Shown in pieces: positions 1 to 64,000 of a DNA stretch of 64,000 nucleotides. The notes beneath the pieces are model-generated. The model saw only the letters and a list, made by a program, of their open reading frames with translations, did no database searches and was not told the DNA's origin. Numbering within the stretch: position 1 is the first letter of the stretch; each line of letters starts with the position of its first letter. Where the stretch lies: positions 124,001 to 188,000 of the forward strand of contig JAOSJV010000012.1 in NCBI GenBank assembly GCA_027493935.1, read 5' to 3'. The position numbers and the translations under genes were made by a program. The DNA comes from Burkholderiales bacterium (lineage in GTDB: Bacteria > Pseudomonadota > Gammaproteobacteria > Burkholderiales > SG8-39).

Positions 1-1
1 C

Positions 2-1294
2 GCCGACGCGGGGCTCGGGCGCGATTCGCCGCTCGCGCTCGAGGCCCGGCTCGAAGCGCCGTCGCTGAAACCGTTCGCGGCGTTGTTCGCGCTCCCGGCG
101 AGCCTCGCGGGCTGGGTACAGGCCGACGTCGCCGCGACCGGCACGATCGGCGCGCCAACGTGGCGCGGCACCCTCGAGGCGCGTGACGTCGTCATCCAGT
201 CGCCGCCGTACGGCATCGACTGGCAGGAAGGGCGGCTGCGCGTGGAGCTTGCCGGGCGCGCGGTGCGCGTGACCGAGCTCGCGCTCCACGCCGGCGGCGG
301 ACGCTTCACGGCCGACGGCGTCCTGGAGCAGTCCGGTGAGGCGACCGCCGGCCGCGTGAGGTGGCGGGCCGAGCGGTTTGCCGCGCTCAATCGCCCGGAT
401 CGCAACCTGACCGTGTCGGGCGACGGAACGGTCGGGCTGGACGCCGGGCGGCTCACGCTGCGCGGCGCGCTGCGCGCCGATTCCGGACACTTCGAGATCG
501 ATCCGCGCACCACGGCCGCGCTCGGCGAGGACGTCGTCGTTCTCGACCGCAAGGAGAAGAGCGCGCAGCGCGCCGGCGCGCACCGGCTGCCGCTGGTGGT
601 CGACTTCGACCTCGATCTCGGTAAGGACCTCTTTGTGCGCGGTGCCGGACTCGATGCGCAGCTCGAGGGTGCGCTAAGCGTCACGAGCCTGCCCACCGGG
701 CAGATCGTCGCGCACGGCACGGTGCAGACCCGTCGCGGCGTCTTCCACGCGTACGGGCAGAAGCTCGACATCGAGCGCGGCCGGCTGCTGTTCGACGGGC
801 CGGTCGAGAACCCCGGCCTCGACGTCGCAGCGTGGCGGCGCAACCAGGCCGTCGAAGCCGGCGTCGAGGTCAAGGGTCCGCTGCGCACACCGCTCGTCCG
901 GGTGGTCTCGAATCCGCCGGTGCCCGAGAGCGAGCAGCTCGCCTGGCTGGTGCTCGGCCGGCCGGCCGAGTCGGGCGCGCAGACCGACTACGCGGCGCTG
1001 CAGGTCGCGGCTGCCGCTCTGCTCGGCGCGCGGGGGAGCGCGCCGCAACGCTCCGTGGCCCAGGCGGTCGGACTGGACGAGATCGGTTTCCGCGCCGACG
1101 GCACGTCGGGCAGCCAGGCGGTCACGCTCGGCAAGCGGCTGAGCGAACGGCTGTACGTCACCTACGAGCAGTCCGTCGACGCGGCGCTCGCGGTGCTGCG
1201 TCTCGAGTTTGCGCTCACGCGGCGGTTCGCATTGCGCGCCGAGACCGGCACCCGCAGCGGGATGGACGTCTTCTACCGCTACTCCTTCGACTGA
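2..1294 (+). CDS. tamB: Translocation/assembly module TamB (DUF490), C-terminal part, truncated by window edge
   Basis: Frame is open from base 2; beta-rich repeats ending in the typical TamB C-terminus (LYVTYEQSVD...LRLEFALTRRFALRAETGTRSGMDVFYRYSFD). Confidence 0.85.
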   Translation, partial: ADAGLGRDSPLALEARLEAPSLKPFAALFALPASLAGWVQADVAATGTIGAPTWRGTLEARDVVIQSPPYGIDWQEGRLRVELAGRAVRVTELALHAGGGRFTADGVLEQSGEATAGRVRWRAERFAALNRPDRNLTVSGDGTVGLDAGRLTLRGALRADSGHFEIDPRTTAALGEDVVVLDRKEKSAQRAGAHRLPLVVDFDLDLGKDLFVRGAGLDAQLEGALSVTSLPTGQIVAHGTVQTRRGVFHAYGQKLDIERGRLLFDGPVENPGLDVAAWRRNQAVEAGVEVKGPLRTPLVRVVSNPPVPESEQLAWLVLGRPAESGAQTDYAALQVAAAALLGARGSAPQRSVAQAVGLDEIGFRADGTSGSQAVTLGKRLSERLYVTYEQSVDAALAVLRLEFALTRRFALRAETGTRSGMDVFYRYSFD

Positions 1295-1435
1295 CGCGGG
1301 CCGCGGATTTGATGTGCGCTAAATTCCCGGCGGACGCATCGCCGGCGCGAATGGCGCGATCAGTTTTCTCGAGCGTCGCGGCCGGGCGATGCGGCTAGCA
1401 TTGCAGCTCCACCGTCACGCAGCAGGAGTGAGGTC

Positions 1436-2011
1436 ATGCGCTCGTTCGTCACTTTCACGGTGCTCGCCGGATTCGCTTGCGCCGCGGTCGCGCAGGGCAA
1501 CGTCGTCGAGGCCTACACCGCGGAGGCACGCGCCGCCGCGGGCAGCATGATGGCCGCGCTCGCCGGGGAGCTGAAGAAGGAGATCGCGAGCGGCGGGCCG
1601 GCCAGCGCCATCGGCGTCTGCAAGGGGCTTGCGCCGCGCATCGCGGCGGACATCTCGCACCAGCACGCCTGGAAGGTGAGCCGCGTGAGCCTGAAGCCGC
1701 GCAACCCGGTGCTCGGTCCGGCCGACGCGTGGGAACAGCAGGCGCTGATCGAGTTCGACCGGCAGGCGGCAGCGGGGGCGAAGCCCGAGGCGCTCGAGCG
1801 CGCCGAGATCGTCGAGGAGCCGCAGGGACGCTACTTCCGCTACGCAAAGGCGCTGCCGGTGCAGTCGCTCTGCCTGAACTGCCACGGTACGCCGGACAAG
1901 ATCGCGCCGGGCGTGAAGGACAAGCTCGCCGCCGAGTATCCGAACGACCGCGCGACCGGCTACGCACCCGGCCAGATCCGCGGCGCGATCTCGATCAAGC
2001 GGCCGCTGTAG
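1436..2011 (+). CDS. DUF3365 (Tll0287-like) haem-binding exported protein
   Basis: Signal peptide, CLNCHG (CxxCH) haem motif, C-terminal GYAPGQIRGAISIKRPL. Confidence 0.8.
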   Translation: MRSFVTFTVLAGFACAAVAQGNVVEAYTAEARAAAGSMMAALAGELKKEIASGGPASAIGVCKGLAPRIAADISHQHAWKVSRVSLKPRNPVLGPADAWEQQALIEFDRQAAAGAKPEALERAEIVEEPQGRYFRYAKALPVQSLCLNCHGTPDKIAPGVKDKLAAEYPNDRATGYAPGQIRGAISIKRPL

Positions 2012-2157
2012 GAAACCCCGGCGCGAGCGGTCTTGGCGAAGGATTGCCGCCCCCGAGCACGCTCACCGGGGGCGACCCAGCACGTCCGAGCTTGCGGGGG
2101 ACCGGGTACCCGCTTGCGCGGCAATGACCGTGCGCGGAATCGCGCCCGGCGCGCCGC

Positions 2158-3375
2158 TCAGGCGTACTCGCGGATGAAGTTGCGCACGCGCGGCGCGATC
2201 AGCTCGCGCCACTTGCGGCCGCTGAAGATGCCGTAGTGCCCGACGCCGGGCGCGAGGTAATGCGCGCTGCGGTGCGCCGGGATGCCGGTGCACAGCGCGT
2301 GCGCCGCCTCGGTCTGCCCGGCACCCGAGATATCGTCGAGCTCGCCCTCGACGGTGAGCAGCGCCGTGCGCGAGATCGCCGCCGGCCGCACCGGCTCGCC
2401 GCGCACCCGCCAGCGCCCCTCCGGAACGTCGAAGCGCTGGAACACCGTGGCGATCGTGTCCAGGTAGTACTCGGCCGGCATGTCGAGCACCGCGTTGTAC
2501 TCGTCGTAGAACCGGCGGTGCGCCGCGGCGCTGTCGCCGTCGCCCTCGATCAGGTGGTTGTAGTAGTCCCAGTGGGCGTCGGCGTGGCGCGTCGCGTTCA
2601 TCGCGACGAAGCCGAGCCATTGCAGGAAGCCCGGATAGACCCGGCGCATGAAGCCCGGGTACTTCACTGGCACCCGCTGGATCAGCGCGCGCTCGAACCA
2701 CGCGAGCGGCTTCTTGGCGGCCAGGCCGTTCACCGCGGTCGGGCTACGACGCGCGTCGATCGGTCCGCCCATCATCGTCATGGTCCGCGGCGCCGCCGCT
2801 TCGCCCGCGGCGGCCATCAGCGCGACTGCCCCGAGCACCGGCACGGTCGGCTGACAGACCGCGATGACGTGCATGTCGGGGCCGAGGTAGCGCATGAACT
2901 CGCGCACGTAGTCGACGTAGTCGTCGAGATGGAACGCACCCTCCGCGAGCGGCACCATCTTGGCGTCGACCCAGTCGGTGACGTAAACGTCGTGCTCGGG
3001 CAGCAGCGCGCGCACGGTGTCGCGCAACAGCGTCGCGAAGTGGCCCGAAAGTGGCGCCACCACCAGCACCTTGGGATCGCGGCGCTGTGCGGCGCGCTCG
3101 AAGTGCAGCAACCGGCAGAACGGCTTGCCGATCGCGACGCGCTCGGTCACCGCCACCTCGACGCCCTCGACCGCCGTGCGGTGCAGTCCGAATTGCGGCT
3201 TCTCGTAGCGGCGCGTGAGGCGCTGCACCAGGTCGGCCGAGGCCGCTAGGCGCTCGGAGGCCGGCAGGTAGGAAAGTGGGCTGAACGGATGGGTGAACAG
3301 CTCGCGGTTCAGGTGCGCGAGCGCGTGCCACGGTGCGAGCATCGCGTGCTGCAGCTCGTGCAGCTCGTACAGCAT
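2158..3375 (-). CDS. phaZ: Intracellular polyhydroxyalkanoate depolymerase
   Basis: MLYELHELQHAMLAPWHALA N-terminus and VVAPLSGHFATLLRDTVRALLPEHDVYVTDWVDAKMVPL typical of PhaZ. Confidence 0.88.
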   Translation of the reverse strand: MLYELHELQHAMLAPWHALAHLNRELFTHPFSPLSYLPASERLAASADLVQRLTRRYEKPQFGLHRTAVEGVEVAVTERVAIGKPFCRLLHFERAAQRRDPKVLVVAPLSGHFATLLRDTVRALLPEHDVYVTDWVDAKMVPLAEGAFHLDDYVDYVREFMRYLGPDMHVIAVCQPTVPVLGAVALMAAAGEAAAPRTMTMMGGPIDARRSPTAVNGLAAKKPLAWFERALIQRVPVKYPGFMRRVYPGFLQWLGFVAMNATRHADAHWDYYNHLIEGDGDSAAAHRRFYDEYNAVLDMPAEYYLDTIATVFQRFDVPEGRWRVRGEPVRPAAISRTALLTVEGELDDISGAGQTEAAHALCTGIPAHRSAHYLAPGVGHYGIFSGRKWRELIAPRVRNFIREYA

Positions 3376-3408
3376 TCGTCCCTCCCGCTGCGGCTTTTAA
3401 CCTTATGG

Positions 3409-4352
3409 TTAACTTATATCAGGTTTCGCCGGCGGATGCTGCGCGCGCAGCGCGCGACGCACGTAGAGGTTGTTCGCCGCCAGCGCGCCGATCACCAGCG
3501 CCGCCCCGGCGATCTCGGTTCCGTCGAACCGGTGGCCCTGCGCGATGCGGATCGCGAACGTGACGACCGGAATCAGATTGCCGAGCAGCACTGCGTTGAG
3601 CGGCCCGAGCGCGCGAATCCCGGCGTTCCAGCACAGCACGCCGACGAGCGCGCTGAGGAAGGTAAGGAACGCGATCTGCCAGCCCACCGCCGCCAGCGTC
3701 GCGGCGCGCGGTACGCCGACGACGCCGAGCCCGGTCGCCGCGATCGCGACGAGCGCGATGGCGAAGCTCGCCGGCAGGCAGGTGAGCGCGGTGTAGCGCA
3801 GCGGGCTCCAACCGGCGAACTTGACCACGCCGAGCACGTAGACCACCCAGCTCGCCGAGCCGAGCAGCACCAGCGCGTCGCCCCAGAGCGAGCCGGCGGC
3901 GAGCGCGGCGGCAGGATCGCCCTTCGTGACCACCAGCACGACGCCGGCGAAAGCGAGCGCGACGCAGCCGAGGGTGAAGCGCGCCGGCCGCGCGCCGCGC
4001 CACGCCCAGTGGGCGAGCGCGGTGAGCGGCGCCTGCAGCGCGGTGATGATCGCCGCGTGCTCGGGCGCCGTGTACTGCATGCCGGCGAACGTGAACAGGT
4101 TGTAGCCCGCGAACCCGAAGCAGCCGAGCGTCGCGGCAAGGGCGAGGCGGCCGTCATAGGCGAGGGCGCGGCGCCCTCGACCGCCCACAGGATCGCCACG
4201 AAGCAGGGGGCAACCGCCGCGTAGCGCAGCGCGGTGAGCCAGTACGGATCGACCAGCGTCACCGCGTCCTTGGCGATCGGGAACGTCGCGCCCCACACCA
4301 ACACCGAGACGCCGAGCAGGGCCGTGCCGCGGAGCGCGCGGTCTGGGCTCAT
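3409..4352 (-). CDS. EamA/DMT-family transporter, split by a frameshift near 4175
   Basis: N-terminus in ORF 3573..4352 (VLVWGATFPIAKDAV), remainder in ORF 3409..4296; the halves join if GGG is read as GGGG near 4175. Confidence 0.8.
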
Positions 4353-4468
4353 GGGCGATGGGTCACGGGGGACCGGTGACGGGCGCCGCCAGCGCCGCGC
4401 GAGTCACGCACCGCTCGTCACCACTCACCCTTCACCATTCGCCCTTCATGCCCTCCACCCATCATCGG

Positions 4469-6152
4469 TCACGCCGCGCGCTTGCCCTTCGCGATCTCTT
4501 CTTCGCGCAGCGCGCGGCGCAGGATCTTGCCGACGTTGGTCTTCGGCAACTCGTCGCGGAACTCGATGAAGCGCGGCCGCTTGTAGCCGGTCAGGTGCTG
4601 CTCGCAGTGCTTGCGCACGTCGGCTTCGGTGAGCGCCGGGTCCTTCTTGACGACGAAGAGCTTGACCACTTCGCCGGACTTCTCGTCTGGCACGCCGATC
4701 ACCGCGCACTCGAGCACGCGCGGATGCATGGCGACCACGTTCTCGACCTCGTTCGGATAGACGTTGAAGCCGGACACGAGCACCATGTCCTTCTTGCGGT
4801 CCACGATGCGCACGTACCCCTTCTCGTCCATGTAGCCGATGTCGCCGGTGGCGAAGAAGCCCTCGGCGTCGATCGACTTCGCGGTGTCCTCGGGGCGCTG
4901 CCAGTAGCCTTTCATCACCTGCGGCCCGCGGATGCAGATCTCGCCCACCTCGCCGAGCGGCCGCAGGCTGCCGTCGTCGCCCTTGATTGCGATCTCGGTC
5001 GAGGGCACCGGCAGTCCGATCGAGCCGTTCCACTCGGGCAGATCGAGCGGGTTGGCGGTCGCGACCGGTGAGGTCTCGGTGAGACCGTAGCCCTCGACCA
5101 GCACCTTGCCGGTGACCTTCTTCCAGCGCTCGGCGACCGCCTGCTGCACCGCCATGCCGCCGCCGATGGCGAACCGCAGGTGCGAGAAATCGAGTTTGGC
5201 GAAGTCCGGGTTGTTGAGCAGGCCGTTGAAGAGCGTGTTGACTCCGGTGATGGCGTTGAACTTGTGCTTGGCGAGCTCCTTTACGAAGCCGGGGATGTCG
5301 CGCGGATTGGTGATCAGCACGTTGCAGCCGCCGAGCTTCATGAAGGTCAGGCAGTTCGCGGTCAGCGCGAAGATGTGATAGAGCGGCAGCGGCGCGATGA
5401 CGACGATGCTCTCCTCGCCCAGATAAGGCTTGAACCAGGCCGACACCTGCTCCAGGTTGGCGATGATGTTCCGGTGCAGCAGCATCGCGCCCTTCGCGAC
5501 CCCGGTCGTGCCTCCGGTGTACTGCAGGAACGCGATATCGTCCGGCCCGATCTCCGCCGGCTTCAGCTCGTGCTGCGCGCCCTGCCCGAGCGCCACGTTG
5601 AATCGGATCGCGGAGGGAAGCGAATACGCGGGCACCATCTTCTTCACGTGCCGCACCACGAAATTGACGATGGCGCCCTTCAAGCCGAGCATGTCGCCGA
5701 GCGCGGCCAGCACGACGTGCCTGACCGGCGTGCTCGCCAGCACCTGCTCGAGCGTGGCGGCGAAGTTCTCGAGGATGACGATCGCCTCGGCGCCCGAGTC
5801 CCTGAGCTGGTGCTCCAGCTCGCGCGGCGTGTAGAGCGGGTTGACGTTCACGACGGTGTAGCCGGCGCGCAGCGCGCCGAAGATGCAGATCGGATACTGC
5901 AGCACGTTCGGCATCATGATCGCGACGCGTGCGCCGCGCGCGAGTCCCCTGCGCCTGAAGCCAGGCGCCGAAATCGCGCGCGTACTTGTCGAGCTCGCCG
6001 AAGGTAATCGTGTGGCCCATGTTGTGATAGGCGGGCTTGCCGGCGTACTTGCGCACGCTCTCTTCGAAGACCTGGGCGACCGACCGGTAGCTGTCCGCGC
6101 GGATGTCGGCGGGCACGCCCTTCGGATAGCTCTTCAGCCAGACTCGCTCCAT
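4469..6152 (-). CDS. fadD: Long-chain fatty-acid--CoA ligase, frameshift near 5946
   Basis: [21 protein letters not shown]-binding motif, [10 protein letters not shown]-terminus [17 protein letters not shown] in another frame; removing one base near 5946 restores ..[22 protein letters not shown].. Confidence 0.9.
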
Positions 6153-6225
6153 TGCCGCATCCTCCTTGAGTAAGCGGCGCCGCCCTCGCGCCGCAAGCCG
6201 ATTCTACCCGCGTCGGTGCGACGGC

Positions 6226-7224
6226 CTAGCGGCGCGCCGCGGGTAGGCGGTACCGTTGGAAGAAGCGCCAGATCTCGGCGTTGGCGTCGATCACGTCGGT
6301 TCCCGGGCCGAGCAGCCGCGGCAGGTAGTTGCGCTCGCCGCCGGGCCAGACGTGCCCGGCGCCGGAGAGCTTCCAGAGTGCGATTTCCACCTCGTCGCGG
6401 CATCCCCGGTAGACGAGGAGCGTGGCGGTGTGCGAGGCGCGGTCCGCGGCGCCCTGGCGCCGGTCGCTGACCGCGGGCGGCGCGTGGCACCCGGCGTACG
6501 CCGCCCATTCCGCCAGCGACGCCTCGACCGGCCGGTGGGGGATGCGCACGTTCGTGAAAGGGAACGGCGGCCCGAGGCCGCCGTCGTAGAGCGCCCGCGG
6601 GTCGTCCACGCTGTGGATGTGCAGGATCGGCATCGGGCGCGCGGCTCGGAATGTCGGCATCGCGCTCGCGCCGGCGACCGGCGCGATGGCCGCGATCCGA
6701 TCGGAAAGCTCGGCCGCCAGGCGGTAGCTCATCATCGCGCCGTTCGAGAGGCCGGTCGCGTACACGCGCGAGGCGTCCACCGGATAGCGCGCCGCCAGCT
6801 CGTCCAGCAGCGCGCGCACGAAGCCCACGTCGTCGGTGCCCTGCTCGGCGGCGGCGCCGCAGCAGGCGCCGGCATTCCACGTGAGCAGGCTGTCGCGCAG
6901 CACGCCGGTGCCGTTCGGGTAGGCGACGATGAAACCCGCACGGTCGGCGAGCGCGTCCATTCCGGCGTAGCGCTGCTGGGCGAGCGCATTGCCGCCGCCG
7001 CCGTGGAAGTTGAGCACCACCGGCAGCGGCCGGCGCTCGGCGACCTGCGGCGGATAGTGCACGAGTGCCGTGCGCTTCATGCCGTCGTGGCGGACGGTGA
7101 CGCTCACCGTCGCGCCGGTGGCGGCCTCCGACGCCGGCGCGGCGCACGCGAGCGCGAGGCCGAGCAGCAGCGCCCCGAGCGCGGGAGGCCCGATCGCGGT
7201 GGCAAGCGGCGCGCCGCGCTCCAT
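6226..7224 (-). CDS. LpqC-type exported PHB depolymerase/esterase (CE1-like)
   Basis: Signal peptide, NFHGGGGNA, GLSNGAMMSYRLA (GxSxG) and GAGHVWPGG. Confidence 0.8.
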   Translation of the reverse strand: MERGAPLATAIGPPALGALLLGLALACAAPASEAATGATVSVTVRHDGMKRTALVHYPPQVAERRPLPVVLNFHGGGGNALAQQRYAGMDALADRAGFIVAYPNGTGVLRDSLLTWNAGACCGAAAEQGTDDVGFVRALLDELAARYPVDASRVYATGLSNGAMMSYRLAAELSDRIAAIAPVAGASAMPTFRAARPMPILHIHSVDDPRALYDGGLGPPFPFTNVRIPHRPVEASLAEWAAYAGCHAPPAVSDRRQGAADRASHTATLLVYRGCRDEVEIALWKLSGAGHVWPGGERNYLPRLLGPGTDVIDANAEIWRFFQRYRLPAARR

Positions 7225-7360
7225 GCGCCGGAGTTTGCCTGAGCGGACGGCACGCCTCAACTACCCGCGGCGTCCGCGGCGTGGGGGATCGTGCGCGCCA
7301 GCGCGACGGCGGCGCGGCGCAGGCCCGCGCGGGCGCGTGCGCCCGGCGCTGCGGCTTCGC

Positions 7361-8566
7361 TCACGCACGTGCGCGCCAGCGCAGCACGAGCGGCGCGAGC
7401 AGGCCGCCGATGCCGAGGCTGATGTAGGCAGCGCCCCAGGCAGCCGCGGGCGCGCCGCCGGCGGCCGCATCGTACACGGCGCCGAACGCGAGCGGCGCGA
7501 TGAACCCGGCGCCGAACCCGAGCGTCGAGTGCAGCGCCATGGCGGCGCCGCGGTGTGCCGGATCGGCCGCCTCGACGAGCCCGGCGGTGAGCGCGGACGA
7601 GTCGCTCATGACGAGGATCATGTGCAGCGCGACGAGCATGGCCAGCGCGTACCACGGCAGCCCGAGCAGGAACCCGAGCACGCAGGTAAGCGCACCCGAG
7701 GCGCTCATCGCCACGCGGATGACGCGCTCGCGGCCCGAGCGCATGGCGAGCTCGTTGCCGAGGATGCTCGCCGCGGGCGAGATCGCGTTCGCCACCGCCG
7801 TGATCGCGATCGGCCCTAGCAGCCACCCGCCGCCGCTCGAGCGCTCGGCGCTCGTCAGGAACGCCACCACCCACGAGCGCGTCCCGAAGAGCTCCCAGCA
7901 GTGCACCGCGTAGCCGAGCGCGAAAACCATCGCCGCGCGGTTGCGCAGGACCGGCCGGAAGTCGAGCAGCCTCGCGCTCGCCACCCCGCGCGCGGGCCGG
8001 CGCGGCGGCAGCAGCCGCGCGACGATGGCCCCCGCGAGGGGCGGTCCGAGCGCGGCGGCGAGGAACGCGGCGCGCCAGCCGGCGCGCGCCGCCACCTCAC
8101 CCGCGAGCAGCACCGAGCCCGCCATGCCGACGCCGAAGATCGCCGTGTAGAAGGCGATGCCGCGGCTCTGCGCGCGGCCAGCGGTGTTGTCGGTGAGCGC
8201 GCGCAAGCCCGGCATGTACGTGCCGGCGACCCCGGCGCCGACGAGCAGCTGGAACGCCCCGCCGCTCGCCGCGCCCTGCGCGAACAGGCCGAAGCCGGCC
8301 GAGCCGGCCGCCGCCGCCAGCGTCGAGGCGAAGTAGATGCGCCGCGCGTCGATGCGGTCGGTGAGGGTGGTCAGCACCGGCACCGCGACCATGTAGCCGG
8401 CGAAGAACAGCCCCGAGAGTAGCCCCGCCTCCGCCCCGCTCATGCCCCACTCGGCCTGAAGGTCCGGGAGCAGCGCCGGATACGTCGAGAAACCGGCGAG
8501 GCTCACCACGTGGGCGACGCACATCCATGCGATGACCCGCCGCGCGGGCGGATGACCGACGCTCAT
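7361..8566 (-). CDS. MFS transporter
   Basis: 12-TM-like hydrophobic pattern, LTDRIDARRIYF loop, GLFFAGYMVAVPVLTTLTDR. Confidence 0.85.
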   Translation of the reverse strand: MSVGHPPARRVIAWMCVAHVVSLAGFSTYPALLPDLQAEWGMSGAEAGLLSGLFFAGYMVAVPVLTTLTDRIDARRIYFASTLAAAAGSAGFGLFAQGAASGGAFQLLVGAGVAGTYMPGLRALTDNTAGRAQSRGIAFYTAIFGVGMAGSVLLAGEVAARAGWRAAFLAAALGPPLAGAIVARLLPPRRPARGVASARLLDFRPVLRNRAAMVFALGYAVHCWELFGTRSWVVAFLTSAERSSGGGWLLGPIAITAVANAISPAASILGNELAMRSGRERVIRVAMSASGALTCVLGFLLGLPWYALAMLVALHMILVMSDSSALTAGLVEAADPAHRGAAMALHSTLGFGAGFIAPLAFGAVYDAAAGGAPAAAWGAAYISLGIGGLLAPLVLRWRARA

Positions 8567-8716
8567 CGAGGCGCGTGGCTGGTCACGGGAGATCGGTGGA
8601 CGATGCTGGGTGATGGCCGGAAGACCCTCGCCGGGCGCATGTTCGCGCGCCGAGGAGACGGCCCTTCACCGCCGGACGCCGCGATCATCGCCTGTGACCG
8701 GCTCCGCCACTGCCGC

Positions 8717-9493
8717 TCAGCGGTGCTTCCACGCCGGCTTGCGCTTCTCCACGAACGCGCGCATCCCCTCCTTCTGGTCCTCGGTGGCGAAGAGCGAGTG
8801 GAACATTCGCCGCTCGAACAACACGCCCTCGGCGAGCGGCGCCTCGTAGGCGCGGTTGATGGCCTCCTTGGCGGCCATCACCGAGGGCAGCGACATCTCG
8901 CCGATCGTCGCCGCGCATGCGAGCGCCTCGTCGAGCAGCTTGTCGGCGGCGACGACGCGCGAGACGAGCCCGGCGCGCTCGCCCTCCGCCGCGTCCATCA
9001 TGCGGGCCGTGAGACAGAGGTCCATCGCCTTCGCCTTGCCCACCGCGCGCGGCAGGCGCTGGGTGCCGCCGGCGCCGGGGATGACGCCGAGCCTGATCTC
9101 GGGCTGGCCGAACTTCGCCGTGTCCGCGGCGATCAGGATGTCGCACGCCATCGCGAGCTCGCAGCCGCCGCCGAGGGCGTAGCCCGCCACCGCCGCGATC
9201 ACCGGTTTGCGCACCTTGCGCACGGCCTCCCAGTTGCGCGTGATGTACTCGGTCTTGTAGACCTCCATGTAGCCCCAGTCCTTCATCGCGCCGATGTCGG
9301 CGCCGGCGGCGAAGGCCTTGTCGCTGCCGGTGATCACGATCGCGCCGACGCCGTCGTCGGCATCGAACGCCAAGAGCGCCGCCCCGAGCTCGTCCATCAG
9401 CGCGTCGTTTAGCGCGTTCAGCGCCTTCGGCCGGTTCAGCGTGATCAGGCCGACCCGGCCGCGCATCTCGACGCTGATGTTCTCGTATGCCAT
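8717..9493 (-). CDS. Enoyl-CoA hydratase
   Basis: [28 protein letters not shown]; crotonase motifs [19 protein letters not shown] and [19 protein letters not shown]. Confidence 0.92.
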
Positions 9494-9608
9494 GTTTCCC
9501 CCCGGGAAGTCGTCAGCCGGCAGTCGGCCGTCGGCAGCAGTCGGTGCTGCGCGATCGCGATCCTGCCGCCCACTGTCCACTGTCAACTCGCAGCGGCCGG
9601 CCGCCGCG

Positions 9609-10352
9609 CTAGCGCAGCGACTGGACGATCTGCCGCCCCGCCTGCGCGAGCAGCAGCGCGTCGATACCCACCGCGACCAGCGTGAACCCCTTCTGCAGGT
9701 ACTGCTTCGCCGCCGCCGCGCTGCCGACGTAGATGCCGAGCGGCATCCGCGCGCGCTCGCACGCGAGGCGCACGCCCTCGATCGCCGCCAGTACGTCGAT
9801 GTGCTCCACCTCGCCCATCCGATCCATGCTGCCCGACAGGTCGTACGGCCCGACGAAGACCGCGTCGACGCCCGGCACCGCGACGATCGCGTCGATGTTC
9901 TCGATCGCGCTGATGTGCTCGACCTGAACGATCACCGTGGTGGTCTCGTTCGCGCGCGCGACGTACGCCTGGAACGCCGCGCCGTAGCCTTGCGCGCGCA
10001 CGATCCCGACCCCGCGCGTGCCCTGCGGCGGATACTTGCAGAACGAGACGACCGCGCGCGCCTGCTGCGCGCTCGTCACCATCGGCACCACGACCCCGGC
10101 CGCGCCGATGTCGAGCGCCTTCTTGAGCGTCGCCTCGTGGCCGTCGGGCACGCGCACCACGCACGGCACGCGGGCGGCCTGCAGCAGCGACTGCGCGGCG
10201 AGGAAGTCGAGCGGCGCGTGCTCGCAATCCACGAACAGCCAGTCGAAGCCCGCGGCCGACAGGAGCTCGGGCACCTCGAGTGCGGGCAGCGTGACGACCG
10301 TGCCGAGCAGGGTCTCGCCGCGGCGCAGACGGGTCGCGAAGTCCGTCGTCAT
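9609..10352 (-). CDS. HpcH/HpaI aldolase family protein
   Basis: [53 protein letters not shown]. Confidence 0.9.
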
Positions 10353-10978
10353 GCGCCGCCCGTCTCGCGCGCGAGCGCGGACTTGTATTCGGAGAGCGGC
10401 ATGACGTTCTGCGACGGCAGCCGCCGGCGGTCCGCCTCGACCGCGCTGAGCGCGACGGCCTCGCGCATGCCGGCGCGACAACGCTCGGTGAGCTCCTGGT
10501 ACAGGCGCGTGGCGTTGCGCTTCCACACGAGCTCGGCCTCGGTCAGCTCGCGCTTCACCCGCGCCGGGATGCCCGCCACCAGCGTGCGCGGCGGCACGAC
10601 CGTCTCGGCCTTCACGAACGCAAGCGCGGCGACGATCGCCGAGTCGCCGATCACTGCATTGTCGTTTACCACCGCATTGATGCCGACCATCGCGTTACGC
10701 GCGACCGTCGCACCGTGAATGACCGCGCCGTGCCCGATGTGCCCGTCCTCCTCGATCACGGTGTCCCTGTCCGGGAAGCCGTGCACGATGCAGCAGTCCT
10801 GGACGTTCGCGCCGCGCCCGATCACGAGCCGGCCGAAATCGCCGCGCAGGCTGGCCGAGGGACCGACGTAGGCGCCGGGGCCGACGATCACGTCGCCGAT
10901 CAGCACTGCCGAGGGATGCACGAACGCGGTAGGATCCACTACCGGCGTGATCCCGTCGATCGAATAGACCTTCAGCAT
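10349..10978 (-). CDS. paaY: PaaY-like hexapeptide-repeat thioesterase / gamma carbonic anhydrase-like protein
   Basis: MLKVYSIDGITPVVDPTAFVHPSAVLIGDVIVGPGAYVGPSASLRGDFG hexapeptide repeats; start ATG near 10978 inside ORF 10349..11890. Confidence 0.85.
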   Translation of the reverse strand: MLKVYSIDGITPVVDPTAFVHPSAVLIGDVIVGPGAYVGPSASLRGDFGRLVIGRGANVQDCCIVHGFPDRDTVIEEDGHIGHGAVIHGATVARNAMVGINAVVNDNAVIGDSAIVAALAFVKAETVVPPRTLVAGIPARVKRELTEAELVWKRNATRLYQELTERCRAGMREAVALSAVEADRRRLPSQNVMPLSEYKSALARETGGA

Positions 10979-11080
10979 GGGGTGTCCATCGTGCGGCAAC
11001 GATGCAGCGTGAGAATCCGGACCTGCGCCCCGCGGCGCCCCCGGCGCGCTCGCGCGGCGCCGGTCCGTGGATTCTAGCGC

Positions 11081-12058
11081 ATGCCGTCCGCCCGCCTTCG
11101 CCGCTCGATCCAGCTCGCCGCCGCCGCACTCGCGATGAGCGAGGCCGCGGCATTCGACCTGCAGGGCCACCGCGGCGCGCGCGGTCTCGCGCCGGAGAAC
11201 ACGCTGCCGGCGTTCGCGCGCGCGCTCGCGATCGGCGTGACGACGCTCGAGCTCGACTGCGGCGTGACGCGCGACGGCGCGCTGGTGGTCTCGCACGATC
11301 GACGGCTGAACCCCGACATCACCCGCGGGCCGGGAGGCGCGTGGCTGGACGGTCCCGGACCGATGATCCATGCGCTCGACTACGCCGAGCTCGCGCGCTA
11401 TGACGTCGGCCGCATCCGCCCCGGGTCCGAGTATGCGAAACGGTTCCCGGATCAAACCCCGGTCGACGGCACGCGCATCCCGCGGCTCGCCGACGTGTTC
11501 GCGCTCGTCGCGCGGGCGCGAAACGCGACGGTGCGGTTCAACATCGAGACCAAGATCGATCCGACCCGGCCGGAGGAGACGCTCGCTCCGGACGAATTCG
11601 CGCGCGCGCTGGTGCGCGAGGTGCGCGCGGGCGGCATGGCGCGGCGCACGACGATCCAGTCGTTCGACTGGCGCACGCTGCGCGTGGTGCAGGCCGAGGC
11701 GCCCGAGATCGCCACCGTGTACCTGAGCGCCGCGGACACGATCGGCTCCGGCGACCGGGCCTCGCCGTGGACCGCCGGTCTGCGGCCGCGCGATTACGCC
11801 TCGGTACCGGCGATGGTGAAGGCAGCCGGCGGCGCCATCTGGTCGCCCGCCCACGCCGAGGTCACGCCGGCGCTCGTACTTGAGGCACATCGGCTCGGCC
11901 TGGCGGTGATCCCGTGGACCGCGAACGCGCCAGCCGAGCTCGAGCGCCTGCTCGACCTCGGTGTCGACGGCATCATCACCGACTACCCCGACCGGCTACG
12001 CGCCGCGCTCGCCGCCCGCAGGCGCGCGCTGCCGACGCCAACGCCGGTCGAGCGCTAG
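11081..12058 (+). CDS. glpQ: Glycerophosphodiester phosphodiesterase
   Basis: LQGHRGARGLAPENTLPAFARAL.. and C-terminal DLGVDGIITDYPDRL. Confidence 0.92.
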   Translation: MPSARLRRSIQLAAAALAMSEAAAFDLQGHRGARGLAPENTLPAFARALAIGVTTLELDCGVTRDGALVVSHDRRLNPDITRGPGGAWLDGPGPMIHALDYAELARYDVGRIRPGSEYAKRFPDQTPVDGTRIPRLADVFALVARARNATVRFNIETKIDPTRPEETLAPDEFARALVREVRAGGMARRTTIQSFDWRTLRVVQAEAPEIATVYLSAADTIGSGDRASPWTAGLRPRDYASVPAMVKAAGGAIWSPAHAEVTPALVLEAHRLGLAVIPWTANAPAELERLLDLGVDGIITDYPDRLRAALAARRRALPTPTPVER

Positions 12059-12304
12059 CGCGGCGCGGGCCCGGCTGAAGCAGGCCGCCGGCAAGCACTC
12101 AGCCTCGGCGAGAGAGGCCCGTCCGCCGTCGGTCACCTCGACGCCGTGGCCGACGCGGTCGAAGAGCGCGAACCCGATCTCGGCCTCGAGCTTCGCGACC
12201 TGCTCGCTCACCGCCGACTGGGAGATGTGCAGACGGCCCGCCGCCCGGGTGAAGCTGCGCGCCCTGGCGACGGCGAGGGCGTAGCGCAGCGATCGAAGCT
12301 CCAT
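11996..12304 (-). pseudogene. Truncated LysR-family regulator (N-terminal HTH only)
   Basis: [50 protein letters not shown] is a canonical LysR HTH; no effector domain follows and it runs into the glpQ 3' end. Confidence 0.7.
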
Positions 12305-12457
12305 GGCACGGCAATTGTAGTGGACGCGCGCGCGCGCGACACGTCGCCGGGTCGCCCGCCCGTCGCAGGGCCGGCAGCCGGCCGGCGCCCGGCGGACGCT
12401 GCGGTAGAATCCCGCGCGAGCGGCGCGTCGCCGCGCCGCCGATATTCCCGCGCCGAG

Positions 12458-14227
<1,770 letters not shown>

Positions 14228-14312
14228 CCGCGAGCCGGGTCGGCCGCGCGCCGCGTTTCTTGATGCATCTCGGAGTCCGACGACCGGCGCGGGTATATTC
14301 TGGGCCGACACG

Positions 14313-14714
14313 ATGCGCTCCACCTTGATCCGCCGCCGCCTCTTTCGTCCGCGCCTCCTCCGCGCCTTCGCCCGGCTGGCGATCGCGGTGTTCTGCGCGC
14401 AGGCGGCGCAACCGCTCGCCGCCGCGGTGGTGGCAGCGCACGCGCCTCCGGTCTCCCTCGCGGTCTGCACCGCGACGGGGCTCAAGCGCGTCGCCCCTGG
14501 CGGAGAGCCCGTACCAGCGCAGCAGGAGACTTCGACCGCCGGGCATTGCCTGCTCTGCTTCGCCGGCGGCGAGGCGATGCCGCAATCGGACGCACAGGCT
14601 CGGGCCGTAGCACCGGTCGCTCAGTACCGGCGCCCCCGCGCGGTCGCGCCGGCGCCCGGCATCGACGTACCTCGGCCATCGGCGCGCGATCCCCCGCACG
14701 GCCTCGCCGGCTAG
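14313..14714 (+). CDS. DUF2946-like small exported protein
   Basis: N-terminal signal/TM segment, GHCLLCF motif; directly upstream of a PCuAC copper chaperone. Confidence 0.55.
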   Translation: MRSTLIRRRLFRPRLLRAFARLAIAVFCAQAAQPLAAAVVAAHAPPVSLAVCTATGLKRVAPGGEPVPAQQETSTAGHCLLCFAGGEAMPQSDAQARAVAPVAQYRRPRAVAPAPGIDVPRPSARDPPHGLAG

Positions 14715-14798
14715 GAAATCCTCGCGCCGTGCGGCATGCTGTCGTGCGGCCCTGCGCCGGCCCGCCGGCGCTGCAAGCAGAATTCAGGAGAGTGCAAG

Positions 14799-15317
14799 AT
14801 GCAGCAGTTGATGGCAGCGCAACCTGCCCGCCGGATCCGTGCACGCGCCCTCGCCGCGCTCGCGCTCGCGGCCGTCATCCTCGGCACCGCCCCGCTCGCG
14901 GTCGCCCAGGTGAATGTGTCCGCGCCGTGGGTGCGCGGCACCGTCGCGCCGCAGAGGTCCACCGGCGCGTTCATGAAGATCGTGTCGCCTTCCGACGCCG
15001 CGCTCGTCGGCGCGGCCTCGCCCGCCGCGAAGCAGGTCGAGATCCACGAGATGGCGATGGTGAACAACGTGATGCGCATGCGCCCGATCAAGGAGCTCGC
15101 GCTCCCGGCCGGCAAGGAGGTCGAACTCAAGCCCGGCGGCTACCACGTGATGCTGATGGGCATCGAGCGCCAGTTCAAGAAGGGCGACGTCATCCCGATC
15201 ACGCTCAGCATCCGCGGCAAGGACGGGACGGTGCAGACCGTCGAGGTCGAGGCCGAGGTGCGCGAGCTCGGCGCAGCCGCAGCCCCAAAACCGCCCATGG
15301 AACACGGCCGCCACTGA
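14799..15317 (+). CDS. Periplasmic copper chaperone PCuAC (DUF461)
   Basis: VNVSAPWVRGTVAPQRSTGAFMKI..VEIHEMAMVNNVMRMRPI...GGYHVMLMG (His/Met copper motif). Confidence 0.92.
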   Translation: MQQLMAAQPARRIRARALAALALAAVILGTAPLAVAQVNVSAPWVRGTVAPQRSTGAFMKIVSPSDAALVGAASPAAKQVEIHEMAMVNNVMRMRPIKELALPAGKEVELKPGGYHVMLMGIERQFKKGDVIPITLSIRGKDGTVQTVEVEAEVRELGAAAAPKPPMEHGRH

Positions 15318-15391
15318 CCGCCAGCGCACCGTGACGAAGGGCCGCGCAAGCGGCCCTTCGCTGCTCAGCGTTCTACGTTTCGCGACCGCCC

Positions 15392-16372
15392 TCACCCGAG
15401 CGCGCGCCGCACGCTCGCGATCGGATGCAGCCGCAGCCGCGGCCCGGCCTTCATGACCTGGCCGGGCAACGGGTGCCCAACCACCTCCTCGACGCGCCGC
15501 GCCACCGCGATCAGGCGCTCGAGATCGATCCCGGTCTCGAATCCGCACTCGTGCAGGAGGTAGACGAGGTCCTCGGTGCAGATGTTGCCGGTCGCGCCGG
15601 GCGCGAACGGGCAGCCGCCGATGCCGCCGATCGAGCTCTCGAACTCGCGGATGCCGAGCTCGAGCCCGGCGAGCACGTTCGCGAGCCCGATGCCGCGCGT
15701 GTTGTGGAAGTGCAGCGCGATCTCGACCGCGGGGAAGCGGCCGCGGATCGCCTCGACCGCGCGCTCGACCAGCGGCGGGGTCGCCATGCCGGTGGTGTCC
15801 CCGAGCGAGACGTGGCGCACGCCCTCGCTGGCGTAGGCCTCGACGATGTGCAGCACCGCGTCCACCGGCACGTCGCCCTCGAACGGGCAGCCGAACGCGG
15901 TCGCCACCGCGCCGCGCAGCGGGATGCCGGCCGCGCGCGCGATCGCGGCGACCTCGGCCACGTTCGCGAGGGAGCCCGCGACCGGCTTGTTCAGGTTGGC
16001 CTCGTTGTGGCTCTCGCTCGCCGACACGAAGCACACCATCATGTCGACGCGCGCGGCGGCGGCCGCCTCGGCCCCCTTCGCGTTCGGCACCAGCGCCTGC
16101 AACCGCACGCCCGGCCGGCGCGCGACCCGCGCCATGACCTCGGCGGCATCGGCCATCTGCGGCACCGCGCGCGGCGAGACGAACGAGGTCGCCTCGAAGC
16201 TCGACACGCCGGCCGCGGCGAGCGCGTCGAGGATCTCGACCTTCGCTTCGGTCGGGATCGGCTTCGGCTCGGCCTGGAACCCGTCGCGGGTGCCCACCTC
16301 GGTGACGCGCACCCTGCGGTCAGCCGGATCACGCGGGGAGAAGCTGCGGGCGGTAACGGCCATGGCGGGCAC
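15392..16372 (-). CDS. mvaB: Hydroxymethylglutaryl-CoA lyase
   Basis: VTEVGTRDGFQAEPKPIPTEAKVEILDAL, SLGDTTGMATP, SSIGGIGGCPFAPGATGN. Confidence 0.93.
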   Translation of the reverse strand: MPAMAVTARSFSPRDPADRRVRVTEVGTRDGFQAEPKPIPTEAKVEILDALAAAGVSSFEATSFVSPRAVPQMADAAEVMARVARRPGVRLQALVPNAKGAEAAAAARVDMMVCFVSASESHNEANLNKPVAGSLANVAEVAAIARAAGIPLRGAVATAFGCPFEGDVPVDAVLHIVEAYASEGVRHVSLGDTTGMATPPLVERAVEAIRGRFPAVEIALHFHNTRGIGLANVLAGLELGIREFESSIGGIGGCPFAPGATGNICTEDLVYLLHECGFETGIDLERLIAVARRVEEVVGHPLPGQVMKAGPRLRLHPIASVRRALG

Positions 16373-16685
16373 CGCGCGCGGGCGGGATCGAGTGGCGATC
16401 GCGCGAGATTACCACCATGCCGCGGCGGTGCGGTGCAGCGGAACGTCGAGCCGCTCGTGCTAGGCGCGTTCGTGTGACGGCGTATGAATGCGCGTCGCGG
16501 AGCGGCGGCTGTCGCGGCTCGCGACGGCCGTGCCCCGGGCTCGGACGCATGCGCGGCGCGCTCCGCCCTGCAGGGCACCGGCGTCGGGGCGGGACGACAC
16601 GCGCCGGGCGCGGCGAGTGCCCAGCGAAACTTCCGTTCGAGGCCCCGGTCGAACATCATTGGGATTGCGCATTTCGCGCTTGGCC

Positions 16686-16901
16686 ATGACGAGGTTACCG
16701 CTGTTCCGTAACCGCTTCTCCGGCCCCGGCCGACGCCGCTTGAGAACGGCACTCGCCGCAGGGTTGGGCGTACTCGTGGTCGCCGCCGCCGCGTTCGGCG
16801 CCTACGCGTACATCGCGTACCACGACAAGCTCGCCAAGGGCACCGGCGGCCTGGGCCCGGTGACCGTCCCGCTCGGCACGGCCGACTACATCCGGCGGTA
16901 G
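16686..16901 (+). CDS. Small single-TM hypothetical protein
   Basis: MTRLPLFRNRFSGPGRRRLRTALAAGLGVLVVAAAAFGAYAYIAYHD...; one hydrophobic helix. Confidence 0.35.
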   Translation: MTRLPLFRNRFSGPGRRRLRTALAAGLGVLVVAAAAFGAYAYIAYHDKLAKGTGGLGPVTVPLGTADYIRR

Positions 16902-16959
16902 GCCCGGGCGGGCCGCCGTTCCTGCTCGCGGCGACGCCGCTTGCCGCGATCGCGCGTCG

Positions 16960-18342
16960 CTACACCATCTCGTCCGGGCGCACCCAGGCGTCGAACTCCG
17001 CGCCGGTGACCTCCCCGAGCGCGAGCGCGGCTTCGCGCAGCGTCGTCCCCTCCGCGTGCGCCTTGCGCGCGATCTTCGCCGCCTTGTCGTAGCCGATACG
17101 CGGCGCGAGCGCGGTGACGAGCATCAGCGAGCGGCCGACGAGCTCGGCGATGCGCGCGCGGTCGGGTTCGATCCCCGCGGCGCAATGGCGGTCGAACGAG
17201 CGCGCGCCGTCGGCGAGCAGCCGGCAGCTCTGCAGGAAGGCGTGGATGATCACCGGCTTCGCGACGTTCAGCTCGAAGCTGCCGGACGCGCCGGCGATAC
17301 CGACGGCGACGTCGTTGCCGAGCACCTGCGCGGCGAGCATCAGGACCGCCTCCGACTGGGTCGGGTTGACCTTGCCCGGCATGATCGAGCTGCCCGGCTC
17401 GTTCTCGGGGATCGTGATCTCGCCGATGCCGCAGCGCGGCCCGCTCGCGAGCCAGCGCACGTCGTTCGCGATCTTCGCGAGCGCGACGGCGGCGGTCCTC
17501 AGCGCGCCGTGGGCGTGCACCAGCGCATCGTGCGCGGCGAGCGTCTCGAACTTGTTCGGCGCCGAGGCAAACGGCAGCCCGGTCCGGGCGGCGAGCTCGG
17601 CGGCGACCTGCGCGCCGAAGCCCGGCGGCGCGTTGAGGCCGGTGCCGACCGCGGTGCCGCCGATGGCGAGCTGCGCGAGCCGCGGCAGGGCGGCCTCGAT
17701 GTGCGCGGCTGCCTGCTCGAGCTGGGCGGCGTACGCCGAGAACTCCTGCCCGAGCGTGACCGGCGTCGCATCCTGCAGGTGCGTGCGGCCGATCTTGACG
17801 ATGCCGGCGAACGCCGCGCTCTTCGCCGCGAGCGTCGCGGCGAGCGCGCCAAGGGCCGGTCTTACGTTCCGCGCGAGCGCGGCGTAGGCCGCCACGTGCA
17901 TCGCGGTCGGGAACACGTCGTTCGACGACTGGCCGCGGTTCACGTGATCGTTCGGGTGAACGAGCCGACCCTCGCCGCGCGCGCTGCCGAGCATCTCGCT
18001 CGCGCGGTTTGCGAGGACCTCGTTCATGTTCATGTTGGTCTGCGTTCCGGAGCCGGTCTGCCACACCGCGAGCGGGAACTCGTCGTCGTGTATGCCCTCG
18101 AGCACCTCGTCGGCCGCGGCGACGATCGCATCGGCGATCCCCGGATCGAGCTCGCCGAGCGTGCGGTTGACGCGCGCGGCCGCGCGCTTCACCTGCGCGA
18201 GCGCGCGGATGAGCTCGGCCGGCATCCGCTCGGTCGATATGCGGAAGTACTCGAGCGAGCGCTGGGTCTGCGCGCCCCACAGGCGCGCCGCGGGCACCTC
18301 GATCGGGCCGAAAGTATCGCGCTCGGTGCGGGTGTCTGCCAT
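16960..18342 (-). CDS. fumC: Class II fumarate hydratase
   Basis: [35 protein letters not shown]; signature [13 protein letters not shown]. Confidence 0.96.
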
Positions 18343-18395
18343 GGCCGGTCCTCCTGCTGGGTGGCCGTCGAGCGGTGGCCGGACGCGGCTCGCCG

Positions 18396-19660
18396 TCAGC
18401 CGGCCGGCCCGCCGCCGCCGATCACGATGCGCGCGTGCCGCTCGAAGGTCCAGTACGACCAGGCCCATTCCAGCAGCACGACCACGCGGTTGCGGAATCC
18501 GATCAGGAAATAGATGTGCGCGAACAGCCACGCGAGCCACGCCGGGTAGCCCGAGAGCCGCACGCCGCCGATCAGCGCCACCGCCGCGCGGCGCCCGATC
18601 GTGGCGAGCAGGCCGTAGTCGCGGTAGCGGAACGCGGGCAGCGCCGCGCGGCCGGCGATGCGCGAACGCACCGCCCGCGCGGCGTGCGCGCCCATCTGCT
18701 TCGCCGCCGGTGCGATGCCGGGCACCGGCCTGCCCTCCGATTCGATCGCGGCGAGGTCGCCGATCACGAAGATCTCCGGATGCCCCGGAACCGACAGGTC
18801 CGGCCCCACCCGCACGCGCCCCGCCCGGTCGAGCGGCGCGCCGAGCGTGCGGCCGAGCGGCGAGGCCGCGACCCCCGCGGCCCAGACGACGGTGCGGGCG
18901 GCAATGCGCTCTGCGCCGATCGACACTCCCGCGGCATCGATGCCGGTGGCAAGACAGCCGGTGCGCACCTCGACGCCGAGCCGCTCGAGCTGCCGGCGCG
19001 CCTTCAGCGGAGCTCGGGCGGATACGGCGGCAGCACGCGGTCGGCCCCCTCGAGCAGGATGACGCGCGCGCCGCGCGTGTCGATGCGGCGGAACTCGCCA
19101 GGCGGCGTGTGGCGCGCGATCTCGGCGAGCGTGCCTGCGAGCTCGACGCCGGTCGCGCCGGCACCGACCACGACGAACGTGAGCCAGGCCGCGCGCGCCG
19201 CCGCATCGCTCTCGCGCTCGGCGCGCTCGAACGCGGTGAGCACGCGGCGGCGGATGTCGAACGCGTCCTCGAGCGTCTTCAGCCCCGGCGCGAAGCGCGA
19301 CCACGCGTCGTTGCCGAAGTAGCTGTGCGTCGCGCCGGAGGCGACGACCAGGTAGTCGTACGCGATCCGCGCGCCGTCGTCCAGCGCGACCGCGCGCCGC
19401 GACGGGTCGATGCCGGCCACCTCTGCCATCAGCACGGTCAGATTGCGCTGGCGCCGCAGGATGTGCCGGATCGGCGCGGCGACCTCGGCGGCCGACAGCC
19501 CGGCGGTCGCCACCTGGTAGAGCAGCGGCTGGAACAGATGGTGGTTCGCGCGGTCGAGCAGTGTGATGCGCACGTCCGCGCGGGCGAGCCCGCGCGCCGC
19601 GGCGAGGCCGCCGAAGCCGCAGCCGATGATGACGATGTGAGGCGGGGCGGTCGCCTGCAT
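18396..19660 (-). CDS. ndh: Type II NADH dehydrogenase, frameshift near 19010
   Basis: [38 protein letters not shown] (N-terminus), C-terminus in ORF 18396..19304; adding one C near 19010 restores the frame. Confidence 0.9.
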
Positions 19661-19691
19661 GCGACCAGTATAGCGGCGCCCTCGCCCGGGC

Positions 19692-21224
19692 TCAGCCCGG
19701 GCACTCGATGGTCTTGCTGACCGAGCCGTCCTCGCCAACCGATTCTAGGCGCACGTCGAAGCCCCACAGGCGCGCGAGGTGCTTCAGCGTCTCCTCGGCC
19801 TCGTCCTCGCGCAGCGGCCGGTTGCGCGCGGCCTGGTGGCGCAGCGTCAGCGAGCGGTCGCCGTCGCGCTCGAAATTCGCGACCTGGATGTCCGGCACGA
19901 CGTATTCGCGGTTGTACTGGCGCGAGAGCAGCGTGCGGATGCGCTGGTAGCCGGCCTCGTCGTGGATCGAGTCGACGATGAGCTCCGGCTCGTCCTCGTA
20001 GTCGGCGATCGCGAAGAAGCGGAAGTCGCGGATCAGCTTCGGCGACAGGTACTGGGCGATGAACGACTCATCCTTGAAGTTGCGCATCGCGAAATCGAGC
20101 ACCTGGCGCCAGTCGCCGCCGGCGATCTCCGGGAACCACTGGCGGTCCTCGGTGGTCGGCGCCTCGCAGATGCGCTTGAGGTCCTGGTACATGGCGAAGC
20201 CGAGCGCGTAGGGGTTCAGCCCGCCGTAGCCCTGCTGGTCGAACCCGCGCTGCGCGATGACGTTGGTGTGCGACTGCAGGAACTCGAGCATGAACGCGTC
20301 GTCGATCAGACCCTTGTCGTAGAGGCGGTTGGTGAGGGTGTAGTGCCAGAAGCAGGCCCAGCCCTCGTTCATCACCTTGGTCTGCGACTGCGGGTAGAAG
20401 TACTGCGCGATCTTGCGCACGATGCGCACGATTTCCTTCTGCCACGGCTCGAGCTTCGGCGAGTACTTCTCGACGAAGTAGAGAATGTTCTCCTCGGACT
20501 CCGCCGGAAACGGGTGACGGCCCGCGGCGCGCGGCTCCTTCGCCTCGGCGCGCGGCAGCGTGCGCCACAGGTCGTTAAACAGCCGGCGCGCGTTCTCCTC
20601 GCGCCCGGCCTGGCGCCGCTCCTCGTCCTTGAGCGACTTCGCGCCGGGCCGCTTGTACTTGTCGACCCCGTGCGGCGCGAGCGCGTGGCACGAGTCGAGC
20701 ACCTCCTCGACCGCGCCGACGCCGAAGCGCTCCTCGCACTTCAGCACGTAGTTGCGCGCGAACACCAGGTAGTCGAGGATCGCGTCGGCGTAGGTCCACT
20801 GCCGGAAGAGGTAGTTGCCCTTGAAGAACGAGTTGTGGCCGTAGCAGGCGTGCGCGATCACCAGCGCCTGCATGGTGATCGTGTTCTCCTCCATCAGGTA
20901 GGCAATGCACGGATCGGAATTGATCACGATCTCGTAGGCGAGCCCCTGGTAGCCCTTGCGGTAGAGCGCCTCGTTGCGGATGAACTCCTTGCCGTGGGTC
21001 CAGTGCGGGTAGGTGATCGGCAGGCCGGTGGACGCGTAGGCGTCGAGCATCTGCTCGGAAGTGATCACCTCGATCTGGTTCGGGAAGGTGTCCAGCCCGA
21101 ACTCGCGCGCGCACTCGCCGATCGCCTCGTCGTAGCGCCGGATCAGCTCGAAGGTCCACTCCGGACCGCGCGAGATCGGCTCGGCCGCGCGCAGCGTCGC
21201 GCCGCCGTTCACGCCGCTCCCCAC
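19692..21224 (-). CDS. SpoVR family protein
   Basis: PNQIEVITSEQMLDAYASTGLPITYPHWTHGKEF...YLMEENTITMQALVIAHACYGHNSFFKGN. Confidence 0.95.
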   Translation of the reverse strand: MGSGVNGGATLRAAEPISRGPEWTFELIRRYDEAIGECAREFGLDTFPNQIEVITSEQMLDAYASTGLPITYPHWTHGKEFIRNEALYRKGYQGLAYEIVINSDPCIAYLMEENTITMQALVIAHACYGHNSFFKGNYLFRQWTYADAILDYLVFARNYVLKCEERFGVGAVEEVLDSCHALAPHGVDKYKRPGAKSLKDEERRQAGREENARRLFNDLWRTLPRAEAKEPRAAGRHPFPAESEENILYFVEKYSPKLEPWQKEIVRIVRKIAQYFYPQSQTKVMNEGWACFWHYTLTNRLYDKGLIDDAFMLEFLQSHTNVIAQRGFDQQGYGGLNPYALGFAMYQDLKRICEAPTTEDRQWFPEIAGGDWRQVLDFAMRNFKDESFIAQYLSPKLIRDFRFFAIADYEDEPELIVDSIHDEAGYQRIRTLLSRQYNREYVVPDIQVANFERDGDRSLTLRHQAARNRPLREDEAEETLKHLARLWGFDVRLESVGEDGSVSKTIECPG

Positions 21225-22492
21225 GCGGTCTCCTTCTTGAACAGGTCGCGGAACACCGGGTAGATCTCGGCGCGGCCGTGCACGCGCCGCATCGCGAAGT
21301 TCGGCTCAGCGCCGGCGAGCTCCTCGTAAGCGGCCCACAGCGTGCTGGTGCGGTTGTCGTTCTCGTCCGGGATCTCGACGTAGGCGAAGTAGCGGGCGAG
21401 CGGCAGCAGGAACTCGCGCAGGTAGCGCATGCTCTTCGCCGGGTCGCTGCCGAACGCGTCGCCGTCGGAGGCCTGGGCGGCGTAGATGTTCCAGCCGGCC
21501 GGCTCGAAGCGCTCGTCGACGATCTTGTGCATCAGCTCGAGGGCCGAGCACACCACCGTGCCGCCGGTGCGCGGATCGTGGAAGAACGCGTCCTCGTCGC
21601 ACTCCTCGGCGTTGTCGGTATGGCGGATGAACACCAGCTCGACGTGCTCGTACTTGCGGGTGAGGAACAGGTAGAGCAGCGCGTAGAAGCGCTTGGCGAG
21701 CTCCTTCTTGCGCTCGTCCATCGACGCCGAGACGTCCATCAGGCAGAACATCACCGCGCGTGCCACCGGCGCCGGCACCGCCACGCGGTTGCGGTAGCGC
21801 AGGTCGAGGTCGTCGAGGAACGGAACGCGCGCGAGCTTTTTCTCGAGCTCCTCGACGCGCTCGCGCAGCATCGAAACCTGCAGCACCGACACCGAGCGCC
21901 GCTCGGCCTCCTCGAGCTCGCGCCGCGCCGCCTCGAGCTCGTCGCGGATCGCCGATGAAAGGGCGATGCGCCGGCCGAGCGACTGCTTCAGCGTGCGCAC
22001 CACCGCCAGGTTGTTCGGCGAGCCCTCGCGCCGGAAGCCGGCGCGCACCCACTTGCGCTCCGGCACCTCGCCGAGGAAGTTGCGCACCATGTCCGGGAGC
22101 TCCATGTCCTCGAAGAAGAGATCGAGGAATTCCTCGCGCGAAAGCGTGAACACGAAATCGTCGACCGTCTCCCCCTCACCGCCCTGGTTGCCGCGGCCCT
22201 GGCCCTCGCCGCCGCCCTCCGGCCGCGGAATGGTGTCGCCGGCGCTGAACTCCTTGTTGCCGGTGTGGACGATCTCGCGCTCGCCGCCGGGCCCGTGCCG
22301 GAACACCGGCTCGCGGATGTCGCGCGCCGGGATGTTGACGTTGCCGCCCTTGTCGATGTCGGTGATCGAACGCTCGGCGACCGTCCCCTTCACCGAGCGG
22401 CGGATCTGCTCCTTGTAGCGGCGCAAGAAGCGCTCGCGGTTGACCGCGCTCTTGTTGCCACCCGCGAGCCTACGGTCGATGAGGTGGTCCAT
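21209..22492 (-). CDS. yeaH: YeaH/YhbH family protein (DUF444)
   Basis: MDHLIDRRLAGGNKSAVNRERFLRRYKEQIRR; VWA-like DVSASMDERKKELAKRFYALLY. Confidence 0.95.
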   Translation of the reverse strand: MDHLIDRRLAGGNKSAVNRERFLRRYKEQIRRSVKGTVAERSITDIDKGGNVNIPARDIREPVFRHGPGGEREIVHTGNKEFSAGDTIPRPEGGGEGQGRGNQGGEGETVDDFVFTLSREEFLDLFFEDMELPDMVRNFLGEVPERKWVRAGFRREGSPNNLAVVRTLKQSLGRRIALSSAIRDELEAARRELEEAERRSVSVLQVSMLRERVEELEKKLARVPFLDDLDLRYRNRVAVPAPVARAVMFCLMDVSASMDERKKELAKRFYALLYLFLTRKYEHVELVFIRHTDNAEECDEDAFFHDPRTGGTVVCSALELMHKIVDERFEPAGWNIYAAQASDGDAFGSDPAKSMRYLREFLLPLARYFAYVEIPDENDNRTSTLWAAYEELAGAEPNFAMRRVHGRAEIYPVFRDLFKKETAWGAA

Positions 22493-22498
22493 GTGCCC

Positions 22499-24425
22499 CT
22501 ATTGGGACTTGCGCACCCGCAGATACCACTCGCACAGGAGCCGGACCTGTTTCTCGGTGTAGCCCTTGTCGACCATCCGCGCCACGAAGTCCTTGTGCTT
22601 CTGCTCGTCGTCGGTCGACGCCTTGGTCGAGAACGAGATCACCGGCAGCAGATCCTCGGTGGTGGCGAACATCTTCTTCTCGATCACCTCGCGCAGCTTC
22701 TCGTAGCTCCTCCAGTCCGGGTTCTTGCCGCCGTGCGACGCGCGCGCGCGCAGCACGAAGTTCACGATCTCGTTCCTGAAGTCCTTCGGATTGGCGATGC
22801 CGGCCGGCTTCTCGATCTTCTCCAGTTCCGAGTTGAGATGCTGGCGGTCAAAGATCTCGCCGGTCTCCGGATCGCGGTACTCCTCGTCCTGCAGCCAGCA
22901 GTCGGCATAGGTCACGTAGCGGTCGAAGATGTTCTGGCCGTACTCGGTGTACGACTCGAGATAGGCGGTCTGGATCTCCTTGCCGATGAACTCGGCGTAG
23001 CGCGGCGCGAGATAGCCCTTGATGAACTCGAGATAGCGCCGCTTCCAGCTCGTCCGGCAGATCCTCCTTCTGCAGCCGCTGCTCGAGCACGTACATGAGA
23101 TGCACCGGGTTCGCCGCGACCTCGGTCTGGTCGTAATTGAACACCGCGGAAAGCACCTTGTACGAGAAGCGCGTCGAGATGCCGGTCATACCCTCGTCGT
23201 GGCCGGCGTAGTCGCGGTACTCCTGGTAGGACTTGGCCTTCGGGTCGACGTCCTTCAGGCTCTCGCCGTCGTAGACCCGCATCTTCGAGTACAGGCTCGA
23301 GTTCTCCGGCTCCTTCAGGCGCGTCAGCACGGCGAACTGCGCCATCATGTCGAGCGTGCCGGGGGCGCACGACGCATCGGCCAGGCTCGAGTTGTTCAGC
23401 AACTTCTTGTATATCTTGTACTCCTCCGAGACCCGCAGGCAATACGGCACCTTGACGATGTAGATGCGGTCGAGGAACGCCTCGTTGTGCTTGTTGTTGC
23501 GGAAGGTCTGCCACTCGGTCTCGTTCGAGTGCGCGAGGATGATGCCCGAGAACGGGATCGCGCCGAAGCCCTCGGTGCCCTTGTAGTTGCCCTCCTGCGT
23601 GGCGGTGAGCAGGGGATGCAACATCTTGATCGGTGCCTTGAACATCTCGACGAACTCGAGCAGACCCTGGTTGGCGAGGCACAGCCCGCCGGAGTAGCTG
23701 TAGGCGTCGGGGTCGTCCTGCGCGTAGCGATCGAGCTTGCGGATGTCGACCTTGCCCACGAGCGAGGAGATGTCCTGGTTGTTCTCGTCGCCCGGCTCGG
23801 TCTTGGTCACCGCGATCTGCTTCAGGATCGAGGGCTTGAGCCGCACCACGCGGAACTTGGCGACGTCGCCGTCGAACTCCTTCAGCCGCTTCACCGCCCA
23901 CGGCGACATGATCCCGGAGAGGTAGCGCTTCGGGACGCCGTATTCCTTCTCGAGCTGCTCGCCGAACTGCAGCGGGTTGAAGAGCCCGAGCGGAGACTCG
24001 TTCACCGGCGAGCCCTTCAGCGCGTAGATCGGGTAGGCCTCCATCAGCTGCTTGAGCCGCTCGGCGATCGAGGACTTGCCGCCGCCGACCGGGCCGAGCA
24101 GGTAGAGCACCTGCTTCTTCTCCTCCAGGCCCTGCGCCGCGTGCTTGAAAAACGAGACGATCTGGTCGATCACCTCTTCCATGCCATAGAACTCGTCGAA
24201 GGCCGGATAGCGGCGGATCATCCGGTTGCCGAAGATGCGCGACAGGCGCGGGTCGTTGCGCGTGTCGATGAGCTCGGGCTCGCCGATCGCCTTGAGCATG
24301 CGCTCGGCGGGCGTCGCGTAGGCCAGCGGATCGAAGCGCCCGAGGTCGAGATATTCCTGGAGCGACATCTCCTCGTGGTTCGTACTGGTGTAGTACGACC
24401 GGAAGCTCTGGACGATGTCAACCAT
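22499..24425 (-). CDS. prkA: PrkA family serine protein kinase, frameshift near 23055
   Basis: GPVGGGKSSIAERLKQLME Walker A; C-terminus (MTYADCWLQDEEYRDPETGEIFD..) in ORF 22499..22915; removing one base near 23055 restores LPDELERRYLEFIKGYL. Confidence 0.94.
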
Positions 24426-24929
24426 TGCTCACCTCCACATGGCGGGCGAAATCCCCCGCCGAAATCCCATATAGACCCGGCGTGCCACGCTCAGGTTCCT
24501 GTCCTGATCAGGCATTTCGCGATCCAGCACCCCCCTGCCCGCTCCGCGAACCCTCTGCTGCTAACGTCTCGACGGTGGTTTCTGTTTACGACTGGCGCAC
24601 ACTGTAGCGCTTTCCTTGTGCGCGATAAACCGCCTAATTTGCGCTAGCATGCAAATAAGCGGTCGGCGCGGCGCTCGTCGCGTGACCGAAGTCTCATCGT
24701 GTCTGCCAGTCGCGTCACTAACCATGGCGTGGAGACCGTCACTCGCGCCTTGCAGCTGCCGGCCGCGCACGGCGATGGTGCGCGAACGGCCCTCGGTGCA
24801 CTGACCCGAGCGCCGCGCCCGACTGCTGCGCGGAGGGGGCAAGGCGAGCGCGGCGACGCGCGACGTGACGGGATGCGCGCCGCCGCCTACAGACAGTCAG
24901 GCTCAGCCCGATGTGCGCCGCAGCAGCGG

Positions 24930-25062
24930 TCACGCCTTGTCGCGCTTCACCGGCATATCGACGTGCTCGACGCCGATCGGCCGCAGCGCCTCGATCACCG
25001 CGTGCACGGGTGCGGGCGGTGCGCCGATCGGCCCGGCCTCGTCGACGGCTTTCGCCCCCCGG
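24930..25062 (-). pseudogene. Relic of the C-terminus of a xanthine dehydrogenase/CoxL-type molybdenum hydroxylase large subunit
   Basis: GAKAVDEAGPIGAPPAPVHAVIEALRPIGVEHVDMPVKRDKA* resembles the conserved C-terminal GVKGxGEAGxIGAPxAVxNAVxDALxPLGVxHxDMP of this family; nothing else of the family is readable upstream. Confidence 0.6.
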
Positions 25063-25555
25063 CACGTTGGTGCGGGCCGGCGAGCGCTGGTCGAACAGCG
25101 CGACTGACGAAGGAAGCTCGTCGGCCTGCGGTCGCGCGCAGGCCCGGAGCGAGTCGGTCTCCGACCGGCCGGATTCCGCGTCATTGCGGCGCGTCTCGAG
25201 CAGGGCCTGCCCGGCACCGCGGTGGCGCGGGCGGTCGGCTTTCGGCGGCGTGTTCACCGCGTCGACCTCGCGCGCGGCCGAGTGCGCTGCCACCCGCGGG
25301 GGCCACACGAGCGGCGCGCCAGCAGGGCGCGCGTGCCGCGGGCGGAACGGTCGCGTCGCGGGGCCGTCGGGGAGCGCGCCGGCGCCGGTCCACACCGCGG
25401 ACGCGCCCGGCGCGGCGCGTGTTGCGCGCGTATCGACCGCCCGGATCGGTGCGCCCGCGTGCGGCGAGCGCACCCGGGTGCCGTACCCCTGACCGGGAGG
25501 CGCGATGTCGCCGGGGAGCCGGCCGCACGGGCGCACGCCCGTATAATCGCGCGCC

Positions 25556-26203
25556 ATGCCGCTCAAGTGCGCAATCCTGCCAGTCACGCCGTTCCAGCAG
25601 AACTGCTCCATCGTCTGGGACGACGCGACGCGCGGCGCCGCGGTGGTCGATCCCGGCGGCGACCTCGGCGAGATCAAGCGCGCCGCCGCCGAGCACGCAC
25701 TCGCGGTCGAGAAGATCCTGCTCACGCACGGCCACATCGACCACGCCGGCGGCGCCGCCGAGCTCGCGCGCGAGCTCGGCGTGCCGATCGAGGGGCCGCA
25801 TCGCGACGAGCAGTTCTGGATCGATCTCTTGCCGGGCCAGGCGCGCGAGTGGGGCTTTCCGCCAGCGGCCGCCTTCACGCCCGACCGCTGGCTCGCGCAG
25901 GGCGACACGGTCGCGGTCGGCGGACTCGCGCTCGAGGTGCGACACTGTCCGGGCCACACGCCCGGACACGTGATCTTCTTCCATGCGCCCTCGCGCCTGG
26001 CGATCGTCGGCGACGTCCTGTTTCGCGGCTCGATCGGGCGCACCGACTTTCCGCGCGGCGACCAAGCGACGCTCCTGCGCTCGATCCGGGAGCAGCTCTT
26101 CACGCTGGGCGACGACGTCACCTTCGTGCCCGGCCACGGGCCGCTCTCGACGATCGGCGAGGAGCGGCGGACCAACCCGTTCGTCGCCGACGCACTCGCC
26201 TGA
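25556..26203 (+). CDS. MBL-fold hydrolase (glyoxalase II-like, YcbL type)
   Basis: PFQQNCSIVWDDATRGAAVVDPGGD, LTHGHIDHAGGAAEL, GHTPGHVIFF, GDVLFRGSIGRTDFPRGD. Confidence 0.92.
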   Translation: MPLKCAILPVTPFQQNCSIVWDDATRGAAVVDPGGDLGEIKRAAAEHALAVEKILLTHGHIDHAGGAAELARELGVPIEGPHRDEQFWIDLLPGQAREWGFPPAAAFTPDRWLAQGDTVAVGGLALEVRHCPGHTPGHVIFFHAPSRLAIVGDVLFRGSIGRTDFPRGDQATLLRSIREQLFTLGDDVTFVPGHGPLSTIGEERRTNPFVADALA

Positions 26204-26407
26204 GCGGCGGCGCTGGCGCGCCCGGCCGCGAGGCGCGAACCTGCGGGCAAACGATCCCCGCGAACGAGGTCGTGTGAGGACCCGCCGAACGGCAGCCAAA
26301 CCGTCATCCCGGCGAGAGCGCAGATCCGGGAGGTCGTCGAATGCGTTCGCGCTGGATTCCCGCTCCCGGATCACCCCAGCCGGGACGGGCTTGGCGGGCA
26401 CGACGAC

Positions 26408-26908
26408 CTAGCGCTTGCGTGCTGCGCGCTTCCGCGCCGGCGCCTTGCGTGCCGCACGTTTCCGCGCCGGCGCCTTGCCGGGCGCCCGCATGCCCGCCGC
26501 CGGCGGCCGCGCCGCGGCGGCCCCGCGCCCGGAGAGCAGCCTCACGAACACCGAGAAGAGATCGCTCTCGGTGATGATGCCCTGCAGGTTGAGGTCTGCA
26601 TCGACCACCGGCAGGCAGCCGATCTTGTGGCTCATCATCAGGCGCGCCGCCTCGACCACCAGCAGGTCGGCCTTCGCGCTGATCACCGGCCGGTGCATCA
26701 CCTCGACGATCTCCACCGGCGCGTTCTGGTAGCGGGTCGCCGCGAGCAGCAAGTCGCGCTGGGCGACGAGCCCGACGAGCCGGCCTTGCGCGTCCACGAC
26801 CGGCAGGTGGTGCACGCCCGCGTTGCGCATGAGATCGAACGCCGACCGGTAGTCCGCGTCGGCGCGCACGGTCACGACCGGCGCGGTCATGTGCTTGGCA
26901 ACGTACAT
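26408..26908 (-). CDS. Tandem CBS-domain protein with basic histone H1-like C-terminal tail
   Basis: MYVAKHMTAPVVTVRADADYRSAFDLMRNAGVHHLPVVD..; tail GKAPARKRAARKAPARKRAARKR. Confidence 0.85.
   Translation of the reverse strand: MYVAKHMTAPVVTVRADADYRSAFDLMRNAGVHHLPVVDAQGRLVGLVAQRDLLLAATRYQNAPVEIVEVMHRPVISAKADLLVVEAARLMMSHKIGCLPVVDADLNLQGIITESDLFSVFVRLLSGRGAAAARPPAAGMRAPGKAPARKRAARKAPARKRAARKR
26415..26474. repeat. Two 30-bp direct repeat units encoding the KAPARKRAAR tail of the CBS protein
   Basis: ttgcgtgctgcgcgcttccgcgccggcgcc / ttgcgtgccgcacgtttccgcgccggcgcc, 27/30 identical. Confidence 0.85.
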
Positions 26909-27029
26909 CGTCCGCCCTTCAACCTTCGCCCCTTCCACAACCGGACACGATCATACCGCCGCGACGCGCGGCGCGGCGGGAACGCGCCCGGGGTATCCTT
27001 GCAGCGTAGCCCGGAAGGATGGACTGGTG

Positions 27030-27966
27030 ATGAAGATCCTTGTGCTCGGCGCCGGCGGCGTCGGCGGCTATTTCGGCGCACGGCTGGTGCAGGCCGGCGC
27101 CGATGTGACCTTCCTCGTGCGCGAACGGCGCGCGCAGCAACTAGCGGCCGACGGCCTCGTGGTCCAGACGCCCGACGGCGAGTTCCGCGTGGCGGCGAGG
27201 CACGTGCAGCGGCATGCGATCGCTGCGCCCGCGGACCTCGTGGTCGTCGCGGCCAAGGCCTACGACCTCGCCGCCGCGATCGACGCGATCGCACCGGCAG
27301 TCGGCCGGCAGACGCTCGTGCTTCCGCTGCTGAACGGGCTTGCGCACCTCGATCGGCTCGAGGCGCGGTTCGGCGCCGAGCGCGTGCTCGGCGGCACGTG
27401 CTGGATCGCGGCGACGCTCACGCCCGAAGGCGTGGTGCGGCAGCTCGCCGGCTTTCACAAGATCCGCTTCGGCGACCGTGCCGGCCGCGAGCGGCCGCAG
27501 CTCGCGGCCCTCGCCGAGGCGTTCGCCGCAACCCCGGTGGACGCGGGCGAGGAGTCGGGAATACTGCACGTCATGTGGGAGAAGTTCGTCCTGCTCGCCA
27601 GCCTCGCCGCCACGACCTGCCTGATGCGCGGCGCCGTGGGGGGACATTCTCGCAACCGCCGACGGCGAGGCGATCATGCGCGAGATGCTCGGCATCTGCA
27701 CCGGCGCTGCGGCCGACGCCGGCTGGCGGCCGCGCCCGGAGGCGGCGCAGGAGAGCGAGCGGCTGCTCTTCGCGCGCGGCTCGGCGTTCGCCGCCTCGAT
27801 GCTGCGCGACATCGAGCGCGCAGGCCCGACCGAGGCCGACCATATCGTGGGCGATATGCTCAAGCGCGCGCGGGCCGCCGGCCTCGACACGCGTCTGCTC
27901 GCCGCGGCCTACTGCCACCTGCAGGTGTACGAGGCGCGCCGCGCCGCGCATCAGGCGGCGCGCTGA
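27030..27966 (+). CDS. panE: 2-dehydropantoate 2-reductase, frameshift near 27636
   Basis: MKILVLGAGGVGGYFGARLVQAGADVTFLVRERRA; a run of 6 G at 27636 breaks the frame, 5 G gives ..MRGAVGDILATADGEAIMREML.. Confidence 0.85.
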
Positions 27967-27995
27967 GCTCCGCGGGGTGCGATGGCGAACTCATC

Positions 27996-28172
27996 GCGGC
28001 TGCAGGCGCCGGACGGACGCAGCGGGTGATCCTCCGCGGCACGCGCGACGACACCACCCGCCGGCTTCGCCGGCACCCCTCCTCAGCGAGGAGGGGAGTG
28101 CGGCTGCAGGCGCCGGGCGGACGCAGCCGGTGATCCTCCGCGGCACGCGCGACGACACCCCGGCTTCGCCGG
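27996..28172. repeat. Two about 75-bp intergenic direct repeats between convergent genes
   Basis: gcggctgcaggcgccggacggacgcagcgggtgatcctccgcggcacgcgcgacgacacc.. from about 27996 and again from about 28100. Confidence 0.85.
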
Positions 28173-28198
28173 GAGCGCGCCTCAGAGCGGGGTAGGGG

Positions 28199-29143
28199 CT
28201 ATCCGTGCGCGTCGAGCCAGGCGGCAAGGCCCTGCGCGTTGAGCGTGATATCGAGCGCGAAGAGATCGAGCAATGCCGCGCGCGCGAGCGGCCAGCGCTG
28301 GCGCGCGGCCTCGGCGAGCACGATCTCACGCACCCCCGCCTCGAGGCGCGCCGCGCGCTCGGGCCCGGCGTCGCGGCACGCGAGCGCGAGATCGCGGTGC
28401 GCGTCGATCAGCCGGTGCAGGTCGGCGCCGAGGCGCGGCACGTCGCGCACCTGGCCGAAGTGGGTGACGTAGATCGCCTCGGGCGCAAGCGCGAGCATCA
28501 TGTCGACCGATGCGTGGTGCGGCTCGGGCTCCCACTGCACCGGGCTCGTGCTCGGCATCACGAACTGCAGGCCGTCACGGTCGGTTTCGCGGTACGACAG
28601 GCCGAAGGTGTCGCCGGCGAAGATGTGGCCGGAGCGGCCGTCCACCACGACGACGTGATGCCGCGCGTGGCCCGGGGCGTCGAGGAAGCGGAGCTCGCGG
28701 CCGGCGAGGCTCACCGTCGAGCCGTGTGGCGTCTCGACGATCCGCTCGGCCGGCACCGGCAGGATCTCGCCGTAGGTCCGCTGCATGGTCTCGGCGCCGT
28801 AAATCGCGATCGTCGCGGCGACCAGCCGGCCCGGATCGGACATGTGCCGCGCCCCGCGTGGGTGCACGGTGAGCCGCGCGTTCGGCAGCTTGGACATCAG
28901 AAGCCCGGCGGCGCCGGCGTGGTCGAGATGGATGTGGGTGAGCACGACGTAATCCACGCGCTCTGGCGGTATGCCCTTCGCGGCGAGCGCAGCCAGGATC
29001 CGCGGCACGGCGCGGTTGGCCCCGGTGTCGACGATCGCGGCCCGGCCGCGCTCGACGATGATGTGGGCGGAAGTCTGCAGCGGCCGGTCGTAGACCGTGT
29101 CGACGGTGCTGATCCCGTGCAGGTGATCGATGATCGCGGTCAT
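28199..29143 (-). CDS. MBL-fold metallo-hydrolase
   Basis: [43 protein letters not shown]; start ATG at 29143. Confidence 0.88.
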
Positions 29144-29414
29144 GGCGCGGCCGATAGTGCCACGGGTCGCGCCGGCGCGGCACCGCGATTCCGCGATCGG
29201 CTGCTCGGACCTCCCAATACCGATGCGGCCGCGGAACAGCGGATCTACAAAGGCCGGTTGGGAAGGGAAGGGTCCCGACCATTCCCCCGGGCCCCTAGCG
29301 TTCGGGGATGGTCTAGGGGCAACTCGCCTCGGGCCCGTACGACCCCGATTCCGGAATGAGCACGGCCGCGACTTTGGGATACGTTCTAAACTCGCGGCCT
29401 GCGAAGGCACCCGG

Positions 29415-30064
29415 ATGACCACGAGCATCGCCGACCTGCGGCGCGAGTACTCGCGCGAAAGCCTGGACGAATCGAGCGTCGCGCCCGACCCGATCGAGCA
29501 GTTCCGCACCTGGTTCGACGAGGCACTCAGGTCGGACCTGCCCGAGCCGACTGCGATGACGCTCGCCACCGCCGCGGCCGGCGCCGACGGCGTGGCGCGC
29601 CCTCGGCGCGCATGGTGCTGCTGAAGGGCTTCGATACGCGCGGATTGGTCTTCTTCACCAACTACGAGAGCCGCAAGGGCCGCGAGCTCGCCGTCAATCC
29701 GCACGCGAGTCTGGTGTTCTTCTGGCCCGAGCTCGAGCGCCAGGTCAGGATCGAGGGCGGCGTCGCGCGGGTCGACGCGGCCGAGTCCGACGAGTACTAC
29801 CGCAGCCGTCCGCTCGGCGCACGCATCGGCGCGTGGGCCTCGCCACAGAGCGATGTGATCGAAGGCAAGGCGACGCTGATGGCGCGCGCCGCCGAGATGG
29901 GGTTGCGGCACGGCCTCAACCCGTCGCGGCCGCCGCACTGGGGCGGCTACCGGCTCGCGCCCGACGCATTCGAGTTCTGGCAGGGTCGCCCGAGCCGGCT
30001 GCACGACCGCATCCGCTACCGGCGCGACGCCGGACGCTGGCGCATCGAGCGCCTGGCGCCGTAG
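29415..30064 (+). CDS. pdxH: Pyridoxamine 5'-phosphate oxidase, frameshift near 29602
   Basis: [38 protein letters not shown] + [26 protein letters not shown]..; one C missing near 29602 ([16 protein letters not shown] expected). Confidence 0.93.
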
Positions 30065-30079
30065 CGGAGGCGCGCGCGA

Positions 30080-31734
30080 ATGGTGCGCCGCGCGCTCGTC
30101 CTCGCGGCCCTTGCCGCCTGTGCCGTGGCGAGCCTCGCGGGGTGGTGGTTGCGCGGCCAACCGGTGCGGCCGGTCGATGCGCCGGTCGAGCGCGTCGCTT
30201 GCGCGTCCTATGCGCCCTACCGGCTGCCGGGCCAGTCACCGTTCGTACCCGGCATCCGCATCCCGGCCGCGCAGATCCGCGCCGACCTCGAGCTGCTCGC
30301 GAAGCGCGTGCGTTGCGTGCGCACCTACTCGGTGAGCCAGGGGCTCGCCGAAGTGCCGCGCATCGCGCGCGCGCTCGGCCTCGAGGTGCTGCTCGGCGTC
30401 TGGATCGGCCGCGACGAACGGGCGAACGAGCGCGAGCTCGCGCTCGCGATCGACGTCGCCAACCGCGCCCCCGAGGCAGTGCGGGCGGTGATCGTGGGCA
30501 ACGAGGTGCTGCTGCGGCGCGAGCAGCCGCCGGAGCGGCTGCGCGCCATGATCGAGCGCGTGCGCACGGCCGTCCCGCAGCCGGTCACCTACGCCGACGT
30601 GTGGGAGTTCTGGCTGCGCCACCGCGAACTCGCGCAGTCGGTGTCCTTCGTAACCGTGCACATCCTGCCGTACTGGGAGGACGATCCGGTGCCGGTCGAG
30701 CGGGCGGTCGGGCACCTGAAGCATGTCTACGGCGAGGTGCGGCAGGCCTTTCCCGGTAAAGCCGTCCTCCTCGGCGAGACCGGGTGGCCGAGCGCGGGTC
30801 GCAACCGCGCGGGCGCAGTGCCCGGGCGCGTCAACCAGGCGCGGTTCATCCGCGAGTTCTCGCCGCCGCCCGCGCGGGCGGCATCGACTACAACCTGATT
30901 GAAGCGTTCGATCAACCGTGGAAGCGCCGTCTCGAGGGGACGGTCGGCGGCCACTGGGGTCTGCTCGACGCCGCGGGCGCGGCGAAGTTCCCGCTGCGTG
31001 GCGCGCTCGCCGAGGAGCCAACTTGGCATCGCGCCTGGATCGCCGGGGCCGTGCTGGGCGGCCTGATGGCGCTCGCCGCCCGCGCGGGCGTGCTGCCGTT
31101 CGTGCGCCGCCGGCCGGGTGCGGTCCCGATCGCGGCGGCCGGCCTCGCCGGCGCGGCCTCGGGCGGCGTCCTCTGGGCGCAGCTCGGGTTTCTCGCGGAG
31201 AGCTCGCGCACCGCGCTCGAGTGGGCGGTGGGCGGCCTGCTGACCGTCAGCGCCGGCGCAGCGGCGGTCCTGCTCGGCGGCGCAATAGCGCGCGCGATCG
31301 GCGCGCCGGCTCCGGGCGCGGATGCGACCGGCGTGCTGCGGCCAGCGGCCGCCATCGTCCGCGCGCGGGCCGTGCCGGGAGACCCCGGCGCGTGGCTCGC
31401 GCTCGCGCGCCTCCTATTCCTGTTCGCCGCGGCGGCACAGTGCCTGATGCTCGTGTTCGACGCGCGCTATCGCGACTTCCCGCTGGCGCTGTTCGCGGTT
31501 CCGGCCGCGGGTTTCGCGCTGCTCGCCCTGACGCCGCACGCGCAGCGCCCGGCGGGTGTCGAGGAGCGGTTGCTCGCCATGGTCACCGTGGCTGCGGTAC
31601 CGATGGTCGCAGTGCAGGAGACGCTGGCGAACGCGCACGCGCTCGCGTGGTGCGGGCTTTGCCTACTGCTCGGCGGGGCGGCGCTCTGGCCGACGCCCGC
31701 CGGCCGCCGAACGCGCGAGCACGAGCACGCCTAG
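30080..31734 (+). CDS. GH17-like beta-1,3-glucan-active membrane protein, frameshift near 30867
   Basis: RTYSVSQGL, VIVGNEVLLR, VTVHILPYWED, LGETGWPSAG (GH17 features) followed by several TM segments; one C missing near 30867 (REFLAAARAGGIDYNLIEAFDQPWKR expected). Confidence 0.8.
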
Positions 31735-32052
31735 AAGAAACCCGACCGCGCCGAGTTCGGCGTCGTAGAGCGCGAGCGCCGCGGCGCCCAGCATCGCGGC
31801 GGCGAGCGCGGCGCCGGCGCGCCGGGCGAGCGTCGCGACCGCGCCGAGCGCCGCGGCGCCGATCCCGAGTACTCCCGTGTGCAGCAGGTCGATGAGCGCG
31901 CCGCGCGGCGCGCACCACCACGGTCCGCCCCCCGCGCACAGGTGTCCGAAAGCCTCCGGCTCGATCAGCCCAAGCCGCAGCCCGTAGGCCGCGGCCCCCG
32001 CCACCACCACTGCAGCGACGAGTGCGTACGGCGCCCAGCGGCTGCGTGTCAT
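31663..32052 (-). CDS. Small conserved-looking membrane protein associated with the glucan locus
   Basis: MTRSRWAPYALVAAVVVAGAAAYGLRLGLIEPEAFGHLCAGGGPWWCAPRGALIDLLHTG..; four hydrophobic segments. Confidence 0.6.
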   Translation of the reverse strand: MTRSRWAPYALVAAVVVAGAAAYGLRLGLIEPEAFGHLCAGGGPWWCAPRGALIDLLHTGVLGIGAAALGAVATLARRAGAALAAAMLGAAALALYDAELGAVGFLLGVLVLARSAAGGRRPERRPAEQ

Positions 32053-32343
32053 CCGTTGCCTCTGCGTTGCGTTATCTGCGGCAGCTGGAAGTCGTCCGAG
32101 GCCGACAGTTCTGGGCCGCTCACCGGCGCGCCGTCGGCCGCTCCCGACGCCGGGCGCACCCGGGCGCCCCGAAACACTGCAAACATTGTAAACAGAGCAA
32201 CGAGCGGTGGCCGGGAACCGCCGGAAGGCTCTGGAGTAAATGCCGCGCTTGAGGCAGAATCCGCGACCTACGCCGTGCGCGCTTCGCCGGCGTCGAGCCC
32301 TACCGCACCGATCGGCCGAACACTTCACTCGCATCTCATCGGC

Positions 32344-35075
32344 ATGTCCCCGCAGACGCTGCGCGAAACTGTCGCCGCGCTTCGCCCGCCGGCGCGTCCG
32401 CGCGCCGGCCGCGCCGCACGCATCACGCTCGCAGGCCTGCTAGGCGTGCTGATCGCCGCCGCCGCGGCGGCGGCGAACTACGGCCTCTGGACATTCTTCA
32501 ACCGGCCGGTCGAGGCGCCGGAGTGGTCCGGCAAGGTGAAGGGCGTCGCCTACAGCGGCTTCCAGCGCGACCAGGATCCGACCCGGCGGCGCTTTCCGAC
32601 CGAGGCGGAGCTCGACCGCGACCTCGCCCTGCTCGCCGGCGTCACCGGCCGCATCCGGACCTACACGGCGATCGAGAACAGCGCCGTCGCGCGGCTCGCC
32701 GACAAGCACGGACTGCGCGTCGCGGCGGGCGCGTGGCTCGACCGGCGCGCGGGCAATAATCGCAACGAGCTCGACGCCCTCGGCTGGATCGTGCAGTCGA
32801 ACCGCAACGTGGACAGCGTGATCGTCGGCAACGAGGCGATCCTGCGCGGCGACCTCTCGGTGCCCGAGCTCCTGCGCTACATGGTCGAAGCGAAGCGGCG
32901 CACGCGCCTGCCGGTGTCGACCGCCGAGCCGTGGCACGTGTGGCTCAAGCATCCGGAACTCGCGCGGCGCGTCGATTTCATCACCGTGCACCTGCTGCCG
33001 TACTGGGAAGGCGTGCCGGTGCACGAGGCGGTGGACTACGTGTTCATGCGCTACGAGGAGCTCAAGCGCAAGTACCCGAAGAAGCGCATCGTCATCGGCG
33101 AGGTGGGCTGGCCGAGCCAAGGCGACCGGCGCGACGGCGCGGTGGCCTCGCCCGCCGCGCAGGCACAGTTCCTGCGCGAGTTCCTCGAGGTGGTGCAGGA
33201 CCGGCGCATCGAGTACTACGTGATGGAGGGTTTCGACCAGCCGTGGAAGCGCGCGGCGGAGGGCCGTGCCGGCCCGTACTGGGGCATGTTCGACGCGTAC
33301 CGCGCGCCGAAGTTCGACTGGAGCGGCCCGATCGCCGGCGATCGCCATTGGCGCGCGAAGGCGCTCGCCGCCTCGCTGCTCGCGTTCGTCCCGATCGTCC
33401 TGTTCGCCAGCCGGTTCCGCCGCCTGCGCTGGCAGGGTATCGCCTTCTTCGCGCTGCTCGTTCAGGCCTCGGCCGCGGCGCTCGTGTGGACGGCGTCGGT
33501 GCCGTTCGCCTTCTACCTCGATCCCCTCGACTGGGCGATGCTCGCCGCGCTCGCGCCGGCGCTCGTCGCGATGATATCCGTGCTGCTGGTGAACGGCTTC
33601 GAGTTCGTCGAGACGCTGTGGAACCGGGGCTGGCTGCGCGCTTTCGCGCCGCACGCCGAGCCGCCGGCGCGCGAGCCGTTCGTATCGATCCACCTGCCGT
33701 GCTGCAACGAGCCGCCCGAGATGGTGATGCTCACGCTGGCGAGCCTCGCGCACCTCGACTACCGCAACTTCGAGGTGCTGGTGATCGACAACAACACGCA
33801 GGACGAGGCCAAGTGGAAGCCGGTCGAGGCGTTCGTCGCGACGCTCGGACCGCGGTTCCGCTTCTTCCACCTGCCGTCATGGCCCGGGTTCAAGGCGGGC
33901 GCGCTCAACTTCGCGCTCGGCGAGATCGACCCGCGCACCGAGATCGTCGGCGTGGTCGACGCCGACTACGCGGTGAGCGGCAACTGGCTTGCGAGCCTGG
34001 TGGGCCATTTCGATGCGCCGCAGGTGGCGGTGGTCCAGGCGCCGCAGGCGCACCGCGACTTCGAGGCGAACGCGTTCCGGCGCATGTGCAACTGGGAGTT
34101 CGACGGCTTCTTCCGCATCGGCATGCACCACCGCAACGAGCGCAACGCGATCATCCAGCACGGCACGATGACGCTGGTGCGGCGCGCGGCGCTCGAGCGC
34201 ACGGGCAGGTGGTCCGAGTGGTGCATCTGCGAGGACGCCGAGCTCGGGCTACGCCTGATGCACGCCGGCTACGAGATCAAGTACGTCGACGCGGTGCTCG
34301 GCCGCGGCCTCACGCCGGCCGACTTCCGGGCGTTCAAGGCGCAGCGCTTCCGCTGGGCGTTCGGCGCCATGCAGATCCTCAAGCGCCGCTGGGGCTGGCT
34401 CAACCGGCCCGGGCCGCTCACCGCGGGCCAGCGCTACCACTTCCTCACCGGCTGGTTCTGGTGGTTCGCCGATGCGCTGCACCTCGTGTTCAGCTTCCTT
34501 GCGCTGGCGTGGACCGCCGGCATGATCGCTGCGCCGCATCTGTTCAGCCTGCCGCTCGATCTGTTCGTGCTGCCGGTGCTCGGGTTCCTCGCCGCGAAAG
34601 CGTTCTTCGGGCCGGCGCTCTACCGCGCGCGCGTGCCGTGCGGGTGGCCCGACGTGATCGGCGCGTCTGTCGCGAGCATGGGGCTCTCGCATGCGATCGC
34701 GCGCGGGATCTTCGAGGGCTCGCGCGCAAGGAAGGCAAGTTCATCACGACCACGAAGGGGTGGCAGCCGCGCGGGCGCCTCGGCGCGCTCAACGTCGTGC
34801 GCGAGGAGGCGCTGATGTTCGGCGCGCTGGCGCTCGGGGCGGCGGGCATACTGTGGCGCTACAGCGCGGGCCACCCGGAGGCGATGCTGTGGCTCGCGGT
34901 CCTGGCTGCGCAGGCGCTGCCCTATTTCGCCTCGCTCGCCTCCGCGGCGATCTCGGCGCGTGCGGCGGTCGCCGTGGCCGCGCGCCCGACGACGCAGCCC
35001 GCCGGGCTCAAGCCGGTGGCCGAAGCCGGGACGCTCGGCGGCGCGGTGCACGAGCCGCAACGCAGCGCCGCCTGA
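32344..35075 (+). CDS. GH17-GT2 fusion beta-glucan glucosyltransferase (NdvB-like of Pseudomonas/Bradyrhizobium type), frameshift near 34728
   Basis: N-terminal GH17-like domain (RIRTYTAIENS, VIVGNEAILRGDL, VTVHLLPYWEG, IGEVGWPSQGDRR), then GT2 domain (FVSIHLPCCNEPPEMVMLTLASL, VGVVDADYAVSGNW, EDAELGLRL, QRFRWAFGAMQI); one G missing near 34728 (FEGLARKEGKFITTTKGW expected). Confidence 0.88.
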
Positions 35076-35176
35076 CGCGCCCCGGCGGCGCGCGCCGGCG
35101 GGCGCCCGCTCGAGGCTGCCGTCAGGCTGCGTGATCCGGCTGCGCTATCCTTCTCTCCCGGGAGGAGGAACGGCAA

Positions 35177-36701
35177 ATGCTCGAGCTCGCACATCTGGTC
35201 GCGCATCACACGCGCTTCCGGCCGGACAACCCGGCGGTCGTCTTCGAGAACGATCGGCTGACCTGGCGGCAGTTCCACGCCCGCGTCGCGCGCGTCGCGA
35301 ACGTCCTGCGCGGGCTCGGCATCGGCGCGGGCGACAAGGTCGCCACCGTGATGACCAACTGCCGCGAGCTGCTGGAGGTCTACTGGGCCGTGCCGTCGAT
35401 CGGGTCAGTGCTCGTGCCCCTCTCGCCGCTCCTGATGCCGGCCGGGCTCGTCGGCCTCGCGCGCGACGCCGGCGTGAAGTGCATAGTCAGCCAGCGCCCG
35501 CTCGTTCCGGTGCTGCAGGCCATGCGCGACGAGCTCGGCGAGCGGATCCTGCTCGTCGACGGCGCCGAGCCCGGCTACGGCGACTACGCGGCGCTCGCGG
35601 CGCAGTCCGCCGAGACGTTCGAGCCGGCGCGCGTCGCCGCCGACCAGCTGTTCAACATCATGTACACGAGCGGCACCACCGGCCTGCCGAAGGGCATCAT
35701 GCACAGCCACTTCACGCGCGCGATGTACGCGCTGTGGCTCGGCGCGGCATGGCGCATGACCCCCGAGTCGCGCGCGCTGCACACCGGCGCGCTGGTGTTC
35801 AACGGCGCTTTCATCACCATGATGGCCTCGTTCTATCTCGGCGGCACGTTCGTGCTCGCGCGGCAGTTCGACGCCGAGGGCATGATCGCGGCGATCGAGC
35901 GCGAGCGCATCACGCACATCATGGTGGTGCCCTCGCAGATCATCGCGCTCTTCAACGCGCGCGGGTACGACCCGGCGCGGCTCGCCTCGCTCGAGATGAT
36001 CCTGTCGCTCGGCGCGCCGCTCTTGAACGAGTACAAGGAGCGGCTGAACCGCGAGCTGCCCGACCGCTTCTACGAGCTCTACGGGCTCACCGAGGGCTTC
36101 GTCACGGTGCTCGACCGCACCGACGCGGTCCGCAAGGCGGGCTCGGTCGGCCGCCCGCCGCAGTTCGCCGAGATGCGGATCGTGGGCGAGGACGGCAAGG
36201 ATTGCCCGCCGCGCGCGATCGGCGAGATCGTCGGCCGCAGCCCGATCCTGATGGCCGGCTATCACAACCGCCCCGACCTCACCGCGCAGGCGATCCGCGA
36301 TGGCTGGCTCTACTCGGGCGACATGGGCTACGTGGACGAGGAGGGCTACCTCTACCTCGTCGACCGCAAGAAGGACATGATCGACTCCGGCGGCGTGAAG
36401 GTCTACCCGAAGGACATCGAGGAGATCGCGGCCCAGCACCCGGACGTGCGCGAGGTCGCGGTGTTCGGCGTGCCGCACGAGAAGTGGGGCGAGACGCCGC
36501 TCGCCGCGGTGATCCTGCGCGAGGGAGCACCGACCTCGGCCGCGGCGCTGCGCGACTGGATCAACGGGCGCGTCGCCGCGCGCTACCAGCGCGTGAGCGA
36601 GGTGGTGATCGTGGCGGACTTTCCACGCAGCGCCGCCGGCAAGACGCTGAAGCGCGAGATGCGCGAGCCGTACTGGGCGGGGGAAGGCGCGCAGGATCTA
36701 G
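35177..36701 (+). CDS. AMP-dependent acyl-CoA synthetase; ORF over-extended to 37333 by a probable frameshift near 36684
   Basis: YTSGTTGLPKGIMHSH, YELYGLTEGF, YSGDMGYVDEEGYLYLVDRKKDMIDSGGVKVYPKDIEE; reading 4 rather than 5 G near 36684 gives ..REPYWAGKARRI* at 36701. Confidence 0.9.
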
Positions 36702-36736
36702 AACGGAAAGTGGGCAGTGGGCAGCAGGCCGGCGGC

Positions 36737-37641
36737 TCACTCGTCGCCCGGGAGAGGGATGCCCGTCAGCGCCCGGTACAGCCTGACGAGCGCGGCGTCG
36801 TCGGCGCGCCCGAGACCGGCCGCCTGCGCCGCCACGTAGACCTGATGCGCGACGGCGGCGACCGGCACCGGGAAGCGCGCCCCGCGCGCCACCTCGAGCA
36901 GGATCGAAAGGTCCTTGGCGAGCACGTCGAGGGCCGCCCTCGGCGCGTAGTCGCCGGCGAGCACGCGCGGCATGCGGTCGGCGAAGATCCAGCTCGCGCC
37001 GGAGCTCGCGCCGACGACGTCGCAGATCGTCTGCGGCGCGAGCCCGAGCCGGATGCCGAGCGCCATCGCCTCGCACGCGGCAGCGAGGTTCACGCCGGCG
37101 AGCATGTTGTTCACGATCTTCGCGCGGGAGCCGTCGCCGACGCGCGCGCTCACCCGCAGGCGCGCGCCCGAGATCGTCTCGAGCACCGGCCGCGCGCGCG
37201 CGAGCGCCGCGTCGGCGCCGGCGAGCATCATGCTCATCGTGCCGGCGCGCGCTTTCGCCGGCCCGCCCGACACCGGCGCATCCACCATGTGCAGGCCGCG
37301 CCGGGCGAGGCGCGCGGCGAGGACTCCGCGTAGGCGGGCGCGACCGTGCTCGACATCACCAGCACGGCGTCGACGCCGAGGGTCTCGGCCGCCCCGGATG
37401 GCCCGAACACGACCTCCTCGGTCTGCGCTTCGTCCACCACGAGCGTGATGACGACCGCGCACGCCGCGGCCAGCGCCGCCGGCGAGTCGCAAACCTGCGC
37501 GCCGGCGGCGCGCGCCTCCTCCTCCGCCTCGCGCCGGACGTCGCGCACGCGCACCGCGAGACCGCGCTCGCGCAGGCGCAGCACCACCCCCATGCCCATC
37601 TGGCCGGCGCCGACGACACCGACACTCTGCTTACCGTTCAT
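36737..37641 (-). CDS. 3-hydroxyisobutyrate dehydrogenase-like NAD(P)-dependent oxidoreductase, frameshift near 37320
   Basis: MNGKQSVGVVGAGQMGMGVVLRLRERGLAV + ..GLHMVDAPVSGGPAKARAGTMSMMLAG...GDGSRAKIVNNML. Confidence 0.88.
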
Positions 37642-37835
37642 GCGTGCTCCCCGGTGATGGGCGCTCGCCGCGCGCCACGCGCCCGGGCGCAAGAAAGCGA
37701 GAATCCCCCGTGCGGCGCACAGCGTAGCGTGAAGGCCGCCGCGGCACCAACAGACCCCACGCCAGCGGGCGCCTGCGGCGCCCGCATAAGCGTGGCAGAC
37801 TTTCCTTCTTGACGCTCCACTGAACGAGGTGCTCC

Positions 37836-38453
37836 ATGGACAGAAAACTCGCAGCGCTCGCATTTGCGACCCTCTGCTTCGCGGCGCTGCCGGCGGGCGC
37901 ACAACCCCCCGCGGCGAAGCCCGAGCTCGCCAAGGCGACTTTCGCGGGCGGGTGCTTCTGGTGCATGGAGCCGCCTTACGACAAGCTCGACGGCGTGGTC
38001 TCCACCACCTCGGGTTACGTCGGCGGTCACAAGGCGAACCCCACCTACCGCGAAGTGACGGGCGGGACCACCGGACACACCGAGGCGGTCCAGGTGGTCT
38101 ATGACCCGCGCAAGGTGAGCTACGGGAAACTGCTCGAGGTCTACTGGGTGAACGTCGACCCGACCGACGCCTTCGGCCAGTTCTGCGACCGCGGCCCGCA
38201 GTATCGCCCGGGCATCTTCGTCCACGACGCCACGCAGCGGCGCGCGGCCGAAGCGTCCAAGGCCGCGCTGGCCAAGGCAAAGCCGTTCGCCGCGCCAATC
38301 GTCGTCGAGATCGTCGATGCGACGACTTTCTACCCGGCCGAGGAATACCATCAGGACTACTACCGGAAGAACCCGCTCCGCTACAAGTTCTACCGCACAG
38401 GCTGCGAGCGCGACGCCCGCCTCGAAGCGCTGTGGGGCAAGGCACCCGGCTGA
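37836..38453 (+). CDS. msrA: Exported peptide-methionine (S)-S-oxide reductase
   Basis: Signal peptide then ATFAGGCFWCMEPPYDKLDGVVSTTSGYVGGHKANPTY. Confidence 0.93.
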   Translation: MDRKLAALAFATLCFAALPAGAQPPAAKPELAKATFAGGCFWCMEPPYDKLDGVVSTTSGYVGGHKANPTYREVTGGTTGHTEAVQVVYDPRKVSYGKLLEVYWVNVDPTDAFGQFCDRGPQYRPGIFVHDATQRRAAEASKAALAKAKPFAAPIVVEIVDATTFYPAEEYHQDYYRKNPLRYKFYRTGCERDARLEALWGKAPG

Positions 38454-38487
38454 GCGCGCGGCGCGGAGGCTTCGCCGCGGCGCGCGC

Positions 38488-39503
38488 ATGACCACGCAGT
38501 TCGATCTGTTCGGCGCCGATTCCGCACGCCCGGCGCGGTCCGCGGCACTCGGCGCGTCTGCGCGTCCGGCGATCGCGCCGATGGCGCCCGGGGCGCGTGT
38601 TGCCGCGCTCGGCCGCGCGCTCCCGGCCCAGCTCCACCTCGGCACCTCGTCGTGGGCGTTTGCGGGGTGGGCCGGGATCGTGTACGCGCGCGCCGCCCCG
38701 AGGGCGAGCTTGCGCGCGAGGGCCTGCGCGCCTACGCGGCGCATCCGCTCCTGCGCTGCGTCGGCATCGACCGCACCTTCTATGCGACGCTCGCCGCCGC
38801 GGACTTCGCGCGCTATGCCAGCCAGGTGCCCGCCGCGTTCCGCTTCGTCGTCAAAGGCCCGGCGCTCGTCACCGACCCGTTCATCCGCGCAGCGCGCGGC
38901 AAGCCGGCCGGCGATAATCCGCGCTTCCTCGACGCGCACTTCGCCGCCGCGCATTGCGTCGCGCCCTTCCTCGAGGGCCTCGGCGCCAAGGCCGGCCCGC
39001 TCGTGTTCCAGTTTCCGCCGCTCGGCCGCGCATGGGCGCGCGACCCGGCGCGCTTCACCGCGCGGCTGCACGGCTTTCTCGCCGCGCTGCCCGCCGGGCC
39101 CACGTACGCGGTCGAGCTGCGCGACCGGGAGCTCCTCGGCGACGGGCTCGCTGCGGCGCTCGGCGCGGCGGGCGCCCGCTACTGCTTCGGCGTCCACCCG
39201 CGCCTGCCCGATCTCGACGCGCAGGCCGCACTCATGGCCGATCCGGGCCCGCTCGTCGTGCGCTGGAACCTGCACGGCGGCCTCGCCTACGAACGCGCCC
39301 GCGCGCGCTACGCGCCGTTCGACCGCCTGGTCGACGAGGACCTCGGCACGCGCTGCGCGCTCGCCCGCCTCTGCGCGCAGGCGCTCGCGGCCGGTCGGCC
39401 GGCATTCGTCGTCGCGAACAACAAGGCCGAGGGCTGCGCGCCGCTGACGCTCACCGCGCTCGCCGACGAGATCGTCGCGCGGGCGGCCGCACGCGGCGCA
39501 TGA
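38488..39503 (+). CDS. DUF72 family protein, frameshift near 38697
   Basis: LHLGTSSWAFAGWAGIVYA.. + RCVGIDRTFYATLAAADFARYASQVPAAFRFVVKGP; one C missing near 38697 (APEGELAREGLRAYA). Confidence 0.87.
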
Positions 39504-40143
39504 AGCTCGCACGCGCGGCGTGGACCGGCTTCGTCGCGGCCGTGCTCGGTGCGCACGTGGCGGCGCGCGCGGCCGAACCCGGGGTGGACGCCTACGAGCG
39601 GGAGGCCTATGTGGAGGCGCTGATGGCCTTTCGCCGCGCGGCCACGGAAGGCAACCGGCTCGCGCAGTTCAATCTCGCGATGATGCTCTTCCGCGGCGAG
39701 GGCGTGGCGGCCGATCCGGCGCAGGCGCTCGCCTGGCTGAGACGATCGGCCGACGCCGGCTTCCCCAGGCGCAGTACAACCTCGGGCTGCTGTACGAGCG
39801 CGGCTCGCACGTCGAGCGCTCGCAGCGCCAAGCGACGGCATGGTTCCGGCGCGCCGCCGAGCAGGGGCACGCGGACGCGCAGCTCGCCGTGGCGACGCAG
39901 TACTTCCTGGGCCGCGGCACGCCGCGCGACTACGCGCAGGCGGCTCGATGGTACGAGGCCGCTGCGGAGACGGGCGATGCGGCCGCCCAGTACATCACTG
40001 CGAGCCTGTACGAGCGCGGCACCGGGGTGGCGCAGGACCTGCGCCGGGCGCTCGACTGGTACGCGCGCGCCGGCCGCCAGGGGGACCTCACCGCGCAGGA
40101 GAAGGCAAAGGAAATCGCACGGCGCTTGCGCGGCGGCGACTAG
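39500..40143 (+). CDS. Sel1-repeat (TPR-like) exported protein, frameshift near 39765
   Basis: AQFNLAMMLFRGEGVAADPAQALAWLRRSADAGF + AQYNLGLLYERGSHVERSQRQATAWFRRAAEQGHADAQ; one C missing near 39765. Confidence 0.87.
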
Positions 40144-40262
40144 CGACTCCCGGCGAACGGAGCCCGCCGCCCGGTTCGCGACCCCGTCTCCGGGCCGAGT
40201 CTCGCGCGAGCGAGGCGCGGCCGAGGCCGGCCTCGATCGCCGCACCCGCCGCCGGGCGGGCG

Positions 40263-40583
40263 CTACTTGCGAACGGCCTTGCGCGCCCTGCGCACCACCT
40301 TGCGGATCGACTTGCGCACCGCGCGCACCGTCTTGCGGGCGCTGCGCCGCACGCTCTTGCGCGCCGCGGTGGCCTTCTTCGCCACCCGCTTCGCCGTCTT
40401 CTTCGGCTTCTTCTTGCCGGCGGCGGCGGCCTCGCTCTTGCTCGTGCGCTGCAGGTCCATGCGGTGCGCGCGCGAGTATTGCTGGATATCCTTGAAGCGC
40501 CCCTTGCGGTCGCGCACCGCGTAGAGCTTCTTGCCGCTGCTGCTGCGGTGGGTGGTCCGTCTCGCTTTCTTTCTCGCGGCCAT
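40263..40583 (-). CDS. Small basic histone H1-like protein
   Basis: MAARKKARRTTHRSSSGKKLYAVRDRKGRFKDIQQYSRAHRMDLQRTSKSEAAAAGKKKPKKTAKRVAKKATAARKSVRRSARKTVRAVRKSIRKVVRRARKAVRK. Confidence 0.8.
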   Translation of the reverse strand: MAARKKARRTTHRSSSGKKLYAVRDRKGRFKDIQQYSRAHRMDLQRTSKSEAAAAGKKKPKKTAKRVAKKATAARKSVRRSARKTVRAVRKSIRKVVRRARKAVRK

Positions 40584-40706
40584 GCCTGCTCCTTGGTTGT
40601 CGTGGGACGGCGCGGCACGCGACGCTCCGGTCATCATGCAGGTGTCAACGCCGCTCCGCGGCGTCGATTATTGGAGCGCATGCACGGCGCGTCAAGCGCC
40701 GTACGC

Positions 40707-41279
40707 TCAACGCTTGAGCTTGGCCAGGAAGTGCCTGCGGAACTTGCCGACCTTCTCGGCGACCACCCACATGCAATAGGGCTGGGCGGGATTGCGCGCG
40801 AAGTATTCCTGATGATAGCTCTCGGCCATCCAGAACGTGTCCGCGGGTGCGAGCTCGGTCACGATCGGAGCGTCGTAGACGCCGCGGCCGGCGAGCTCGG
40901 CGATCGCCTCCCGCGCGATGCGCTTCTGCTCGTCGGAGTGGTAGAAGACGGCCGAGCGGTACTGCGTGCCGACGTCGTTGCCTTGGCGGTTGAGCGTGGT
41001 CGGGTCGTGGATCACGAAGAACACTTCGAGCAGCTCGCGGAAGGAGACCGCCTGCGGATCGAACGTGATGCGCACCACCTCGGCATGCCCGGTCCGGCCG
41101 GAGCAGACCGCGTCGTAGCTCGGCGCGGGCTGCGCTCCGCCCATGTAGCCGGACTCGACCGCTTCGACCCCGCGCAGCTCGTCATAGACCGCTTCCAGAC
41201 ACCAGAAGCAGCCGCCGGCGAGCGTGGCGACCGCCTTGCCGGGCGGGACGGCATCGGGCGCGATACCGGGATGGGTCAT
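40707..41279 (-). CDS. msrA: Cytoplasmic peptide-methionine (S)-S-oxide reductase
   Basis: [58 protein letters not shown]. Confidence 0.94.
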
Positions 41280-41445
41280 CGTCGAGGGCCTCCAGGTCGG
41301 CCGCCGCGCGGCGCTCGGGGGTGGTCTGCTTTTTTGAATCAGAAGCTTATACGTTCGGCTCGCCCCCGGAAGGGCGCGGGTCGCCGGGACGGGCGCCGCC
41401 CCGGCCGGCCGGATCTGGCGCCGCACACGGTCTGTTGCGACGCAG

Positions 41446-41492
41446 CAACAAGATGTAGTAATGCAAAGAATCTCACACACAAGATCTTGTGA
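41446..41492. promoter_or_regulatory. Tandem NrdR-box pair upstream of nrdJ
   Basis: Box1 41446-41461 CAACAAGATGTAGTAA, box2 41477-41492 ACACAAGATCTTGTGA; both fit core CwAnATnTwG; core-to-core distance 31 bp. Confidence 0.72.
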
Positions 41493-41627
41493 CCGGTGGC
41501 GGGCGTGATTTGGCTCACACCACATGCCCGGTTCCGGTACAGAATACGTCCTCTCAAACTGGCCAAGCCTTCCGCATGGGGGTATCCTGGCCGAAAACCA
41601 CAAGACGAGACTTCAAAGGAAACAAAG

Positions 41628-44477
41628 ATGAAAGAGCTGCAAGCTAAACAAGACTCTCAAGTCGAGCTCGCCCCGCTGCCCGCGCAGGAGATCTGTGCCG
41701 AAGTGCTGGTCGAGAAGTACGCCAAGGGCGGCGAACGTACGGTCGAAGAAGTGCGCCGGCGCGTCGCGCGCGCGCTCGCCGCCGTCGAGCCCGAGGACAA
41801 GCGCGCACACTGGGAAGCAAAGTTCTTCGAGGCGCAGGAACGCGGCTTCGTCCCGGCCGGGCGCATCAACTCTGCCGCCGGCACGACGCTCGCCGCCACG
41901 CTGATCAACTGCTTCGTCCAGCCGGTCGGAGACTCGATCACCGAGGTGGTCGACGGCAAGCCCGGCATCTACACCGCGCTGTCGGAAGCGGCCGAGACCA
42001 TGCGCCGCGGCGGCGGCGTCGGCTACGACTTCTCGTCGATCCGGCCGAAGGGCGCGCTCGTGCGCGGCACCCAGTCGCGCGCGAGCGGTCCGGTGTCCTA
42101 CATGCGCGTCTTCGACCGCTCGTGCGAGACGGTCGAGTCGGCCGGATCGCGCCGCGGCGCGCAGATGGGGGTGCTGCGCTGCGACCATCCCGACGTCGAG
42201 GAGTTCGTCCACGCCAAGGACAGCGGCGAGCTCACCAACTTCAACATCTCGGTCGGCGTGACCGACGAGTTCATGCGCGCGGTGGAGGCCGACGGCGACG
42301 CCGAGCTCGTGCACAGGGCCGAGCCGGCCGCCGACGAGAAGGCGGCCGGCGCCTACCAGCGCGAGGACGGGTTATGGGTGTACCGCAAGGTGCGCGCGCG
42401 CGAGCTGTGGGACCAGATCATGCGCTCGACCTACGACCACGCCGAGCCCGGGATCCTGTTCCTCGACCGCATCAACAAGGACAACAACCTCTACTACTGC
42501 GAGACGATCGAGGCCACCAACCCGTGCGCCGAGCAGCCGTTGCCGGCGTACGGCTGCTGCTGTCTCGGCTCGATCGACCTCGCACGCTACGTCAAGCGAC
42601 CGTTCACCGAGCGCGCCGAGTTCGACTACGCGGGCTTCGGCAAGACGGTGGACGTCGCGGTGCGCATGCTCGACAACGTGCTCGACGCCACCAACTGGCC
42701 GCTCGCGCAGCAGAAGGCCGAGGCGCACGCCAAGCGCCGCATCGGCCTCGGCATCACCGGGCTCGGCGACGCGCTGATCATGCTCGGGCAGCGCTACGAC
42801 GCGCCGGAAGCGCTCGCCACTGCGGGCCGCATCGCCGAGTTCATGCGCGACCGCGCTTACCTCGTCTCGGTCGAGCTCGCACGCGAGCGCGGCGCCTTCC
42901 CGCTCTTCAACGCCGATCTGTACCTCTCCGGCGGCAACTTCGCCTCGCGCCTGCCGGCCGAGGTGAAGCAGAAGATCCGCGCGCACGGCATCCGCAATTC
43001 GCACCTGCTCTCGATCGCGCCGACCGGCACCATCAGCCTCGCGTTCGCCGACAACGCGTCGAACGGCATCGAGCCGCCGTTCTCGTGGACCTACACCCGC
43101 AAGAAGCGCACCGCCGACGGCACCTTCAAGGAGTACCAGGTCGAGGACTACGCCTGGCGGCTCTACCGGCATGTCGGCGGCGACCTCGGCAATCTGCCCG
43201 ACTGCTTCGTCACTGCGCTCGAGCTCTCGGCCCAGGCGCACAAGAACATGGTGGCGGCCGTGGCGCCGTACATCGACTCGAGCATCTCGAAGACGGTGAA
43301 CGTGCCGGAGGACTATCCGTACGGCGAGTTCGAGGATCTCTACCTCACCGCGTGGAAGTCCGGTCTGAAGGGGCTCGCCACCTACCGGCCGAACGCGGTG
43401 CTCGGCGCGGTGCTCTCGGTCGAGTCGAAGAAGGAGCCGCAGGACGTGCGTCTCGACGACGAGCGCAATCGTCGCCTGTCGATCAAGTCGCTGCCGGCAC
43501 CGGTGCTCTCGTCGCTGCGCTGGCCCGGGCGCCCAAGCCTGCCGGGCGGCAACCTCGCCTGGACCTACATGATCCGCTACCCGCACGGCGAGTTCGCGCT
43601 CTTCGTCGGCCAGGTCGAGAACGGCAGGCCCTACCCGTTCGAGGTCTGGGTGAACGGCGCCGAGCAGCCGCGCGGACTCGGCGCGGTCGCGAAGACGCTC
43701 TCGATGGACATGCGCGCGAACGACCGCGCCTGGCTCAAGCTGAAGCTCGACGTGATGTCGAAGACTTTCGGCGACCCGTTCGACCTGCCGTTTCCGCCGC
43801 ACGGCGAGCTGAGGAAGGTGCCCGGCATCGTCGCGGCGGTGGCGCAGGTCGTGCGCTTCCGCTGCGAGCAGCTCGGCGCGTTCGATGCCGACGGTCCGAC
43901 GCCGGTGCTCGACGCGATGTTCAGCGTGCAGGAGCCCAAGACGGGCACCGACGGCACGCTCTCCTGGACGGTCGACATCCAGAACCCGGGCTCGGGCGAC
44001 GATTTCGTGCTCGGCCTGAAGGAGATCACGCTGCCCGACGGCGTTACGCGGCCGTACTCGATGTGGCTCTCCGGCCACTATCCGCGCGCGCTCGACGGGC
44101 TCTCGCGCATCCTCTCGCTCGACATGCGGGTGATGGATCCGGCGTGGATCGGCATGAAGCTGAGGAAGCTGCTGAACTACTCCGAGCCGCTCGGCGACTT
44201 CATGGCCTTCGTGCCGGGTCAGCGCCGCCAGCGGACCTATCCCTCGATCGTGGCCTACATGGCGCAGGTGATCATCCACCGCTACGCGATGCTCGGCGTG
44301 CTCGACGAGCACGGTTACCCGACGCGCGAGATGGGCATCCTGGAGGCCCCGCGCGAGGCGAACGAGCCGAAGCTCATGCAGGGCGCGCTCTGCAGCGAGT
44401 GCGGCAACTACGCGGTGATCAAGAAGGACGGGTGCGACTTCTGCACCGCATGCGGCGCGGTGGGGAGCTGCGGATGA
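41628..44477 (+). CDS. nrdJ: Adenosylcobalamin-dependent (class II) ribonucleoside-diphosphate reductase
   Basis: [59 protein letters not shown]-terminal [28 protein letters not shown]. Confidence 0.96.
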
Positions 44478-44850
44478 GCTTTGCCGCGCCCCGCCGAGCG
44501 CTCGCCCCGGTCCTGTTCGCGGGCGTGCTCGCGATCGCGCCCGCGCTCGCCGCGGACGAAGCCGGACAGGAAGCGCCCGCCGGCGGCCGCCGGGCGCGGT
44601 CGAGCGCGCGGCCGAGCGCACCGGCGCGGCCCTCAAGCGCGCCGGCGAGAAGACCGGCGCGGCGCTCGACCGCGCGGCGAAGAAGACCGGCGCGGCGGTG
44701 GAGCAGGCCGCGACCAAGACCGGCGAGGCCGCCGAGAAAGCGGCGCAGAAGACCGAGTCAGGGCTCCGGACCGCGTTGCGCCGAACCGGCGAGTGGTTCC
44801 AGCGCGCCGGCCGAACCATCCGCGGCTGGTTCGGCGGCGACGACACCTAG
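44474..44850 (+). CDS. Exported 11-residue-repeat (LEA-like amphipathic helix) protein, frameshift near 44590; the repeat frame is absent from the ORF track
   Basis: [38 protein letters not shown] (signal) then, in frame 1, [84 protein letters not shown]; 33-bp periodicity. Confidence 0.65.
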
Positions 44851-44884
44851 CGTCACCGGCGCGCATCGGACTTGCCGGCACGCC

Positions 44885-45841
44885 TCAGCGCCGGCGGCCG
44901 GACCAGTTCACCAGCGCGATGCCGCCGGCGACGAGCAGCGCCGCCGCCGCGAACACCCACGTGATGCGCTCGTCGAGGAGCGCCACTCCGAACAGTACGC
45001 CGAACAGCGGCGTGAGCGAGGTGAACACCGAGAGGCGCGCGGCCAGGTAGCGCGTGAGCAGCCAGAACCAGGCGAGGTAGCTCGCGAACGCGACGAGCGC
45101 CCCCTGGTAGGCGAGCAGCGACACCGTGAGCGGCGTGAGGCGCACGATGCCGGGCTCGCCCAGCGCGATCGACACCGCCGGCAGCACCGCGGCCGACACC
45201 GCGAGCTGGTAGAAGAGCGTCTTCGTCGCGCTCGCGTGCGCGAGCCGCGTCGCCCGGATCAGCACGATGGTGGTCGCCCACAGGAACGCGGCGAGAACCC
45301 CGCAGAGATCGCCGACGAGCGTCCCGCCGTCGGCCGACAGGAAGCCCTCGCCGAAGGCGGCGAAGATCCCGGCGAACGCGAGGAAGACCCCGGTCCACTG
45401 CCGCCCCGAGAGCCGCTCGCTCCTGACGAACCAGGGCAGCATCAGCGCGGTGAAGCAGGGCGTCGTGTAGACGAACACGATCATGCGCGAGGCGGTGGTG
45501 AAGGCGAGACCGCCGTAGATCAACACGAACTCCGCGGCGAACAGCGCGCCCGCCGCGAGGCCCGCGCGCAGCGTGCCGTCGGCGCCGAACAGGGCGATCC
45601 CGCGCACGCGCGCCCAGACGAGCAGAAGCGCGGTGGCGACGATCGACCGGATCGCCGCCTGCATCACGAGCGAGACGTCCGCGGCGGCGAGCTTGATGGT
45701 GACCTGCTGCAGCCCCCACGCGATGCAGAGCACGGTGACGAGCGCGAAGGCGGCGGCGTCGAGCGGCTGGCGGTCGGGGGCACGGGATCCTTGTGCTCGG
45801 GCGGTTCGGCGCCATCTGGCACATTGCGACGGCAGGCGCAC
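44885..45841 (-). CDS. EamA/DMT-family transporter
   Basis: AWGLQQVTIKLAAADVSLVMQAAIRS.., C-terminal LTPLFGVLFGVALLDERITWVFAAAALLVAGGIALVNW. Confidence 0.9.
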   Translation of the reverse strand: MRLPSQCARWRRTARAQGSRAPDRQPLDAAAFALVTVLCIAWGLQQVTIKLAAADVSLVMQAAIRSIVATALLLVWARVRGIALFGADGTLRAGLAAGALFAAEFVLIYGGLAFTTASRMIVFVYTTPCFTALMLPWFVRSERLSGRQWTGVFLAFAGIFAAFGEGFLSADGGTLVGDLCGVLAAFLWATTIVLIRATRLAHASATKTLFYQLAVSAAVLPAVSIALGEPGIVRLTPLTVSLLAYQGALVAFASYLAWFWLLTRYLAARLSVFTSLTPLFGVLFGVALLDERITWVFAAAALLVAGGIALVNWSGRRR

Positions 45842-45900
45842 AACCGTCCGAGTGCCGCATAATCCGAGGTTCCGGGATCAAGATCAATCGCTGATCGACA

Positions 45901-46254
45901 ATGTACGATTCCCTTCTCGCCCGGGCGCCGGGCGCAATCGCCGCCGCCGCAGTGCTCGGCGCCCTGCTCGTCCCGCCGCCGGCGCTCGCCGCCGACGCGG
46001 CGCCCGGGCGCGCGCTGTACGAGGCTCGCTGCGGCGGCTGCCACAACCAGAGCGTGCACAACGACACTTCGCGCAGGGCGCGCAGCCTGAACGAGGTGCG
46101 CGCCCGCGTGGCGAACTTTTCGGCGCAGCTGAAGACCGGGTGGACCGCCGAGGAGGTCGACCACGTCGCGGTCTACCTGAACGAGCGCTTCTACCGGTTC
46201 CCGTGCGATCCGCCGCTCTGCGAGCGGGCCTCGTCGGGCACGCTGCTCCGCTAG
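45901..46254 (+). CDS. Exported c-type cytochrome
   Basis: Signal peptide, [22 protein letters not shown] (CxxCH). Confidence 0.8.
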
Positions 46255-46288
46255 CGCGCCGCCGAACCACCGCGACGGGGCATCCCGC

Positions 46289-47488
<1,200 letters not shown>

Positions 47489-47635
47489 TCGGGAAGAGCT
47501 CGCGCCATGGCCGGACGCATCGGGTTCGCCGCGAGAAAGGGCGGTCGTACGAACAAGGGGAGCAGTCCCTTGTCTATCCCCCAATCGGCACGAGGGGGCG
47601 AGCCCCCGTTGTGCGATTCCCCGGGGCTAGCGTCT

Positions 47636-47669
47636 CGAGTCAGAGATCCGTCGACGAACTTCTGACTCG
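47636..47669. other. 9-bp perfect inverted repeat (hairpin) immediately outside the IS end
   Basis: CGAGTCAGA (47636-47644) / TCTGACTCG (47661-47669), 16-nt loop. Confidence 0.7.
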
Positions 47670-47939
47670 GGACACTCATATGGTCGCAAGGTTGTCAACA
47701 GTGCGTTTTTTCGTCGAATTCCAAATCGATCCGGTGACGCGGCACGAGCGCTGCAGCGACGATGAATCAGACTCATATCCGTGGGTTGGTTACCACCTTT
47801 CACCGATTCGTCGCGGGAACTGCCTCGCTCTAGCGTCATGGATCAATCCTTGCGGGATGCCGGGGTAGTGTCCTCGAGGGTTTTCCCTATCGTTGCCCGT
47901 ACCGCATCACCGGATCGATCTGGTGGTATCGACGTTGGT

Positions 47940-49052
47940 TCAAGCGCGCTCAGGCCTGGTTTGGGTCGAAGCGATGGCCCACACAAAGCCCGTCAGCTCG
48001 CGCGCCACGGCCACGCAGACCTTGTTCAGGTGCACGCCTCTGGCCTTGAGTACCGCGAAGCGTGCGCTCAGTCGCAGCTGCGCCTTCCAGGCCACGTCGC
48101 GAATCGCCTGCGGCAAGTCTTCCGCCCGGCGCTGTGCCTGATAGCCGATACGCGGAGGAAAGCGGTAATTCCATGCCGCCTCGGTGAGCAGCCGACGCGC
48201 GTGCGCATTGCCCGTCTTGGTGATGCTGCCACGCACCACCCGCTCGCCGCTCGAGTGCTCGCTCGGCACCAAGCCAAGATAGCTCATCAGTTGGCGCGGG
48301 TGGGCGAAGCGCGCGATGTCGCCGATCTCGGCCACCAAGCCAATGGCGCTGATCATGTCGATGCCGCGCAGCGCCTGCAGTGCCTGCACGATCGAGGCGA
48401 AGCGCCAGCCTTCGATCGAGCTGCCCAGCGCGGCGGTGAGCCGCGCCACGCGCTCATCTGCTGTGCTGACGGCTTGCCAGTACTCAGTGAAGGCGGTCTG
48501 CGCGCCGGACTGGGCAAAGCTCAACGTCGCCAGCCAACGATAGAACGTCTTGCTCCACGACGTGCGATGCGGGTAACGCACCTCGTGGCGGAGCAGGAAG
48601 CTCTTGAGCTGGTGGCGCGCTTGGGTGCGGGCGTTGACCGCGTCCTCGCGGGCACGCGCCAAGTCACGAATCGCCTCATCGGCCGGGTCGGGAATCCATA
48701 CCGCGCGCAACTCACCGGCACGCGAGAGCTCGGCCAAGCGGATGCCGTCGCGCCGATCGGTCTTGACGCGCTCGCCTGGGCGACGCGGGATCAGCGACGG
48801 GGCGATCACTTCGCAGCGATAACCACGCCGGGCCAGCTCGCGCTGCAGTCCATAACCGGTCGGACCAGCCTCATAGACCACATGAACCTGCGCCGCATCG
48901 CCGAAACGCGCAAACAGCTTCCGAAGCTTGCCGACGTCGTGCGCGATCGTGCCTACGAGGCGCGCCGGCGCCCGCCCTACCTCCGCCACGGCCACCGCGA
49001 TCGAGTCCTTATGCACGTCCAGTCCAACGAAAACTTTGATACCTTGTTCCAT
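47940..49052 (-). CDS. IS110-family transposase (DEDD)
   Basis: MEQGIKVFVGLDVHKDSIAVAVAE, VYEAGPTGYGLQRELARRGYRCEVIAPSLIPRRPGERVKTDRRDGIRLAEL, C-terminal transposase_20-like GIDMISAIGLVAEIGDIARFAHPRQLMSYLGLVPSEHSSG. Confidence 0.95.
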   Translation of the reverse strand: MEQGIKVFVGLDVHKDSIAVAVAEVGRAPARLVGTIAHDVGKLRKLFARFGDAAQVHVVYEAGPTGYGLQRELARRGYRCEVIAPSLIPRRPGERVKTDRRDGIRLAELSRAGELRAVWIPDPADEAIRDLARAREDAVNARTQARHQLKSFLLRHEVRYPHRTSWSKTFYRWLATLSFAQSGAQTAFTEYWQAVSTADERVARLTAALGSSIEGWRFASIVQALQALRGIDMISAIGLVAEIGDIARFAHPRQLMSYLGLVPSEHSSGERVVRGSITKTGNAHARRLLTEAAWNYRFPPRIGYQAQRRAEDLPQAIRDVAWKAQLRLSARFAVLKARGVHLNKVCVAVARELTGFVWAIASTQTRPERA

Positions 49053-49142
49053 GGCCGGTCTCCATTGTGGTTGCTGACGACTCGTTCTCAGCATGTAGCT
49101 CGGCGCGGCCTGCCGCGCAACCTACGTCGCCGGAGACCGGCC
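49053..49142 (-). ncRNA. Candidate structured RNA (bridge/seek RNA-like) at the 5' end of the IS110-family element
   Basis: 11-bp perfect closing stem GGCCGGTCTCC/GGAGACCGGCC enclosing hairpin GCGCGG-CCTG-CCGCGC (flanked by GTAG/CTAC) and GCTGA/TCAGC stem. Confidence 0.35.
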
Positions 49143-49178
49143 GCCTCACCTCAACACGACCATAGTGTCTAGCGCGCC

Positions 49179-49961
49179 GTGAGCAGGATGCCGGTCGTGT
49201 TCTTCGGGCACGGCAGCCCGATGAACTGCCTCGAGGACAACCGCTACACGCGGGCGTGGGGCGAGATCGGCCGCGCGGCTCCGCGGCCGCGCGCGGTCCT
49301 GTGCGTCTCGGCGCACTGGTACACGCGCGGCACCGCGGTGACCGCGATGGCCTCGCCGAAGACGATCCACGACTTCTACGGCTTTCCGCGCGAGCTCTAC
49401 GAGCTGCAATACCCGGCGCCGGGCGATCCGGCGCTCGCGGCGCGGGTCAAGGACCTGCTCGCGCCGACTCCGGTCGCGCTCGACCAGTCGTGGGGACTCG
49501 ACCACGGCACCTGGGCGGTGCTGCGGTTCGCGTATCCGCAGGCCGACCTGCCGGTGCTGCAGCTCTCGATCGACGCCACGCAGCCGGCCGCGTTCCACTA
49601 CGCGCTCGGACGCCGGCTCGCGCCGCTGCGCGACGAGGGCGTGCTCGTCGCGGGCAGCGGCGACGTCGTGCACAACCTGCGGCTTATGCGCCGCGAGGCG
49701 GGTGCGCCGCCCTACGACTGGGCGGTGCGGTTCAACGACTTCGTGCGCGACGCGCTCGCGCGCGGCGATCACCGCGCGCTCGTCGACTGGGAGGCGGCCG
49801 GCGAGGACGCGCGCCGGTCTAATCCGACGCCCGAGCACTACCTGCCGCTGCTCTACTGTCTCGGCGCACTGGCGGACGGCGAGCCCGCGCGCGTCGCGGT
49901 CGACGGCATCGAGATCGGCTCGGTCAGCATGCTGAGCGCCGTCTTCGGCGCCGCCGCCTGA
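49179..49961 (+). CDS. ygiD: DODA-type extradiol ring-cleavage dioxygenase (YgiD-like)
   Basis: RMPVVFFGHGSPMNCLEDNRYTRAWGEIG, VSAHWYTRGTAVTAM, GSGDVVHNLRLM. Confidence 0.9.
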   Translation: MSRMPVVFFGHGSPMNCLEDNRYTRAWGEIGRAAPRPRAVLCVSAHWYTRGTAVTAMASPKTIHDFYGFPRELYELQYPAPGDPALAARVKDLLAPTPVALDQSWGLDHGTWAVLRFAYPQADLPVLQLSIDATQPAAFHYALGRRLAPLRDEGVLVAGSGDVVHNLRLMRREAGAPPYDWAVRFNDFVRDALARGDHRALVDWEAAGEDARRSNPTPEHYLPLLYCLGALADGEPARVAVDGIEIGSVSMLSAVFGAAA

Positions 49962-49964
49962 GCT

Positions 49965-51533
49965 TCAGTACTTGAAGTCGGCCGCGCCGGCGGCGATCGC
50001 GGCGAGCACCTCGACGTGGCCCTGGACCGCGGCGCGGCGGTGGTAGAACGCGAGCGCCCGCAGCCCGCCGAGCTCCTCGCCGCCGCCGGCGCGCCCCGGT
50101 CCGCCGTGCAGGCACATCGGCATCACGTTGCCGTGCCCGGTGTGGCTCTGCCCGACCGCGGCGTTCACCGCCAGGATGCGGCCGTGGCAGTCGGCGAGCT
50201 CGGCCGCGGCGTCCGCCAGGAACGTCGCATCGCCGCTGAACACCGAAGCCACCAGCGACCCCTGCCCCATGCGCGCGATGGCGAACGCCTGCGCGGCGTC
50301 CGCGTACGGAACGACGGTCGCCGCCGGGCCGAACACCTCGACGTCGTGCACCGCGCGCGCGGCGAGCGGGTCGGCGCAGGCGAGCAGCGTGGGCGGCACG
50401 AACGCGGCCTTGGCCGGGTCCGCGTCGATCGGCTTGAACTGCGCGCCGCCGTCGAACACGACTTTCGCCTCGCGCTTGAGCGCGGCGATACCCTCGAGCG
50501 CGGCGCGCTGCTGGGTCCGGCTGACGAGCGGTCCCATGCGAACGTCCTTGTTGCGCGGGTTCCCGACGCTGGTCTTGCCAAGCTTCGCGACGATGGCCTC
50601 CTCGACCGCGCCGCGCGCCGCGGCCGGTACCAGCACGCGTCGTATCGCGGTGCACTTCTGCCCCGCCTTCTGCGTCATTTCGCGTACCACCTCGCGCACC
50701 AAGAGGTCGAACTCCGGCGCGCCGGGTCCGGCGTCCGGGCCGAGCAGCGCGACGTTCAGGCTGTCGGCCTCGACGTTGACGCGCGTCGAGTTGCGCAGGA
50801 TCGCAGCATGGCCGCGGATGCGCAGTGCCGTGTCGGCCGAGCCCGTGAACGAGACCGCGTCCGCGCCGGTGACGTGGTCGAGCATGTCGCCGGCCGACCC
50901 GCACACGATCGAGAGCGCGCCCTCGGGCAGCACGCCCGCCTTGACCACGTCCTCGACCATGCGCTGCGCGAGCCACGCGGTCGCCGTCGCCGGCTTGGCG
51001 AGCACCGGCACGCCGGACAGCAGCGCCGGCGCAGCCTTCTCCCACAGTCCCCACGCCGGGAAGTTGAACGCGTTGATCAGCACGGCGACGCCGCGCAGCG
51101 GCAGCGCGACGTGCAGGCCCTGGAAGCCCTCGTCCTTGCCGAGGCGCGCGAGCTCGCCGTCCTTGAGATAGCGCGCCGCGCCGAGCGCGCCGGCCGCGCG
51201 CGCGTAGAACTTGATGGTGAAGATTGCGCCGTCGATGTCGACCGCGGCGTCGGCCTCGGGCGAACCCGAGTTCCTGAGCGCGATCTCGAAGTAGTCCTTG
51301 CGGTGCGCCGAAAGCACGTCGGCGACTTTGGCGAGTGCCGCGGCGCGCTCGGCGTAGCCCAGCGCGCGCAGCGCCGGCCCGCCGGCGGCGCGCGCGTGCG
51401 CGAGCGCGGCGGCGAAGTCGATGCGCTCGGTCGAGGCCCGTGCGAGCTCCTCGCCGGTGACCGGGTCGACGAGCGCTGCGCCCGGGTCGCCGCCCTCCGC
51501 CCAGCGGCCGCTGACGTAGTTCGCGAGTTTCAT
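49965..51533 (-). CDS. boxD: Aldehyde dehydrogenase, 3,4-dehydroadipyl-CoA semialdehyde dehydrogenase-like (BoxD/PaaZ-N type)
   Basis: MKLANYVSGRWAEGGDPG..; QKAGQKCTAIRRVLVPA; CHGRILAVNAAVGQSHTGHGNVMPMCLHGGPGRAGGGEELGGLRAL. Confidence 0.82.
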   Translation of the reverse strand: MKLANYVSGRWAEGGDPGAALVDPVTGEELARASTERIDFAAALAHARAAGGPALRALGYAERAAALAKVADVLSAHRKDYFEIALRNSGSPEADAAVDIDGAIFTIKFYARAAGALGAARYLKDGELARLGKDEGFQGLHVALPLRGVAVLINAFNFPAWGLWEKAAPALLSGVPVLAKPATATAWLAQRMVEDVVKAGVLPEGALSIVCGSAGDMLDHVTGADAVSFTGSADTALRIRGHAAILRNSTRVNVEADSLNVALLGPDAGPGAPEFDLLVREVVREMTQKAGQKCTAIRRVLVPAAARGAVEEAIVAKLGKTSVGNPRNKDVRMGPLVSRTQQRAALEGIAALKREAKVVFDGGAQFKPIDADPAKAAFVPPTLLACADPLAARAVHDVEVFGPAATVVPYADAAQAFAIARMGQGSLVASVFSGDATFLADAAAELADCHGRILAVNAAVGQSHTGHGNVMPMCLHGGPGRAGGGEELGGLRALAFYHRRAAVQGHVEVLAAIAAGAADFKY

Positions 51534-51564
51534 GCCGGTTCCTCCTCAGGATGCGGTTGCGGTG

Positions 51565-51819
51565 TCAGGCGACGATCGTGGCGCCGCGGATCGTCGTCTT
51601 CGGCAGCTCGTCGCCCGCCGGGAACAGCGTGAAGTACTTGACGTTCTCGAACGGGATATAGAGCAGCGCGCCGTCAGCCTCGACGGCGAGGAAACGCCGC
51701 TTGAGGATCTCCTCCTCGACGAGCCTGCGGGCGTGCACGTTCGGCGCCTGGACCGGAAACTCGATCGTGACGGAACTGCCGTCGTTGAAGTGGATGGTAA
51801 GGCCGCGCTTCGGGGTCAT
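51565..51819 (-). CDS. Small hypothetical protein
   Basis: MTPKRGLTIHFNDGSSVTIEFPVQAPNVHARRLVEEEILKRRFLAVEADGALLYIPFENVKYFTLFPAG.. Confidence 0.7.
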   Translation of the reverse strand: MTPKRGLTIHFNDGSSVTIEFPVQAPNVHARRLVEEEILKRRFLAVEADGALLYIPFENVKYFTLFPAGDELPKTTIRGATIVA

Positions 51820-52002
51820 CGTCGACTGCTCCTCCGGTGGACCGCAGGGTGGCCAAGCTACCACAGCTTGGCGCGGCCCCCCACGCCGGGCAGGACCCTT
51901 GCCTTGTCGCCCCGCTCGGGTACGTCACCTCCGGCGCAAGGGCGGATTCCTTCGACAAGCTGCTAGCATCGGCGCGTCAACCGGAGCGCAAGGAGAAATC
52001 GC

Positions 52003-53160
52003 GTGGGTCCACTGCAGGGAATCCGGATCGTCGAGTTCGCCGGCATCGGGCCGGCACCGTTCGGCAGGATGCTGCTCGCCGACATGGGCGCCGACGTGCT
52101 CGTGATCGACCGCAAGCGGCGGCACGACGGGCAGCCCGCGGTGCCGCATTTCGCCTCGGGCCGCGCGGCGATCGCGATGCGCGGCAAGCGCTCGATCGCG
52201 CTCGATCTGCGCAAGCCCGATGGGCGTGAGGCCGCACTGCGGCTCGTCGCGCAGGCCGACGCGCTGCTCGAGGGCTATCGCCCCGGCGTGATGGAACGGC
52301 TCGGCCTCGCGCCGGAGACCTGCCACGCGCGCAACCCGAAGCTCGTCTACGCGCGCATGACCGGCTGGGGCCAGACCGGCCCGCTCGCGCCGGCGGCGGG
52401 GCACGACGTCAACTACGCGGCGCTCACCGGCGCGCTCCACTGCGGCGCGCGCGAGGGCGGCACGCCCTGGGCGCCGCCGACGCTCGTCGCCGATTTCGGC
52501 GGCGGCGGCATGTTCCTCGCCTTTGGCGTCGTCTGCGGCATCCTCGAGACGCGCCGCTCGGGTCAGGGCCAGGTGATCGACGCGGCGATGATCGACGGCG
52601 CGGCGCTTCTGATGCACGGCCTCTACACGTTCAAGGCCGCCGGGCGGTGGTCGAACACGCCCGGCACCAACCTGCTCGACTCGGGCGCGCCCTTCTACGA
52701 CGCCTACCGGTGCGCCGACGGCCGCTGGATCACGCTCGGCGCGATCGAGCCGCCGTTCTACGCGCTCCTGCTCGAGAAGCTCGGGCTCGCGGGCGATCCT
52801 CTCTTCGCCGACCAGTTCGACGAGGCGAAATGGCCGGCGCGCAGGCGCCGCGTCGCGGAGGTGATCCGCGGCAGGACGCGCGACGAGTGGTGCGCGCTCC
52901 TCGAGGGCACCGACGCGTGCTTCGCGCCGGTGCTCGACCTCGACGAGGCGCCGCGCCACCCGCACAACCGCGCTCGCAATAGCTTCGTCGAAATCGAGGG
53001 CGTGACGCAGCCCGCGCCCGGTCCGCGCTTCTCGCGCACGCCGGGCGACGTGCGCCACGCGCCGCCGCTGCCCGGAGCGGACACCGACGCCGCGCTCGCG
53101 GGCTGGGGCTTGTCGGAGGCGGAGATCGCCGCGCTGCGCGCGGCCGGCGCGATCGATTGA
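52003..53160 (+). CDS. CaiB/BaiF CoA-transferase (alpha-methylacyl-CoA racemase-like), GTG start
   Basis: [53 protein letters not shown]. Confidence 0.92.
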
Positions 53161-53369
53161 GCGGCGCATATCCGCAGAAGCAGCCATTGCAGCGAGCACG
53201 CCCCCTTTCGCTCCTGCTCAAGGATGGATGCCGGCGAAGCCGGCGGGGTGGTTGACGAGCTTTCGCGGTTCGACACCACCCCGGCCGCTGCGCGGCCACC
53301 CCTCGGAGAGGAGGGGACAAGGCCTACCGCAGCCAACGAGATCAGACTTCACCGCTCACCGCTCACTGC

Positions 53370-54167
53370 TCACTCGAGCGAGAGCGTCAGCCCCGGCAAC
53401 TCGATCCCGAAAAGCGTCGTGGACCACGTCTCGCCCGGCGCGACCGGCAGCGCGGCAGTGAGCGTACCGGTGGTGACGATCTCGCCCGCGGCGACCGGGG
53501 GAAACTGCGGCAGCCCGCGCAGCGCCTCGACCAGGTGCGCCAGCGCGAGGAGCGGGCTGTCGAGGACGTTCGCGCCGCCGCCCTCGGCGCGCACGACGCC
53601 GCCGCGCGCGAGCGCGATCGTGAACTCGCGCAGCTTGCGCGCGCAGTCCGCGATCTCCGCCACCGGAATCTTCGGTCCGACGACGAGCGCGCCGTGCAGC
53701 CCGTTCACCGCGACCGTGTCGGCGACCTTGAACTTCCACTGCGGGAACGGGCTCTGCACGATCTCGAAGCCGAGCGCGATCCAGTCGAGCGAGGCGAGGA
53801 TCGCAGCCTCGTCGCGTGTCGTCGGCGGCGGTGCCTTGAAATGCAGCACGATCTCGGGCTCGATGCGCGGCTCGGGGAACTGCGCGACCGCTTGCGACGC
53901 CCGTGCGGCGTCGGCGTATCGCACCGTCGTATCGTAGACGAAGCCCCAGATCGGCTCGTACACCCCGTACTCGGCCCAGATCGTCCGGTTGGTGAACCCG
54001 ATCTTGCGGCCGACCGGGCGCGCGCCCTGCGCGACGCGTGCGCGGTGCAGCGCCTCGGTGACGCCGTAGGCGCGCGCGACGTCGAAGCCCGGCTCGGTCT
54101 GGGTGAGCGGTGCGAGCGGCCGATGCGCGGCCCAGGCGTCGAGCAGCCGCTGCGCCAGCGGGTCCAT
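53370..54167 (-). CDS. 2-keto-4-pentenoate hydratase / fumarylacetoacetate hydrolase-family protein
   Basis: GRKIGFTNRTIWAEYGVYEPIWGFVYD, EPRIEPEIVLHF, TTGTLTAALPVAPGETWSTTLFG. Confidence 0.87.
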   Translation of the reverse strand: MDPLAQRLLDAWAAHRPLAPLTQTEPGFDVARAYGVTEALHRARVAQGARPVGRKIGFTNRTIWAEYGVYEPIWGFVYDTTVRYADAARASQAVAQFPEPRIEPEIVLHFKAPPPTTRDEAAILASLDWIALGFEIVQSPFPQWKFKVADTVAVNGLHGALVVGPKIPVAEIADCARKLREFTIALARGGVVRAEGGGANVLDSPLLALAHLVEALRGLPQFPPVAAGEIVTTGTLTAALPVAPGETWSTTLFGIELPGLTLSLE

Positions 54168-54184
54168 TGCGCCCTCCCGCCCGC

Positions 54185-55447
54185 TCACACCTTGAAGCCG
54201 GCGGCGAGCTTCTTCGGCACCGCCACGTTCTTCAGGCGCACGTAATCCGGCAAGCCGTTGCGGTACGGCGGGTAGTCCTCGCCGAGGATCAACGGCGCGA
54301 GGTACTGGCGGCACTTTTCGGTGATGCCGAACCCGTCGGCGGCGATGAAGTCCGCCGGCATCAGCTTCTCGACGTTCGCCACCTTGTCGAGCGGGGCGGT
54401 GCCGACCTTCCACTTGTACGGCTTGTTCGAAACGCGCACGATGGTCGGCATCACCGCGTTGTGCCCCTTCAGGGCGAGCTCGACCGCCGCCTTCCCCATC
54501 GCGTAGGACTGCGCGACGTCGGTCCTCGAGGCGATGTGACGCGCCGCGCGCTGCAGGTAATCGGCGACCGCCCAGTGGTACTTCAGGTCCAGCCCGCTCT
54601 TCACCATGCTCGCGACCACCGGGGCGACGCCGCCGAGCTGGGCGTGGCCGAAGGCGTCGCGCAGCCCCTGGTCGGACAGGAACTTGCCGTCCGGCCCCTT
54701 CACGCCCTCGGACACGACGACCGAGCAGAAGCCGTGCTTCTTCACCGCGTCGTCGATCCGCGCCAGGAACTTCGCCTGGTCGAACACCACCTCCGGGAAC
54801 AGGATCAGGATCGGGAGCTCGAGCTCTTTCGTCGAGGCCATGCCGCCCGCCGCCGCGATCCACCCCGCATGGCGCCCCATGACCTCGACGATGAACACCT
54901 TGGTCGAGGTGAGCGCCATCGAGGCGACATCCAGCGTCGCCTCGCGCGTCGACACGGCGACGTACTTCGCCACCGAGCCGAACCCGGGACAGTTGTCGGT
55001 GATCGGGAGATCGTTGTCCACCGTCTTCGGCACGTGGATCGCCTGCAGCGGGTAGCCGAGCTTCCCGGCGAGCTGCGACACCTTCAGGCACGTGTCCGCC
55101 GAATCGCCGCCGCCGTTGTAGAAGAAGTAGCCGATGTCGTGCGCGCGGAACACCTCGAGCAGCCGTTCGTACTGCGCGGGGTCCTTCTCGAAGGGCTTCA
55201 GCTTGTAGCGGGCCGAGCCGAAGGCGCCGCCCGGGGTATGCTTGAGCGCGGCGATCGCGCGCGCGCTCTCTCGCCCGGTGTCGACCAGGTCCTCGGCGAG
55301 CGCGCCGATGATCCCGTTGCGCCCGGCGAAGACCTTGCCGATCTTGGACTTGTGCTTGCGCGCGGTCCCGATCACGCCGGCGGCGCTGGCGTTGATCACG
55401 GCGGTCACGCCGCCGGATTGCGCATAGAAGGCGTTCCTCGGCTTCAT
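54185..55447 (-). CDS. pfp: 6-phosphofructokinase, probably pyrophosphate-dependent
   Basis: NAFYAQSGGVTAVINASAAGVI, FFYNGGGDSADTCLKVS, HVPKTVDNDLPITDNCPGFGSVAKY (Asp and Lys at PPi-type positions). Confidence 0.9.
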   Translation of the reverse strand: MKPRNAFYAQSGGVTAVINASAAGVIGTARKHKSKIGKVFAGRNGIIGALAEDLVDTGRESARAIAALKHTPGGAFGSARYKLKPFEKDPAQYERLLEVFRAHDIGYFFYNGGGDSADTCLKVSQLAGKLGYPLQAIHVPKTVDNDLPITDNCPGFGSVAKYVAVSTREATLDVASMALTSTKVFIVEVMGRHAGWIAAAGGMASTKELELPILILFPEVVFDQAKFLARIDDAVKKHGFCSVVVSEGVKGPDGKFLSDQGLRDAFGHAQLGGVAPVVASMVKSGLDLKYHWAVADYLQRAARHIASRTDVAQSYAMGKAAVELALKGHNAVMPTIVRVSNKPYKWKVGTAPLDKVANVEKLMPADFIAADGFGITEKCRQYLAPLILGEDYPPYRNGLPDYVRLKNVAVPKKLAAGFKV

Positions 55448-55617
55448 GGGTATCCTCGATGGTCGCGGTGCGAATCGTACCGGCCGAATTATCGCCCGAG
55501 CGCGCCGCGGCGAGCGAGCACTTGATCTGGCGCAACGCCGCGGTGGCGTCCGCCGGGTACGTTCGGAGCCGGCCGGCATGCGCGCCGGCGCACGGTTAAG
55601 GCTACGATCCGCAGCCG

Positions 55618-57399
55618 ATGCAGGCCCACCAGACCGTTCCCCACCTGCGCGAGGTGATCGTGTTCCTCGCCGCTGCGGGCGTCATCGTGCCGTTGGTCTC
55701 GCGGCTGCGCGTGAGCCCGGTGCTCGGGTTTCTCGTGCTCGGCGCGCTGATCGGGCCCTACGGGCTGGGCCTGTTCGCCGACGAGATCGGTTTCCTGCGC
55801 TATGCGGTGATCGACGATCTCGCCGGCGTCCGGCCACTTGCCGAGCTCGGGATCGTCTTCCTGCTGTTCATGATCGGGCTCGAACTGTCGCCCGACCGGC
55901 TGTGGGCGCTGCGGCGCCTGGTCTTCGGGCTGGGCACGCTGCAAGTCGCCATCACCGCGGCCGTCGTCGGCCTGATCGCCTGGACCTTCGGCAATCCGCC
56001 CGCCTCGGCCCTGATTCTCGGGCTCGGCTTCGCGCTCTCGTCGACCGCGGTCGTCATGCAGCTGCTCGCGGAGCGCCGGGCGGTTGCGACCCCGCTCGGT
56101 CGCACGAGCTTCGCCATCCTGCTCCTGCAGGACCTCGCGGTGGTGCCGATCCTGGTGCTGATCGGACTGCTCGCCGCCCGCGCCGCCGACGACCTCCCGA
56201 TCGCCCTCGGGCTCGCGTTCGTCACCGCGCTCGCGGCCATCGCCGGCCTCGTCGTCGTCGGCCGCCTGCTGCTGCGGCCACTGCTCAGGCTCGCCAGCGC
56301 GACGCGCAGCCCGGAGCTGTTCATGGCGGTGACGCTGCTCACGGTGCTCGGCGCCGCCGCGATCACCGAACGGGCGGGCCTGTCGATGGCACTCGGCGCG
56401 TTCCTGGCCGGGCTGCTCCTTGCCGAGACCGAGTACCGGCACGAGGTCGAGGTCGATATCGAGCCGTTCAAGGGGCTCCTGCTCGGGCTTTTCTTCATGT
56501 CGGTGGGCATGGGCACCGACCTGCGCGTGGTGGCACAGGAGCCGGTCTGGCTGTTCGCCGCGGTGTTCGGGCTCCTTGCGGTGAAGGCGCCCATTATCGC
56601 CGGGCTCGCCCGGGCATTCGGGCTGCCGCGCCACGTCGCGGTCGAGGCCGGTCTGCTGCTCGGGCAAGGGGGCGAGTTCGCGTTCGTCGTCTTCGTGCTC
56701 GCCTCGGCGAGCGGTCTGCTCGCACGCGACACCGCACAATTCATGCTGATCGTGACCGCGCTCGGCATGATCGCAACGCCGGTGGTCGCCGGCTTCGCGC
56801 GCCGGGCGGGGCTCGCGCTCGAGCGACGCCACGCCGGCCGCACGGCGCAGCGCGATTTCCTGCCGCCGCGCGGGATCGCCGACCACGTGATCATCGCCGG
56901 ATTCGGCCGTGTCGGGCAGTTGCTCGCTCGTGTGTTCGATGCCTGCAATCAGGCCTACGTGGCGCTCGACGTGGACGCGGCGAACGTCGCGCAGCACCGC
57001 GCCAACGGGCTCCCGGTCTTCTACGGCGACGCGAGCCGGGTCGAGATCCTGCGGCGGATGCACGCCGAGCGCGCGCGCGCCGTGGTGGTGACGACCGACA
57101 GTCCGCTCGCCGCCCAGCACACGGTGCGCGCGGTGCGTAGCCGCTGGCCGCACCTGCTGGTGGTCGCGCGCGCGCGCGACGCGGCGCATGCCCGCCGCCT
57201 GCTCGAATGCGGTGCCTCCGAGGTCGTGCCGGAGACGGTCGAGGCGAGCCTGCAGCTCGCCGCCCGCGTGCTCGAGGCCGCCGGCGAGCCCGCCGAGGCG
57301 GTCGCGCAGTCGCTCGCCCAGCAGCGCGAGCTCGAACTCACCAAGCTCGAGTCCGCGGCCGAGGGCTCGCCGCGCCGCGTCCGGCAGGTGAGCGAATGA
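55618..57399 (+). CDS. CPA2 cation:proton antiporter with TrkA-N domain (KefB/YbaL-like)
   Basis: PLVSRLRVSPVLGFLVLGALIGPYGLGLF, SSTAVVMQLLAERR, C-terminal VIIAGFGRVGQLLARVFDA. Confidence 0.92.
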   Translation: MQAHQTVPHLREVIVFLAAAGVIVPLVSRLRVSPVLGFLVLGALIGPYGLGLFADEIGFLRYAVIDDLAGVRPLAELGIVFLLFMIGLELSPDRLWALRRLVFGLGTLQVAITAAVVGLIAWTFGNPPASALILGLGFALSSTAVVMQLLAERRAVATPLGRTSFAILLLQDLAVVPILVLIGLLAARAADDLPIALGLAFVTALAAIAGLVVVGRLLLRPLLRLASATRSPELFMAVTLLTVLGAAAITERAGLSMALGAFLAGLLLAETEYRHEVEVDIEPFKGLLLGLFFMSVGMGTDLRVVAQEPVWLFAAVFGLLAVKAPIIAGLARAFGLPRHVAVEAGLLLGQGGEFAFVVFVLASASGLLARDTAQFMLIVTALGMIATPVVAGFARRAGLALERRHAGRTAQRDFLPPRGIADHVIIAGFGRVGQLLARVFDACNQAYVALDVDAANVAQHRANGLPVFYGDASRVEILRRMHAERARAVVVTTDSPLAAQHTVRAVRSRWPHLLVVARARDAAHARRLLECGASEVVPETVEASLQLAARVLEAAGEPAEAVAQSLAQQRELELTKLESAAEGSPRRVRQVSE

Positions 57400-57430
57400 C
57401 CCGCGTGGCCGTTGCACGGAGCCGCACGCC

Positions 57431-57997
57431 ATGACCGGAGAGCGCCCGCCCGGCCGCCGCACCTGCCTCTACGACCGTCGGCAGCTCGAGACCAAGCTCG
57501 ACGACATGGCGCGCCAGGCCGCGGGCCTGCTCACCGCGCGCCACGAGGTCGTGCTGGTCGGGATCCGCCGCCGCGGCGTGCCGCTTGCCGAGATGCTGCG
57601 CGCGCGGCTCGCCGCGGGGTTCGGCTTTCCGCGCCTGCCGCTCGTCGAGCTCGCCATCAAGCGCTACGCGGACGATCTCACGCTGCTCTACCCGGAAACG
57701 CAGCTCGTCGAGGATCCGTCGCACGCCGGGCTCGATCTGCGCGGCAAGACGGTCGTCATCGTGGACGACGTGATGTACCAGGGGCACTCGATGCTGCGCG
57801 CGGTGGACTACCTCGCCGACAGGCAGCCGGCCGAGATGCGCACGGTGGTGCTGGTCGACCGCGACGTGGCGCGGCTGCCGGTGCGCACCGACATCTCGGG
57901 CGTGCGGCTGGACGTCGCGCCCGGCGATATCATCGAGTGCCACGTGCCGCCCTACGAGCCCGAGCTCGGGATCGAGCTGCTGCAGCCGACCCGGTGA
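57431..57997 (+). CDS. PyrR-like phosphoribosyltransferase
   Basis: VLVGIRRRGVPLAEMLRARL, KTVVIVDDVMYQGHSMLRAVDYL. Confidence 0.88.
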   Translation: MTGERPPGRRTCLYDRRQLETKLDDMARQAAGLLTARHEVVLVGIRRRGVPLAEMLRARLAAGFGFPRLPLVELAIKRYADDLTLLYPETQLVEDPSHAGLDLRGKTVVIVDDVMYQGHSMLRAVDYLADRQPAEMRTVVLVDRDVARLPVRTDISGVRLDVAPGDIIECHVPPYEPELGIELLQPTR

Positions 57998-58628
57998 TGT
58001 TCGAGGACCGCGCCGACGCCGCCCGGCGCCTCGCCGAAGCGCTCGCGCATTACCGCGGCAGGAATGCGCTGGTGCTCGCGATCCCGCGCGGCGCGGTCGC
58101 GATGGGGCGCACGATCGCGGACGCGCTCGGCGGCGAGCTCGACGTCGTGCTGGTGCGCAAGCTGCGGGCGCCTGGCGCACCCGAGTTCGCCGTCGGTGCG
58201 ATCGACGAGACCGGCTGGGCGTACATCGCCGCGCATGCGGCGAGCGCGGGCGCCGACGCGGCCTACCTGGAGCGCGAGAAGCAGGCGCAGCTCACCGCCC
58301 TGCGCCGGCGGCGCGGCGAATACACGCCCGCGCGGGCGCCGATCGACCCCGCCGGACGCGTTGCGATCGTCGTCGACGACGGGCTCGCGACGGGCGCGAC
58401 GATGATCGCGGCCCTGCACGCGGTTCGCGCGCGCGCGCCCCGCGCGGCTCGTCTGCGCGGTCCCGGTCGCGGCGCCGGAGAGCGTGGACGCCGTGCGCCC
58501 CCTACGCCGACGAAGTGGTCTGCCTCGAGGCTCCCCAGCGGTTCTTCGCGGTCGGCCAGTTCTACCGCAGGTTCGATCAGGTCGAGGACGACGAGGTGGT
58601 GCGGCTGCTCGCCGCCGCGCCGGGCTGA
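57997..58628 (+). CDS. Phosphoribosyltransferase-fold protein with two frameshifts (near 58450 and 58502)
   Basis: MFEDRADAARRLAEALAHYRGRNALVLAIPRGAVAMG.., VAIVVDDGLATGATMIAAL, then (after removing one C twice) ARLVCAVPVAAPESVDAVRPYADEVVCLEAPQRFFAVGQFYRRFDQVEDDEV. Confidence 0.87.
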
Positions 58629-58839
58629 CGCGGCGCGCGTCGGGCGGGCTCCGCTTCGGTCGCCCCCGCGGAGCCTGTGCCCGAACGCGGTCATCGGAGG
58701 GCGCGAGCTCGGAATGCGATCCCCCGCCCCTTCGGCCGCTTGCCGAATCCACGCTTGCGAGGCACGACGGCTTGCCTGCCGCCCGCGCAGTTTTCGCACC
58801 GCCGCGTTCGCGGGAGCGACGAACCCCTGCCGGGCCCTG

Positions 58840-59172
58840 CTACGCGCCGCGCGACTTCACCTCGCCGCGCTGGATGCGCAGCAGCTCTTCGAGCTGGCGG
58901 CGCGCGTCGTCGAACGCCTCGCGCACGGCGGCATAAGCGTCCTCGTCGTGCGCGCGGTTGACGACGATCTCGCGGCCGGGCACGCGCAGGTCGACGCGCA
59001 CACTGAACTCGCGCCCGTTCGACTGGTGACGCGACCGCTCCTCGACGACGACGCGGCAGCTGGTGATGTTCGCGCGCGTCGCCTCGAGCTTCGCGGCGCT
59101 CGCGTGAATCGCCGCCTCGAGCGGCTCGGACTGCCGGATGCCGCGAAACGTGACTTGCAGCGGGAGTTGCAT
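58840..59172 (-). CDS. hpf: HPF/RaiA-family ribosome hibernation factor (short form)
   Basis: MQLPLQVTFRGIRQSEPLEAAIHASAAKLEATRANITSCRVVVEERSRHQSNGREFSVRVDLRVPGREIVVNR. Confidence 0.87.
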   Translation of the reverse strand: MQLPLQVTFRGIRQSEPLEAAIHASAAKLEATRANITSCRVVVEERSRHQSNGREFSVRVDLRVPGREIVVNRAHDEDAYAAVREAFDDARRQLEELLRIQRGEVKSRGA

Positions 59173-59259
59173 CGTGACCTCTATCCCCTGGCAATCGCCG
59201 GCGGAGCGCCGGCATCGGTTCCAATCCAGCCCGCCCCGCGCGGCGGGCTTTGACCTCGA

Positions 59260-60269
59260 TCAATCCCCGCAGTGCGCCGCGGAAAGCTCGTCGCGCAGCT
59301 CGGCCTCGCGCTCGGTGTAGCGCGGCGAGAAGTGGAAGGGGACCACCCGCCGGGCGCGCGCCAGGCGCGCGATCGTGCCGGCCTGCCGCGCAGTGAGATG
59401 GAACTTGCGCGCCGCGTGGTCGGCGTCGGCGTTTAGGAACACCGACTCGATGAAGAGCTGGTCCGCGTCGGCGGCGAGCGCGGCGATGCGGCGCGCGTTC
59501 TCCTCGTGGTAGACGACGTCGGTGACGTAGGCGATCTTCTCGCCGGGCACGAGCCCGAGCACCTTTGTCTTGAGCTCCCCGAGCGGGAGCGTGCGCTCGT
59601 GCGGACCGTCGCGGTCGCGCCACCATGCCCGGATCGGCGTGCCTTCGGGGCGCCGGCGAACACCGCGTCCTTCAGCGCCTTGAGCCAGGGACCGGTCGGC
59701 AGGCCGAGCTCCGCCAGGCGGTTCTTCCACACGTTGACATGCATCTTCTCCTCCACCGCGAAGGCGAGGCATGCGGTCTTGTGATCGAGGAACTCGGCGC
59801 GCACGCTGAACGCCGGATCGTCCAGGAGCACGCCCGGCGGCAGGCGCGGCGCCGCGGCCGGCTCGCGCCGAAACCGCCGATGACAGCCGAAGCGCGCGGC
59901 GCGCATCGACCAGTCGGGGGCGACCTCGTGCACGGCGATGGCGAAGTCGACCGGGTAATTCTCGACGAGATTCCACGTGTACGCGGCGAGCTTGTGCTCG
60001 ACCTGCTCGAGGAACCCGGGCGGCCCGTAGAGCCGCACGCCCGTCTCGCGGCCGACGCATACGCGCAGCAGCCGGTCGAAGCCGTAGAAGTGGTCCATGT
60101 GCGTGTGCGAGACGAACACGTCCGACACGCGCAGCAGCTTCTTCGGCGGCAGCGCCGTGACATCGCCGAGGTCGAGGAGCAGCGCGCGGCGCTCGAACTT
60201 GAAATCGAGCAACAGCCCGGGGTCGCCGAACGGGCCGTTCACGAGCTCGGGGGAGAAGATCAGGCGCAC
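59260..60269 (-). CDS. MBL-fold ribonuclease Z-like protein, frameshift near 59650
   Basis: GDPGLLLDFKFERRALLLDLGDVTALPPKKLLRVSDVFVSHTHMDHFYGFDRLLRV, C-terminal VVPFHFSPRYTEREAEL; one C missing near 59650. Confidence 0.85.
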
Positions 60270-60370
60270 GGGAACTTCGGTGGGCAGCGGGCAGTGGACA
60301 GCGGCCGGCGGGCGGTCACGCGAGACCGGAGAGGGTAAACTCTCCGCAACCCCTTTCACTGCCGGCTGCC

Positions 60371-60625
60371 CTGTCCGTTTTTCCTGTCACCGTCGAGTGC
60401 TACGCCGGCTACCGCGGCGAGCAGGAGCCGCGGGCGTTCACGCTCGGCGAGCGGCGGCTGGAAGTCGCGGCGATCCAGGACCGCTGGCTCGCGCCGGAGC
60501 ACCGCTACTTCAAGGTCGCCGCGAGCGACGGCGACACCTATATTCTGCGCCACGACGCCCAGACCGGCGAGTGGACCCTGGGGGCGTTCCGGCGCGGGAT
60601 CGAGCGCGCAGCCAGTCAGGACTGA
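60371..60625 (+). CDS. Small hypothetical protein, not in ORF track (no ATG/GTG/TTG start in frame)
   Basis: Frame reads VFPVTVECYAGYRGEQEPRAFTLGERRLEVAAIQDRWLAPEHRYFKVAASDGDTYILRHDAQTGEWTLGAFRRGIERAASQD*. Confidence 0.5.
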   Translation: MSVFPVTVECYAGYRGEQEPRAFTLGERRLEVAAIQDRWLAPEHRYFKVAASDGDTYILRHDAQTGEWTLGAFRRGIERAASQD

Positions 60626-60909
60626 GCGCCGCGGGCGCCGCACCTGGGCGGCGCCGTGCGGTGCCAGATCAGCTCGCCGACGCGCCAGAGCCTGCGCACG
60701 CGGTGGTGCGGGACGGTGTGCACCGACCCGTCCGCCTCCACCGCCTCGATGGCGAAATGCGCGCCGGGCGCGAAGCCGATGCGCGCCAGCGCAGCGTCTG
60801 CCTCGGCGCCCGCCACCGGATGCCAGTAGCCGATCACGAACCTCGCGCGGCCGAACGCCGGTTCCCAGCGGATCCGTGCCGGCAGCTCGTGGATCGGCAT
60901 TTTCTTCAT
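60616..60909 (-). CDS. DUF504 / MJ1316-like domain protein (putative RNA cyclic-phosphate end recognition)
   Basis: MPIHELPARIRWEPAFGRARFVIGYWHPV..VPHHRVRRLWRVGELIWHR; start overlaps rtcA stop (ATGA). Confidence 0.7.
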   Translation of the reverse strand: MKKMPIHELPARIRWEPAFGRARFVIGYWHPVAGAEADAALARIGFAPGAHFAIEAVEADGSVHTVPHHRVRRLWRVGELIWHRTAPPRCGARGAQS

Positions 60910-61952
60910 GCAGCGCCGTCCGCTGTCGGGGTGATCGTGACCCGCACCCGCTCGCCGTCCTGCGCGTGACCGAAGCGCACCGGCAGGAACTGCTCGATCA
61001 GCCACATCGCAGTACGCGCATGGTCCGAGAGCTCGCGCGTCGTGAACGCCGAGGCGCCGCCGGCGAGCGCGAGATAGACGAGGAGCTGGTCCGCGGCGTG
61101 GCGGTCGAGCGCTGCGCCGCTCGCGAGGTCCGCGGCGAGCGCGCGCCCGACCGCGTCGCCGAGCGCCTCGGCACGCACGCCGCGCTCGGCGGCGCGGCCG
61201 GCGCCGAGCACGCTCGCCTCGGCGCGCGCCCAGACGACGATCGCCCCGCCTTGCGCGATCGCGTCGGCGCCGCCGAGGACCGCGGTCGCGATGCGCGCGT
61301 TCGCCGCGTCAGGGCCAAGCGCCTGGAGCGCCCCGGCGCGCATCCGCTCGGCGATGTGCGCCGGGAGATGCGCGACGTGCGCCGACCCGCGGAGCTCGAC
61401 GAGTGCGCCCGGCGCGTCGAGCGCGACGGCGCGCAGCCGGGCGGGCGTCACGTCGAGCGCGATCTCGCCGCCGCCGCGCGGAAAATAGCCGCGCCGCAGG
61501 ACGCGCCCGGCCACGCGCGCGCCCATGCGCGCGAGGTGCGGCAGCAGCACCTCGATGAGGTAGTCGGCGGGCGGCGCCTGGCGCACGTCGGTGCCCCCGA
61601 CCACCGTCACGCGCGAGGCGACCGGCGCCGCGAGCAGCACCGGAAGCGCCGCCTGCAGCACGAGCGTAGCGCTGCCGGCGGTGCCGACTTCGAAGCGGAA
61701 CGCGCCGCCGCGCGGCGCGCCGGGCGCGAAGGTGAAGCTCGTGGCACGCAGCGCGAGACCCTCGACCCGCGCATCGCAGAGCGCGGCGACCGCGCGCACC
61801 GCCGCGAGGTGCTGGGGCGCGAGCCCGGGCTTCTCGCGGCCCGCCCGAACGTTGAAGAGCCGGATCGGCGTGCCGGTCACCGCGGCCAGCGCCACGGCGG
61901 TACGCACGAGCTGGCCGCCGCCCTCGCCGTGCGCGCCGTCGATCTCGATCAC
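60906..61952 (-). CDS. rtcA: RNA 3'-terminal phosphate cyclase
   Basis: MIEIDGAHGEGGGQLVRTAVALAAVTGTPIRLFNVRAGREKPGLAPQHLAAV; HAADQLLVYLALAGG. Confidence 0.95.
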   Translation of the reverse strand: MIEIDGAHGEGGGQLVRTAVALAAVTGTPIRLFNVRAGREKPGLAPQHLAAVRAVAALCDARVEGLALRATSFTFAPGAPRGGAFRFEVGTAGSATLVLQAALPVLLAAPVASRVTVVGGTDVRQAPPADYLIEVLLPHLARMGARVAGRVLRRGYFPRGGGEIALDVTPARLRAVALDAPGALVELRGSAHVAHLPAHIAERMRAGALQALGPDAANARIATAVLGGADAIAQGGAIVVWARAEASVLGAGRAAERGVRAEALGDAVGRALAADLASGAALDRHAADQLLVYLALAGGASAFTTRELSDHARTAMWLIEQFLPVRFGHAQDGERVRVTITPTADGAA

Positions 61953-61980
61953 CGCACGGCCGGGCCCGGAAGTCCGGCGG

Positions 61981-62487
61981 CTAGCGCGTCCAGTGCACGC
62001 GCAGCAGCCGGTCCTCCTTGTTGTAGTGGTACTCGAGCTTGCCGCGGAACGCGTGCTCGAGCGCGTCGCCGATCGCGCGCGCGAGGTGCGGCGCGGCCGT
62101 CGTCACGAGCAGTCCGTCGGCGCCGTCCTCGATCGCCATCAGGCGTTCGAGCGGGTGCTCGGCCTTCTCCCGCGCCTCGACGTTGCGGACCAGGTGGATG
62201 ATCTCATCGCGGTGCCCCTCGAGGAACTCGCCGCCGATCGCGACGTAGCCGGCGGGAAACCGGTCGAGCACGCGATGACAGGCCGGGCAGCGCTGTTCGT
62301 GCGCGCCGGCCTCGGCGGGCCCCCAGCGCCAGCGTCCGGCGCGGAACACCGCGCCGCAGTCGGGGCAGCGGGCCGGCTCGGGCAGCTTGGCGCGTGACTT
62401 GTAGGTGTCGTGCACGCGCTCCTGGAGCAATCGGTTGCTGCGGCGAATGCGGCGGAAACCTTCCGGGGCTTTGATGACCACTCCCAT
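61981..62487 (-). CDS. BCAM0308-family (NMD3-like zinc ribbon) protein
   Basis: HDTYKSRAKLPEPARCPDCGAVFRAGRWRWG..QRCPACHRVLDRFPAGYVAIGGEFLEGHRDEIIHLVRNVEAREKAEHPLERLMAI; two CxxC pairs. Confidence 0.82.
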   Translation of the reverse strand: MGVVIKAPEGFRRIRRSNRLLQERVHDTYKSRAKLPEPARCPDCGAVFRAGRWRWGPAEAGAHEQRCPACHRVLDRFPAGYVAIGGEFLEGHRDEIIHLVRNVEAREKAEHPLERLMAIEDGADGLLVTTAAPHLARAIGDALEHAFRGKLEYHYNKEDRLLRVHWTR

Positions 62488-62565
62488 GGCGCCGGCTCCT
62501 TTCGCTGCTATCGTCCGCCAGCGGCCCGGGCGCGCATTGACGCAAGTCAAACCGGCGGCCCGGCC

Positions 62566-63812
62566 TCAGTCCCACCGCAGCGCGAGCCGGCCTCCACTCG
62601 TGCGCTCGACGCGCGTGCCGAGCTTTGCGCCTTCGCGGCCGAGCGTCGTCGCGAGCCAGCCCGTCTCCTCGTCGCTCGCGCGCTCCAGCCGAAAGCGGCG
62701 GATCCGCATCGGCACGAGCGCGAGCGCGAGAAGCCGCCCGCTCGCGGCCTCGACCGTCGCAAAGTACATCAGCGCGAGCTCTGCGCGGAACGACTCGTAG
62801 CCGCCGATACCTTCGTAGTCGTTCAGGAAGTCGCCGCAGCCGTACAGGATCAGCCGCTCGCGGTGAACCTCGATCCCCTTCGGGTGGTGCGACGAGTGCC
62901 CGTGCACGATGTCCGCGCCGCCGGCGTCGACGAGGCCGCGTGCGAACGCGCGCTCGGCATGTCCGATCTCGTAGCCCCAGTTGCCGCCCCAGTGGATCGA
63001 GACCACCACGACGTCGTGCCGGCCTTTCGCGCCGCGCACGCGCTCGGCGACTGCATCCACGCTGCGCGCCGAGAGATCCGGCAGCAGGCTCACGCCCGCG
63101 CGGGCTGCGCCCGCGGCCCATTCGGCGCCGACGCCGGAGCTCTCCGTGCCGTAGGCGAACACGAGCACGCGCCGTCCGCCCGGCAGCGCGATCGTCGCGG
63201 GCGCGGCGGCCTCGACCGCGTCGCGGCCGGCGCCTGCGGTGCGCATGCCCGCCGCGTGCAGCGTCTCGAGCGTGTCGGCAAGTCCGCGGTGACCCCAGTC
63301 GAGCACGTGGTTGTTCGCGAACACGCAGCAGTCGAGCTTCGCGGCGGTCAGGCACGCGACATTCGACGGATGCATCCGGTAGTGGATGCCCTTGCCCGGC
63401 CAGGCGTCCTCGGCGGCCGTCACCGACGTCTCGAGATTCACGATGCGCGCATCGGGCCGCACCCGCTCGAGCTCGGCGAGCGCATCCCCCAGACGTATGC
63501 GACCTGCACCGGCCGCGCGACCGGCCCGTTCGCCCGCTCCGCGAGCGCGACGTAGTCGAGCGCCGAGCGCGCGTAGGGCTCGTAGAGGTGCGGCGCGCTT
63601 GGGTGCGGCAGGATCTGGTCAACGCCGCGGCCCGTCATCACGTCGCCGCAGAGAAACAGCGTGACCGACGCGGCACCGACCTGCTCAATCGGCGCCATCG
63701 CAGTCGTCCGCCGCGGCGCAGCCGGCAAGCCGCCCGCCGCCGCGAGCGTCGCTGCAGCGGCACCGCCCAGCACTGCGCGACCGAGCGTTGCAAGGAAGCG
63801 GCGTCGCGTCAT
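62566..63812 (-). CDS. CapA-family (poly-gamma-glutamate capsule biosynthesis-like) protein, frameshift near 63490
   Basis: MTRRRFLATLGRAVLG (Tat-like leader), VTLFLCGDVMTGRGVDQIL, + RIVNLETSVTAAEDAWPGKGIHYRMHP; one G missing near 63490. Confidence 0.87.
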
Positions 63813-63856
63813 GCCGGTGGCGCGGACGCACAGCCATGCGCGTGCGGGCCGGCCGT

Positions 63857-64000
63857 TCAACGCCCGCCGGGCGCAGCGCCGCGGTGCAGGCGGTCGTCGT
63901 CGGCGATCTGCGCCAGCAGCTCCTCGACGCGCCGCGCGCCGCCGCGCTTGGCGAGGATCTCGCGCGGCGAGCGGCCGCCGAGCTGCACGCTCGGGCGATC
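63857..64000 (-). CDS. C-terminal fragment of an unidentified protein, truncated by window edge
   Basis: Open to the window edge: ..DRPSVQLGGRSPREILAKRGGARRVEELLAQIADDDRLHRGAAPGGR*; weak resemblance to MbcA/ParS-type antitoxin C-termini. Confidence 0.3.
   Translation of the reverse strand, partial: DRPSVQLGGRSPREILAKRGGARRVEELLAQIADDDRLHRGAAPGGR

What the first reader, a model, noticed from the sequence alone, without database searches (positions are those of the whole stretch)
60616..62487. Compact RNA-end operon: BCAM0308 (NMD3-like zinc ribbon) - rtcA - DUF504/MJ1316
Three minus-strand genes lie in tight succession: a BCAM0308-like double CxxC protein, about 28 bp, rtcA, then a DUF504 protein whose ATG overlaps the rtcA stop (ATGA). 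RtcA makes 2',3'-cyclic phosphate RNA ends. From memory, the MJ1316/DUF504 domain has been proposed in comparative genomics to recognise cyclic RNA ends. A maker plus a putative reader of cyclic ends, with an NMD3-like ribosome-type zinc ribbon and no RtcB or RtcR in the window, could be a poorly described RNA repair or tagging module. This is the best candidate system here.
Basis: partly seen in the sequence, partly recalled or inferred. Interest (0 to 1): 0.72.

Follow-up and report, generated by a model that had tools for sequence, protein, structure and literature searches.

The report
Oxygen-switched RNA-repair genes with ribosome factor
Three adjacent bacterial genes (an RNA-end cyclase, a small RNA-ligase helper and an NMD3-like ribosome protein) look like part of an RNA-repair kit whose ligase lies nearby, in a stress-survival island carrying DNA switches of the type used to sense loss of oxygen, which would be an unusual way to control RNA repair.

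Summary
Window 60616-62487 (-) encodes BCAM0308 (NCBIfam E 9e-61), RtcA (TIGR03399 E 4e-115) and MJ1316/DUF504 (PF04457 E 9e-14), with a 28-nt gap and an ATGA overlap. 'No RtcB' is an edge effect: rtcB and archease lie on the same contig and strand, 9.3 kb past the window end. RtcR was not found.

MJ1316 tracks the long, archease-type RtcB rather than RtcA: all 25 MJ1316-positive genomes in two samples have that RtcB, while only 5 of 10 relatives have RtcA. BCAM0308 is NMD3-like by profile and predicted fold, belongs to Burkholderia's low-oxygen-activated (lxa) locus, and often neighbours the hibernation factor HPF.

A perfect FNR/Anr-type box lies 50 nt upstream of the operon. The genome has 37 such boxes; 7 fall within 32 kb here, including upstream of HPF and of glgC-GH57-archease-rtcB. 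Relatives repeat them despite rearranged operons (11-13 of 27 long-type rtcB loci, 0 of 17 short-type).

Best reading: the cyclase/accessory arm of an archease-type Rtc system under oxygen-responsive control in an lxa-like island. New variant of a known kind. Expression and activity are untested; this genome's MJ1316 copy is unusually diverged.

The parts
62537..62550 (-). FNR/Anr-type palindrome TTGACTTGCGTCAA, centre 56 nt upstream of the BCAM0308 ATG
   Evidence: Perfect match; 0.03 expected per window by shuffling; 37 such sites genome-wide, 7 in this 32-kb island; also upstream of BCAM0308 in relatives
61981..62487 (-). BCAM0308-family protein, NMD3-like, two CxxC pairs
   Evidence: NF040826 E 9e-61; NMD3 profile in 7/7 homologues; fold search top 13 all Nmd3
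60906..61952 (-). rtcA, RNA 3'-terminal phosphate cyclase
   Evidence: TIGR03399 E 4e-115; full-length match to 1qmh and 4o89
60616..60909 (-). MJ1316/DUF504 protein, ATGA overlap with rtcA; unusually diverged copy
   Evidence: PF04457 E 9e-14; divergence
59250..59263 (-). FNR/Anr-type box TTGATCGAGGTCAA, 78 nt upstream of HPF
   Evidence: same spacing in G003
58840..59172 (-). ribosome hibernation factor HPF/YfiA-like (S30AE domain), neighbour in the same island
   Evidence: PF02482 E 1e-13; often next to BCAM0308 in relatives, 9 of 30

Best explanation
The three genes are the cyclase-and-accessory operon of an archease-type Rtc RNA-ligation system placed under an oxygen-responsive FNR/Anr-type activator. 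When oxygen falls, an Anr-like regulator binds the box at 62537-62550 and turns on BCAM0308-rtcA-MJ1316, while other boxes serve HPF and the glgC-GH57-archease-rtcB unit. Broken RNA ends carrying a 3'-phosphate are made into 2',3'-cyclic phosphates by RtcA. MJ1316 acts as an accessory of long-type RtcB, probably by holding the cyclic end. RtcB with archease and GTP reseals the RNA. BCAM0308 and HPF act on the large subunit and on idle ribosomes, so that the translation machinery survives dormancy. Shown here: gene identities, operon geometry, boxes, island clustering, co-occurrence. Inferred: induction by low oxygen, the RNA substrate, cyclic-end binding by MJ1316, ribosome binding by BCAM0308.
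For: Gene identities. rtcB and archease on the same contig and strand. All MJ1316-positive genomes have long-type RtcB: 10/10 relatives (27/101 have it; Fisher p 4e-7) and 16/16 in the class sample (58/274; p 3e-12), own genome in both. MJ1316 within 500 nt of rtcA, rtcB, archease, HPF or BCAM0308 in 28 of 69 loci, in varied arrangements. FNR-type boxes: 37 genome-wide against 3 for the reversed control, 7 in 32 kb, p about 3e-9; upstream of long-type archease-rtcB in 11-13 of 27 loci against 0 of 17 short-type; upstream of BCAM0308 directly in 11 of 30 relatives, or through HPF in 5 more. RtcR not found. Anr-like regulator with Cys cluster and ETVSR helix present. BCAM0308 is in the low-oxygen lxa locus and is NMD3-like. 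RtcB is oxidation-sensitive with anaerobic origins, PMC12263435.
Against: No expression data for this organism. P-values ignore shared descent. Boxes are absent near rtcA-MJ1316 of Nitrosomonas and near several long-type rtcB loci, so oxygen control is lineage-limited. rtcB is in a separate unit whose box is about 4 kb upstream, before glgC. The local MJ1316 has changed near-invariant residues. MJ1316 has no significant structural match. The genome is 86.6% complete, so RtcR could be missed.
Confidence: 0.5

Rival explanations
1. Loose stress neighbourhood: the genes share an FNR-type regulator because the island is a low-oxygen regulon, but BCAM0308, RtcA and MJ1316 do not act in one RNA pathway.
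For: The island also holds metabolic genes: glycogen, glucokinase, phosphofructokinase, katG. BCAM0308 is often found without Rtc genes (4 of 30 relatives have Rtc genes within the roughly 1.5-kb flanks fetched) and lies in the Burkholderia lxa list that has no Rtc genes.
Against: MJ1316 follows long-type RtcB without exception in two samples, and MJ1316, rtcA, archease-rtcB, HPF and BCAM0308 recombine with each other in many arrangements.
Confidence: 0.25
2. Housekeeping Rtc repair of tRNA damaged by toxins or phage, with the FNR-type boxes of minor importance; the operon answers to RNA damage rather than to oxygen.
For: Known role and damaged-tRNA trigger of the Salmonella rtcBA operon, PMC7790460. 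Many MJ1316 and rtc loci have no box.
Against: RtcR not found; strong local clustering of boxes; boxes recur upstream of differently arranged units of the same genes.
Confidence: 0.15
3. The local MJ1316 copy is losing its function, so in this genome the operon is only BCAM0308 and rtcA in effect.
For: Changed near-invariant residues; 13 own-lineage against 4 G003-lineage amino-acid changes in 81 positions; an mscS-like gene that follows MJ1316 in G001 and G003 is missing here.
Against: Frame intact and PF04457 still well above its cut-off; no indels; dN/dS 0.37 is not neutral, and raised dS (0.49 against 0.13 in rtcA) fits replacement by recombination.
Confidence: 0.3

Closest known systems
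rtcBA RNA-repair operon of E. coli and Salmonella (RtcR/sigma54 control)
   Same: RtcA cyclase works with an RtcB ligase to mend RNA with phosphate ends
   Different: Here RtcB is the long archease-linked type in a separate unit, MJ1316 and BCAM0308 are in the rtcA operon, RtcR was not found, and FNR-type boxes are present
archease-rtcB operon of archaea and bacteria (PMC3973293)
   Same: archease directly upstream of long-type rtcB
   Different: Here linked to rtcA, MJ1316, HPF, BCAM0308 and to FNR-type boxes
MJ1316/DUF504 family (PF04457), named for a proposed RNA cyclic-end recognition
   Same: Member by profile; association with Rtc genes is the known basis of the proposal (from memory and from the Pfam name; the 2016 paper is not held)
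   Different: Local copy is diverged; the exclusive link to long-type RtcB and the box next to MJ1316 in G016, G026 and G005 are added here
lxa, low-oxygen-activated locus of Burkholderia cenocepacia (BCAM0275a-BCAM0323)
   Same: BCAM0308 family, universal stress protein, small heat-shock protein, 6-phosphofructokinase, Crp/Fnr-family control suggested
   Different: The published gene list names no Rtc, archease or MJ1316 gene; different bacterium, different gene order
NMD3, large-subunit export and maturation factor of eukaryotes and archaea
   Same: BCAM0308 matches the profile in 7/7 homologues and the fold search finds Nmd3 first
   Different: 168 aa against about 350-500; TM-score at most 0.44; the local sequence is just below the Pfam cut-off

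Membership tests
RtcA (RNA 3'-phosphate cyclase) | Full-length match to the family model over cut-off | tested here: met
   TIGR03399 384.6 bits against 250
RtcA (RNA 3'-phosphate cyclase) | Active-site His in the C-terminal motif (E. coli His309, from memory) | tested here: met
   His of 'SDHART' aligns with 'SCHLLT' of 1qmh and 'TNHLKT' of 4o89
MJ1316 (PF04457) | Profile match over cut-off | tested here: met
   52.3 bits against 26.3
MJ1316 (PF04457) | Near-invariant residues of the family | tested here: inconclusive
   The nine columns invariant in 42 sequences are kept; near-invariant D16, D30 and R31 are changed to E, H and P
[quoted passage not shown]
   Proposed only; needs biochemistry
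BCAM0308 family | NF040826 equivalog over cut-off | tested here: met
   204 bits against 100
NMD3 | PF04981 over cut-off and the same fold | tested here: inconclusive
   Local copy 23.9 bits against 24.9; 7/7 homologues match, best E 2.4e-8; top structural hits are Nmd3 with modest TM-score
E. coli-type rtcBA/RtcR operon | rtcB in the same operon as rtcA | tested here: not met
   rtcB is about 11 kb away in another unit
E. coli-type rtcBA/RtcR operon | RtcR regulator present | tested here: not met
   PF06956 not found; genome 86.6% complete
lxa-like low-oxygen locus | Shared gene families with the published locus | tested here: met
   BCAM0308, Usp, HSP20 and phosphofructokinase families present within about 50 kb
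lxa-like low-oxygen locus | FNR/Anr-type boxes in the locus | tested here: met
   7 boxes in 32 kb
lxa-like low-oxygen locus | Induction under low oxygen | not testable with these tools
   No transcript data

The most novel reading that the evidence does not exclude
An oxygen-switched ribosome-preservation module in which Rtc RNA repair (RtcA, MJ1316, archease-RtcB), an NMD3-like bacterial large-subunit factor (BCAM0308) and HPF are induced together by an Anr/FNR regulator, so that cut tRNA or rRNA is resealed while ribosomes hibernate during anoxia.
Probability: 0.35. Interest if true: 0.75.

Novelty: new variant of a known kind. Interest (0 to 1): 0.55.

Why it matters
The physiological trigger and substrate of archease-type RtcB in bacteria are poorly known. 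An oxygen-responsive switch gives a directly testable condition, fits the oxidation-sensitive chemistry of RtcB, links RNA repair to ribosome hibernation, and gives a first guess at the role of BCAM0308, an uncharacterised protein of the Burkholderia anoxic-persistence locus.

Tried and rejected
RNA tagging without RtcB: rejected after finding rtcB-archease nearby. RtcR-type control: not found. Rfam RNA in 55-64 kb: none. Sigma70 promoter scan: none; one terminator-like hit inside rtcA, judged chance. Solved structures by sequence for MJ1316 and BCAM0308: none useful. MJ1316 fold search: no significant match; weak hits to Hfq, LSm and WYL small barrels are a lead only. Frameshift as the cause of the odd MJ1316: rejected, the DNA aligns without indels. 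Papers tying RtcB to FNR/Anr: none found in the held library, which lacks the 2016 MJ1316 paper and the 2013 lxa paper.

Full report
Observation. On the minus strand of the window, BCAM0308 (61981-62487), rtcA (60906-61952, GTG start) and MJ1316/DUF504 (60616-60909) follow each other with a 28-nt gap and an ATGA overlap. Profile searches confirm all three. RtcA aligns over nearly its whole length with solved RtcA chains 1qmh and 4o89. BCAM0308 carries two invariant CxxC pairs, its homologues match the NMD3 profile in 7 of 7 cases (best 2.4e-8), and its predicted model (mean pLDDT 74) finds Nmd3 of pre-60S particles in each of the first 13 places, the best at E 5.9e-4. TM-scores are modest (0.44 or less), so the resemblance is partial.

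The window edge hid the ligase. RtcB lies at G000:C12:197303-198733 (-) with archease at 198737-199153 (-), behind a GH57 gene and glgC. That is 9.3 kb past the window end and about 11 kb upstream of BCAM0308, on the same strand. RtcR was not detected; the genome is 86.6% complete.

What MJ1316 goes with. Of 101 relatives, 10 have MJ1316 and all 10 have the long RtcB (about 550-580 bits, with archease), which 27 have; 5 of the 10 have RtcA. In 274 genomes sampled over the class, 16 have MJ1316 over the cut-off and all 16 have the long RtcB, which 58 have. The window's own genome is in both samples, so the total is 25. Gene neighbourhoods agree: of 69 loci with at least 1 kb on both sides, MJ1316 lies within 500 nt of rtcA in 19, rtcB in 4, HPF in 4, BCAM0308 in 2 and archease in 1; 28 loci have at least one of these. 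Arrangements differ: rtcA-MJ1316 in Nitrosomonas, divergent rtcA in Nitrosospira and Nitrosovibrio, archease-rtcB-MJ1316-BCAM0308 in a Sulfuricellaceae genome, L092. A partner that recurs in changing arrangements is better evidence of a functional link than one conserved order.

Regulation. A perfect TTGACTTGCGTCAA lies 50 nt upstream of BCAM0308. The FNR/Anr-type pattern TTGAYNNNNRTCAA occurs at 37 places in 5.19 Mb, and the reversed control pattern at 3. Seven of the 37 lie in C12:183250-215134. The chance of 7 or more in such a 32-kb stretch is about 3e-9, or 5e-7 after correction for scanning. Boxes sit 78 nt before HPF, 50 nt before BCAM0308 and 96 nt before glgC, the head of glgC-GH57-archease-rtcB; the others precede katG, an aminotransferase, an unnamed short gene and an HSP20 gene. 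In relatives, a box is within 350 nt upstream of archease-rtcB in 11 of 27 long-type loci, or 13 if the HPF-archease-rtcB operons of G001 and G003 are counted, against 0 of 17 short-type loci. It is directly upstream of BCAM0308 in 11 of 30 loci, and upstream of an HPF-BCAM0308 pair in 5 more. It is upstream of MJ1316 itself in G016, G026 and G005. Over 1.48 Mb of fetched sequence there are 74 boxes and 2 control matches. The genome encodes an Anr-like protein with an N-terminal Cys cluster and an ETVSR recognition helix. By eye, a box centred 41.5 nt upstream of a start near 62502 would leave a short leader with AAAGGAG before the ATG, as expected for a class II FNR promoter; this is inference.

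The island. Around these genes lie HPF, RNase Z (frameshifted here), Usp, KatG, HSP20, phosphoglucomutase, glucokinase, glycogen synthase, a PPi-type phosphofructokinase and phosphoribosyltransferases. BCAM0308, Usps, a heat-shock protein and a 6-phosphofructokinase are also listed in the lxa locus of Burkholderia, which answers to low oxygen and has Crp/Fnr-family candidates as regulators (PMC4981469; PMC9104464; PMC6127331). That published list names no Rtc genes.

Mechanism. Shown: identities, operon geometry, ligase nearby, co-occurrence, boxes. From known enzymology: RtcA turns 3'-phosphates into 2',3'-cyclic phosphates, and archease helps RtcB to be guanylylated and to ligate. RtcB chemistry has anaerobic origins and its active-site Cys is prone to oxidation (PMC12263435), which makes expression without oxygen sensible. 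Inferred only: MJ1316 presents the cyclic end to RtcB, and BCAM0308 acts on the large ribosomal subunit. Repair of tRNA or rRNA during dormancy is the likely role; the substrate is unknown.

A caution about this genome. Its MJ1316 differs from the G003 counterpart far more (69% identity, dN 0.181, dS 0.486) than rtcA does (93%, 0.036, 0.129), and has changed near-invariant residues. There are no indels. An MscS-like gene that follows MJ1316 in G001 and G003 is missing here, and MJ1316 now overlaps the convergent small frame by 10 bases (MscS by eye). Replacement by recombination near a deletion fits both facts; loss of function is not excluded.

Limits. P-values ignore shared descent. Boxes are sequence matches. 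There are no transcript data for this organism. The paper that proposed MJ1316 as a cyclic-end binder is known to me from memory and from the Pfam name only.

Verdict. Observation confirmed, interpretation partly supported. The finding is a new variant of a known kind, with an untested but sharp prediction of oxygen control.

Noticed in passing
window 60389-60625 (+): Frame of about 78 codons, convergent with and overlapping the MJ1316 end by 10 bases, weakly like DUF6504 (E 0.011). It is the most constrained gene tested here (dN/dS 0.02-0.05 against the genus) and recurs near HPF, RNase Z and MJ1316 in other genomes. Its start codon is unclear.
   Followed up: partly
window 59260-60359 (-): RNase Z (PRK02126-like) split over two frames here; it is one 387-aa frame in G003. 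Real mutation or assembly error.
   Followed up: partly
window 62566-63860 (-): CapA/PGA_cap-like protein whose N-terminal part seems to be in another frame, joined near 63450.
   Followed up: no
window 63857-64000 (-), to C12:188081: Fragment like the Xre/ParS antitoxin of RES-Xre toxin-antitoxin pairs (NF049845 E 4.5e-13, below its cut-off); no partner looked for.
   Followed up: no
L022 and L021, downstream of MJ1316: An MscS-like channel gene (by eye) sits between MJ1316 and the small convergent gene in G003 and G001 but is missing in the window's genome.
   Followed up: partly
G001 (L175) and G003 (L168): A second HPF-like gene is the first gene of a boxed HPF-archease-rtcB run.
   Followed up: partly
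window 47940-49052 (-): Frame that looks like an IS110-type transposase by eye; not searched.
   Followed up: no
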